Source: Polytrichum commune (lineage: Eukaryota; Streptophyta; Polytrichopsida; Polytrichales; Polytrichaceae). From it: a stretch of 64,000 nucleotides of DNA. The stretch lies in NCBI GenBank assembly GCA_950295325.1, contig OX485805.1:868501-932500 (forward strand), read 5' to 3'. The first letter of the stretch is position 1; every line of letters begins with the position of its first letter. The position numbers and the translations under genes are program-made. Below are positions 1-64,000 of the stretch, one piece after another. A model generated the notes under the pieces. That model saw only the letters and a program-made list of their open reading frames with translations. It made no database searches and had not been told where the DNA came from.

Positions 1-203
1 CATGACGACAACAAAAGACCCAAAATCGATCAAAATTACCAGTGTATGATGATTCTTTGCTTCAAAGTAGGTTCTCTTCCTTACACCTGCACTATCGCGC
101 ACCTCTCCAAAAGGGAAGCCCGAAACACCATGGGCAGCGCCGTGGAACAGCAGTGGCCTGGGAGTGGCTCCCGGGACTGCGAAGGTTCAAACAGGCATAA
201 CTT

Positions 204-267
204 CCTCACTACTTGCCCGAATGGGGCAAGTGAGGTGTTTATGAGCATCTACGTGAAACGTAGATGC
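204..267 (+). promoter_or_regulatory. Two adjacent hairpins upstream of the LINE reading frame
   Basis: Seen directly: bases 204-208 and 212-218 pair with 231-235 and 224-230 (loop GAATG, small bulge). Bases 245-254 (GCATCTACGT) pair perfectly with 258-267 around a GAA triloop. They lie 190-250 bases before the first LINE reading frame. Structured 5' leaders, sometimes self-cleaving or promoting translation, are known in several LINE clades. Whether this leader belongs to the LINE is inferred from position only; no target-site duplication is visible to mark the 5' end. Confidence 0.5.
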
Positions 268-586
268 CGATAGAGTGGTTGGTTTTGAGAATCCAAGAGC
301 ACACATGGAAGTTATGGGGGTCTGAAGCTGCTGGGGGCTTCTAGCCCCAGCGGCGAAGGGAAAAGGCATGGCATGAAGGTCAGATACTTCACATGGGATG
401 AGTACATCATGTACATGATAAAGGGCACAAGCATGGTCAAGTACACAGTCTATATGTTTGACAAAGTTTTTGTTCAACAATATAGGCAATATTTGTCACA
501 TAACACACATACATCTTAAAACCCCAAAAACCAAAAACATACAATATTACACATGGAACAACTCCACACTCATTCTTCTAGGCGGA

Positions 587-610
587 GACATACAACTTAA
601 CCCGGGCCCA
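587..610 (+). other. 2A-like motif 1 (DIQLNPGP)
   Basis: Codons read D-I-Q-L-N-P-G-P directly after LILLGG. The skip would occur before the final proline codon at 608-610. Gln replaces the usual Glu of the consensus. Confidence 0.7.
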
Positions 611-901
611 CTATCACACACCTCAAAAAGACCCCACATAAACTGCACACCAAAATCAAGATAAGATCCTATGATTAATTCAACCACACCCAAAATCCAA
701 TATGCCCAACTAGAAAGGCTACCCCCCACACACCTAACAAAACACACTACTCACCCCACCACACTCGGCCTAGGCCACCTACATCAACATACACCACCAC
801 CCTCCAAATTCTCGCCACATCACCTTACTCACACACTCACACCAACATATAAACTAGCTACATACATTATAGACCTACAAACACTCATACTTCTTAGTTG
901 T

Positions 902-925
902 GACATACAACCTAACCCCGGACCA
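902..925 (+). other. 2A-like motif 2 (DIQPNPGP)
   Basis: Codons read D-I-Q-P-N-P-G-P after LILLSC. It lies 105 codons after motif 1 in the same frame, beyond the stop at 662. Confidence 0.7.
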
Positions 926-1117
926 AACACACACATAACCAATAACCTCCCCCGGGATTATACACAAAGGCAAAGACACTATTTCATACCTAATACCACC
1001 ACACCCAAGCCCTCATACACACACCTAGAAAGATTACTCTCAATACACCTAACACATAACTCGCTTAACCAAGAACTAACCAACATACACAGTCACCTCC
1101 TCCTACTACAATGTGGA

Positions 1118-1141
1118 GATATCCACCCTAATCCAGGCCCC
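1118..1141 (+). other. 2A-like motif 3 (DIHPNPGP)
   Basis: Codons read D-I-H-P-N-P-G-P after LLLLQCG, 72 codons after motif 2 in the same frame. Metazoan retroelements with a DVHPNPGP-type core are known to me; that comparison is from memory of the family, not a search. Confidence 0.7.
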
Positions 1142-1795
1142 ATGCCCAACCTATTACAAACACACCTCACCTCCCACAAAAGACGTCAAACAACATACTT
1201 CCTTTCATGCACGATTAAATTTCAACCGGAATACCAACACCTAGCTACTACATTCAAACCTCTCTTCCAAAATATACACGTCCTACACACACAAACAATT
1301 AACTCACTCCCATACCTATACAACTATATACAACAACATAGTACACATCCCCCCCCCATGGATAATCTATGCAATGATCGTAATAATTAGTCCCTCAATT
1401 ATAATATGTAACACACAACTACAACAACAACCTACACAAGATTGGACAACTCAACTACTAGTCTACTAGATAAAATGACAAGACTGACCAACCCACCGGA
1501 GAGGCACATAAACACACCACATCCTTATACACAATTTCGGAACATATACGAAGATACAATCACCCCTCCCAACACAATACACAACAAACTATATGACTAC
1601 ATACACCAAAACCATGCTTTACTCAACATTCAACATTTACAAGAAACATTTCCATACTTACCAAGACAACTATTAATAGAGGCACTAAGAGTTAACGAGC
1701 CCATAAATGAATACACACGCCCTAACCCCCCTCCAATTCCAAACCCGACACCTTCGCACAATCCAACCCCACTAACTAGCCAAAACACATACGCT

Positions 1796-2527
1796 ATAAC
1801 CTGAAACGCATCATCACTTAACACCGCCATGCCATGCCTCCAAGACCTAATTACACATCACCAACAACCCCCGTTAATCATCACCATACAAGAAACCAAA
1901 TTGACCGCCACTAAATCCACAAAACACATACAACGCCTATTCCCTCAATATAAACACTTCTTTAATAACACACATAACATCACAAAGGTCACACGCCAAC
2001 GAATAACATATAGAGGATTCAGAGGAGGCCTACTCCTACTAATCCATAATAAACATGCATTCCCGAGTAACCTCTCCAAAATACCCACCCCCGCCGATAT
2101 ATCCCCGTTCCTCCAAATAACACGAATAGCAAACCATCCTTTACAACCCTGGATCCTAATTAATCTATACATGCCTTCACACGAGGAAGACCTCCCCCTC
2201 ATCCCCATCATACAAACCACCATAACTAACCAAATAGCCACCCACCCTAACCACATATATATCTTGTGCGGAGACTTCAATAGGGACATAGCTCTAATAA
2301 ATAGACAAAACGACCAACAAATGGAAGACTATAATTGGCGTTCATTTACTACCGGCCTTGAACTATCATACGTCCCGACAAACACAACATTCTCAAGACA
2401 AGGAGGACATAACTACACACAAAACAGCTTAATAAATGGATTCTTCATAAAAACCTCCCAAAACCATCAGTACACCTCAACTACAAACCAAACTATTCAG
2501 TTAAACTCCGATCATTTACCTATATAA
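1796..2527 (+). other. LINE APE-type endonuclease domain
   Basis: After the TGA at 1802 the frame gives NASSLNTAMPCLQDLI and then IQETKL, the metal-binding Glu motif of AP-endonuclease-like LINE nucleases. Further on come GGLLLLI, the central CGDFN motif near 2270, and the C-terminal NSDHLPI at 2503-2523, which holds the catalytic Asp-His pair. The order and spacing fit a complete domain of about 240 residues. A TAA at 2525, probably a former CAA, ends the open part. Its role in an intact element is to nick the target DNA and prime reverse transcription. Confidence 0.85.
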
Positions 2528-3367
2528 CTACAAATTCCCCCAAACACACTAATCGCCAAATTCCCCACCACACACTCCGATCCACCACCAAGAATATTCA
2601 ACCCCATCCCAAAAGAAAACCTAGGAAACTTCCACACCAAATTTTTCGAGAACAACTCCAACCAAATAGACGAGCTTATACACCTATTAAAAAATAACCA
2701 CCTAACCAATGAACAATGGCAACAAACTTGCAATTCACTAAATACCCTTACCGACAATATTACGTCCACAGTCCTCGAGATATGTAGCGCCCCACCCATC
2801 CCCACACTACCACTTAGGATCACCAAGCAAGGCAGATACCTCCCAAAGAAATCCCAAAAAGAATGGAAAACACACCTCTCTACCTATCACCTAATTCGGA
2901 AAGCCGTATACATTATAAAAAAACAATCCCAACTGGCATACTCATCCCATTATCACACAAGAACTTAACAACCATAGACACGCCACGATACCCCCACCAC
3001 CAAACCCCCCCCCTCACGAATGAAACATGGATAGAAAACTTAGCAAATATTGCCAAAGAAGCTAAAAATAAGGCCCGCAAAATCACAACCGATTATACCA
3101 CCAAACAAATAAAAGAAAACCATATCTAAATACCAACAACTTTATGATAAAAGTCCCAAGAAAATAAATAGAAGAGTCTTCAAAAACACGGAAACTCCCC
3201 CACTAGACTGCCTTATAGATAGATTCAACAATATCCTTACAAGCCCAAAGGACACTGCACAACAAATACATGCCCAACAATCCATCAGTAACAGACCAAC
3301 TGTCCCAACATGTTATTATCAACCAGATCATACTCAACAATGTGTATGTGGAGTCAGACAATACCCA

Positions 3368-4732
3368 TTGCACGACCTAAATGGATATATTATAGAAAAG
3401 AGAGGTGAGGCCCTAATCCCCCTACACACATATCTAGACCAAGAAACATATGATATATGCCTCAAAAATTTAGCCACTGGAAAAATCCCCGGCCTCGATA
3501 AAATTCCTAATACCATACTAAAAAACATGCCACCAAGATTCCATACGCTATTATTACTATTTTTCACCCATTGTCACAAACATAAACAAATTCCAAAAGC
3601 ATGGAAAACAAGCCTCACAATATTACTATACAAAAAAAGAAATCCCCACCAACTTACCAACCGTCGACCAATCACACTCGCCAATACTATCTATAAATTA
3701 TTCACTAGTACACTCACAAATATACTCTCCTCATACGGAGAAAAACACCAAATTCTACATGATAGCCAAGAGGGCTTTGGAGCTGAAAGATGCACCGCCA
3801 GACAACTACAAACTATCATCGCAGCACTAGAAGATGCAAGACTTACCAACCAAGATATCTATATCCTATACATAGACTTCAAAAACGCCTTTGGCTCCAT
3901 TGATCATGCTCAACTTCTTGCCATTATGAAAGACCTAGGATACCCACAAGATGCCGTAGCACTAGTAGGTAGTATATATTCACAATCAAATACAACATTC
4001 ATCGGTGAACACTTCGACAGAACACAACCAATACCCATACAACGAGGAACAATACAAGGCGATACCTTGAGCCCATACCTCTTCATCATCTTTCTTGAAC
4101 CACTTCTTAGATGGCTACAACAAGAAAATAATGGCTATACCTTCAACACCTCTAGTACAAAATTGAGCTCCGCAGCCTACGCCGACGACCTCGAGGCCAT
4201 ATCCAACAATATAACATCCCTCCAACACCAACTAAACAAACTAGACAAATATTGTGAATGGGCAGGCATGGACCTCGGAATTCCAAAATGTGTCGTCACT
4301 GGATGCCCCAATAGATCAAAACTAAGCCCTCAGGCCTTCAAAACACACCTTAGAAATATTAACATAAATTTCCGCAACCAATCCATACCTATCCTAAGCC
4401 AACATGAGTCTTATGTCTACCTTGGAATCAATCTCGTGCCATCACTGCAATGGAAAATACAAACACACATTACAACAACTAAATTAATCAAACAATGCAA
4501 ATTGCTAACCACATGCCCAGCCACCATGAAACAAAAAATTCAAATGGTAGACACAGTCATAAGAGCCGGTATCGCCTATAGCTTCTACGCCGTACCATAC
4601 TCACTCCCCGCCATCAAAAAATTAGATAAGAGAATAACTGCCCTCCACAAAACCATATGTGGTCTCCCGAAATGCCTATCAAACGCCGTTACACAACTAC
4701 CACAAAATATGTTTGGCACCGAAGCCTTCTGA
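3368..4732 (+). other. LINE reverse transcriptase domain
   Basis: The open stretch gives 454 residues. Fingers/palm motifs are visible in order: IPGLDKIPNTILK (motif 0-1), NRRPITLANTIYKLF (motif 2), a QEGFG segment, IDFKNAFGSIDH with the motif A aspartates, QRGTIQGDTLSPYLF (motif B), and YADD at 4178-4189 (motif C) followed by a WAGMDLGIPKC segment. All catalytic aspartates are present. The frame ends at the TGA at 4731, where Trp would fit, and the thumb region continues in frame beyond it. This is a non-LTR type RT: motif order and lack of an LTR protease/integrase support this. Confidence 0.92.
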
Positions 4733-5925
4733 CTAAAAAACGCATATCTAATATGCATAGGTGAACAACTCATCAACGCTCTCAATGACAAAGGTAGACT
4801 AGGAAGAATATATAATGGCTTAACCAAGCACATACTTGCCAAATATGGCGGCTCACTTACTATACCACGCATAACCCAACACGGCTGCCTAAGATCACCA
4901 ATCACAAGAACACTATTTCTACTCAAAACCACTAGTAACGCACACCTTAGAAGCATGCTAGAAAAATTCCCCCTCCTCCCCACACCACTAGAAACACAAT
5001 GGTTGCACCAAGCACAAAATATCCCAACACTAACCCCCACTACCTCCCTAAAATACTTACACAAATTAATACTACAAAACATAACCGAACTCAAACATAT
5101 AACACACCCTAATGGCATACAATTAATGACGAATGACGACTTCAAACATTACTATACCTCCCCAACTAAAACAATTAAAGCCGCCCTAGAACATGCACGC
5201 ATGCTCTTTTGCGAACTAACATGCCACAATCAATGTCCAAATAATTGCCCAACACACGCCATACCAAATACCCTTAAGAACGCATACAAGATACAAGACC
5301 ACCACATTCACACAAGAACTAGTAGGCATAACCCACACCCCCCGTCACCGCCACAACCGGAGTATCCAAAACCTCCCCCGCATATCCAAAAAAACCATGC
5401 CCAATTTCCAATACATTCTATAATTAATGACCATCCTCACACTTCCAAAGACAAAAACAAAATTACAAAACAATATACATCCTACCTATGCCAATGGCAA
5501 CTTCCAAACGAAACAAATTACAACAAATGGCTACCACAAAGAGACTTACTCCTAGCACGATACTACACCCAAAAACAACACAAACACTTCACCAACATCC
5601 TACAACTAAACTTTAATGAAAGACAATTGAAAGATACAAGATACATCCCCCCCCCCCACATAACATACCCCTATGTCATATCCACATTAATGAATGCAAC
5701 CCCGACAATGACATCGCATGTACACAACACACCATTCAAAGCCAATATGGCGCATCACATATTTACGACAACGATGGTCGTCACTTAGTCACCATCCCGG
5801 AACAAAGATTACAATGGTTATGGGAACAATACCAAGACGCACTTACCAAAATACACAACTTAGAACCCCCCATACAAACATTTGAAAAAGAAGTAGTCTG
5901 TTTATACCAAAGGTACAAATACAGA

Positions 5926-8121
5926 ATGCCCAAAAATGACCCCCTCAAACTCGCACAATACACCCTCCCAAATGCCATCATTGAAAACCTCATCAACTCC
6001 TTCCACATCACCCACTCCTACTTCTCGTCACCTGTAACATGCCCTACCACGCTAAAACAATTTTTCTCCCCATACCCCCGAGATAAAGTATTCGGATCAA
6101 TAGGAACAACATTCCAACATAAATGGGTAGGGAACGGGTATGCCCACCCACACACAGAAGCAGACACACAACAAGCCCTACATTGGGCAAGACTTGCAGC
6201 CCAAAATAACCCAGATACAATCACAATCCTCATAACAACCGACCCAAATTGGTACCACAACCTTCAGCCACACGTAGGCCCTTTTCCAGATTCACACGTC
6301 ATCACACACTTCAAGGCGGACACCATTATATACGCTGAAACCACCATACCACCGGAACTACGAATTGAACCACGCACCGAAAGCCGTGACATTCGCATAC
6401 TATGTATACACCACAAAACCACGTCAATCGGCCCGAGAAATTACGCACACCAAATGGGCACTATTGGCAAAACCTTACAGATACCCACTATATTTAACAC
6501 AACGGCGCCACCCACACCAATAAATACTCTAGTAAACCGTAGCAAGAAATGGTCCCAACTCATATACCCTCCCCCACCTACGACCCAAGCTATTCATGTC
6601 CCCATCATCACAAATCAAGACATATGCCTTCCCCTCAAATATCAACCACAGTTCTGTTATTACACAGATGGATCATTCATCCCACCCAAAGAAACAACCC
6701 AAGGACATTGGAAACGAGAAAAAGCAGGATATGGCATATATAACCCTTTCAAAAACCTCCAAATTATAGAAAGACTACCCGGACTCCAAAATATACTAAG
6801 AGCCGAACTAATGGCTATACACCATACCCTCCGCCTCCTCACTACCACATATCGAAATGAACCGGCACACATCTTCACAGATTGTCTTAATGTGCTATAC
6901 TTATTAAACACACAAATAAAACATCCAACCCTACATAATAGCCACCCGGACAAAAAGATACTCGAATCTATAATCGAGATGTTGCAATCCCGCTCACAAA
7001 CCACCACACTCCATAAAGTCAAAGCTCACACAAACATTAGTGGTAACGAACAAGCGGACAAATTAGCCAAAATGGGTTGTGAACTCGAACATAGAGATGC
7101 CACAATCACATATGAACATGCACACCCCACGCCATACTACCTACAGAAAGATTGGTGGCACTCAATGCAAGAAACACCAGATAAAGGCCCCATCCGACAC
7201 CTTGGTAAATACATCGCTAAACATGACAAAAAATATAACTTATCCATCATAGCAATCCAAACACATCAACTACACAAGTGGCTAGACAACAAAGATATTG
7301 ACAAAGCACTATCAAACGACTTTTGGAACAACCCGATTATCACAGATAAACAAAAAACATGCCTTGTCAAATTTAGAACCGGACAATACATGGGACATGC
7401 TAGAAAACAACTCTTCTTCGGAAGAAATGCATACCCCTCACATACGTGCTCCATATGCAACGCACAAGAAGCAGACACATGGTTACATGTGCTCCTCAAA
7501 TGTAAACAACAACACATACACGCACTAATAACCAAAAGACATAACAAAGCCGTATGGGAAATACGCAAACTTCTCATCTCAAACAAAAAGACAAGATACT
7601 ACACACTCATGAATGCAGGTACATATAATGAGCTCCCCCAAGAAAACACAGTACCATCGTGGTTACTCCCATGCACATGTACCACCCAAAGATGTCACTG
7701 CAACGCTAGGCTCAAACCTGACATATTATGCATACTAGGACACCCATATCAATCCCCACCACTAGAAGCACCCACACCGGAAATTACAGTTCAATTTATA
7801 GAATTCACATACTGTAATGACAGATTCTCCACTGAAACCATAAATCAAAAAATTACAAAATATCAACCACTCATAAATAATATTATCGCAAAAGGTTGGA
7901 ATGTAGCCCCACTTATTGTATTAGCATCTAGTGCTAGAGCCACAACTCACATCCCCTCAATGAACGAACTCGAAACAAAGCTTAAACTTCCTACACCACA
8001 AATTAGGAACACATTCAAACAACTCAACATAATTGCCATACAATATGCACATTCAATATTAATCCACAAAAGACGAATAGAAAATAGACAACCCATCACA
8101 GATTTACAAAACCATAATTAA
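5926..8121 (+). other. LINE C-terminal region with RNase H domain and Cys/His motif
   Basis: The 731-residue open frame, offset by one base from the RT frame, contains an RNase H fold: YYTDGSFIP (first Asp), LRAELMAIHHTL (Glu), IFTDCLNVLYLL (second Asp), and VKAHTNISGNEQADKLAKMG (last His/Asp). About 100 residues later there is C-x2-C-x8-H-x4-C (CSICNAQEADTWLHVLLKC), the zinc-binding motif found after RT in many plant LINEs. The shift from the previous frame maps to the 11-C run at 5647-5657, so this is probably the end of the same polyprotein and not a separate ORF. Confidence 0.85.
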
Positions 8122-8654
8122 AATTAGAGAGGGGTAGTGGTCAGACCACTAGTTATTAAGATACCACCTATAGCTCAGAAAGGCGGGGAATAGCTGGCTG
8201 GTTGGCATAACTTTCCTGCCTATGATTAACTCACTTGCAGCACCAAGTCAAAGTGTATTACACTAACACGCTCAGACAGATTCAACGCGAATCGAACCCG
8301 GACCGTATTAATATAACACACATGTCCTTACCCAACCAACCTTGGAACCATGACTTGGCGACCAACTATACAACCAACCAACACTTATACTCCAAACAAA
8401 TATGCACGCTTCCCGTCTAAACAAAGTAACAGGACTCACAAAACTATAATTAAAAAATTATGAACCCAACACACACACCCCCCCCCCACGGTTAATCCGT
8501 AAAACCTCTAGTTACTAACATAGTGTCTACTCCCTGAAAGGGGTGAAGTAGTATTTCATCCAAAGCCACTACCGTGAGGTATGGCCACGGATGTCCTACG
8601 AACAGACACTTTATTCACTCCGCCCCCCCCCCTAGGCGGGACCGGAGTTCTTCT
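8122..8654 (+). other. LINE 3' flank/untranslated region with hairpin
   Basis: After the LINE stop, bases 8135-8141 (TAGTGGT) pair perfectly with 8145-8151 around CAG, and 8526-8550 forms a weaker hairpin (CTAC...GTAG). LINE 3' hairpins often serve for recognition by the RT. C runs occur at about 8470 and 8624. No poly(A) tail or target-site duplication could be fixed, so the 3' end of the element is not placed. Confidence 0.4.
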
Positions 8655-8815
8655 TCTTCTGACAAAGTTTTTGCAAGTTTTTCTCTTTTGACACGCAAAA
8701 ACTTGCACAAAAAAAAAGGCACGTCAATTGACACGTACAATCTAGAAATTGACACGTACTGTGTGACTTGTGAAGAAAAAAACCACACGTCAATTGACAC
8801 ACTAGAAATTGAAAT
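8655..8815. repeat. About 155-bp block with inverted repeats, shared with 26.2 kb
   Basis: The block from TGACAAAGTTTTTGCAAG to ACACTAGAAAT recurs almost base for base at about 26,211-26,360. It contains an 11-bp inverted repeat (TGCAAGTTTTT / AAAAACTTGCA) and several copies of ATTGACACG, including the palindrome GTCAATTGAC. At both places a hAT transposase fragment follows on the plus strand. Interpretation: a subterminal region of a hAT subfamily, or a small MITE carried along with it. Confidence 0.65.
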
Positions 8816-9170
8816 GACACGTATCACTTGAGTACTATAAAGTGCAGCTCAAGTATCCGGAAAACATAACCCATAACAACTGGTAGGAGAACTTCCTACA
8901 CTCACTCACATACTTAAGTTCAACTTTGCTCTTGCAATTTCCTTTGTAACCGGGAGCTAAGACGGTGATCGGAGAACGAGACTAACTAGGAACATGGCGA
9001 GGCAAATGTTTGTATCACCGTGGTGCTTGCACATCCTCCACTCCATATGAGTTTTTTCTTGCTTCCAACCAATGTGAGTTTTTCTTGCTTTCAACCAAAA
9101 TTGTTTTGAGCAATTCCCTTTGAATCGCAAAGCTCCCTTGTTGAAAGCATCTGAATCCCTTTGAGCTTTC

Positions 9171-9966
9171 TTGGAGCTGGAGAGGCTTCTTATTGCAAAA
9201 ATGATGCAGAAGTGGCACGAAGATCAGCGCCTGCTTTCGGTTAGGATTTTATCCGGGAATGTACCTATGTTTGGTCGTACAAGCAAGAATTTGGGAAAAT
9301 TCTTGAGGGAATCTGCAAAAAATCTTCAATTGAGTTATGAAAATAATAAAGGAGATCGTATTATTTATGCATTGGCAACCGATGGGCCCAATGAACTACA
9401 ACAATGCGTATTGTTGGGTGCATCTTATGTGCAAAGAGTTGTTCATGCTTTGAACGATCGTTTCCCAGACCTTCCAATATTCAATGCGGCCAAACTTTTC
9501 AGCCCTTGTAATTATCCAAGCGATGATAGTCACCAAATCACAAATACCGAATTGTGGCTCGAAAGGATATTGTTGAAGTTTCAATACACTGAAGAAGAGA
9601 GTAACATGTGTAAGGGAGAACTTTTGGAATTTACAGAAACACTTCGACATGAGTGTGAGAACAAAACGATATTTGTGGCTTGACGCATATGTGGTAGCAA
9701 TTTGGAATGGCACACAAATTGGCCTAAACTTATGCAACTTTGGCAAAAAAATTATACTCATTCCATCAAGTATAGCTATTTGTGAGAGAGGATTTTCCAA
9801 ACAAAATGCAATCAAAAGCCACTTGTGCAATAGGTTGAACTTGAAGACCCTTGATGCTCTTATGTGGGTTTCTCTTTGTGGGCTTGAAGTGGATGCAATG
9901 GATTGGGCTACCACCTTCAACATTTGGAGAAGCATGCGAGACCGAAGGATACTTATGCTCGATTGA
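9171..9966 (+). pseudogene. hAT transposase C-terminal half, broken
   Basis: The first part reads to FPDLPIFNAAKLFSP and LLEFTETLRHECENK, closely parallel to the intact copies at 55.3 and 60.9 kb. A TGA at 9681 stands where those copies have the Trp of HEDW. After it the same frame continues to NWPKLMQLWQ, then a shift in the A run near 9745 moves into another frame, which gives IAICERGFSKQNAIKS and LKTLDALMWVSL, the hAT C-terminal dimerisation domain (CERGFS core). The N-terminal BED finger and most of the catalytic domain are absent. An inverted copy of TATGTTTGACAAA near 10,150 may mark the right end. Confidence 0.8.
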
Positions 9967-10324
9967 TAGTTTTTTTTTGTTACAAATCAAGTTTGTTTTT
10001 TATTATTCAAAATATTAGTTTTCTAAAATATTGTGTAAGCCAAAAATTGAGGTGACATTTTGGAATAAAATGTAGATGTCATTTGACATTCATTTTTGTT
10101 TTTGAAAACGTCACGTGACACTTTGGATTTGAGGTTGAACGTCACATGAAATTTGTCAAACATACACACTGCAAGTACATAACTCCATTACCCTGCACAT
10201 GTTTAATTGAAAGTGATTCAAATTTATATGCTAACTTTGAGAAGTTCTGCCTCCCCTTCAGGTGGATTTGTTCTCTTTGATTTTGATTCATTCTTGACTC
10301 TGGTTGTTACGTAGTGCATGAAAC

Positions 10325-10660
10325 TAAATACCATAAATGGTGTAGTGTTAAGAGGAATATTCCTATGGTACACAGTGGACTACAACTTGACTAAAGTGTA
10401 CAAAAATGCTCAAGAATATCCTCCTCTTATATTCTAAAATGTAACACATGACACTCGTCCTAAGTATGCTCAATAACATCATCTCAAGTATCCCAATATG
10501 CTTCACTAAACGTCATAACGTAGATAAATTTTCACTTTATGAAGTTGCTTATGTTGGTGAATAGTGTCATATTGGCAATCAACAAATGTGGCACTTTGAG
10601 ACCTCTTAACGTCTAGTTAGGCCCTTCACAAATACCATAAATGGTGTAGCGTACCTAGTA
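10325..10660 (-). repeat. Remnant of the CTACACC-TIR element family
   Basis: The ends near 10,328-10,352 and 10,631-10,653 carry ATACCATAAATGGTGTAG. Beside the right one is a reverse-complement match to the interior of the elements at 49.06 and 53.82 kb (the segment about AAGTGTC...AGAGGTCTCAAAG). The interior is reduced. The rest of 10.16-10.92 kb holds nothing recognisable. Confidence 0.5.
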
Positions 10661-10925
10661 GATTATGAACAAGCATATAAAGAATCAAATGTTTATGGAC
10701 TACCTGAGTCGTTCAAACTTTATGAAATCAAACACTCTCTACTCATGCACTTTTTTTTTTGTCACTAGGTCTATTTGACAATGTTATGCTACATGAGAAG
10801 TTGTGATAATCCACATTTTCAATGCCAAGCTTCAAATGCACATCCCTAGTGCAGGAGTAACTTACAAAACTCACACAATTTACACTTTGCAACTTATTAT
10901 ACTACAACTTGTCCACTTAATACTA

Positions 10926-11419
10926 CACTAAATACGGTATTTAGTGTCACTTAGTATTTAGAATTACACAATGCTATATCTATTGACTGTAACCCTCATG
11001 ATTCACCAACAAATGTGAATCTGGTAGTTTGGATAGTATAGAACATTAACAACTTTACTTGATAATAAATCACAACAATAGTCAAAAGATATGAAACTGT
11101 GTACATCCTCGGGGGGTGCACTGTATATTATGTTTGAGAACCACGTGCATTCATGACCCCTCCTAAAAACCCCCTAGTATACGAGAGGTTATATGTCTAG
11201 ATACCTTTGTGTACATATGTATTCCGTTTTAAATATATGTTTAATGTAAGTATACGTGAATATTTTTCAGTTCTAAAATATTTTAATGTGTTTATTGTAT
11301 GTATACGTAATATGGCAAGGTCCAAATCAATACCTCTCGTGTGCTCGTACAAGTTTAGTACAGTGCACCCCCCGAGTGTGAATCCAAACAATAAGTGACA
11401 CTCAATATCATATTGAGTG
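10926..11419. mobile_element. Palindrome-ended MITE (family 1), interrupted by a nested element
   Basis: The left end begins CACTAAATAC followed by its own reverse complement. The right end begins CACTCAATAT with its own reverse complement. The subterminal region (TTAGAATTACACAATGCTATATC) matches the copy at 19.4 kb. The element is split at 11,108-11,376 by a second TIR element. Related copies lie at 19,425, 21,838, 25,343 and 41,698, with fragments at 17,169 and 57,912. No coding capacity. Confidence 0.7.
11108..11376. mobile_element. Nested TIR element with perfect 18-bp inverted repeats
   Basis: The left end CTCGGGGGGTGCACTGTA (11,108-11,125) is exactly inverted at 11,359-11,376. Flanking 8-mers are TGTACATC (11,100-11,107) and TGTGAATC (11,377-11,384), which match at 6 of 8 positions, as expected for an aged 8-bp hAT-type target duplication. 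It sits inside the family-1 MITE. It is non-autonomous; the open frames across it are antisense shadows. Confidence 0.75.
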
Positions 11420-12543
11420 GAGTATTTGACTTGTGCATTTTTTACACCACTGACCACCTAAAGGGGAGTAAGGTACAGTAAGTCACCGTTTGGCGGCCTG
11501 TCGAATTCTAAAAGTAGAAATTCAACACCTCAAATATTAACTGTAAATAGTTGGATGCAACGCGACAAATACTGAAGCCCATTTCAAGAAACTCTTGCAT
11601 CACTTCATTCAATTGCGTAACTTACAGAATTAAAAATTTATGCCAGCAACCAGATTCTGGGATGAGCCATTCAAATGATTCGTAATTGACAGTCATAACT
11701 ACAGTATCGTGCTATTCTTGTTCTTGACAGAAATTGGAAATTAATGTTAATATTAATTTACACAAAATGCAACCAGGTGAAGGACTGTGCTTGAGTGGGG
11801 TTGAGCCTGAGACTGGTGAGATACACAAGTAGCCACAAACAATGAACTGCTTGAGTTTTGTCAAGAAATAACCGGTTCAGATTCAAGACCTCAGGAAAGT
11901 CACTGATCCATTTAGAGGAATGTTGCAGAATATTCCTAAATTTTAATAAAAAATAAAAACCCAAAAGATGTCAACATGTGACTGGTTGATCTTGGAAGCA
12001 CTAGGATCTCAACTGATCGATTAACCCAACAAGTTTCCTGGGCACTGATCTAAACGAGCTGCTCGGGGCCAAATGCCCACCGCTGGTGGGAGAAGAAGTC
12101 CGCAAGGAAGTTGGTAAAGTGAAAGTTGATAAATCTCAACCTTCATACCGAGTAATCAAGTAAGACTTGCATACCTTATGTCACCGATTAATTGGCTGAA
12201 ATTGCATACATGTTGTCTGCCTTACACATCCATCCCATCTTACACAGAAAGACCACAAGCGAGCCACCTCAGTCCACCAAACCAGCAGTTTGGGCGGAGA
12301 AACTTCCAGATCTAGGTGATAAGTTCTAGTTAACTATAGTTGTTCTTGAAGTTATTAATTATGGCCTCAAGGGTTCCTTCCCAAGTGGCGAAGGAAAGGT
12401 TCTATAATTTATGTAGGATGTACCAGGCCATACTGCTCTACATTTTCAATCATGTAGTCACATGTAATCTCAAGATACCTCAACTCATCTGAATGTTCCA
12501 AACGAGGGAAGAATTGGAATGCTTCTTAAGTCCATTATGTGAT
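11420..12543. other. AT-rich intergenic stretch without recognisable gene
   Basis: No ORF with family resemblance. The segment near 11,960-12,060 resembles the repeat seen at 34.5, 41.4 and 56.8 kb (a TTGGAAGCACTAGGATCTC-type core). Confidence 0.4.
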
Positions 12544-12546
12544 TAA

Positions 12547-13147
12547 GGGCAGCTTCACACTATGGCCATTCAAGTCGAGAGGCCGTGGGATTGAGTGGCC
12601 AAACTTTGTTGAGTGCAATGAAATGGGCTGAAAATAGTCAATAAAATGTACGATTTGGAGCCTTTCGGCCGGGCATAGTGTGAAGCCTCCCAAGGCCAAG
12701 CCCAAAGTCCAAACCTTTGGCCATGAACTCCCACAGCCACTCAACTTGGATGGCCATAGTCTGAAGCCTCCAAAAGTCAAGCCAAAGTTCAAAGGAAGAA
12801 GGAGCATCCCACTTTATTCCTTGCCCAAAACAACCCCTTCAATCTAATAGCCAAGATCTTGTCATTTTTTAAAAGAAAATTTAATAATGTTATTTTATTT
12901 TATTATGAAGAAAAATGAATGGCCTCTCGACCATAGTTTGGATTTTCATTCCTGTCCAACCCAAACTTCCTTTGAGAGTCCCTTGCCTTGGTAAAAAAGT
13001 ACTGCCATGTAAGCATTTTAAATTGTGACGGCCTTTGGACTTTGGCCTCTAGTGTGAAGGGTCGAGAGGCCCAATTCTTGGTTTCTTGCAATTCAATTGG
13101 TGGTAATCCATGGCCTCTCCACCTTCGGCCATAGTGCAAAGCGGCCC
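12547..13147. mobile_element. PIF/Harbinger-like MITE, 601 bp, TAA target duplication
   Basis: The ends GGGCAGCTTCACACTATGGCC-like (left) and the inverse of GGGCCGCTTTGCACTATGGCC (right) form imperfect TIRs, and both flanks are TAA (12,544-12,546 and 13,148-13,150). The AAGGGC-GCTT start and the 3-bp TAA duplication fit Tourist-type MITEs. Several internal segments repeat the end sequence (AAAGGCCATGG / GGCCATAGT). No transposase is present. Confidence 0.65.
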
Positions 13148-13150
13148 TAA

Positions 13151-16100
13151 GACTTTGATGTTATCTTGCAGGCCAATCCTCAAAGCTTCATGAAGCTCCA
13201 CGTGTCAAGTAAACAAAGGCATTCATGAGTTTAGTGACTGGATCAAGCACCCAATTTAGAAAAGAGATATCCTTACAAAGAAATTGCAAGTCAAAAACAC
13301 TTATGAGTAACACCTTGACCTTTACTGCAATAAATAATTTTGTACAAGATATTCATCTCGAAGAGGACCAACATCCATCATACCATCCACCAAAAACATC
13401 CGTTCACTACCAACATATGAGTCGTAGGCAATCATCCTGCGTCGGTGAAGGAACAATGCAAGTTTATCATCATCATAGATTTGCATATTTTCCATTAACA
13501 GAGGACACGTTCCATGAGTGACACGGGATAATATTGAAGGACTCACATGCAGTAAGTAGGTGAGATTGGCAGAAGCTTAATTTATTTACACACAAGTTCT
13601 TTACTCATTTCATGACCTGCAATCACTGGTTGGTGCCAAGTCTACGGAGTCATTTGCATCACATTCCAAGTTGTAAAAGATTACCTCGACAACCCAAAGT
13701 CAATATTAACTGAAATTACTCAATATCGTCGTTGTCATTGTTGGCCCCATAACTTGGCGATTAGTTCCACAATTATTTGAGCACCGCCCACAATGTCATG
13801 GTCATTGGGCCTTTCAAGATCCCGTGCTTGGAAAGACTTGTCATGAAAAAAAAAAACCACATGTCGTGATCACTTTATTGTACCACAATGAAAAGGATGT
13901 CGAACAATGCAGCAAATTATGACCTTAACAATGATACATGAAATAACACTAGAAGAGACGCGTTCCAAATTTGCTCAATCCATTTTTCTGTGGTTTCTCT
14001 TTTGCTTGGGGGAGTGCACCCTTCAATATACTCTAGATACATGTGTAGTCATTGCTAGATTTAAAACACTCCAAGCTATTTATTTATATATAATTTGAAA
14101 CTTAGTATCTACATAAAACAAAATGACTTGGTGGTGGTGGTGGTGATGATGGCAATCGCCCTAGTCTTCCTTATTGTTCCTAATAGAACAAATTTAAAAG
14201 TTTACAAAAAAACATTGGGGATGGGACCCACATCAGTGAGGTGTTATGAATGAAGGGCGTGTGGTTGTGGGCACACCACATGCAAGCCATGCATTCACAG
14301 TGGCCCCATCCTATAGTATATAGAGATTGGGCATCCACTCGAGCAACCCAAGCAAAATTCACAGAAGGTGAAACTCTAGTTGGATGACAAATCAACATTT
14401 GTGGGATGAAAGGGTTGATTGTTAATATCTAGATTCACATCTCAATTGCTTCCAATTGATACTATCCCCACAAATTATAATTTCTAGCTTCATTTTATTC
14501 CAATCTCAGTGGTTTTTTTCTATAAAAGTGAAGGGAAAAAGAAAACATTGAGTGGTTGAAGAGTCAAGTATGAATGGTGTAGTGTAAATGACTCTTTACG
14601 CATGCTATTTTACTACGCGGTGGTGCATATTGTGTACCACAACTATAGAGATGTGAAGGTTAGGTCTATATATAATATGCCCAAAGTATTTTCCATAATC
14701 AATATCGTTGAAGCTTTGTTAAAGTTGTAAATAGTCAATTCTACCAAAGATGACTAGAAATTTCTAAGCCTCCAATTCGTCCTGAGGATACTAAGACTCT
14801 TCACACATTTTGAGTGGTACTCATGTGTGAAGATGACCATAGGTCATATCAAAGTGGTACAAAGGTGTTTTGGACGGTGGGGTTGTTGGATGTCCAACTC
14901 ATCCACCCATCAAAGGTAAGCTTTGCTTTCAAAGCGTGCAAGACAACGAAATAAAGTTTTTGCACTCCATACAATCCTACACATCAACTCATTGAATCCC
15001 GCACCGTACTAAGAAAATAAAAGAGCAAGATTGAATCTCTTTGGAAAGGAATGTCCGGTTGTCATGTGGTTTGGATGGCTAGAAAATTAGTTGTGTAATT
15101 TATGTTTCAATCATTTATGTTAGCATGAATTTAGGTTTGCGAACATCATTGTTGCACATTTCTCTTGGTGTTTATTATCAACACATACTTTAATTTAGTT
15201 TAAAGTAGAATTCAGTGGTCTTGAGTTTAAACATGGCGAATCTTATATTTCAAACACATGCCATTAAAACTACCGTTGGTAGATTGCCAGTCGGTTCTAT
15301 TGTGTCAAATCATTGATTAACTTTCTTGGTATTTACTAAAATAATTTACCTTTTTTAGCAATATATGTACATATATACACATGTTGGGTTGATTATGTAA
15401 TTGAAGATTTAAAAAAATTCTCAAATTTTGAGGATTCCATGCATGTATGATATATATATATATATATATTCACCCATACACATAATTCAAATGGAACATT
15501 ACCATGGTAAAGTAGGTCATGGCTTAACTAACCACTTAGTTTCAACTTGATTTCGGATCAACTTCCTACTATCTCCATAACACCAATGACGGACAAACTT
15601 TATTGTAATTTGGGTCAAAGGCATTGGAGGGCTTCATGGTTTGGTAATAATACATGGATCCTTGTAATCTATGATGAGGTATTTCACAACACAATTTGGC
15701 ATACCACTTTTTGTGTTCACATTTGGCCAAAAGTCATCATCAAAGTCACAAAGGTATTGACAAATTTTTGATTTGGTGGTCTTGGCAATATAAAGGAATT
15801 GACTTCTAACGATCTAAAATTTTGTCATGTGTGATAAAAGCGTTGATAGATATTTGCTTTGCAACTAAACTTATTTTATTGCACGCGACAAACAATTAGC
15901 CCTAAATATCTTCAAAAAACTTTCAACAAAGATTGTGTTTTACAACCTACCTTATCAACTAGAGCAAAAGTTTCACCCTTTCACGTTACCTATGCTTCAA
16001 CAAAGCCTCAAAATAAAGGATAATGTGAAATCCTAAGATCCATAACAAGTGAACATCTTTAGTAGTCTATAGAAGAAGAAAAAATTAAATTATCATCTTA

Positions 16101-17168
16101 AAATAATTTTATTTCTCTAATGAAATTTTCTAATTCAAGAAATGATGTGAAATTAACATGATGTAAATATGGTCGAGTACATTATACAATGTAACATACA
16201 ATTCTAAGCAATACATATTGTTTTAGGCCACCAAAATGTATATCATGTATTGAGTATATATCTCAATCTACTTTATTTGTGAAATTTCCAATCAATTTAT
16301 AACTTGTACCTCTTTTGTCGAATACATGTATTGGCCCATTGGGTAGAGTTCCTTAGTGTGATATGTTGGTGACATTTGATCTCATTACCTTCAAAGATTT
16401 AAACACCTTAATATGATGTCATAACGCCCAAAATATGGCCCTTTAAGAAACTTTTAGGGGTTACTCAAATTAGAGCCCCAATTACTACCTCATATTGCCT
16501 CAAATCATTGCTTCGTATTGTCATTAGTATTGTTTTGAGGCCCTAGAGGTCACAGGAAGGTTATGATTTAGAATGTTTTTTGTTCAAACCTCCACACCGA
16601 TTCCAAGCATGCATTGAAAACTTACCAAATATGGAAAGTTTTATATGCAAACAACCAACTCCCGACCACAACTCCAGTTGATTTAAAGGATAACTCCAAT
16701 TTATCCTCAATATTTGACAAGCAAGATTGAATAAAATCTTTTGATATACTAAGTTGAAATTTCCCAAAAGTATTTAAGAACCGCAAAAATCACATCCCAT
16801 GGGGATGGGCTCATGAGGTAATTGAACTAAACATTGTTCCAATGTCAAATCAACCCACATAAAGAAAATTATTGCATACAAGTGTATCTCATCCCTTACA
16901 TGTTAAGAACACGACTTCTATAAGTTTGTGGTTTATTAATCTCACACGTGGCCTAATAAACTAATTTGGGTGTTTGAATCTTATTATGGTGTCAAATCAC
17001 CCCTTCCCCCCCTAAGAAAATAAAAAAGGAAAAGGAAAAATACCAGACTACACACTATGACATGGTTTTTTGTGCTTTTTACTAAAATTTGGGTTTGGTT
17101 GAAGGAGAGGTACACGCACATGCGAGAGGGGAACTAACAACCGCATAATTGTACTTGTGACAACAACA
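13151..17168. other. AT-rich intergenic DNA
   Basis: No convincing gene. Simple repeats are present: a GGT/GAT run near 14,132-14,150 and a TA run near 15,450-15,468. Short open frames here (up to 98 codons) show no domain or family resemblance. Confidence 0.5.
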
Positions 17169-17574
17169 CTAGATCTTATATTTAGTGTCACTTACTATTT
17201 GAAGTTACACAATGCTAAATCTTTTTACAATTTAATATACTCTTTAAACCAAGTGAAAATATGAATGTTCAATAATGTTCAAACAACCAAGTTGGCCTTT
17301 GTTGGCAAAAGTTGTGTTGTACAATAAATAGTTATAACTTTGTGTAATTCTAAATAGTGTGGTCCGAGATGACCCTAAACTACCAGATGATAGTGAAAAG
17401 GTACCCAAACCGAACAAAGGGTTGGCGGTTCGATTCTTGACCGTGAAATCGTCCCTTTACTTGATGAAAATACTAAACACGTTGTCAAGCGCCTCATGTG
17501 TTCCCAAACAAAATTTATAATAAAAGAAACTCTAAATATTGAGCGACACTATTTACACAATATTTAGTGTAGAT
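17169..17574. repeat. Degenerate family-1 MITE with a possible SINE-like insert
   Basis: The left end (CACTAGATCTTATATTTAGTG type) and internal TTACACAATGCTAAATC match family 1. The right end appears near 17,345-17,362 and a second terminus-like piece at 17,550-17,574. Between them, GGTTCGATTC near 17,427 looks like a tRNA B box, but no convincing A box was found. Confidence 0.4.
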
Positions 17575-17639
17575 CGCACTCATTAGATTCACGTCCAACA
17601 ACTGCTCCGGGTGGGCCTGAGCCACCTAGCTACTACACT

Positions 17640-18030
17640 CACAAATTACTCCTCACCTGCAGCCTCGTCTGACGATGCACTTGCTTCCTCCACCCCCACT
17701 CCCACTCCCAACTCCATCGACGCAGCATAAATTGCGACGAGTCTTGCCATGTCTGTCTCATTCTTATTCCGTCTGCTGAGATTGCAAGGGCCATCTCTCT
17801 CTCTCTCTCTTTCTCTCTTTCTCTCTTCCTTTGTTGCTGCTGCTGCTTGTGAGACCCTTCTCAACCTCCCTCCACTCCACTCCACTCCACTCTTGCCCTT
17901 CTTCACAGGAGCAGGCGCATGTGCAGCTCAACATACATACACACATACAATCCGCCTCCCATCTCCTCCCCACCTGCCTTCATCTTTAATTAGTGCAGCG
18001 CTCCCACAGGCATCCCCGCCCCATGCTTGA
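17640..18030. other. GC-rich island with CT microsatellite; possible promoter or first exon
   Basis: Base composition changes abruptly from the AT-rich surroundings. A CT run covers about 17,793-17,830. Overlapping frames on both strands are open (93 codons plus, 86 codons minus) but low-complexity; the minus frame includes MARLVAIYAASMELG. CT-rich tracts are common in plant 5' leaders, so a transcription start is possible. No homology recognised and no downstream exon found. Confidence 0.25.
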
Positions 18031-19423
18031 AACGAAGCTTAGACTTCTGTTGTTTCTTCATATTAATTCATTCTTTCATTTCACAGGCATTTGCATGTCG
18101 TTGGCATGACAGCATGGTTATTACTGTTAGTTCGCCCACGAGCGACTTGGGAGCACAAATTTGTTGGATCTCCGTGGCTTCTGGAATCTAGAATCATACA
18201 CACACACGTAGAGTTATCACCCACATCATCCATACCATCTTGATGTGTTTGTGTGCATTCCTTTATTTTTATTTTGGTTCCAATCAGATGTCAGTAGAAG
18301 GTGATCTGCTTTGAGTGAAAAGGCTCTTTCAAGTTCAGATCCACCACAGGCTAGCATATTTAGAGGTCAATAAAGTCATATTTTATAGACTCCTTGGAAC
18401 TCATGTTCTGGTAGGGAGCTTTGTTCCACTTTGGACACCTTAGAATGTTTAATGATTGTTCAAGTAGTGGTGTCGCAACCCTTGGCTTTGGTCAAATGAA
18501 CATAAAATTTGGACACCATTCACAAAAGTTATGAGGGTTTGAAGTTACAGTTATACGTACGAGCCTTTTATCAAAAATTATTCACATGATCTACATCCTC
18601 CTAATCAACGTCTACCTACTGTAAAATATATTGAGGTGTTGATTTGAGGTCACCACCAATGCATGACTTGTAGGCTCCTCTTGATGGTCTATACTCAGAA
18701 GCCTTAAAACCTTTTACCATAAGCAGGAATGTACATATCCAAGCACCTTGGGTCTCTAATATCTTATTTTTTTGTAGGTCATTAATGGTCTCATTTCTCT
18801 TTCCAAGAAGGTCTTATAAAGAGAAAAGGGATTGTTAGTGATTTGCAAGAAAGTTTGAGAAATAGAAAGCAACCCAAGGCTTATTGGAGACTGTGCATGT
18901 CGCTTGATGCCATACATGTATACCAATACGTGATAAATCATTGTAGATTATTTGATAGAAAAATAAGAATCCTCCTTTTTTGTGTGGAATTGTTTCAAAG
19001 TGAAGGGAAGTGAGTTGGGTTATGGTAGTCGACACTCGGTCAGTACCAAGAGCTCCAAATTCCAAGCATGTAAGCTTCCTCATTTCCCAAAATCCTGCTA
19101 CTTTTGCAAATTTATGAGAACGGTTAATAGACTCCACTGCCCTTCCTAAGAGTAGCTTGGAAGGAGAGAAGAAACTATGAAACATTCCCAAGGGAGTTTG
19201 AAATTTTGAGGTAGTGCAATGAAGTGTGAATATGTTGAAGGACTATTTACACTAATATGTGGTGTGTGTGATTTTCAATTGTCTTTTCATTGGAAATCTG
19301 AGGAGGTCCTTCATTTCTGGTGAAGATTGAAGTTGGTCTGATGATACAATATTAGCTTGAATATGGAGTGGATAAGGTGATACACTCCCTTGTAAAGTTT
19401 CTAAGAACTAAGAAAGATAAAGT
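18031..19423. other. AT-rich intergenic DNA, nothing recognised
   Basis: No gene, RNA or element ends could be supported. The 118-codon minus frame at 18,835-19,191 has no recognisable domain. Confidence 0.45.
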
Positions 19424-19424
19424 A

Positions 19425-19630
19425 CACTAAATATGATGTTTAGTGTCACTTACTACTTGGAATTACATAATGCTATATATATCTAGTATTCCACCAACAA
19501 ATGTTAAATTGGTTGTTTGGACATTAGAGAACATCACCAATTTCATGTGGTAAAAAATCACATCAATAATGAAAATATATAGCATTGTGTAAATCCAAAT
19601 AGAAAGTGACACTAAATATGATATTTAGTG
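19425..19630. mobile_element. Most complete family-1 palindrome-ended MITE, 206 bp
   Basis: The TIRs extend about 55 bases. Each end begins with a near-perfect palindrome built on CACTAAATAT, followed by GTCACTTACTAYTTGGAATTACA-like sequence that pairs with TGTAAATCCAAATAGAAAGTGAC at the other end. Taking the element as 19,424-19,631, both flanks read AGT. It has no coding capacity. The CACTA start recalls CACTA transposons, but a 3-bp duplication alone does not prove the superfamily. Confidence 0.75.
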
Positions 19631-19631
19631 T

Positions 19632-21837
19632 AGTAAGTTTGTAATGGACTAATTGGGAAATGGGAAGTTGAGGATGATGAAAATTGCAGGGTTCAATATC
19701 CAAAATTAAAGAGGACGGACGAATGAGGAGTCAATGTTCAACACTAAGGAGGGTCGATGGATAAGACATGGGATAGTTATGATCAAATCAAGGCCATAAA
19801 AGTGAAAAGATATAATAAATCAAATCCTTGTATATAGACGTTTCCATATAAAGGGAGACTTAAGACTTCTAAAAGTATCTCTTAGATACTATTTTATATG
19901 AGTTAAAGCTTGGGGGTTCAAGGAGAACACACGTTGTGTTTAAATGTGTGTGTGTCTAGGTTGGGAGGCGAGCCTTTAAATTTTGGATCAATACATTTTT
20001 TTTTTTAATTCATGGATGTGGTAAGTTTTAGAGAGACGCCCCAACCTCCGTAATATCACTCCATCTCGTGTATCTCAAAATCCTAAGGAATGGACATGCT
20101 TAGTTTAAATCTCCCTCCTTGTTGTCAAATTTCCCTCTCATATATCACTTGTTTTGACATTAAAATAATCCACCAAAGAATACAAACCACACACTTGCAC
20201 GCATCACATTGTCATCATTGTCATTATTGCCATGTTCACTTTGTGTTATTCCATAATGTCACATGCTACACTAACTCTCTATTATCATGCATCCATGTTA
20301 ACATTACAGACCTCCTTAATATCCATCGACTTTGGTTGCCACATGCATGGTATAAAGGAGGTTAGAGTGTTATTGTGATTGTGAAAAATGTAACGTGCTG
20401 AAGAGTAGGGGTATGATAGACCTTCAAGGACCACTAATGACGTCAAATATTGGTGTCTTGGTCACAACAAGTTCCGTAAAGTCTTGTATAGCATGTTGTT
20501 TGTGCTGAATAACTTGCCAATGGAAGATAAATCTCTATTAAATTTTGTTATAAACTTGTTGTTGAAATTACCAAAGACTAAGATGGTGTTTTGAAAGATG
20601 AAGTATGTGATTGGTTTGGTTGATAAGACAATTATGTTGCATTGGAGGACTTGGGAAAAATGGAGCGAAAATTTTCTAATATGTCAAGAACTGCCTTACA
20701 TGATATACCTGAGTGTAAGCATGGTAAAGTGGACGAATCCTATTCCATGCCTAGTGTTAAGTGAAAGTGATTTAAACTATACACTAACTTTGAATATTGT
20801 GAAGAAAAAAAATCATAGACATTCAAAAAAATATGTTGGTTTATAAAGCCAAGCAATTTATGATGACAAATGAAATATCCAAGAAAAGTCTACACATTCT
20901 AGAAGACAGTGCAAGTAAGTGATATTGAGCAAGCACTTGTCTAGAGTTTGTTTAAAATACAAAAAAATTACATTAGATTGATCATAGTTTAGAAAGTTTT
21001 GTGATGATACCCTCAATTAGATAATGAATTTAAGAAATATGAAAAAACCTCCAACTTCAAAATATTTAAGGTCTTGAAATCTACGTTCAAAATTGGATTC
21101 AACCATTTGCCTTTGAGCATCACTTTTAATGATAAATTTTGAAGATCTCAACTTCATATTCTACATTTGAATATTTAACACAACAATAAAGGTCATCATG
21201 GGAAAAAAACCAATTTAAATGTCATCTGAATTTTTTGATGAATCAACTCATTTTCAAATTTTGATGATTTATAAATAAAACATGTAGTCACATATATTGC
21301 AAAAGAAGAAGCGACATGGTTGACTAGAGAGAGAGAGAGAGAGAGAGAGAATTATCGCATATGAGCATACCTCTCACTCATTCAACATAAAAGCCTTAAA
21401 ATAGTATGTAGTTTGTAGGTTATTTTTTTAATTGATTTGAGATCAGAATTAGTTTTAAAAACCCCGAAATAGTGTAGTCCAAGTCATTTGAGATGAATCG
21501 GCCACAAACCTATAAGAGGTCAAGTTTTTATGTTGGATAGATGAGAAGTTCGCTTGTATATGATAATTCCCTCTCTCCCAGTTGAGTGAGCCTTTGTGGC
21601 AGGCATATTACCCATAATCTTTACATTTACAAACCTAAAACCAACACTATATTCCATATTCATATATTTGAGCCCCCACATGTATGCTTGTGATACATAC
21701 CTAGTGTTGGTTTTGGGTATATTACATACCTTACATAACCTCAAAATGCATGCCAAAAGAAAGGGCTATGGGTTCTGAACTGATTGAAGCGGGCAATCAA
21801 CAATGGACAACATGCCATTCAAAGATTAAAAAAACCA
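19632..21837. other. AT-rich intergenic DNA
   Basis: GA microsatellite at about 21,328-21,350 and a poly-T near 19,999. Short frames (82-91 codons) show no family features. Confidence 0.45.
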
Positions 21838-22223
21838 CACTAAATATTGTATTTAGTGTCACATGGTAGTTTATGTCACTATGGTAAGTTTTCTAGTGGT
21901 CTCTCTTATGAAATTGTTTATAAGTATTGTCATGGAAGATCGAAATTTGGATGAAATCCATGCCAATTAATGACACATAGTTTGGTGTATTCTGCAACTT
22001 AACAATTCTATAATGAAATGTTGTCATGGATGGTTGAAATTTGGATGAGGAATCACTTAGCAGTTGAGAGTAATTGCAACATTCTAAAGATTTTCTAATG
22101 TCCAAATTATATTCTACAAGGAATGACAAATAGTGTTTAGTGTTGGTGACATTACACAGGCGGTTTACAATTAGCATTGAGCAAGACAAATAGAAGCAGT
22201 GACACTAAATGCGATATTTAGTG
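21838..22223. mobile_element. Family-1 related MITE, about 386 bp
   Basis: Left end CACTAAATAT...TATTTAGTGTCAC and right end GTGACACTAAATGCGATATTTAGTG. The inner sequence (GTTTATGTCACTATGGTA, TTGAAATTTGGATGA, GTTTACAATTAGCATTGAGCAAGAC) is shared with the copy at 25,343-25,713, so these two form a subfamily. Confidence 0.7.
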
Positions 22224-24892
22224 TAGTCATCACCTTGCTAACGTAAGGAGAACCCCTTGTAAACTAACTGAAAGGCATACATTGGTGTTCAAATAGGGCA
22301 AGTTGTGTGACATCTACCGTGAGTAATATTATTGACATTGACGTATAGCCCTATAAATTATATTCTAAGTCAAAAATCCCTAAATAAGGGTCCCATAACT
22401 AAATTTCATTTCATGGGATCCATTGGAAATGCATTAACATCAAACTAGTGAGAGGCATAATTTCATTGCATTCTCCACATTTTGGTAGGTGTCATGAATT
22501 GAAATCTTTGTTCACAATGCTTCACAAAGTGCCCATGTCCTTTTTGGGAAGAAGGGAGCTTCGTAGTGAGATTTCAATGGCTACATTTGTGGGTGTGGTG
22601 GGGTTTTCATGGCCAACTTCGACATTGCAACACCTTTGTCCCCCCTAAAAACTCATAAGTGAGATCTTATTTGAAAGCTCTCATCTCGGGCTAAGGCGGT
22701 TGTGTGCCTTAAGCGATTGCTTGTCTTATGTGGTGCCCTATTTTTGGGTTTGAGTGGGAAACAAAACCAATTTCAACAATTTCGCTTACATGTACAACAT
22801 GATAGGCATTCATTGGAGATTTATTTGATCCGCATATAACCTTTAAATTAAAAAAACACAATCTTGGTGGGTGAGGCACCGTGACAATCATGGTGTTAAG
22901 ATTTAGTTCAAGGGGCCAATGAAGTGCGTGAACAAAGGTGATAGATGCCCTTTCACTTGTAGTGAACACATAGGCCCTCCCAATTGAACCTAGAATGTTT
23001 GTTGTGTGTTGAGAGGGATGTTGAATACATCATCCAATCTCATCTTGACACATGTCCTCTTGGTGGTGGTTCTTTACCACAAGCCTTGCCATCACACTGT
23101 AGTTCTCTAGCAGCTTAGGTACCTTTCTGCCTAATAATTAATTAAAGTGCGAAAGTAAGTTAGGCAACCCAAAATCTAATATTCTAAAATTGGGTAGATT
23201 AAAAAAAGAGTAAGTTAGACATTCATCCAAGTCATTTCTATAATTCATGGATGGTTTTAATAATTTTATCTAGGGCAACTACGATTAACCTAAACACTTC
23301 CCTTCACCAACATTCCTTACCCTAAAGTTTGTCTTTTATGGTAGTGTGTCAGCATGACTTGTGGAACAATTTCGTGCTTGTATTTGTTTTAAGAGCGTGA
23401 GTGAGATTGATGTTGCGTGAAGACACTGTTGAGGTTATTTAATGCTACTTTGTTGGATTCTAGTGAATGTCACTTGCATTATTGTGATTTTAGACACTCT
23501 TTGAATGTTATTCCTTTTTTGGGGGGACACTCAACAAAATTAATTCCCAAAAATTTAAGCACCTTCAAAATTTATTATTTTTTGCCCAAATTGCTAGAGA
23601 ACTATGGTATGCGACTTGACAAATATAAGTGTTCGATTGAAAGAGTGGACACATAAGGCCCATATACCTAAGACCGACAAAAAAAAAGGGTTTTGTAAGC
23701 CTTTGAAGCGCACACATTCATCCAATACAAAACCTAACCGCTAGAAAGTGTACTAACATACTTACATGTGATTGCTGCCACTGGCAAGGTTATGTGTTGT
23801 TTGCAATGCCGGTTGTCTCAATGTATTGAAAGAGTTAAAGTAGAAAATGAAATGGGACTCCTTATGTATAGGCTAGGGCGAACCAACCTGTACACTGGTT
23901 TTTTGGGGGCAAGGGTTTAGGCATCCAACAAGGAACAAGTGTATGGGTTGGTTTGCCCAAATCCTACGTATAGTCATTCAATGATTCATGGCTTTTGAAG
24001 TTTGACTATTGATAACTATTATAAGTGACTCCAATTGTAGAATCGTTGGGAGCAGTCTTCTGGATTCACATTTGCCAGCCTTTCGACACCATCTACGCGA
24101 AAATTCAATGGTAGAGCACAACTCCGATATTTGGATTAGAACTTCGTGTGAACCTATGAATAGGAAGAACATGCTAAGGTAGATGGGCCTTAAGTGGCTT
24201 GTTTTCTTAATAGGACCCCTACATTTGATTGATTTGTAGTTTGGTGAGGATCAAAGATCAAAACATCATAAAGACACATGTTTGAATGAGATTGGACGAC
24301 ATCTTCAAATACTACCCAGCTAGTAACCACTCTACACTCAATAGTGAAGACGATTGGGAAGACCTATGTATCTAGTTAAAAAACCAACAGAGTTGCATTT
24401 CCGATTACCAAAACTGAATCAAGGGAGGTCCAATTTTCAATCCAGTCTTGCGGATATTTCATCATAGATTTATTAATGCAACACAAGTTTTTCTGCTTGG
24501 TGTAATTCTACTTGGTAAGAGTTGGAGAACATGAAAAACATACCAAATAACACATGCATACCTTATTGTTTACAGATGAATTAGTTTGTCTTCCCAACTT
24601 ACCGATTCCAAATCAAAAGTCTAAAGAATCAACCGGAACATATTTTTAGAAATTTATATTTGAGGTAAAAACAAAAACAAAAAAGAATGAGTGAATTATT
24701 CCAATGAATGACCAATTGATGGTGAAGGAGTAAGGATAGTGACCGAGTTCGTTCAAATTTCTCCGCATTTGCTGTCTTGAGGCTTCTCCCGATGCTGGCC
24801 ATGAGACGAGGAGATTGACTTTCCCATCATTTTAGAGAAATCTATGGAATGTACCTTAAATATCTAAAGAAAGACTGAAAGATCACAACATG
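22224..24892. other. AT-rich intergenic DNA with interspersed repeat
   Basis: The segment 24,170-24,370 (CTTAAGTGGCTTGTTTTCTTAA..., GGTGAGGATCAAAG, ATTGGGAAGACCTATGTATC) recurs at 61,230-61,410 on the plus strand and at about 41,210-41,395 on the minus strand. No gene recognised. Confidence 0.5.
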
Positions 24893-24895
24893 TAA

Positions 24896-25317
24896 GGTAT
24901 AGAAATACCATAACCTGTTAACCACTCTAGCCATGCACTAGACTGCCGTCATAATGGCGAAGTGCCATTTTAAAAACCAATCATGGCTCGGCAACAACTT
25001 CAATGCCTGTACATTTAGTGTAGCCAATGGGAGTCAAGTGTTAATGTACTCATGAGGTAACCACTTTAGAAGATGTTATGTATGGAAATGCGGATTACTG
25101 TGTTCGGTGTAGGAAGAATCTTGTGAACGAGTAGGGGGTTGGACAACTTTCCACTTTGAAAAATTGTAGCATTTTTTTGTATAGGGCTGAAAAATATGAA
25201 ACAACTTGCATTCTTCATGAATCCTTCTCGTCTATCTTGGAAAATTATCTCATGATTGTCAGACCAAATCTTCAATGCGAAATCACGTTATTTTCACGGG
25301 TTATGGTATTTCTACCT
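24896..25317. mobile_element. Nested TIR element, about 422 bp, TAA flanks
   Basis: The left end GGTATAGAAATACCATAACC is inverted at the right as GGTTATGGTATTTCTACC. Flanks are TAA (24,893-24,895; 25,318-25,320). It interrupts a repeat whose uninterrupted form is seen, reverse-complemented, at about 34,490-34,650: the host sequence reads GATCACAACATGTAA before it and TCGGTTGGACTTGGAAA after it. Superfamily inferred as Harbinger-like from the 3-bp TAA. Confidence 0.6.
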
Positions 25318-25342
25318 TAATCGGTTGGACTTGGAAACACTA

Positions 25343-25713
25343 CACTAAATATGATATTTAGTGTTATCTGGTATTTTATGTCACTATGGTAGCTTTTTGG
25401 ATGACACTACTTATGAACAGTGAACAAATACTATCATAGATGGTGGATGAGTTCATCCATTGGCCAAAACCCTACCTTCTCTTGTCAGCAACTTTGTGAT
25501 GAATATTGTCATGGGTAATTGAAATTTGGAAGAAAGTCACATAGTAAGTGACAACGATTGCAACACTGTAAATCTTTAATCCCCCAAGAAATTTACAAGG
25601 AATGACAATTAATGTTGGGTTAACATTTAGTGCTGTTGGCACTACACTCACAGTTTACAGTCAGTATTGAGCAAGACAATTAGAGTTGGTGACATTAATT
25701 ATCATATTTAGTG
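25343..25713. mobile_element. Family-1 related MITE, about 371 bp
   Basis: Ends CACTAAATAT/ATATTTAGTG on the left and CATATTTAGTG on the right. The inner sequence is shared with 21,838-22,223. It lies 23 bases from the right flank of the nested element above, so three repeats are stacked here. Confidence 0.7.
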
Positions 25714-26210
25714 TAGGTTTGTTGAGCGATTATGCCCAAAAATCTCCTGGGACACTGGTTCCCCTTCGTCAGCTTTGACTGACTCTTGCAGAATTTGTGG
25801 TGAAGACGAAGTGCCGCATTCAAAGTGAAGCATGCCCCTCGGCTACTGCAAGGCCCCACCATTTTTCAAAGAGAGAATGGTCTTAAATTTGAAGTTGCAA
25901 TTTGGCGATCAAAACACAAATCAAGGCAGCATGAGAACTCGACAAGTGTTCGGCAATGGTCATGCTTGGACTCCAATCACCTGGCAAAGCATCGATTCAA
26001 AAGAGTCCAGTGTCAAACCGAAACCTGAAAGCAGGGCATAAAATTGACACCCTGGGGGGTGTATTTTGCTTCCTAGAGTGTCCTAGGACACCCAAATCTC
26101 AAACAGGGTGTCCCCGAGGACACCCAAAAATCCTACAAGGGTGTCCTTTTTACACCCAAAAAAAATTCAGGGTGTCCCCTGTACTTGTAGGGCCTATCAG
26201 CGTATATGTT

Positions 26211-26360
26211 TGACAAAGTTTTTGCAAGTTTTTCTTTTTTGACACGCAAAAACTTGCACAAAAAAAAAATGAAAGTCAATTGACACGCACATTCTAGAAA
26301 TTGACACGTACTGTGACTTGTGAAGAAAAAAATCACACGTCAATTGACACACTAGAAATA
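26211..26360. repeat. Second copy of the 155-bp inverted-repeat block
   Basis: Nearly identical to 8,655-8,815, with the same inverted repeat (TGCAAGTTTTT / AAAAACTTGCA) and GTCAATTGAC motifs. The 21 bases just at its left edge, ATATGTTTGACAAAGTTTTTG cut one base short, also occur at about 452-472 in front of the LINE frame. Confidence 0.65.
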
Positions 26361-26364
26361 TGAG

Positions 26365-26994
26365 GAGTTTGGTGCGGATACCGAATTTGTGGCATAATTT
26401 TTGGACATTTCTAGAGGTGGTGAGATCCATTTTCAAGACTCTACAGGAGTGGTGCATTCACATATATTGCATTATGCACCATTGCCTCATGCAATTGAGT
26501 TTGGTGGTGATGGTACCCTCCATGGGTGCAAGGTGATTGCACAGGCCTATGTGGTTAAGGTGATAGAATCATTGCAGCAACGATTTCCTGATTTGAAGCT
26601 CTTCAATGCATCTAAGCTATTTAGCCCTGTCTGTTTTTCAACAGACTTGACACTTCTTCATCGAAATGCTTGTTTATGGCTTCAGAGTTTCATTGACCAC
26701 TTCTGCACTAATGGAGGGAATCTTTTTGATGAGCGTGGTTTAAAATCAGAGCTTCGAGGTTTTTTGGATACACTTCATATTTCATGTGGTGGTCTTAAAA
26801 TGCACCAAGCTTGGATGGTTTATTCTTCCAATTTGGACTATGTTGGAAGATATCCTCATATGACAAAGTTGTGGCAAGCTGTTCTTGTAATTCATGCTAG
26901 TACAACTTCTTGTGAGAGAGGATTTTCTACTCAAAATCATATTAAATCTACTTTACGGTCTCGGGGGGGGGGGGGTAGTCATTGGTTGGAGTAG
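26365..26994 (+). pseudogene. hAT transposase C-terminal fragment
   Basis: Open from about 26,401 and readable slightly upstream, past a TAA near 26,396. It gives QQRFPDLKLFNASKLFSP, LWQAVLVIHAS and CERGFSTQNHIKSTLRS, the conserved part of the hAT C-terminal dimerisation region. It is cut at a run of 13 G (26,963-26,975) before the usual L-x-x-LDALMRVSL block. Related to, but clearly diverged from, the copies at 9.2 and 55.3 kb. The BED finger and most of the RNase H-like catalytic core are missing, so it could not act alone. Confidence 0.8.
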
Positions 26995-27651
26995 CAATAT
27001 ACGTGCGAACAAATGATAGGGTATTTTAAAAACATGGGGGCAAAAAATTATAAATGGACTTAAGAGTAATATAGGGTATCAAAAATGACATTGGACATCT
27101 TTAAAGTACTATAGGGTATGGAATAATAAGTAATTTGGAAATATAAGTAATGCATGCTATTTTTCTATTAACCTAAAGTAGAAATTTACATAATGATAGC
27201 ATGTGAAAAAAAGAAGAGAATTGAAAGTAATACCCCCCTATAAAATAGTGGTTGTTCACACCTATATCCTTAACTTTTTAACACACTACCCCCCCCCCCC
27301 CCCCCCCCGAGTTTACGGTGTAGTTTGGTATTAGAGACTTTGGAAGCACAAATGAGAGTTGCAATGGCAAAAATCCCCATAGAGGCCATTGACTTTGAAC
27401 AAGTATGGGTAAAGTGGTGTGCTATGAAAGGCCGCCGCTTATAGGTTTGATTTGCATTGCAAGTTATGATATGTAGTGATATGTAGTGATTTTTAATTGA
27501 AATTTTGAAATGATATTATATATTTTTCAAAATTGTACCTATTTTGACAAAAAAAATTTTTTAAGAGAAATTTATGAGGACACCCAAAAATTGGAGCAGG
27601 GTGTCCCCTGGAAATTTGGCTAGGGTGTCAAATTTATGGCCTGCCTGAAAG

Positions 27652-28817
27652 ATTCACAGCTAAGGTGCTACATTTAGCTACGATAAATTGAGCCTTTTGA
27701 TGTTCAAAATGAAACATGAGTTTACCAGATATATTGTAATGCATACTGACTACATTTAGAAGACTCTAACTCAAAGCAGACATGGAGGTCAATACAAGGA
27801 TGAGGACAAGGATGCGGTTGGAAAAAATCCAATGTCACACACAGACATAGATAAAATTTGACACGAATTTTTTGCACACAAGAATGATGAAAGAGACTTC
27901 CACATCCACTATATAGAGTGTCCGACATTACAATGAGATCCTGACCTCAGTCAGTTGGACCGACAACACACATTTAGTAGCTGACTATGCACCACACTGA
28001 CATTCTGCTTGCATGCTGATTGTACACTAATTGATGACTTTCTTAGTGTAAGTATTTATAGTTTATGTAATGAGTCTAAATCAGGCGTATATACTTCGGA
28101 TGAGGCATACTCTGAGACTTACATTTTGCTCTTCCTACCCCGGAACTACTATAAAGTGACTCTGAATATGATCAGTCACATATCAAATTTCGCGGTCCTC
28201 GCTTCAAGATGAGTGCTGTCCTCAACCATTCTTTTATCATACATGGGTCATACAAGCGGCCCCTCAGCGCATCAATAGGTAACTAGTGAGAAATCATTGC
28301 AACAGCGCTGGCTCAACACGTGCAGAAGTTAGCTTTCTTGGTCCTTTTGGGCATGGTGGCCGGGCAATCGATTCCTGAGTTTCACAAGGAAGCTCTCCTT
28401 GTGATGGGGTTTCTCTGGAGCTGCACATAGATGCCACATGAACTTGTAAAATACACACTTGATGAAAGGGCACTACATTTGATTCATTACATGTGACAAC
28501 ATCAACATTGAGCACTGATCATCTTTGGACTACATCTGACCTCCATTGGCATATGGTTTTTAAAAGAATTGCTATAGATAAACAGTATGGGGCTATCGCC
28601 AGATATGGTAGAAGCTGTGAGGTTCTTCTTCTTAAGAAGATAGAAACAATCATAGTCCAAGTCCTGTAATACAAATTGAAATGAGTAGTGGACATGTATA
28701 CTATAAGAAACACAATAACAACATGCCCGGAGAGTTCATTGGACGGAAATTAGAAACAACCTGAGAAAAAAAATATAGGGTGCAGACAATGTATGGTACA
28801 TTCTACTTAGATTACTA
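27652..28817. other. Intergenic DNA, no gene supported
   Basis: Minus-strand frames of 64-73 codons (for example 28,294-28,515) could be exons of the repeat-protein gene to the right, but I see no acceptor or frame that proves it. Confidence 0.35.
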
Positions 28818-29215
28818 CACTACATATACCAATTAGTGAGTGTGGGAAATTGATGAGGGTGGGAAAGTGGTGAGTAAATTCCTCTATGTTGTGAATTAGT
28901 GCCACCAAAAGATCTAGGAAATGTTGTTTCATCTGATCTCGGAAACTTGGCACTATTCACTAAATTTCCGGCACTTGGCAATAATCACTAAAAGTATTGG
29001 CACTTGACACTATTCATTGACAAGCATGGGGCACGCACTCATCACAAGCACGCACTAATTTTCTTGAAATATATGGTAAATGAGCATAGAATTTACCGTC
29101 TTCATGAACTTAGTGTCACTCAGTAGCAACTTCAGCCCTGAGTAACTTTGAGAATTGGCTAGATTGTGCATGTGACTTGACTTAATACCACCCTCACTGG
29201 TTGGTATATTTAGTG
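28818..29215. mobile_element. CACTA-ended MITE, 398 bp
   Basis: Left CACTACATATACCAATTAGT and right, read inward, CACTAAATATACCAACCAGT, each followed by GAGTGTGG/GAGGGTGG: imperfect TIRs of about 28 bases. Internal GGCACTTG/CACTATTCACT motifs repeat. No clear target duplication. If the neighbouring gene extends downstream, this lies in its intron or 3' region. Confidence 0.55.
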
Positions 29216-29361
29216 CACTACACAATGTGGGGAAAACAAATCAGATTTTCATAATCAATATAGGGTCATGTATAAAAACTTAGTTAGAAATTTATGCGTT
29301 CGTAGGGTGTTAAGAGATGCTTCAAAGACCAATTCATTCTAAATTAAGGCCACTTAAATTC

Positions 29362-30501
29362 CTAAATCGTGACATAATAGATGTACTCCGCGGAACAAAA
29401 TGTCATAGAAGACTTACTTGGCGGATTTGGAGCTTCCATGGATTCCGTGCCAGTTGAAGAAGGTGGCTGGTACACTTCCTGAGTTCCAGTTGCTGGCTCT
29501 GAGGTGTCCAGAGTTGAGCCTTCGTTCTTGATTTCAGGAGTTTTCACCTTCGTCTCGTCCAAGAATGAGCTCCCTTCTTCAGTGGCCTCAGGACTCTCCG
29601 AAGGCCTTGATTCATTGATTTTACTTCCCTCTTCCTCTTTGGCGTCTTCCAACGTAACCGCTTTTGATCCTTCTGGCTCTGGAGTCTTGATTTTCGTCTT
29701 GTCTAAGAACGTACTATTGTATCCCTCCTCTGTCTCCTCAGGCTCAAACGGAACTCCACGATCGAGGGCAGATCCCTCGAAATTGTAGTCCCCTTTCCTC
29801 GTTTCGGCACCCTCGGTGTTCTCTAAAGTCAATGCACTATCGTTCTCTGGCTCTGGAGTTTTGATTTTCGTCTTGTCTAAGAACGTGCTATTGTATCCCT
29901 CCTCTGTCTCGTTTGGCTCATATGGAACTCCGCGGTAAAGGGCAGATCCTTCAAAGTTGTAATCACCTTTCCTCGTCTCATCTCCTTCTGTGTTCTCCAA
30001 AGTTAACGCACTTTCTTCAGCCGGCTCGGGAGTTTCAATCTTGGTCTTGTCCAAGAATGTGCTGGCGTAGCCCTCCTCTGTCTCCTGTGGCTCATATGGT
30101 ACTCCGCGATCCAAAGCAGATCCTTCGAAGTTGTAGTCTCCTTTCCTTGTTTCAGCGCCCTCGGTGTTCTCCAATGTCAGTGCACTTTCATTCTTTGACT
30201 CTGGAGTTTTGATTTTAGTTTTGTCTAAGAATGTGCTGCCATACCCCTCGTCCGTTTCCTTAGGCTCATACGGAACATCGCGCTCAAGAGCTGACCCCTC
30301 GAAATTGTAGTCAGCTGTCCTCAATTCAGATCCCTCGGTGTTGTCTAGCGTCAGCGCACTGTCATCAGTTGGCTCTGGGGTCTTGATCTTTGTCTTGTCT
30401 AAGAATGTGCTGGCATATCCCTCCTCTGTCTCCCTCGGCTCATACGGCACACCGCGATCGAGTCCAGAACCTTGGAAATTGAAGTCGCCATCTCGTGCCA
30501 T
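29362..30501 (-). CDS. Hydrophilic repeat protein, five 58-residue repeats (LEA-like character, function unknown)
   Basis: ATG at 30,501 (MARDGDFNF); an upstream TTG start is not credible in a plant. The protein is about 379 residues: five tandem repeats of 58 residues (174 bp) with the core DYNFEGSALDRGVPYEP, EEGY-STFLDKTKIKTPE and SALTLENTEG, then a degenerate sixth copy (SSFLDETKVKTPE) and a Ser/Pro/Glu-rich tail. It is very rich in Glu, Thr, Ser and Lys, lacks Cys in the repeats, and has no signal peptide or membrane segment, so it is probably disordered and cytosolic or nuclear. A strong donor (AA/GTAAGT) at 29,418/29,417 suggests that the last residues before the stop at 29,362 may be intronic and that the gene continues downstream. 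The upstream promoter has a TATA box and an ABRE-like site, which suggests stress or ABA control. I do not recognise the family; LEA-like is a description, not an assignment. Confidence 0.75.
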   Translation of the reverse strand: MARDGDFNFQGSGLDRGVPYEPRETEEGYASTFLDKTKIKTPEPTDDSALTLDNTEGSELRTADYNFEGSALERDVPYEPKETDEGYGSTFLDKTKIKTPESKNESALTLENTEGAETRKGDYNFEGSALDRGVPYEPQETEEGYASTFLDKTKIETPEPAEESALTLENTEGDETRKGDYNFEGSALYRGVPYEPNETEEGYNSTFLDKTKIKTPEPENDSALTLENTEGAETRKGDYNFEGSALDRGVPFEPEETEEGYNSTFLDKTKIKTPEPEGSKAVTLEDAKEEEGSKINESRPSESPEATEEGSSFLDETKVKTPEIKNEGSTLDTSEPATGTQEVYQPPSSTGTESMEAPNPPSKSSMTFCSAEYIYYVTI

Positions 30502-30899
30502 TGAACTGTCGGTCACACTATTCAAAAATCAGTTTGCCAGTCGATACAGCCCCGAAGCTTAACACTCCCGATGTTAGTCGACACAGCACTGAGCAGAATC
30601 TCAAATTATAGCTCGTTGAGACAACTTAACGCTAAACTTTCTGGAATCGGAGCTGCACATTTATGAACCAGAGCCAATGAACTAGCATTGTTTGTTTAGG
30701 AAATAAAGATTCGGCATAGCAAAGATTAAAACATTGCATTCCAATCATCCACAAATTGGCCTCTGATACTAAAAGAGCTGCATTAGAAATGCAAATTTGG
30801 CAAGCAGGCTGATGGCTTATTGACACAATCTACGAAGCTTTGCATAAAATAATTGAGCTTCATAGAATATTATCAATGAATGATTTATTTCAGTTTATT

Positions 30900-32160
30900 T
30901 GACAACAACTATACAGATATGCGTACACTTCGCTCCCTCACCTTTTTCTTAACGACAAATAAACAGAATTACATATAATGTCCTTTCGCCTTTGATCAGC
31001 CGAAGAAGAGACGATAAAACGAGATGCCACACAAAGTGGTATGAATTTTGACCTAAGTAGAGCTGTACCTAAGTAGAGCTGAGAAAGAGATAAAATTTCG
31101 GTCAAGCAGAATATAAGAGAGTCGCTTTCTTCTCTACAACTAAAGAGAATTGCACACGCTCTGTTCCTTCACCCTCCTTAATCAGAACCATACTTATTCA
31201 AAAAGTACTCTGAACTTCATGCTCCGATATCGCAAGAGGTGGGATAGAAATATAAGCTTTGATGGAATAGGACTTCGGCGAAAGAAGCGATCGAAGAATT
31301 CTTTCTTATGAGCAAGATATCCACACAATTTTGCACACAATTTCTTCCTCGCCAATTTCGACTGTCGCAAATTCCTCGAGACATTAGACTCCAATCCTAA
31401 GACAGCTGCGGTAGGACAGTCAAGCAGCGATTGAAGACTGAAATTATGTTACTATATGTCAAAGATTCGCACACACTATTCCCTCACCTTATTCAGTCGA
31501 AGCAGTAGCCAAACACTGAAGTCCGTCTCAGCGAGCTCTAAGACCTCAAATCTTAAGATAGCAGCTAAAGAAAGAGTATCGTCTTCTCAACAACAGCTAG
31601 ACATTTTTGCACATGGGTATTTCCCATCACCCCGTTCAGTCGATGTAGAGCCAATGCACCCCACCCCCCCCCCCCCCCCCTTCGCAAAAAGAATTTAAGT
31701 CTTGACCTCCTACTTTAAAGGTGTTGACAGAGATACAAATCTGGCAAACCAGAATTTGAAAGAGAGCATTCTTCTCAACACCTACACAACGTAAACACAG
31801 TATGTTGCCTCACCTTGTTCACCCGATACAGAGGCAATGAACTGAAATCCGTTACAGAGAGCTCTAACCTTTGATCCCCAATCCTAACAGAGCTGTAACA
31901 AAAAATAGCAAGTCCGCAAAGCCCCTATCTAAAGACTGCCGTTTCCTCAACAACAACTACACAATTTTGCACACAATGTTGTTACCTCACAATTTTTTTC
32001 AGCGAAATTTCTGCAGATGGAATTCAAACTCTTGCCCTACGACGTTTAGAAGGGTTGACAGAGATTAAAAATCTGGTAGAACAGGATCAATTGAAGGAGT
32101 GTTTTTTCTCAACATCAGAGTTAGTCCCTCCTCACCTTGAAATTCAGGTGTCAGAGAACC
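30900..32160 (-). repeat. Diverged tandem repeats in the 5' leader region, each with a splice-donor-like motif
   Basis: Segments near 30,940, 31,165, 31,490, 31,640, 31,810, 31,985 and 32,135 resemble each other: CCTCACC, then a TTCAG/TTGTTCA stretch, CGATACAGAGGCAATGAACTG-type sequence, GAGCTCTAA and TCTCAACAACA..ACACAATTTTGCACA. On the minus strand several read AAG/GTGAGG, a good donor site. They lie between the predicted start site and the ATG of the repeat-protein gene, so they look like duplicated leader-exon/intron units. A C17 run at 31,664-31,680 interrupts one. Confidence 0.45.
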
Positions 32161-32320
32161 AAGTGAACTGACGATCTTCACAGATTTCTCCAAAACTTCT
32201 CCGAATTCTTCACAATTTCGCAACAGTGACAGGAGTAGCGAATTGGCGAAGTAGCAAGTTTCCGTAAGATGGTTGAGCTTTCTTGTCCAGCAGAGTGGGA
32301 AGCCGGGCCAAGTGGCGGCC

Positions 32321-32328
32321 CTTTATAG
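32321..32328 (-). promoter_or_regulatory. TATA box (CTATAAAG on minus strand)
   Basis: CTATAAAG in a locally GC-rich region, about 1.8 kb upstream of the ATG at 30,501. It would place transcription start near 32,295, followed by a long leader that must contain an intron. Confidence 0.5.
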
Positions 32329-32376
32329 AGGCCGTGCCACAGTGGTGATATTGCCTCCCGCTTGCCAGGATGGAGT

Positions 32377-32385
32377 GCCACGTCA
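32377..32385 (-). promoter_or_regulatory. ABRE/G-box-like site (TGACGTGGC)
   Basis: Minus strand TGACGTGGC holds the ACGTGGC core bound by bZIP factors of the ABA response. It sits about 50 bases upstream of the TATA box. A second CGTG-containing motif is on the plus strand near 32,420. Spacing fits a functional promoter element; activity is inferred. Confidence 0.45.
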
Positions 32386-32399
32386 TCCACCTTGCTGGA

Positions 32400-33251
32400 G
32401 AAGTGGCCACCTGGCAGGGGCGTGTCGTTCAGGGCCAGTGGGGAGGCAGAATCTGAGGCCTTTTGGACTTCTTGCAGCACCTTCGTTCCATACGGGTCCT
32501 AAGGTGCATCCAAATGTATCCAGGTGGTACATAGTGGTGGTTTTAGGTTTAATGATGGTTTTGGGTATATGTACCCTATAGTGTGAGGTGAATGGCACTT
32601 GGGAGTCACAGGTGATTACTCATAGAGTACGTTGCATTTCAATTTTACTAGTTTCGGAATGTAGTTTCCACGCGAGATTCAAGAAGATTGATTCAAGAAG
32701 ATATCCACACAATTTTCCACACAATTTTAAATTTTGGAGTTTTTTTTTTTTTTTTTTTTTCCTTATAGAAACTCCTTGATGGTTTCAAGGTAGAACTTAC
32801 ATGTGAACAACTTCTTCTTTTTAATTAAATTCCTTCTATGATATGGCATAAAACTTGGGAAACAACACCTTGGAAATTACATGAGATATGAACCTATATC
32901 ACAAGATTGAGGCAGCCCTTTGAACAAACTTATTCGTGAATGTTCAAATTAAGAGTAGGTACTAAAGTATATACACACATGAAGGCCGATGTGAAAGCCG
33001 AACACATTACCAACTTCCTGTTTTATCCACAACCTCAAAAAATCCAATTCTGTTTCACCAAAGGGGCGAGAAATCATGTGAACATTCATCTTGCTGCTCT
33101 GAACTACCAAATTACACTGAACTAAACACACTACTCTAGACTTTACAAGAATTGGTTTAGGATCAAGGATCTGAAATTAAAGAGACCTGTGGCAAAATGG
33201 AGAATGTCTGGAGCCTGACCTTGTATTCACCTAAAAGATATGCAACTTGTT
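32400..33251. other. Spacer between two minus-strand genes
   Basis: No coding feature supported. A T run of about 21 lies at 32,740-32,760. It contains the distal promoter of the repeat-protein gene and the 3' end of the upstream gene. Confidence 0.4.
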
Positions 33252-36200
33252 TCAGGTCACTTTGTTCAATGCGTTTTTGTAGAAAATTGGACGTGCCTGT
33301 GGGCCTTCGGCAACTGTCAGAACCATAATCACATCATCCGTGATGTCGAGCTCCTCCAATACTCCTGCCAATTTTAAGTCAACCCATAATTCAGTGACGT
33401 AAACATTTAGCTACTGGAGCAACAATGCAAACATGCTACGTTATACCACAATTTTAGCCCAATTTGCAGTGCTCAATAATAATGTCAGAAATGGGACATT
33501 GATTGAGACAACAAATGTCAATCAATATGTCAACAAACAAATCCAAGGTGCAAAGGTTTGAGCGTGAAGTAGACTCTTCTTGATCTGTCATGAACTTCTT
33601 ATGGTTCATGTCACTGAATTCTTGTGAACCGAGAGAGCTCGACCAAGATATTAAGTGAAGCGTGCGGCGGTACCTTTGTACTTGGTCTCCATGATCTCAG
33701 CTGTCCTCTGGGTTTCACACCACACATGGAGAATGCACCGCTGGAAACTGTGCTTCTTTTTCACCCCATCCCTTGCTACCACCTGAAACCCACCACCACC
33801 GTTTGAACTCAGAATTGAAATATTGGAACTAATTCGAAGAAAACAATTCCTTGAAGTTTACAAAAGAGAATGATGTCTTTTGGCATGCCGATGAGGTTCG
33901 GCCCTAACCAAGAGTTTTCCAGGTTGTGTGCTACACGTCATGCCCACATTGGGTGAAGTATCTGAATATTTGCATGTTCACTAGGTACACTAAGAACTGA
34001 AATGTTTTGGCGAGAGTTGTGTAACTGCAAAGGCACTTACCGTAATGGTTATACAAGTCTAGACAAGATGAGCGTCCATATATATAGTCCAAAAGTCGAT
34101 CCACCATGTCTCAACAAATGATTGTAGTACATTGAGCACCTGACCATCACATTAGAAGTAGAAATGGAAGTGGACCATCGTACTAACCAAGCCAAAGAGC
34201 TTTTTGTAGAGGAGGCGATAGGCCTCGATGGGGGTGAAGGCGGCGGGATTAGGGTATGACATGGCACGAGTGACCGAGACTCCCACGCGTTCACCATACA
34301 GAGTGCAGATGTAATCCACCTTCTTCCAGTTCATGCAGCGATACTCCACTTCCATCTCCGTCACCACATCTCGCGCTTGGAACCTCCGCGAGAAGTATTC
34401 CATCGATAACGACTGCCACATACACAACACCATACCATCAAATTTTTCTTCATCTTGTTGTTTCTCGATGTTGACGTGACCATTTAATTTGTCCGGGGAG
34501 ATTTTTGGGCATAATCGGTCAAAATCCTAGTAGTATTTCCAAGTCCAACTGGTTACATGTTGTGATCTTTCGATTTTTCTTTATTAACTTGGGACCTATA
34601 ATATTCCATAGATTCTTCTAAAATGATCGGGAATTTTTCTGAAGTCTTGAACTTCAACCGGTTATTTCTCAAACTCTCAACCGGTTCATCTGTAACCAAG
34701 CGATCAGTTCTCCCTGTTCACTGTCCCCTAACTATGTCCATCGGCACTCTCGGCTGGTCAACATGAAAACACACTGCTTATTCCCATGTTAAAACTTTCA
34801 GAATTCCTGTGGTACATTTATTAGGAATCTTTCTGAAGAGGGTGCACTTCTAAAATCTTCTAAATCATGATGTGATGCGGTCAATTTTTAGAAACTTAGG
34901 GATATTGATACCATAATTTATTTTTCGTTTAGATTTATGAACTTTGTTGATAACGGGCCATTTAAAATTCAAACGTATGTCATGTTAGACAACAAATAAG
35001 GTATTCAAGAAGCTAGCAAGGATTCGTGATGGAAATACAGTACAAACTCTAAGGTAGACAATGCTAAACCTGTTACTTGAAGTGTTGAGCATACATGTTA
35101 TCATGTTATCATGTTGTAATTAGATTTTCTATAAATTTCTTGTTAGCAATTGACAAGGAATTCTGACACACCAAAGTAAGTATACCTTATTTGAGTACTG
35201 TTATAAGCACAAGTAATAAGCCTTGTTGAAATTCCTTTTGGGTGAATAATCCGAAACCACCACAATACCCTGATGTTAAGGCGATCGACATTCTCAGAAT
35301 CAATAGATTAGACTTATTGTGCGAGAATTTAGGAGCGTGTTGGTTTCAACACCATCTACGTTACTGCATGAAAGAAAGGAAAGGATTGGAAGGAATGGAA
35401 TGAATGATGAGGGACATGTAATCGATGTCAATAATCTGCCAAACACATACCTCGGAGATGGTGGAAGAGCCGCCGGCATTCTGCTCAAATTTGACGCGCA
35501 ACGCATCTGCACCCAACCGGAAGCGCAAGAAAGACGAGAATGCTTTGAACTGCCCAACCAGCACCTGCAATTGCACTCGCCTACTACGAGTCTCACTGCT
35601 CTCGGCTACAACTTCATGGCCAGCCTCATCAACCTTCGGTGATCCCCTCTGTGTCAGGGCAATGGTAAGCAACAGATTCTCCCGCACCGGCGACGTCACT
35701 GCGAAATCAGTGTTGAGCATGAGCAAGACTGGTTGGGCCACCTGATCATCTTTCCCCGCCTTGTTTCTGCCGCCCTCCACGTCTAAATCTGCAGCATCCC
35801 CTGCACAGCCATGTTGGTCTGAACCACCTCCAATCCGTTCCAGGTCCACGGTCCCAGAGTGATGACCTTGCACTCTCTCTGGAGATTTAAGTCCTCGCTG
35901 TCCCAAAAAATTCCTAAATTCCCTCTTACATGGGATCTCTCTCTTATGAGTGCGCTTGACATTAAGGAATGATGTCGTCTTTCCGCCACTTTTATCTGAA
36001 CACTCCACATGCACTGGGTTCGAGAATGTGATGTCATGAAACTCGGATGAATCATCTTTCACATTCTGATGATGAACCTCTCCACGAACTCTGGGATCCC
36101 CTTGTTGAGCAGCTGGTTCAGAATGGTTATACAACCCAGATTGAACACTTGCCTCTTGTTTTCCCCTGCCTGATCCAACTCCCAAATCCCCGAGGCTAGG

Positions 36201-37017
36201 CCACATTCGAACGTCCCAAAAGCTTGGTGAAATCGCTACTTGTTTTTCTGTCACAGCTAATTTCGACCACTTCCTGGCCGCTGCCTCTGCATGGCCACCG
36301 ACATGATCCCCGCCACCACCATAGTATTTGAACCTGCTGATCCCCCCCTCCAAGGCTCCATTTGCAGCAGAAGCTACGGTGCAAGTTGAGGTTGCGTTAA
36401 GTGATGGCCATTGCATGCAAGTAGAACCATGAACATTGCGGCATGTCCAACAATCGGAAACTTCATTTCTCTGAGGAGATTGGTGACGACATTTACTTTC
36501 TAATGATTCCCTCCCTGGTTGTTGTAGCCACGAGCACTTGGTGAGCCTTTCGGCGCCAAGTGACTCATTGGCTACCAAAGAATGCGGTGGCGGCCCCTCC
36601 CTCCTCCTCCTCCTCCTCCTCCTCTTCTTCTTCTTCGTCTTGTTGTTTTTGTTGTCCTTCGCATGTGGGGATGGAAGGCCAAATTCGTGTGATACTGGCC
36701 TTACTCCGGCTACCCTTAAGGTGCTCTGAACTGGAATACTCTCTCCAGTTGCGACGATGGGTGCAGTCCCCACGACCAAGTCCCTGCTGCTTCCCAGGAT
36801 AACCTGGCGGCCCAGGATAATTCCACATGAGCTCCTCCGCGGAGGAGGAGGAGGACGAGGACGAGGACGAGGACCCGCCTTGTACGACGTCAGGGTGGAA
36901 CATCAATCTGCTGTAACTGCTCAACGTCTTCAGGTCCGCATTGCTCTGAGGCGCCGCTGGCTGGCACCTTCTGGAGGATTGAAACCCAGTTCTGGTCATG
37001 GGTGGCGAGTTCTTCAT
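33252..37017 (-). CDS. Conserved plant protein of unknown function, multi-exon; 5' half uncertain
   Basis: Four 3' coding exons join cleanly: about 35,770-35,451, 34,412-34,188, 33,782-33,674 and 33,364-33,252, with consensus GT-AG borders and matching phases. The protein reads VLLMLNTDFAVTSPV.RENLLLTIALTQRG, RSRRVQLQVL, GADALRVKFEQN.GGSSTISE / SLSMEYFSRRF, WKKVDYICTLYGERVGVSVT, EAYRLLYKKLFGL / VVARDGVKKKHSF, CILHVWCET / GVLEELDITDDVIMVLTVAEG, then stop. I know this KKVDYI..VGVSVTRAM and HVWC..T arrangement from a plant family without assigned function; no catalytic motif is recognised. Upstream, 35,790-37,017 is open but changes frame: a Ser-, Pro- and poly-Glu-containing frame from ATG 37,017 to a stop at 36,565, a second frame down to 35,451, and a third frame with ECKVITLGPWTWNG and EVVQTNMAVQGMLQI just before 35,790. 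An unseen intron, a sequencing error or real frameshifts could explain this. Confidence 0.7.
34490..34730. repeat. Interspersed repeat, also at 41,400-41,575
   Basis: CGGTCAA.ATCCTAGT..TTTCCAAGTCCAA, TTTGTGATCTTT, ATATTCCATAGATTC, TTTTCTGAAGTCTTGA and TCAACCGGTTCATCTG occur in the same order at 41,403-41,575, and reverse-complemented pieces occur at 24.8-25.3 and 56.8 kb. It lies in an intron of the plant gene. Class unknown. Confidence 0.55.
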
Positions 37018-40000
37018 CAATTCACACTCAGAGTCTACCTTCGGATTGATTCGTGAAGTATGTTCAGTACTTGTGTCGCTGCGGATATGCAAGCCAACCA
37101 TGAATGCAGCGTGAGAGTAACAAACTTTTGGTGGTTCACAATTACAAAGCTCTGGCATCAAATGTATGTCGGCAAGCAGCAACGAAAATACCGAATTGCC
37201 CTACGTGAATTTACAAGTCTATTTGATACACGTCCATACCGTGACTTCCATTCGATGCAAAAATTGTCAAGACACACAATAGGCTTTGTTGCATCGAATG
37301 AGCAGCTAGGCTCACTGGACAGTTTGCAAGACAAAAAAATTAATTCTGGAAAAGTATGGAATGGACGTGATCAGCCGACACTTTTTTGTGATGGTATATG
37401 TCGAATGAACGCCCATTTTTTGCTTGTGATGCAGGTCTATGGACTGGATTTATGCATCTATTATATGCGACATTAAAGCATAACAAGCGTTGTACCGATA
37501 GTGACAATTTTCACGCATGCATCAACTATACACTTCTCCTAGTCATAGTGCCAGTAATCCACCTAGCCAAAACAAATTGTCAACAATGCTACTCTTCATC
37601 ATGTTAATTTACACCTTGCCTTGGCTTCACATACGAGTGGAGGCAATGCATCTAGGTCGAAGCATCTAGACTTATTCATGCCAACCATGGCGGCCTAGGA
37701 TCTCATCTGGACTCCATTTCTGAAATGAACATTTTCGATACTTCCAATGCAACCGCACAAAATTTAGGATTCACGATAAATACCTGTGAAGCAAACTGCT
37801 TGTCCCCCAAATTTCGTTGACGAAGGATATTTACTTGAGCAATATCAGATCCTCAGCAAACCGCCCCTTCAATCTCTTTGAATCCCAATAGAGACAGAAA
37901 ACGTTGAATGATCTGTGCAACAAGCCCATGCACTTAATTAGAGAGAATTAACGAGACATCGATGATGCAATTAATCTGATTTCATAATAAAGGAACAGAG
38001 ATCATAAACCTTGGCATATGCTATCAGAACATTGGATTCCCAGCAACAACTGGCCCTGCGCGCTTTATTTAATGCCAGACATTTACGATGACAACAAATT
38101 CTCATATTAACAAGCACTGTACTAGTTCAGAATTCAAAAAATCCCCAGAATGACACCCAGAATGTGTCCGACCAGAAAAATACTTACCTCGAGATCCGCT
38201 AAATTTGCTCGTCCTCGTAGATTGTTCGAACTTGGATGACTCTGATGCATATTATCCAAGTTAAGGCTACCCCAACTAAGTAACCGCTCTCTCTCTCTCT
38301 CTCTCTCTCCAGACTCTGAGACTTCCCACAGATCAAGAATTCGGCCCTGCTTATTTTGTGACCCCAAAATCTAATTGAACATCTCCGTGACTCCTGCTTT
38401 TGGACCTTCAAAGCTCCTGGATCAGAACTTTCCGTTTGACAACGAAAATTATCTCACATCAAGGCATGCAGGGTTCTTGTGGTGGTGCAGAAAGATTCTG
38501 CTTGTGTTTGAGCAGTCGGAGGGTGTCAGACAAGCAAGCAAATCTCCGGTGTGCAATCGGAGCTTAAGAGCAGCAGTGATTAGAACAACGATCGAAGATT
38601 TGCGGCTGCAGTGTGATCCACGCCAAGCAGTTGAGTCCACCGGAAAACCAACGAGTCTCAAGAGCATGTGAGAAGGGACGTCACGATGCTCTCAAGGAAG
38701 TTGGCTTCGCTTGGGGAAGACTCTTGCTAGACTTACGTAATTTTCTTCATTTCCATTTTAGCATCTTTGAATAATGAGGGCCATTAATTCCAATTAGTGT
38801 GTGCAGTGTGATTTTTCAAGACACGCACTATTTTGCCATGTCTCAAAATTAATGAGGGTTAAAACTTTCATTGAATGATACTAAATTCATGAATATCATG
38901 GGTATGCAACTCCTGTATTATATGGCCCTGATTACAATCACTTATAATGCATTTTAGTTCAATCTCGAGTGATATACTTTGTTTTAATGCAAGAAACTCT
39001 TATAGCTCTTCTAACAAGGGATGCAAACATATTATTATATATAGAAAATGAATTTTTCTTGAAGCATATAATTGCATGTAAGACCTAATCATATGAGTTT
39101 TTTTAATAAATATATCATAGGCCAAACTACCCAACTGCTTAGGATTTTTAATAAAAAATCAAGGTTTTTTTATTACAAATAAAACGTTGTCAATGACTTT
39201 TAATTTTAATTGGAGGCGACTAGTCCTGTGGATTTTTTGAAATTATGCATAGGCATAGGTTAAGAAAATTATATGTTTCAATTCTTTGTATATGTTGTGG
39301 ATATTTTTTTGTAAATATATATAAAACCCAACTTTTTCTACATCTCATTTTAGTTAATTTGGTCTTCACCCAAATTTTTGGTCTTTTTTTGTATAAATTG
39401 ATAAAGTTTTACAAATGCCATCCACTAAGCCGTTTTAATGCCGATGCCCCATGCGTGTAAAATGGGAGTTGCGTACCTAGGGCTCTAAGGTGCTTTCATA
39501 GCGATAGAGTAATAAGTTATATACATTGTACACATGCTTGTTAGTGGATAAACTAGGATTTAAGAAAATATAAACAAAATATTTGTCAAAAATTAATAAT
39601 GTATTTGAGAATATTCTTTGTAGAGTCATTGAGACATGCATGTTGCACAACATATTATTTATAGGAAGACCTTTGTACAATATGGTGAAAATCCAACTTA
39701 TACATATACTTTAGGAAGAAAAATGACCAAATATTCTCTCTAGATGTGTATTATTTCACAAATGGCACAATGTGCATGCAACTAACATGTGTTGTAACAA
39801 GAGATATAATCCACATCTAAGAGTAGTTGTTGTCATTTCTCCCTCATTTCTATCATAAGGTTTGTCGATAGAAGTGCACATAAAAATTTCATATTGTCCA
39901 AAACTCTTGGAAAAATCTAGATTTACTTTTTAAATAGTGAAAAGTGTTGCTATGAATAGTGCCGGGTCAAATCTAATGTTTCAAAATAAAAATAAAAAAA

Positions 40001-41697
40001 TTATTAGAAAAAATATATAAAACAAATTCCATATAATCCACATATATTCCATATATATTTCAGAAAAATTCCACATATTTCCTATATATACGAGAAAACC
40101 ACATATATTTCATAGTATTAATTTCTCAACTAATAAGTAGCTTCCCAAGAATATTCATCAAATTTACAAAAAAAAAATTGGACCATGAATATACATAATA
40201 CTTCATAGTCCACTTGAAAATTGCCTATTATCTCACGTGATTCATATCTTTACAAGTCAGACCCCCCCCCCTCTTTCATAACATTACTCGGCTGATGAGT
40301 TGTGTTCATGAGCTCCCTAACCATCACCATTGAAAACTCATATGAATTTAGGATGGGCCCCAAAAATCCTTATCCATCCACATTTGCGGATCACAACCAA
40401 AACACAGAATTTGCAAATCAAAGTCGTATATCATAACGAACATGAAAAAGTATCCGTCTAAGACCCGTCTAAATTATGCTTCGATCATTGACACACTCAA
40501 GCCGACAATCGGTTCAAGCAAAGGTCTACACTATCATGTACAATTAGGTTCCCTTCGTGAATAAGTTGCCTCAACTTTACTCATGCAAATTGAAATTACT
40601 TTGGATCAAATTCTACAAAAGCCTCTAACTTTCTTTGTTAAGATTCCGTATAGCAACCACAGTTATAAGATGACTATCCTATTTTGTCATGACATTAAAA
40701 ATAGTGACGAACATCAATAAATTACCGTGGGTCAACCTAATTGCACATAGTATCAGTGAAGTATATATATATATATATGTATGTGAGAGAGACTCATCAT
40801 CATGGCAAAGATCCATGCCGATAGGAACCAGTCTGGTTTTTGAGAGTAAAAAAACTTCATCCCTCAGATAACCCTTTGACAAGTTCTATGAAGCACTCTC
40901 TCTTCCCGAGATTCACTACACTCAATGAAAGTCTCGGTTTGAAATTTTTGACTTGATTTGTAGGCGGGGGGTGATTCCATTGAGAATAGTGTCCGGGGAG
41001 GATTTTGGGCATATAGATTAATAAGGTATGTGGATATTATTTGGTTTGTCTTTCAACTTGTATCTCTTAGAAATACAAAACAAAGCTTGTGTTGCATTAG
41101 CAAATCTACAGCGGAACCTATGTAGAAATCGGATTGAAAATCGGACCTTTCTTGATTTAGTTACATGCTTATCAGAAGCGCATTGTTTGTTGATTTTTAA
41201 CTGGATACATAGGTCCTCCCAATCGTGTTCATTATCAAGTGTAACATACTAGTTAATATTCATATTTGAAGACATAGTCCAACCTCTTTTTTTACACGTG
41301 TCTTGACGATGTTTGCTCTTTGATCCTCACCGAACCACATACCAATCGAGCATAGGGGTCTTTTAAAGAAAACGAGCCACTTGAGACCCATCTACCTTAT
41401 AATCGGTCAAGATCCTAGTGTTTCCAAGTCCAACAAGTTACGTTTTGTGATCTTTAAGCTCTTCTTTACTTGCTTGGAGGTATATTCCATAGATTCCTCT
41501 CAAACAATGGGTAATTTTCCTGAAGTCTTGAGCTTCAATCAGTTATTTCTCAAACTCAACCGGTTCATCTGTACGTATTATCATCTATATAATAATGAAT
41601 AACATAAAAGTGATGCCCGTATCCAAGTACCGGCATGAATGTGAGCCCGTTAGTTGTATGTCGATCACGGTTAAGCATGAAACATCTGTATCAACTA
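37018..41697. other. Intergenic DNA with probable upstream region of the plant gene
   Basis: A CT run at about 38,287-38,310 and moderately GC-rich DNA up to 38.7 kb may be promoter or leader of the minus-strand gene at 33.3-37.0 kb. From 38.75 to 41.2 kb the sequence is AT-rich with no gene. A C run lies at 40,262-40,271 and a TA run near 40,765. At 40,985 a segment (GTGTCCGGGGAGGATTTTGGGCATA) resembles 34,485-34,510. Confidence 0.4.
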
Positions 41698-41902
41698 CAC
41701 CAAATATGATATTTAGTGTGACTTACTATTTGGATTCACATGGTGCTATATCTTTTTACTACTGAAATACTTTGTAACCAAGTAAAGTTTTCAATGTTCT
41801 ATAATGTCCAAACTACCAATTTAACATTTGTTGGTAAAATATGTGATGTACAATAAATAGATATAGCACTGCGTAATTCTAAATAGTAAGTCACACTAAA
41901 TA
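41698..41902. mobile_element. Family-1 palindrome-ended MITE, right end eroded
   Basis: The left end CACCAAATATGATATTTAGTG minus one base is almost the family consensus. Inner CACTTACTATTTGGATTCACA and ATATAGCACTGCGTAATTC match the copy at 19.4 kb. The right end keeps CACTAAATA but has lost the inverted half. Confidence 0.65.
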
Positions 41903-42315
41903 ACAAGTTGGCATTCCCTGTTCATTGATTGAGAAGCTGAGAGGCAGACTTGTGAGACGACCTGTGATTAAAAATGTCTCATAAGCTACAAGTTTAAATA
42001 GAGGCCTTCTTGATATTCCTAACTTAGGCTACCGGCCCCAACTTTGGGTTTCTTATCTTATTTAAGTTCTCCAAGGCGGTGTCGTCTCGAGGCTTCTCAC
42101 TTGGCATGAAGATGAAGATTTTTATATGCTTAATCATACATACATGTTTAGGTGCAAATTTCAAAGCAAAAGAGAATAGCAATCACTTATGGTTGGGGTT
42201 AGAGCTCATGCCATTAGGTTGGGCCCTAGCCAGCCGAGCCATGGACCCATCATAGGGGGTAAGGGGTGTCAAGTCCAAGGCTTGCGATCTAGCACTTTTG
42301 AGTACCGTACGTTAA

Positions 42316-44700
42316 GGGCAGCTTCGGCGCTCTCTTGCCGAATAATTATTAAAAGTAAAAAAATAGTGTTCGGCACCTAGAAATAGTATATTCATATTTT
42401 TGGCAATTTTCTCTTTTAATTTTTAAAAATTCAACTTAAATTCGTTTTTAATTTTCTATTTGAGCTTATATCTTGTACATCTCTCTTGCATTGAATGACA
42501 AGTAAGATGTGAGTGAAGAGTAGAGAATGCTCTGTGCTTTATGCAAGTAGAGTGGAGTTGTGTTCAACAATGCATATGGGATATGTAAACTTTGAGGTGA
42601 AGCACCGAGTTAGACTTCATTTTTATAACTCGCATAACATTTGCATAGAGTCTTCAAATGACATAAAATTTGTTGGAGGTGAAAGATTACTTGATTTGTA
42701 AACTTTTCTTAGACCAACAAAATTCCAAAAACGTTGATCTTCTATGCACAAATGAGCTCCGAAAAACTGTTATGAACGCATTTTAATTTTTTGATCTTTA
42801 CACGGCTGCAATGTTTTGTCCATATCTTTTGCATAAAGACTTATTTTGACACAAAACTTATTGGAGGTGGAAGAAGGATTGATTTCTCAACTTTTGTTAG
42901 TTGGACAAAATTCTATAAAACTTCATCTTCTATGCTCAATTGGACTTCAAAAAGTTGTGTACAACACATTTGAAAAGCCTCACCTAGAGTCTTGCTACTA
43001 CTGAACCCATATTCTTTGTGGACTAATGTAAGTGAGCTTGTGTGAGGCCAAACCCACCACCCTTAAGCGTCCTAGTCCAGGTGATGGCTTTGAGAATCAC
43101 ATGTATTTCCTACAACCTTGAACCATGTGCAAGGCCATTTTCATGTTCAAAGGAACACATATTGTTTCACTCATTGTGCTTTATTAATGTTAGCCTCTTG
43201 GCTTGTGGTAGAATTGGCTTTCTCAAGAGTCCAACCCGCGGCTTTAGCCACACATGCCTTTCAGGACACTCCCCTCACTCTTTTAATCTTCACTTCCTTT
43301 TTCTTGTCATTGCAAGAATCCTCCACATTCTCCATTAATTGTGCACTTGATTTATGGTGACTTGAGAGTGTGCAAATGTTAAGAAACACTTTACTCCATT
43401 GTCAATGTTACATGCAATCACATGTGACTTCCACACACACATCGCCTATCCTATTGAGCTTAACACTTGTCTAGGAACTATTTTAATCTACAAATGGTCT
43501 AACACCCTCATGGCTAGTTTAGTGGCACCCTCTACTTAATCTTAGCCTTAGCTTGCTAAACCAGCCAACCGGCTAATTAACCTATCGGTCCAAATCCGGC
43601 CTATTTACCGGCAGTCCCTTGGTTAACCTAGAAGCAGCAACTAAGTTGGTGCAGTCTCAGCTGCCCAGCAGCAACTAAGCTCGGTTCAGTCTCAGCTGCC
43701 CAGCAACAACCAAGTTGGTGCAGTCTCAGCTGCCCAGCAACAACTAAGCTCGGTTCAGTTTTAGCTGCCCAGCAGCAACTAAGTTGGTGCAGTCTCAGCT
43801 GCCCAGCAGCAACTAAGCTCGGTTCAGTCTCAGCTGCCCAGCAGTCTAATCCCACAGAGTTCCAATATCTGAATAGGCAACCCAGTTACTAGCTGCACCT
43901 TAATACAAACCCTCTCATCCACTAATCAAATGTTTTCTAGGTTCTTTTTCTTCTTTTCTTTTCTTTGCTCCTAAGTCATGAACTAATCTAACACACTAAT
44001 TTCACTAACTACTACCTAATCACCACGTGCAATCTTAAGCTCTAAGAGCTCACTCACTTGGGATGCATTGAGAGAGAGAGCAAAAATGAGAGAGGGAAGC
44101 CTTAAGTAGCAAAGAGAGAGAGAGGTCATGAGGTAAGGATAGGGTGAGAGGATTAGCGCGCACCTCCAATCACAACCCCTTAATCCCTTCCTCCTAAATA
44201 GGGACTCATCCCATCTACAAAGCTCTTACATTCCTAAATCAACAAGGTGGATCCTAATGTGGGCATTTAACCCGCGGAGCTCACCTTGCCTCACCTTACT
44301 CCATACTCACCTAGTCAAGGCATCACTTATTGAACTTAAACCTTGAAACAATCACACAACACCACCTAATGTCTAAACTTAAATCCACACCACACTTCAC
44401 TCTTTTTATATTTTTGTGAACAATCATAACACATCCAAGTCTAACTAAAATTGGTTTCAAAGAGTTAATCACCACATGTGGGCACCATTTTGGGCTCACA
44501 ACTTGATTACAAAAGGAGCACCTTCTTTCTTTCAAAATTAACATATGCTTCCACTGTAAGTAAAACTTTAGTGAGAAGTAAAAATTTCTTACTTTTCGGC
44601 AATTTTGAAAAATAATAAATTTTATATTCGGCAAAAAATGCCAATAATATTCCAAAAATTTGGCGTCTATTTTTAGAATTATTTTGTGCCGAAGCTGCCC
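42316..44700. mobile_element. 2.4-kb TIR element with GGGCAGCTTCGGC ends
   Basis: The ends GGGCAGCTTCGGC and GCCGAAGCTGCCC are exact inverses. Flanking bases TTAA occur on both sides (42,312-42,315; 44,701-44,704), and the inversion continues outward through CGTACGG, so either the TIR is longer or the target was a palindrome. The start resembles the 12.5-kb MITE (GGGCAGCTTC), so both may be one superfamily. No transposase is recognised inside. It carries a 34/35-bp minisatellite and AG-rich DNA near 44,070-44,130. Confidence 0.65.
43637..43845. repeat. Minisatellite, 34- and 35-bp units alternating (69-bp higher-order unit)
   Basis: Unit starts are at 43,637, 43,671, 43,706, 43,740, 43,775 and 43,809. 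Two versions alternate: AACTAAGTTGGTGCAGTCTC and AACTAAGCTCGGTTCAGTCT, both followed by AGCTGCCCAGCA. Because 69 is divisible by three, the minus strand stays open and gives a 23-residue repeat (core AETEPSLVAAGQLRLHQL); this is probably a by-product and not a protein. Confidence 0.8.
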
Positions 44701-44704
44701 TTAA

Positions 44705-45900
44705 CGTACGGTAATCCGGTCAAAAAACAAAAAAAAAATATCCCGACCAACATTTGCTGCACGTCCCGTCCGATTTCCCCCCAAAAAAACCAAATCTCTT
44801 GCATTCTTGAAGGCCACTTGTCCACAAATCTCATATTGAGTGCACTTCACATTGAAGGTCCAAAATTCAATATATATGTTCAATTCCCCTTACTGTATAA
44901 GCAATTGACAAGGGTTTCATTCTCAAAGTGAAACTGAAAGCATGTAAACCAATGTCAATAAAGCATGTAATGAACTTGGAAGTGAAAGATATTACAAAAC
45001 CTCCATTAGTATTGAGGTTAAAATGTATGTTCATTTACCATTTGAAAGGGTATTATGTCATTCTAAAATGAAACCTACATTTGTGTGTTATTATTACTTT
45101 GTTTATTTTTTGATATGTTAGTTAATGCCTTCAACTTTCACAAGTATTCATACATATTAACTCATGAGACCTCACTTTGTCCATCCTGTCCTCTAGGCAT
45201 CTAGTTTAGGCCCTTCACAAATATTAGGTATTTGACACTAAATACCATAAATGGTACACTACACGCTCTCAACAGCTAATGGCGAACTTAGTCAAATCTA
45301 CCAAGGTCTAGCCAAATATATTCTAAAGAACCAAATTATATGGAGGCTCTCTCCACCTACCATGACTAAACTACCAAGCATGTGCAAGGTCACTCATAGC
45401 CCACACCATTTTATTTACTTGAAAGAGAATATGAGATGTAAATACTGACATTAAAGATCCCCTCATGATACAATCCCCAAACGAACTCACATGAGTATAG
45501 ATGGCATGTTACATCCTCTTATAACATGAACAAAGAAACTACTTGTAGTTAATAACTTGACAAACTCTATGTGTACATTATCACTAGTACCCTCAACCAA
45601 ATTCAAAAGCAAACCACTCAACAAATTGTGTCCACCAAGGAATTTAACATCATCCCAAAGTTAATCAAAGAAGCCCTGACATAAGCTGCAAACTATTGTT
45701 CTAACATAACCCACCAGCAATCTTGGCACTTCCAACTCCTTCATCTACGTAGACAACATCACCTTACACCACAATATGCTTCTACTTCATAATTTCATAT
45801 GAAAAAAATATGAAACAAACACCCTCACTGCATACAACTTCTATTTTAACTTCTCACAACCCAAAGATTGAAGATTCATCGGATCACCTATTGAGGCCCC
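44705..45900. other. AT-rich DNA with a family-2 end fragment
   Basis: 45,185-45,262 holds a reverse-oriented fragment like the 10.6-kb remnant (CTAGTTTAGGCCCTTCACAAAT, ACTAAATACCATAAATGGTACAC). From about 45,600 C- and A-rich sequence begins, which is probably the eroded middle of the LINE relic. Confidence 0.4.
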
Positions 45901-46667
45901 AAATTTAACTCTCTCCATCAAAAAACATATAATACAAATAAGAACATCAACGTCATTGAACCCACCATAGAAATACAAGGACTGGAATCCAACATATATG
46001 ATCAAATAGAGCCTACATCACAACCATACCACTCACAAGACTTCAATGGCTATGGGAAATATTTAACCAAATTAATGCGCCACATGGGCAACTATCTACA
46101 ACCCCCACCTCAAGACTTCGCCACGGATTCGATTAGGCTATGGTTAATCGGAAAATACATAAAAGTCCTCCCCCAAAAAAACCCCAACAACCACCAAACT
46201 CTACACCCAACAACATTAAAAACCTCAATAGAGACTCACCATATCACACATTCATATTATTCCTTGCCCAACAAGACATGGACATTACAACTCCCCACAT
46301 ATTGAAGACATGATTGTTGGCTTAGCTAGACTAGCACAATCATCGAAATGGGAGGGTATTGGCCCAGCCCACCCGCCCAACCACAAATCCGCCACGATAT
46401 CAATCCACTGGGCGAGACTGGCCGCCAAAGAAGACCACAACACCGTTATAACCATCATTGTATTCGACCACAAAGAAAACTCAAATTTGCACATCATTAT
46501 AACTATCCCAACAAAGACTAATACAATACAACCCTAGATAGGAATGGCCTTATTACCTACACAACCACGCATTCCATTAAAGTTCCATTGTATGCATTTA
46601 CAAGCAAAGATTACCCCCATGAAACCAACATTTGATCAATACACTCACACCAAACATATTTGACTTA

Positions 46668-47061
46668 GAGCATCCTCAGTCGGTCTAGGTCAAGCTCACT
46701 GCAAACCAAGACCTATCTTGCTTAAAATTGCTCAAAATTTAGAGGGAGTGCACCAAATCTTGCTTAAAATGGACAGATCCTCCCACACTCCCTCTAAATG
46801 TCAAAAATTTGGAGGGAGTGTGGGAGGATCTTTCCATTTTTAAGCAAGATTTGGTGCACTCCCTCTAAATTTTGAAAATGTGGTGTTTTCAATGAGGGAT
46901 TTCACCTACGTCAAATTTTTACAATTCTTTTTTCTTGAGAAATATCTCACGTTTATTTAGGTGTGCTTCTAATGATGGTAATTTCAGTTTCTAATTTTAG
47001 GTCAGTCAGAAGATAGGTTTTGGTTTGCAGTGAGCTTTACCTAGACCGACTGAGGATGCTC
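46668..47061. mobile_element. Tourist-type MITE, 394 bp, TTA target duplication, with internal long hairpin
   Basis: TIRs of about 40 bases: GAGCATCCTCAGTCGGTCTA, then GGT(C)AAGCTCACTGCAAACC, inverted at the right end. Flanks are TTA at 46,665-46,667 and 47,062-47,064. Inside, 46,731-46,800 pairs with about 46,808-46,876 (AGAGGGAGTGCACCAAATC and its inverse, TCCTCCCACACTCCCTC and its inverse), so a transcript would fold into a long, nearly perfect stem. No coding capacity. Confidence 0.88.
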
Positions 47062-47439
47062 TTATACAATGTTCTCATCAAAACCAACCACATACAAGGC
47101 ACCCCTATGAAACAGAAAGTTAAATTTCGAAACATGGCAAGCCACTGCAAAAAAAACCACTGTAGATCAAACATGGCACACAAACCTCTACATGAAGAAC
47201 TACATCATATGGGCATAATACTCACATTCTTAAGTTTAACTTGCACAATGCATATACACCAATGGCTCATCTATAACCCCCAACAAACATGAAATAGGCA
47301 ACATAGCCGGCTTAGGTGTCTACATCCCAACCAACAATCTTTGAATCGTTGAAAAACTCTCGAGCTTGCAAAACATACTCAAGGCCGAACTAAATGCTTC
47401 ACTAATAGCAATAACCACTACACAACACCACCCGCATGG

Positions 47440-48820
47440 GACTTTCACTTATGTCCCAATTGGGAAATTTCCCAAAATTCCCCTTCATGTCCTGTGGTTC
47501 ATAAGGCTTGAAAGGGAATGTGGAAAGTGTGGGAATTTTGCTCATGCTCCCTTGATTGATAATGGGAATGTTTAGTTGGACATGGGAAATTGTGTAGATG
47601 GGACGTTTTGTATGGATGATGGGATTATGCTACTGGGGAGTTTTTTCAAACGGAGATTTCAAAAAATGAATAATCATACACATTGCATGAACTTTGTCTA
47701 ACCTACAGGTGAGGGAGGCCCTTCCCACTTACAAGATGAGACTTAAGTAGCGAAAGGATTTGAATCTTGGACATCACCACCCTACTCCAACACCTTAGCC
47801 ATCAACTCATTGCACATTTTATGAGAAATTGGAGGGCTTTCAAGCACTTTATATGTAAGCCTGCATTTACCTTGTAATGAAAGAATGTAGAAATTAAAAC
47901 ACCTCTCCTCCATCCAACATAAAAACTTGTCCCTTCTAGAATTTTGGCGGATTCATCTCAAATAATTTGGACTAGACTAATATGGGGTCTTTGAACCTAA
48001 ATTTGGTGTCTAGATGACTAAAAATAGAAAATTGAGGCTTATCATACACTAATATAAGAATCAAATAAATGAAAGAAAAATGAAGAAAACATATGTTTTA
48101 GAATTTTTATATGTCATTTTTCAACATCTACACAGATCTGTTAGGATTTGCAAGTGGTTGAAAATGACCTATATAAGTAGTCTCATAACAACATATTAAA
48201 TTAGAATGTTTGTATGATGACCTAGAATATACTTATATGCACTTTTTTTTAAAATCAAAAAAATCATTCATTATAATGTAAAAAATACTTGCATCAAACA
48301 CAAATTTGGCAACTTTACTTATGAGTATTAAGTAAAGGGTCAATTTAATATTTTTTGTTCATTCTTTTTGGAACTGTTATTGCATCATATACTTGGAGGT
48401 CATGATATATTAATTTCCAATGTATTATAATTTTAAAAAATACATAATCAAAATTTGATGTTTTCTGGAACATAGTGCTTGATCCACTAGTTCTAATGCA
48501 AGGAGCACTAGGAATGCAAATGAGAATAACACGGAAATCATGGAAAAACGTCCAACTTTTTATCATCATTGATTGTAAAGCTTTACACGGCCATTAATAA
48601 ACTTAGGATCCTTCAATTTTGGAACCATTAGGTCTAGAAAACATATCAAGTAGGCTTACAATAAACCTATGGATTCTTTATGTGACATAGAGTGTAACAA
48701 AGGTTCATAGTCTATGTAGTTCCCTTCTTGTTTTCCCACAATTCCTCCAACGTTCCCATGATATCAACAAGTGGTGAATTCACTTACAACAAATGCGTGC
48801 AAGGATCAAAGATTGTCCAC
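47440..48820. other. AT-rich insertion within the LINE relic, class unknown
   Basis: Collinearity with the intact LINE breaks at about 47,440 and resumes near 48,840. I could not find matching ends or a target duplication. No ORF is recognised. Confidence 0.4.
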
Positions 48821-49056
48821 TTTTATGTGTTCCCCCCCCCCCTCCAGACACACACTGGCATAATAGGCTATGAAATCTGTACCCAATTAACAAATGATGG
48901 AACCGCCCAAAACAAACCCACTATCACACCCGAAATACACATATAGCCCACACCACACCATGTTGGCTAAATGGAATCCTAACCAATGCAAACATAGGCA
49001 CCATTTGCAACCTACAAGTACACATAAAGAAAGACCCCTAGAAGAATGGATTAAGA

Positions 49057-49760
49057 CTACACCGTTTATGGAATTTGGTGTCACATACACTATTTGCAAA
49101 GGCCTCAACTAGATGCCTAGAGGTCTCAAAGTGTCAAGCCCACTAATTGCCAATATGATTTCACATATCAACATAAGTAACTTCTTTAAGTGAAAAATAT
49201 CTACATTATGACATTTAAAATAACAAATTGGGATACGTTAGATGATAGTCTCATATTTTAGTATTAAGAAGACGATTTGTTTTAGCATAACATTATTCAG
49301 ATACACACACTTGTTCTATGGGAATGACAATATTCCACGTAGTATTCCCCACATTCAGACTGAATGTGGAGAATATCCAAGGATACTACTTGGAATACTA
49401 TCCATCCCACAAAACAAGCATGTGTATTTGAATAATGTTATGGGTGTACCAATGGCAAGTGTGATGTGTTTACATTTTGGTATGCATGACTTGAAAGATA
49501 TTCTTGAGCATAGTATTGGCAAGTGTGTCATTTGTGTACACTTTAGTCGACTTGTAGGCCATTGTGTAACATACGCATGCACCTCATACACTAGTGAACA
49601 TATTCATGCCAACATACTAGTAAGCGCACTTGAATGCCAAGTGTCATGAGGTGACACTTATAATGAAGTTGTTAATCGTTGATGTAGCCTAACATACTAT
49701 GCCTCAAAATAAGGTAAGTGACATTATTACGCATGTGACGCTAAATACCGTAAATGGTGT
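49057..49760. mobile_element. Family-2 TIR element (CTACACCGTTTATGG ends), about 704 bp
   Basis: The left end CTACACCGTTTATGGAATTT and the right end AAATACCGTAAATGGTGTG are inverted. Much of the interior (AGATGCCTAGAGGTCTCAAA, GTACCAATGGCAAGTGT, CAAGTGTCATGAGGTGACAC) is shared with 53,818-54,865. It interrupts the LINE relic. A 135-codon frame inside has no counterpart in the sister copy and crosses the nested foldback, so it is not a gene. Confidence 0.65.
49286..49442. mobile_element. Foldback MITE, 157 bp, nested in the family-2 element
   Basis: Almost the whole length is one inverted repeat: CATAACATTATTCAGATACA at the left and its inverse at the right, meeting at CCACATTCAG/CTGAATGTGG. 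The sister family-2 copy at 54.0 kb lacks it, which proves a later insertion. A half copy (CATAACAATGTTTTGTGGGA...CACCACAT) lies at 61,440-61,520. Confidence 0.7.
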
Positions 49761-50560
49761 GCCCAATCCAAATTTACGTATAATTGTAGATAAATGGGTG
49801 TCCAATGACCAAATCAACCACAAACTCTCCAATCACTTATGGAAAGCCCTTTAGACACCAAATTAAACTTTGGACACTAATTACACATGCAATCACTATA
49901 AAAACATTTTTGGCCAACTACACATCCAAACCCAAGTTACTGCACACTATTCCCCAACAACACCACATATAGACACATGGTTGCATATACTTTCCACATG
50001 CTCAAATGGACAAATAATAGGACTCCATATAGCCCGTCATAACAACATTGTACTCCAAATAGCACACAACGATGCTCTAATCAAACAAACACACAAGATC
50101 TGAAACCCTCATCAATGCATGAAATCAAAACTCTAGGCCCCAAGACATCACAATTCAGACTAGCTTTTCCAATGCACATGCACCACCTCCCCATGTACTT
50201 GCCTAGCTAGACTCAGGCCAAACATCCTATGTACTAGGTGCCCCCCCTGCCCCCACAATTGTTATACAATTCAAGAATTCACCTATTGCCAATATTGATT
50301 TCCCACCACCACCCATAGAGAAAAATGTATTAAATACAACCCAATCATGCAAACACTTAGAGCCGTTGGATAGAAAGTCAACCCTCTCATTACTATCACT
50401 ACAAGGTTCAAGGGAGCCATCCAAGCATGCTCAATTCAAGAATTGGAAAGCATCAAACCTATAACCGAAAATGTTAAAAGTACTCTTGAAACACATACAC
50501 CAAGTCGCCATGAAATACCTCACATACCTTGTACCAAACAAAAGAACTAGCTTGACAACA

Positions 50561-51380
50561 ACCCATGGCAAGCGACCCAATTTGGGTTGATGGATAATAT
50601 CTTCCCTACATTAATCCCACCTAACTCATTCATCCACAATCAAAATGATTATAAACCTCAAGCCAACATGGATATCTATTCAGAGACAAATAAGTTGTGC
50701 AATTTGGCGATGCTTAAAATGTGGAAATATTTATCAAAGTGGAAAGTGGTGATGTTTTTGTTGTGTTAGGTGTTCATGCAAGGGTGTTAACTCCAATCAC
50801 TGGTTCCCACTCCAATGCAAACTTCGCATGAACATCAATGATGTATATTTTGGTAGAAGTGAAATATTTTTTGATGTCTTTGTAAAAATGGCCAAGTTTG
50901 TGCTCACATCCGCCGCTCAGTTTAACATTTGGACACTCTCTAATTCTAAGTTATTTCTTTGCGTAGATGTGGTTAGAAATATGAGACAGTTTACATACTC
51001 CAAATGCAAGGTGGCTAGCCTGTTGTGATTTGCACAATTTGGCTTGAGAATTTCTGGAGATGCTCAATTATTGAGTTGTTCTCATCTAGTGGTTGATCAC
51101 GCAAGCCTTCCGCTTGATATTTCCCATGTAAATTTGATTGGTCAGAGATCTTTCACAAAGAATAAAACATGGCATTTTCTCGTGCATCACTTCCTTCAAT
51201 TGTTATGATCTAAAAATCTAAAGGATTATTCATACCCATTTTTTGCCCCTCGTTGTAGCTCATGTTTCTTGAAGATCCTACGGGACAAGTCCCATCTAAC
51301 CTCAAAACTTGTCCATGAAAAATCCACAACCAACGTTGAGTGAAATGCACTGAAAACAACCCTTTCAGGGGCTTGGGCAT
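50561..51380. other. Intergenic DNA, nothing recognised
   Basis: Short frames only, up to 66 codons, without family resemblance. Confidence 0.4.
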
Positions 51381-51384
51381 GATA

Positions 51385-51898
51385 CAGTCAGTATTAAAAT
51401 ACACTTGGAAGATACAGGACGTTGTTTCTTGACATGATACAGTCAGTATTAAAATACACTCAGAAGATACAGGACGTTGTTTCTTGACATGATACGGTCA
51501 GTATTAAAATACACTCGGAAGATACAGGACGTTGTTTCTTGATATGATACAGTCAGTATTAAAATACACTAAGGAGATACAAGACGTTGTTTCTTGACAT
51601 GATACAATAAATATTAAAATACACTCGGAAGATACAGGACGTTGTTTCTTGAGATGATACAGTCAGTATTAAAATACACTCGGAAGATACAGGATGTTGT
51701 TTCTTGACATGATACAGTGAGTACTGAAATACACTCGGAAGATACAGGATGTTGTATCTTGACATGATACAGTCAGTACTAAAATACATACAGGACGTTG
51801 TATCTTGACATGATACAGTCAGTACTAAAATACATACAGGACGTTGTATCTTGACATGATACAGTGAGTACTAAAATACACTCGGAAGATACAGGACG
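51385..51898. repeat. 55-bp minisatellite, about eight full and two shortened units
   Basis: Units start at 51,385, 51,440, 51,495, 51,550, 51,605, 51,660, 51,715 and 51,770, each CAGTCAGTATTAAAATACAC followed by TCGGAAGATACAGGACGTTG and TTTCTTGACATGATA. From 51,770 two units lack a 9-base piece (period 46). The array ends abruptly 130 bases after the stop of the minus-strand gene at 52.0 kb. Units next to the gene use GTACT where distal ones use GTATT, a sign of stepwise expansion. Confidence 0.92.
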
Positions 51899-52028
51899 TA
51901 GATGGCCAGTCTGATGTTTACGACAACGCTCGCTGTGGACGAGCCGCCTCCCGTCGACCAGAATGAGCCCAGGCACCATGACTCGCATTTGCTGCAGCAG
52001 CAGTCACAGGAACGCGTTGATTTCCCCC

Positions 52029-52742
52029 TCAAAGGATTCGTTTGTATGCCTTTTCTAATGCCGAATCTGCTGCGACAGTGGCTATATTGGCTTCAGCTGC
52101 TAGTCCAATGCCAATTCCAGCCACTGCTACGAACGACATACCACCTTCCTGGAACAGTTGATCCCACGTAGGATTCTGTTTGAAGCCGAGAGCTTCAATC
52201 AATTTGAATGCTGGACACAAGTGGTCCGCGAGGTGATTTAAACCTTTAATACTACAACTGGTGAAAAACATATCAGACACTTCCTTGATTAGAGCTTCGG
52301 CTGCAGTTGCCGGTGACGCCAAGTCCATGCCAGCCAAGTTTGACGCAGCCGCAACGAAATCATCGTGACCTAGAAACAGAACGGTCATGGCACTTCTGAG
52401 AGCTGCTCCCGCAAGGAGGTGCCTGTTCTTGTTCGCACGGTCGGATCCCTCCCGAAGGTCGCGACCGTGATATGCTTTTGCCGCCTTCTCAATCTTCCGA
52501 CGACTCTGAATTGCTACAACCAGTTCGCGAACATTCAAGGTAGTGCTGACGACATTTGAAGGAAAGACGCACATAAGGAATCCGTTGATGAACACTCCTG
52601 TCATCGCACTGCCAATCTTGAAGCTGTGGGCCTGGTGCAGTTTCTTAAGTGCCTCCGGGGTTAGTTTTGCCAGCCACGCATCCAATTCTGTTTTGTCGTT
52701 CCGTCCCAGTGTCTCCCAAAACAGCCGCCCATAGAGCACCAT
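52029..52742 (-). CDS. Unrecognised intronless protein, 237 residues, with small hydrophobic segments
   Basis: ATG at 52,742 (MVLYGRLFWETLG), stop at 52,029. GC content is higher than the surroundings and the frame is open throughout, so the gene is probably real. The N-terminal half has an amphipathic region (LTPEALKKLHQAHSFKIG) and a hydrophobic stretch MTGVFINGFLMCVF. The middle is charged (QSRRKIEKAAKAYHGRDLRE). The C-terminal half is Ala-rich with FVAVAGIGIGLAAEANIATV near the end. There is no signal peptide or catalytic motif that I recognise, and no Cys pattern. Single-exon structure next to a minisatellite could mean a lineage-specific gene, a retrocopy or a transferred gene; the sequence does not decide. 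Regulation not visible. Confidence 0.65.
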   Translation of the reverse strand: MVLYGRLFWETLGRNDKTELDAWLAKLTPEALKKLHQAHSFKIGSAMTGVFINGFLMCVFPSNVVSTTLNVRELVVAIQSRRKIEKAAKAYHGRDLREGSDRANKNRHLLAGAALRSAMTVLFLGHDDFVAAASNLAGMDLASPATAAEALIKEVSDMFFTSCSIKGLNHLADHLCPAFKLIEALGFKQNPTWDQLFQEGGMSFVAVAGIGIGLAAEANIATVAADSALEKAYKRIL

Positions 52743-53817
52743 TGTAACTTAATGAACTGCAGAAGTTTCCGTGGGAAAATTAGTAAGCACGAGCGCACCT
52801 GAGAATCTCCCAGCTCCACCAGTAGCAAACAGTTAGATAGAAACCAACTTCACATGGACACGAGTGCCATTTATGTCCAATTTTGCGGCCATAGCCTCCT
52901 CTCAGTTATGAACCACATATTAGGACGCTCCACAACACCTCCATTTGCAACTCGTGTATCAACTAAAACTAGTGATTCAGCAGCTGCAGGCTGTAAGAAT
53001 ATATAGAGCACTGAGTGCTTGCAGGCAGAAGTAGGCGAGTAGCCGGACTCAACCCAAGACAGACTGCTCTCCTCCCCCCCTTGTATCGAAATACAACCGA
53101 TCCACAGAGGAGCACCACAATAATAAGTACCTCCATCTGACCTGCCCATCGTTACACAAGCCACCTGAAGAGCATGAAGAGAACCTCAAACATCGATCAC
53201 CTGCAAGGAGTTCCTTGGACTTGGTGGAAGTTCATGGAGGGCCGCCCTTGGAGTGTACCGACAGATTGTGACCACATCAGCGCCGGATCATAAACATCTC
53301 CGAGATCGGCGTATCGTGCAGTGGATTCCACGCTACGGGAGGAGGTTGTATAAACAACACCGGAAGTGGGGCCACAAGAGATAGAGTTCCCATGTAGGCC
53401 GCTCGCCCACCACATTCTAGTGTGCATAAGGATAAATCCGCCCAAATGTAGAGGGAACATGATGGGGTAGGGTTCGTATGTGTCAACTAGCTACTTCCAT
53501 CTTCTGAAATCTGGGCCCACCTACTAACATTCTCTAGGTTAAACCAACTGGCTCCTTTTAAAACCGGTCTTCAAAATTTTTAGTGATTGGTACTTGTAGG
53601 TTGAAGAATTAGTGGATGCATGGAAGTCTAGCGGTCCGTGTTCGCATTCTAGTGGACCACTAGAATGTGGTTAGGTGGTGGCTTGCACTAAAGTACATGC
53701 GAATTCCTCCAACCCATTATTTTTTAGAATCTAGTGGGCGACCGGCCTACATGGAATCTCACCCTTACTATCTAGGTAGTAGGGAGATTTATGGGGTTCC
53801 AACATATATACACAGTA
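52743..53817. other. Upstream region of the 52-kb gene and intergenic DNA
   Basis: Moderately GC-rich to about 53.5 kb. Minus-strand frames at 52,871-53,164 and 53,197-53,460 show no family features. No TATA box could be assigned with confidence. Confidence 0.35.
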
Positions 53818-54865
53818 CTACACCGTTTATGGTATTTAATGTCACGTACATTGTTTGCAAAGGGCCTAAACTAGATGCCTAGAGGTCTCAAAGTGTCACA
53901 CCCACTAATTGCCACTATAGTTTCATTTGTCAACATAAGTGACTTCATTAAGTGAAAAATTATGTACATTAAGACATTTAGAGTAGCACATTGGGATATG
54001 TTAGATGATAATCTTGTATTTTAGTATCAATGGGACAATCTTGTTGAGTGTACCAATGGCAAGTGTCATGTGTAGGGGTGCATCTATTTTTAATTTAGTT
54101 GAAATATGCATTTTAAAATGCATTTTAAAATACTTAGCAAATTTTGAGATTTTTTTTATGTTTTTATATTATAAATTCACAACTACAATCAGTCCATGCC
54201 AATGGGGCGAATATAAACACGCAGAACTTTGTCAATTGTTCCATATTACCATATAGCATTAGTATATTCAAACTCAATGGCAATGCTTGAGCCCTAAGCC
54301 TTGCCACATGAACTGACGAATACTGGAATATGGATTTCGCATTGGGGGACTACCATGTGCAATCTTGGATATTACATACTTGGGCGGAGAAAAGCTTGAA
54401 GATTTGATTATGGAAGAGGGGAATATTTCGACAGTGATTTGCCAAGGACCTCACGGATTGATGCCTTTGTTGATTTTCAATTAAAAAACATTAAAAACAT
54501 TTCAAAATATTTCAAAATGTAATTTGTGATGCCGCCTCCGACCTCTAGAATAAAAAATGCAGCACTAGTCGCATGTTTACATTTAAGGATGCATGACTCG
54601 GAAGATATTCTTGAGCATACTAATGGCAAGTGTCATTTGTGAACACTTTAGTCAACTTGTAGATCATTATGTAACATAGGCATGCACCTCATAACATTAT
54701 TGAACATACTCATACCAAGATATTAGTAAGCACACAATGAACGCCAAGTGTCATGAGGTGACACTTATGGTGAAGTTGTTAATCATCAATGTAACTTAGG
54801 ATACGCCTCAAAATAGGGTAAGTGACACTATGATGCATGGACACTAAATACTATAAACAGTGTAG
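53818..54865. mobile_element. Family-2 TIR element with an internal insertion
   Basis: Left CTACACCGTTTATGGTATTT and right AAATACTATAAACAGTGTAG. The interior is shared with 49,057-49,760 up to about 54,074 and again from about 54,570. The intervening 0.5 kb begins TAGGGGTGCATCTATTTTTA and ends in TAAAAAATGCAGCACTA, weakly inverted, and is a separate later insertion with no clear target duplication. Confidence 0.6.
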
Positions 54866-55067
54866 AGTTATTTTGTAAAGTAAAGGAGATGAAACCATGG
54901 GCTTAGTCCCAAACCTTGAGTAACTTTATGAGAATTAACATAAAGTCACCCACATTCCTCAATGCTTAAATTACCATACACAAAGAGTGGTGTTGGGCTA
55001 TTAAAAACGGTGTTCTAGCTTGTCCTACTAGGATGGGTGGGCCAAGCTAGCCTTGCATAGGCCAATC

Positions 55068-56173
55068 CAGTGCTCAAAATTGAAGTCTTCAGTGCCCTTC
55101 AAATGGGTTTTGGGACTTCAAAAAATACCTCAAGGAAAACAACCCTTCAAAACATAATCCTCATGTCTAAGTGCTCCCTTCACTTGAAGTGCTGGATAAA
55201 TAGTACCCTTCAAGTACTGTTCATCATCTCAAGTAGCCGTTTAACTCCGGCTGTCTAACTTTGGGCTCCAGATCTCATATCCAGATGGGAATTAGTCCAA
55301 ATGGGAATTGTATGTTGATAGGTTTGGTTGTGAGAAAGTGCATACTTTGCACTATGACTCTATGCCCAGGTGTGATGTAGGGGGCTCGTTGGAGGATTGC
55401 ATCACCCTTGGTAGACTATACGTCCAAAAGGTTATTGACTCACTAAATGATCGTTTCCCCGACTTGCCCATTTTTAATGCGGCCAGGCTTTTCAACCCAA
55501 AACACTATCCCATGGATGCATTGGATCGAGGCACTTTAACTGAGCAATGGTTGAACCGGTTGGTGACACATTTCAAGGGGAGCTCTGTTCTTGTTGATCA
55601 AGCCAATGCGGAGTTGCTCGAATTTGTGGAGATGTTATCTTTAGCTTGTCAACACCAAAGTATGCATGAAGATTGGGTTTTTTGTGGCCGTGACCGAGAG
55701 TTTAAGATCAATTGGCCAACCCTAATGTCGCTATGGCAAGCCATACTTGTGATCCCTACTAGCACTGCTGTTTGTGAGCGTGGTTTTTCAAAGCATAATT
55801 GGGTTAAGAGCGAAAGGAGAACATGCCTAAACCTTGACACACTTGATGCATTGATGAGGGTTAGCCTAAATAGTTTGGGAGTTGAATTCATGGATTGGAA
55901 TGGCATTTTTGACACTTGGAAAACCGCTACAGTAACCAACAAGCGTAGGGCATTGTCACTTCAAGAGGTGGAGTTAGATAGTTGATTCTCCATTATTTCA
56001 TTGTACTAGAAGCATGTACCATGCAAATCATGCATAATTTTAATATAAGTTTTATATTTCTTTGAAAATTTTCCATTGACGTCCTAGATTTAGATATGCC
56101 CTTCAATTGCAATGCTGAAATTTCAGAGCCCTTCAAAATGAAATTCATATGAGGGCTTCAATTTTGAGCACTG
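55068..56173 (+). mobile_element. hAT element copy A, 1,106 bp, 8-bp target duplication GGCCAATC
   Basis: TIR CAGTGCTCAAAATTGAAG at both ends. The flanks are a perfect 8-bp repeat GGCCAATC (55,060-55,067; 56,174-56,181). Subterminal repeats of CCCTTCAA/TTGAAGGG occur at both ends (for example AGTGCCCTTCAAATGGG on the left and ATGCCCTTCAATTGCAATGC on the right). It encodes only the C-terminal part of the transposase. Copy B at 60,046-61,150 is nearly identical in opposite orientation. Confidence 0.95.
55308..55985 (+). CDS. hAT transposase C-terminal fragment (225 codons), copy A
   Basis: The open frame begins at a TTG, so no genuine start is certain; the fragment could be expressed only from an internal ATG or by fusion. 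It reads ITLGRLYVQKVIDSLNDRFP, FNAARLFNPKHYP, WLNRLVTHFKGSS, HEDWVFCGRDREF, WPTLMSLWQAILVIPTS, CERGFSKHNWVKSERR and LNLDTLDALMRVSL: the end of the RNase H-like fold and the hAT dimerisation domain. No stop or frameshift is present, and the translation is identical to that of copy B. The BED zinc finger and the first catalytic aspartates are absent, so the element depends on a transposase supplied elsewhere. Confidence 0.85.
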   Translation: MYVDRFGCEKVHTLHYDSMPRCDVGGSLEDCITLGRLYVQKVIDSLNDRFPDLPIFNAARLFNPKHYPMDALDRGTLTEQWLNRLVTHFKGSSVLVDQANAELLEFVEMLSLACQHQSMHEDWVFCGRDREFKINWPTLMSLWQAILVIPTSTAVCERGFSKHNWVKSERRTCLNLDTLDALMRVSLNSLGVEFMDWNGIFDTWKTATVTNKRRALSLQEVELDS

Positions 56174-56181
56174 GGCCAATC

Positions 56182-58496
56182 CAAGATTTAGGATGACAGA
56201 TTCCATGCGCATACCCAATTTAGATCCTAAAATTCTCTCAAAGTTCAAGAGGTGGGAGAGAACGTCCTAAAATTTGCACTCAACTTTCAAAATTGGTCCA
56301 ATGTATAACAAGCTAACGATCTATTAATAGAAAGTTTTCTCAAAGAAGGATCAACCCACGGTTTCCTTCCTCTTCGAGAGACTTTATGGATATCTCTACT
56401 ATTCTCACTCTTTATTAGGACAAGTTTGTTTGCGCAAGAAAGTGTCGTACAATGTTAATATCTGAAATCGTGCTCTCGGTAATTTGACATTTTAGGCTCA
56501 AATGTTGTTTTATCAAGGTTTTCAAGAAAATGGTCTATATCAATGTAAAATATATATTTCTATTTATATACATGTATAATGAAGATACATAAATATGAAA
56601 GATCAATTATATTGAAGAATGTGTTCACAACATTCTCCAAGGTTCTCTTACATGTTCCAAACTACTAATCACATGTGAGCCTTGAACCAACACTCCAAAG
56701 CATACACAATTCATTGATTGTTTTGGTGGAATTTATAGAATATATCTTTTAATTAATAAATAAAAATAAAAGATGTCAACTTGTAATTTCTTGGACTTGG
56801 AAACCATTGGATCTCGACCGATTTTGCCCAAAATCTCCCTAGATGTTGTTATGAGTGCACCTCTAATTCATGCGACAAATACGCCCTCAAATAGCATGTC
56901 CGTTGGAGGTTGTTGATTTTAACTAATTTGAAACCCTAAATGGCTTCCAAGAGCTCGAATTAGTCTAGCAAGTCACACTTTAATGAAGCAACCACAAACT
57001 ATAGGTTTGTAACATGGATATTGAATGAGAGGTACGCTTGTATGCAACAATTCCATCTGGCCCATTTCAAGGCCACCAACTGACAACAGCAATGAGGCAA
57101 GATTGGAATTATTGCATACATAAGGAGGGCACCTCTCACTTGTCCAACAAAACTGTCCTCAAATAGTATGTCATTGAGAGGGTGCAGTTTTTGGTTCATT
57201 TGATATCAATGTTAGCTTCAGAAATCTCAAAGTAGTGTGTAGAAGCATACAGTAAGTAAGTTGAATAAACCACAAACCTCTTGCGGGCATGTTTTAAAAA
57301 TGAATGGATGAGAGGTATGCCCATGTTTCAAGGGTTGTTCTATTCTTGTTCAGTTGAGAAATTTTGATGAATTCGATGACTCATGGGCCGAAGTTGCATT
57401 TGTTGCATCATGTGATGAATAATCTAACAAAATGACACACTAGACTGTATCAATTGCACCAATCTAGGACAATCATGTGTTCATGCTCATGAGGATTGAG
57501 GATTGAGGATAGATGCTGGACAACATTTAAGACCCTGAGAACAGAAATTTTTATGCAAACCCTGGTATGCTAAGGTTTCTTTACCAAGAAGCTCAGCACA
57601 TGGTAGGTATCAATCATGCACAGAAAGTTGCTGAATGTGGCACAATCTCTTGTGTGACAGAACCAAGTGGCAGCTTCATTACCTTTTACCATGTCTCCCT
57701 ACTTGGCCAAGCTTCTTTCATTTGCAAAGATAACTATGTATACATAGAAACTGCTGCTTCTGTGGCCCATTCTATGGAGGATGTGGAAGAGCACAGTTTT
57801 TATGCGGAATGCCCAAACAGTGTCAGAATGCTGCAAGTTTGTGTGTTAATCATGAAATGCTTGCTCTGTATATGCAGCCAGCTTCTGTAGGTCATCGTCA
57901 CTATGAATCTACACTAAATATTGCATTTAGTGTCACCAATTCTAATACTAATTGTAAACCCCGGTGTAGTGTCAGAAATAGCCAGAAATTAGCGTGATCA
58001 TTCTTGAGAAACATGGCAGGGCACCCACTGGTGAAGTGAATGGTAGAAACAAAGCTCTACGCCTGTCATTTCATTCAAATTTCCAGTTCGTAAACTTTGC
58101 AAGAAATAATCAAGCGAGAACATAACATTACGCAGCTAAGTCTGTATGGGAGGTGGGGTCGGGAATAAGCCAAACTCTATTCGGCATTATGCTATGTTTG
58201 TTCTCACAGCAAAGCACTGCACTGACAAATTCAAGCTGAAAAACTTGAGTGAAGTAATGTACTTATATTATTAAAATGGAATGGTTGATAACAACTGAAT
58301 AAATTATGAATGGATGTAATGTAAAAAAAATGCATTTTAATCACTTCAAATGCCCCTTAGACAATTCCTTTGAGCATGACCATTCCAAGAGCTATTGAAA
58401 CCATTTTTAGCATATCAACCAGGACTCATAGTTGGGGAACATACCGCATAAGGTAGGGATTGACATCACACAACATTTGGTGGGTGTAACCCTCAA
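56182..58496. other. Intergenic DNA with family-1 end fragment
   Basis: A solo family-1 terminus lies at 57,912-57,935 (CACTAAATATTGCATTTAGTG minus one base). A 107-codon plus frame at 57,567-57,890 is not recognised and has no proven coding character. Near 56,790-56,850 there is a fragment of the 34.5-kb repeat. Confidence 0.4.
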
Positions 58497-58667
58497 TCAA
58501 GACAATCTCAGATTCTGTGGCACAACACCTGCAACAAGTACGAACTCAACATGCTTGTCAAATCTCCTTAAGAGTCGAGTGTTTTCTCCTCCTTCGTCCG
58601 TGAAGTCTCCATAGCCCGGAAGACAAGGTCCTTTGTCTACTTTAATAGCAACAGCAAATGAGGAACT
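58497..58667 (-). CDS. Candidate last exon of an unrecognised minus-strand gene
   Basis: A good acceptor (GTTATAG) precedes 58,667. The 57-codon frame reads SSSFAVAIKVDKGPCLPGYG, DFTDEGGENTRLLRRFDKH, VEFVLVAGVVPQNLRLS and stops at 58,497. Composition is that of a folded soluble protein, unlike the neighbouring noise, so I take it as a real exon. A GGT/GTAAGTA donor upstream at about 58,810 could belong to the preceding exon. I do not recognise the family. It probably belongs with the exon at 59,860-60,000. Confidence 0.5.
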   Translation of the reverse strand, partial: SSSFAVAIKVDKGPCLPGYGDFTDEGGENTRLLRRFDKHVEFVLVAGVVPQNLRLS

Positions 58668-59859
58668 CTATAACAAAAGTTTCTCGCAAAGAACGAACAC
58701 CATACCATACATTCTTCTCAATGGACCAATTCACTCTTTCATCTTGTGTTCTAAATTGCTCGAAGGTATTTGAAAATTTTATATAGATGCATATGTGAAG
58801 GTCAAATGTACTTACACCATAACTCGCACACTTCCTCTAGGTTCACTGGCTTTGCATCTTAGAATACTCCTACGAAAAATCATTCAGAATCCATATTTCT
58901 GACCAAGTTTATCAATGCGGACTGAAGAACCCTTGTATGTTTGCTCCTCTAGGTAATAATTTGTTACTACATATGGAACGCTAAAAGAAACAGATGACAA
59001 GTTGAGAGTGTTATGGAGATGGCCATGTCATTGAGAAGTTAATCCAAATTTTTCCATGAATACAATCTTTCGTCTTCAGATAGTTTCAAAGCAGGGAGCC
59101 CTTATATTTGGCAAGTGTGTAGAAGGAAATTCTTCCGCTTTTGTTTTGGCCTTCTGTGGACCTTACATTGCCAACTTTAACTTGGAGGGCTTATGCTCCC
59201 TCTTCAAGTGGATGCTTTCTTACTATGATACGACCTCTAATGGGTAACACATAGTTTTATCGGACATAACATCGTTACGCAACGCTGTTAAGAGCTGCTG
59301 TATTTGTTAAGACTACAAGAATCTGAGTGTTGATTAAACCTCAGGTATCGGTCCTGTACACAGTAAAGTTAAATGAAACGATGTGCACATTCTTGCAACA
59401 ATGTGGGGTTTTGATGCTTCCCCCTGAAAACTCAAGTTTCTCAGTTTAAAACCGAACAACTTCGAATCGCAATACAAAAAACAAAACCTGATAGACAAAT
59501 ATGGGAAGAGGATTGACCTCAGAAACAGAATGGGCATCACTCAATGCTGCAATAACAACAACTGTGATTGTCTGAAAACAAGCGGTGATTTGGGAGTCGG
59601 GCTTATCCAAGTGTTCGGTTATCCATCAGAGTACATGTACTTTTGAAAGTCGAGTTTACCCTCCCATATCCAAAAAGCCATCATGGTAGGAAGAAAGATG
59701 AGTTTGAGCTCTACGCTTCACCCAAGACTAAAGGCAAAGCAGGGGTGCGGTGATTGCCCCATAGACGTTGCGAGAAACTCTGTGAGCAGGATCATGAGAT
59801 CAGATGAAGACCACGCCATCACGACAATACTTGAACAGGATGTGTTCTACAGTGCATAC

Positions 59860-60000
59860 CTTTGATCTGTGTTTTCCAATGCAGACAAGATCTTCATCCC
59901 GGACGATGAGACAGAACTGTCCACCCTGAGCGCGAATACCGCAGCCATTCGGCCAGACATGGTCGGGAATTGGGATGCTTGATGAACATCCTATCGGCAT
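59860..60000 (-). CDS. Candidate first coding exon of the same minus-strand gene
   Basis: ATG at 60,000 gives MPIGCSSSIPIPDHVWPNGC, then GIRAQGGQFCLIVRDEDLVC and IGKHRSK, followed by a consensus donor (AAAG/GTATGC) at 59,860/59,859. GC content is raised. A short upstream frame (ATGGCC near 60,042, 13 codons) precedes it and overlaps the target duplication of a hAT element. The element starts 45 bases upstream of the ATG, so the natural leader or promoter has been split. Function unknown; exons between 58.7 and 59.8 kb were not resolved. Confidence 0.5.
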
Positions 60001-60045
60001 TTACGGCGGCGGAGATGGATGGAGAGTGTTCTGAAGGGCCATTGT

Positions 60046-61150
60046 CAGTGCTCAAATTGAAGCCCTCATATGAATTTCATTTTGAAGGGCTCTGAAATTT
60101 CAGCATTGCAATTGAAGGGCATATCTAAATCTAGGACGTCAATGGAAAATTTTCAAAGAAATATAAAACTTATATTAAAATTATGCATGATTTGCATGGT
60201 ACATGCTTCTAGTACAATGAAATAATGGAGAATCAACTATCTAACTCCACCTCTTGAAGTGACAATGCCCTACGCTTGTTGGTTACTGTAGCGGTTTTCC
60301 AAGTGTCAAAAATGCCATTCCAATCCATGAATTCAACTCCCAAACTATTTAGGCTAACCCTCATCAATGCATCAAGTGTGTCAAGGTTTAGGCATGTTCT
60401 CCTTTCGCTCTTAACCCAATTATGCTTTGAAAAACCACGCTCACAAACAGCAGTGCTAGTAGGGATCACAAGTATGGCTTGCCATAGCGACATTAGGGTT
60501 GGCCAATTGATCTTAAACTCTCGGTCACGGCCACAAAAAACCCAATCTTCATGCATACTTTGGTGTTGACAAGCTAAAGATAACATCTCCACAAATTCGA
60601 GCAACTCCGCATTGGCTTGATCAACAAGAACAGAGCTCCCCTTGAAATGTGTCACCAACCGGTTCAACCATTGCTCAGTTAAAGTGCCTCGATCCAATGC
60701 ATCCATGGGATAGTGTTTTGGGTTGAAAAGCCTGGCCGCATTAAAAATGGGCAAGTCGGGGAAACGATCATTTAGTGAGTCAATAACCTTTTGGACGTAT
60801 AGTCTACCAAGGGTGATGCAATCCTCCAACGAGCCCCCTACATCACACCTGGGCATAGAGTCATAGTGCAAAGTATGCACTTTCTCACAACCAAACCTAT
60901 CAACATACAATTCCCATTTGGACTAATTCCCATCTGGATATGAGATCTGGAGCCCAAAGTTAGACAGCCGGAGTTAAACGGCTACTTGAGATGATGAACA
61001 GTACTTGAAGGGTACTATTTATCCAGCACTTCAAGTGAAGGGAGCACTTAGACATGAGGATTATGTTTTGAAGGGTTGTTTTCCTTGAGGTATTTTTTGA
61101 AGTCCCAAAACCCATTTGAAGGGCACTGAAGACTTCAATTTTGAGCACTG
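60046..61150 (-). mobile_element. hAT element copy B, 1,105 bp, 8-bp target duplication GCCATTGT
   Basis: The inverse of copy A over its full length, with one A fewer in the left TIR (CAGTGCTCAAATTGAAG). The flanks are a perfect 8-bp repeat GCCATTGT (60,038-60,045; 61,151-61,158), different from that of copy A, so the two are independent insertions and not a segmental inverted duplication. Confidence 0.95.
60233..60910 (-). CDS. hAT transposase C-terminal fragment (225 codons), copy B
   Basis: The translation is identical to that of copy A at 55,308-55,985, including CERGFS and LDTLDALMRVSL of the dimerisation domain. The frame reads away from the element's right end toward the candidate host exon at 60,000, so readthrough could enter that gene on the same strand. 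Confidence 0.85.
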   Translation of the reverse strand: MYVDRFGCEKVHTLHYDSMPRCDVGGSLEDCITLGRLYVQKVIDSLNDRFPDLPIFNAARLFNPKHYPMDALDRGTLTEQWLNRLVTHFKGSSVLVDQANAELLEFVEMLSLACQHQSMHEDWVFCGRDREFKINWPTLMSLWQAILVIPTSTAVCERGFSKHNWVKSERRTCLNLDTLDALMRVSLNSLGVEFMDWNGIFDTWKTATVTNKRRALSLQEVELDS

Positions 61151-61158
61151 GCCATTGT

Positions 61159-63780
61159 AATTAGTGCTTTTTGGTCACTAACAATTCATCTCCGCACCAA
61201 GGATTCGAATCCTGAATCTATAACGTAGAGATGGGTCTTAAGTGGCTCGGTCTCTTAATCGGATTTTCTAGATGTGATTGGTATTTGGTTCGATGAGATA
61301 AAGAGGAAACATCATAAACTTAAGACCCATGTTTGAAAAAGATTGGATTACATCTTCAAAATATCAATAACTGCTCTACACTCCATAGTGGCTACAATTG
61401 GGAGGACTAGCATGTACTCAGTGAGAGGATCAGCATAACAATATTTAAATCCATAACAATGTTTTGTGGGATTGACAGTATTCCACAAAATATTCCCGAA
61501 TATTCACCACATTTAGTCCGATGTATTAACATACCGACTACGTATTTGCATCCAAGAGCATCGAGATCGTGTATCTAACCCGAATCTTTTATTCCATTGA
61601 TGATCTAAAGTCGGAGGTGACCTTTGTAATGAACTTTGAAGTACTCAACAACTAAAGTTTCAACCACAATTTTTGGTCATGTTCTATTCACCTACATTAG
61701 AGTTGAACTGAAGAGGAGGATAGGTTAGGAGAACAGGTCATAACTCAATAAGGTAACAAAACAAAAGAACAAATTGTGCACCTGCCACATTCTTTGCCAG
61801 CTTTAATGTACTTTCCGCATTCTTTCCGATCTGCACACTTCAAATTAGACTTTCAAGTCAAGGCGCTCTAAACTTAGCACCAAGTCGCCATTTTTCTGGG
61901 AGCCCCTTGAAATTGTGTAATTATCTTTGGGGATAGGTTTCTCAGGAAAGAAGTTTTGGGTAATTTAATAGGAGCTTGAGTTTGTGATGTGAGTTTATTT
62001 TGGTGTGTCTTTCCTGAATTTTTCCCCACTCCCCACTCCCCATCCACCCAAATTGAAGCCACAAATCGATTGAGCCGCAAAGGTGTCATTTGTTTTAGTT
62101 TGTTGTTTTTCCCTATTTGAAAGTTTTGGTTGGGCGGTTGTTTCACGTCTTTAGATCTTTATTTTGGGTCATGTGGGGTTCTGGTAATGTACGGGGGGTA
62201 CCGAGGTTTAGTTACGAGGTAGTTAATTTTTTTGGAGAATTCCGAATGAGTTCACAATGAATCGGATGAGGTACCGATGTAAAATTATCAAGGTCGGAAA
62301 TCGACCGGTTCAAGGGAGAATTGACCAACATTATGGCCAATTTAGGCATCATAGTTTGGGATTTTTAGGGTTAGTGGATGGCTTCTAATCTTGCAACACT
62401 TGTCAATCTCGTTCAAGGGTACGTTGAATTAGGTGCTCAAATGTTGATTTTCTCTTCATCTTTGCTTTTCGTTTTGGAATTGTGGGTAGCAATAGTCATG
62501 GTGATCATTGTGGCCATGTCCGAATAATCAATCGATTGAATGCAGACCAAGTGTTGTTGTTCGCGGGTGCATGGAGGTTCGAGGAACATTTATGCTAGAT
62601 TTTCATGTTGGTGGGTGGATTGTAGATTGTGGGTGCTTTTGGTGGTTTGGGGGATTGGTTGGGAGTGATTCAAGGCCAGGTGGGTTTGATTTGCATCAAT
62701 GAACTTTAGGTCATTATAATGCCATTAGATTCAATTACAAAGGCAAATCGATTGCTTTCAACACAAATATACCCCCTTGGAAGCCTAGCACCACTTTTCT
62801 TTTATGTAATAATGAAATAAAATAGAACCCGACTTACTATACATAACTTTGGAAATATACCGAAATGAAATTTAGAAACTAGGAAAATTACTGAATGGTA
62901 AAGGTACATCTCGGAATCTAAGCGAGAAAAAAACTAACTTTTGATAGCTTCCGACTAAAAAGGAAAAAAATCGAACCTCTTTATAAAGGGTAGGAAATGT
63001 ACCAATTTTTGTATGGAAGTCCCTGGACGGTGGGCTCTGGGTCTTTGGAGTATTGGGTACCCGAGGAGTTTTGGGATTCGCTTTACAGAAATCTCTTCTT
63101 GGTGGGGTGTGAGCTCAGAGGTCTTGGACTTGAAATTTGGGCAAAGGGATTGGATCATGTGTCTCTCACTAGTATTGAATGCATCATGCATGTTTAGTTG
63201 AATGTGGTTTTTTTCTATTTGGTTCTTTGAGGGTCAAAGTGAGCTTCAAATTCTTCCTAGACGTTCGTTCCCCGTCAAAAATTTGGTTGCAATATATTGA
63301 GGAGCTATAGAAATATTGTGTTGTGCAAATCCGTCATTTGAAACTTTGAATTCTCCAAGGAGGAAATTGAACCGCGTGAATCAACTCGAAGTAAGGATGT
63401 TTATATCATAAAAGAATGGATACCTTTATTTTATGAGAATAATCTAAGGTATACATGTTGATGATGGGATGCCATTCATTTACAAAATGCGAGATCATTC
63501 ATTTGTTGGAGAAGCTCATGAACTTCATGAAATGTTTGCTACAAGCTCAATACACTAATAGAAATTTTGCGTCCGGATCAACAAAAAATCAACAGAAAGG
63601 CGTTGGTGGCGGTTGTTACTTAGGACGCGTTGATATGGACACGATGTAACACAGTTTTGTTGATTTTTTCTGTTGATCTGGTCACAAAAATATTTATTAT
63701 TTATTATTTTTATTTTTTAAAAACTTATTTTTTTACTGCCCAGATTTTTCGGGCAAGAAAAATGTTTTTTGGATTGCCTG
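61159..63780. other. AT-rich intergenic DNA with repeat fragments
   Basis: 61,200-61,410 belongs to the repeat also at 24.2 and 41.3 kb; its start holds GGATTCGAATCC, which resembles a tRNA B box. 61,440-61,520 is half of the 49.3-kb foldback MITE. No gene is recognised between 61.5 and 63.8 kb. Confidence 0.4.
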
Positions 63781-63789
63781 GATTTCTAT

Positions 63790-63880
63790 GGCAGCCTAAC
63801 TCTATCACCACGGTTCGCAATCGGGTTTGAACTCGAGTCCTCACGCTTAACACTTACACTCTAACCAACTCACCATACTT
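63790..63880 (-). ncRNA. tRNA-like head of a SINE relic
   Basis: On the minus strand GTGAGTTGGTTAGAG (A-box-like, 63,859-63,873) is followed after a tRNA-like distance by GAGTTCAAACC (B box, 63,824-63,834) and a GATTGCGAACC segment. There is no tRNA cloverleaf with a proper acceptor stem, so this is more likely a tRNA-derived SINE than a tRNA gene. Its body would extend to lower coordinates; the tail is not defined. Confidence 0.5.
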
Positions 63881-64000
63881 AGAATTTGATGAACAAAGAG
63901 AAATATTTTTCTTACATATACAAAACCGAATCCGCCACTCTACCAACCTATCTAATTCATATCTAAATTTGCCTCGCATCCAATTGACTATTTCCTACCT

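Follow-up and report, generated by a model that had tools for sequence, protein, structure and literature searches.

The window, the whole stretch of 64,000 nucleotides analysed here, lies at positions 868501-932500 of contig C3 in a 408-Mb assembly that comprises 64 contigs and carries three NPGP cores in one frame near its left end. The question that this locus raises is what a series of 2A-like (StopGo) sites does at the front of a LINE and how such a series came about. We put the probability at roughly 0.7 that the following explanation holds as a whole: the window contains a plant LINE copy that is inactivated and truncated at its 5' end, in the family of this LINE ORF2 opens with StopGo/2A sites, and the array accreted by repeated exchange of the 5' end, which was tolerated since StopGo frees the enzymes from any leader.

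The LINE copy in the window and its host

The three cores are located on the + strand at 599, 914 and 1130 and are separated by 315 and 216 nt (105 and 72 codons), as originally predicted, and each of them follows the expected Leu/Ile run (LILLGGDIQL-NPGP, LILLSCDIQP-NPGP and LLLLQCGDIHP-NPGP). The motifs were rightly described as 2A-like; the canonical core (D/G/C/N)(V/I)ExNPGP is absent from the window, where Q, Q and H occupy the Glu position. No further NPGP was found in the six frames of the 64-kb window. A chance origin of the cores in a C/A-rich strand was ruled out with Markov sequences and a reversed-pattern control: D[IV]xxNPGP occurred in 0 of 400 first-order Markov sequences of the element's composition, in which NPGP itself was expected 0.085 times per 7.7 kb over three frames, and the DNA pattern for GDIxxNPGP gave 420 exact matches in the 408 Mb, compared with 0 for the reversed control.

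One LINE copy spans from approximately 474 to past 8120 on the + strand of the window, and blastn homology to other copies extends from approximately 474 to at least 8322, where most of the fetched loci end. The leftmost recognisable LINE sequence (474..566, +), at whose first base the matches to L011, L017, L019 and L023 begin, is a remnant of the ORF2 leader before unit 1; this copy lacks ORF1 and the greater part of the leader. On the same strand, 2A unit 1 (..YYTWNNSTLILLGGDIQLNPGP) occupies 509..610 with its NPGP at 599-610, unit 2 (..IIDLQTLILLSCDIQPNPGP) occupies 830..925 with its NPGP at 914-925, and the terminal unit 3 (..LLLLQCGDIHPNPGP), where the homology common to the subfamilies starts, occupies 1046..1141 with its NPGP at 1130-1141. 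A conserved domain of unknown function, which is 51-52% identical to L030 in L022 and L029, runs from the Pro of the last 2A (PMPNLLQ..) over 1139..1804 (+) and is interrupted by stops in the window copy. It is followed on the + strand by an APE-type endonuclease (1829..2527; PF14529, 28.9 bits, cut-off 27.4), a reverse transcriptase (RT; 3368..4732; PF00078, E 2.4e-28), a PCIF1-like domain (5953..6189; PF12237, 30.5 bits, slightly below the cut-off of 31.1), RNase H (6652..7080; PF00075, 57.8 bits) and the stop codon of the last ORF (8119..8121). The presence of both APE endonuclease and RT in the window and its relatives (PF14529, PF03372 and PF00078) identifies the element as an APE-type non-LTR retrotransposon (LINE). 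The window copy is dead; TAA 661-663 lies between cores 1 and 2, and further stops are found in the frame at 1388-1390, 1804, 2527 and beyond.

The proposed plant-hosted LINE was borne out by the host markers, and the array indeed stands in frame before an APE endonuclease-RT polyprotein, but the extent of 458..1390 given for it was not upheld, as the element is far longer. Four over-cut-off matches to SAM_LFY (the LEAFY SAM domain) were found on contigs C1 and C7, compared with 0 in 14 control genomes; LEAFY is, to our knowledge, confined to streptophytes. One LINE copy (L029) lies on C1 at approximately 0.4 Mb from one of these matches. Relatives with an RT at least 74% identical occupy at least 93 places on seven large and two small contigs, a count that is a lower bound because only 93 of 2290 candidates were scored. 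Animal contamination was ruled out by the LEAFY SAM matches and by the spread of RT relatives over contigs, and the LINE is a resident plant family. L012 and L026, which lie on different chromosomes and are 99% identical, mark recent spread. Relatives outside this genome were found neither in viral_contigs, searched with the RT or the post-2A alignment, nor in genome_contigs, searched with the RT.

In addition to the window and its exact counterpart on C24, we examined 40 of the 93 places that had been scored, namely 20 copies of 10 kb each (L009-L028), four copies with long open frames, each taken with 10 kb upstream of the RT (L029, L030, L031 and L032, with open frames of 2919, 2924, 2663 and 2625 codons, respectively), and 16 copies of 1.55 kb each (L033-L048). 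The copy at C24:9081-10442 has an RT 100% identical to that of the window and perhaps reflects a duplicated contig.

Other repeats were observed in the window. A separate repeat at 132-364, left-adjacent to the truncated LINE, is 81-84% identical to stretches in L010 and L027. Positions 55067-56173 and 60046-61151 form an inverted duplication, 99.9% identical over 1107 bases, both arms of which carry the same hAT dimerisation ORF. One arm adjoins a U3 snoRNA match at 59821-60039 (50.9 bits, gathering score 34).

Reading frame and codon constraint of the 2A units

Counting the modules in each copy with a 40-residue unit profile (HMM) revealed that multiple units are the rule in the window's subfamily: two to four units were present in 17 of the 20 copies L009-L028, one in L020 and L025 and none in L014. 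In the sister subfamily, the same profile detected one unit each in L029-L032 and in 13 of the 16 copies L033-L048, with none in the remaining 3. NPGP was kept in 47 of 53 HMM-detected units of L009-L032 and the window and in 11 of 13 of L033-L048. Among the matches listed for contig C1, 93 exact cores fell into 79 groups, 12 of which had two or three cores, and 13 of 14 spacings between neighbouring exact cores were multiples of three, exact matches only being counted.

The arrays are read in one frame. Of 27 pairs of neighbouring units, 24 were spaced by a multiple of 3. No stop lay between the first and the last core in 13 of 18 multi-unit copies, compared with 1-27 stops in the other frames, both of which carried stops in every multi-unit copy. 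Upstream of the last core, no other frame was open over as long a stretch as the 2A frame in any of the 36 copies compared (69-2754 nt for the 2A frame versus 3-147). No fully intact ORF2 was present among the fetched multi-2A copies, of which L017, with one stop, came nearest. The layout of ORF2 in sister copies is one to four 2A units within 211-580 open codons, followed by the unknown domain, APE endonuclease, RT, PCIF1-like domain and RNase H.

Comparison of related copies, whose pairs are non-independent, revealed mismatch frequencies at codon positions 1/2/3 of.197/.138/.380 for upstream 2A units (110 pairs) and.233/.140/.377 for terminal 2A units (111 pairs), compared with.219/.129/.378 for the 1200 nt behind the last 2A. 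The spacers between units (.172/.229/.208) were open but without codon constraint, and the leaders showed.160/.193/.222. Because the mismatch in the 2A units is concentrated at position 3, unlike that of the spacers, we consider that the units have been kept as peptide. The units were picked by their motif, and the NPGP columns themselves therefore prove nothing and were excluded from this argument. Upstream and terminal units thus share constraint at the codon level. The original prediction had named consensus elements with only one conserved motif as evidence against it; half of this was found, in that the sister subfamily has a single last unit, while in the window's subfamily the constraint on upstream units resembles that on the last one. 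The spacers as conserved small proteins were unsupported, since they lack codon constraint.

The last core also marks a boundary of conservation. Among 11 representatives, the mean amino-acid identity was.20 at codons -20 to -10 from the last NPGP,.68 at -10 to 0 and.79 at 0 to +10. Identity climbs from.20 to.68 over the ten codons that precede the last NPGP, which indicates that the conserved ORF2 begins at the cut site. The core codons are kept by selection and lie in frame between two translated parts, as is characteristic of StopGo.

Residue p14, predicted skipping and the start of ORF2

The two classes of units differed at residue p14. The terminal units (n=34) had H in 15, E in 14, K in 4 and R in 1, and the upstream units (n=26) had Q in 12, E in 7, H in 4, K in 2 and Y in 1. 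Taken together, E and H account for 29 of the 34 terminal units and 11 of the 26 upstream ones (p 0.0008 by Fisher's test, uncorrected for relatedness), and among distinct units for 23 of 25 and 8 of 19, respectively (p 0.0006, from few unit types and non-independent counts). Natural sites with H at p14 reach more than 95% skipping in vitro, and E14Q mutants reach 56% or 26% (PMC12846837, 2026). By likeness to such sites, ribosome skipping is predicted at the LINE 2A units.

It is improbable, in our judgement, that the units no longer skip and instead serve as simple linker peptides or as duplicated copies of a protein-protein motif at the ORF2 N-terminus. Such a role would fit the Q, H, K, R or Y that replaces the canonical E in many units, as well as the terminal cores that have lost NPGP (NPGS in L019, NHGP in L020, NLGP in L025 and L043 and KPGP in L048), but it agrees poorly with the canonical GDIExNPGP (E at p14) of 14 among the 34 terminal units and 7 among the 26 upstream ones, with the efficient skipping at natural H sites and with the onset of conservation at the cut site. 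For the young single-2A group of L030, L032, L036 and L041, which includes copies with long open frames, the residue at p14 is K, on whose activity no reports were found; skipping may be weak or unneeded in that group, which would speak against a strict need for it.

Of the 22 copies examined, 17 had a recognisable ORF1-like end with AUGnnUAG, which was in phase with the last 2A in 13 of the 17; it was not recognised in L017, L025, L027, L029 and L031. The AUG of this element opens ORF2 and overlaps the end of ORF1, and the frame from it to the last NPGP was open in 9 of 11 copies tested, over 211-580 codons. AUG-n2-stop is a known termination-reinitiation arrangement of SART1 and other mRNAs (PMC5972666), and the overlapping stop and start codons seen here have the same form, with UAG as the stop. 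Since ORF1 ends in AUGnnUAG, ORF2 is probably begun by termination-reinitiation. ORF1 and the leader gave no Pfam match over the cut-off.

At 12 ORF2 starts (from 10 copies, two of the starts being internal), we found a hydrophobic stretch that ends in NK at codons 24-27, with an identity of.30 compared with.12 over the next 24 codons. In L010, L013, L015, L018, L020-L024 and L030, it was observed as approximately 14 hydrophobic residues directly after AUGnnUAG. The segment had no third-position excess (.503/.521/.519), and it may therefore be conserved as RNA.

These features could be combined into graded targeting or dosage, in which a signal-anchor-like hydrophobic ORF2 start, weak Q units upstream and a strong E/H unit in the last place would set how much enzyme escapes from the leader. 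A parallel proposal exists for NLR proteins of sea urchins that carry a 2A signal at their N-terminus, and dual targeting by 2A has been demonstrated in animal and plant cells (PMC4981915); the conserved hydrophobic stretch and the enrichment of E/H in terminal units would also suit this scheme. We nevertheless regard it as unlikely, given that the ORF2-start segment lacks a third-position excess, that the p14 counts come from few, non-independent unit types and that the 2A units are too little hydrophobic for a membrane span. The last point also led us to reject the 2A units as membrane spans, as the median best 19-residue mean was 0.33.

Probable front-end exchange, known relatives and the PCIF1-like domain

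The window contains a direct DNA repeat in which the 2A core and the following spacer occur twice, at 566..739 (+, with the TAA at 661-663 inside it) and 881..1054 (+), with 66% identity between the copies, followed by the third core. A shared TPK..LERL..HLT segment had been placed in front of all three cores; the segment is indeed shared, but it is present in two copies rather than three and lies behind cores 1 and 2. It is a degenerate duplicate of the beginning of the domain behind the last 2A, and the spacer after unit 2 is recognisable as such (z 7.0 versus 200 shuffles). The array had been described as a tandem triplication, a description that we abandoned, as the window units differ in type and age and repeated 5'-end exchange explains the family better. 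In particular, unit 1 shows 92-97% DNA identity to the units that come first in L011, L017, L019 and L023, and the similarity of L012 and L026 to the window does not begin until 828, inside unit 2. A recent triplication within the window copy was ruled out, since the units are of different types.

Superposition of closely related copies revealed that their leaders have been exchanged. In the 3 kb that follow the last 2A, L012, L013, L015, L018 and L023 are 95.6-96.7% identical. Upstream of it, alignments at 80% identity reach only to -101 or are absent for most pairs of these copies, with L013/L023 and L018/L023 sharing more upstream sequence than the other pairs. Additionally, L011, L017 and L019 match L023 at 96% and are short of exactly one 306-nt module. 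In L017, the join lies inside the 2A core, at GG[AT]GACAT, where the third unit of L023 passes into its last unit.

Remnants of earlier junctions were also found. A recognisable start of the post-2A domain is present behind 8 of 26 upstream cores, including window core 2 (z 5.7-12.5; for the L016 core at 2462, the score was reached by one of 200 shuffles), and a stricter profile search recovered such a remnant behind only three upstream cores. The leaders of L022 and L028 contain the last 51 nt of ORF1 (88% to L030) up to its stop and then a second AUGnnUAG in phase, and that of L024 contains 37 nt of the ORF1 tail (92% to L021). The leaders of L011, L019 and L023 have a second segment resembling the ORF2 start. 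An ORF1-tail BLAST match was found in only 3 of 15 leaders.

Plain tandem duplication, by which the array would have grown and shrunk in one lineage through slippage or unequal recombination of the 2A-plus-spacer module and with no exchange of 5' ends, would account for the 66% repeat in the window and for the one-module difference between the L017 type and L023. Internal direct repeats of approximately 45-260 nt, which have no 2A core, are likewise present in single-2A subfamily leaders (L031, L033, L037, L040 and L043-L048). We consider it a doubtful explanation of the family, because it leaves unexplained both the unrelated leaders on 96%-identical cores and the remnants of ORF1 tails and ORF2 starts that some leaders contain. 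The number of modules could also have changed through unequal exchange or tandem duplication at the DNA level.

Under the preferred explanation of 5'-end exchange, ribosomes would terminate at the end of ORF1, reinitiate at the ORF2 AUG and read, in a single frame, through the divergent leader and then one to four 2A units. The leader would be released at the last NPG|P, and the endonuclease-RT-PCIF1-like-RNase H polyprotein would then be made with Pro as its first residue. Because this release would free the enzymes from any preceding sequence, ORF1, leader and 2A, which make up the 5' part, would be exchangeable between copies, and this part has probably been swapped by template switching in reverse transcription, most simply onto another element RNA. 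A join made in frame upstream of an existing 2A would leave the older 2A behind, and repeated exchange would yield a 2A array with decaying remnants between its units. We give about even odds to the further proposal that StopGo acts as a universal joint, at which the front end was replaced repeatedly by template switching with the predecessor's 2A left in place, such that the array is both a record of exchanges and a fail-safe series of skips. LINE-1 chimeras formed by template switching or RNA ligation have been documented, and new 5' ends mark new subfamilies there (PMC13174262). The composite insertions are alike; unlike in LINE-1, the exchange here reaches into ORF2, with the joint at or upstream of a 2A.

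The presence of 2A in LINEs is not new. It has reportedly been described for LINEs of animals by Odon et al. 2013 and Luke et al. 2014. L1Tc of Trypanosoma cruzi is a 2A-bearing non-LTR retrotransposon (PMC4748587). As in the present family, L1Tc and animal APE-type LINEs carry APE endonuclease, RT and RNase H in one polyprotein with 2A in frame before it; they differ from the elements described here in the land-plant host, the one to four 2A units, the exchangeable leaders and the PCIF1-like domain of the latter. Among the papers listed in our literature searches, none dealt with 2A in plant LINEs or with an array of 2A sites in a LINE of any host. StopGo/2A of RNA viruses similarly has (G)D(I/V)xxNPGP after a Leu-rich run, and some picornaviruses have several in-frame sites (PMC11512398, PMC12846837). 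In contrast to the viral cases, the host element is a plant retrotransposon, its spacers are decayed duplicates of the following domain, and many units have Q, H or K at the Glu position. No natural StopGo use by plant viruses is reported in a 2026 survey (PMC12846837). If the predicted skipping is real, these elements would represent natural StopGo use in a land plant and would provide many new natural 2A variants (Q, H and K at the Glu position) already matched to plant ribosomes. They would also suggest a mechanism of modular LINE evolution in which a co-translational cut renders front ends interchangeable.

A PCIF1-like domain (cap adenosine methyltransferase family) was observed between the RT and RNase H of the LINE polyprotein, and a literature search found no paper on such a domain in this position. 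A PDB profile search with the region returned PCIF1 only, at a non-significant E of 0.38, and the predicted fold was discarded (mean pLDDT 35). At the site that we take to be the catalytic NPPF of PCIF1, the copies read AHPH (or AHPR, AHPD), and the domain may therefore be inactive. In the two copies tested, L016 and L019, PF12237 scored 37.1 and 37.5 bits, above the cut-off of 31.1 (6399-9791).
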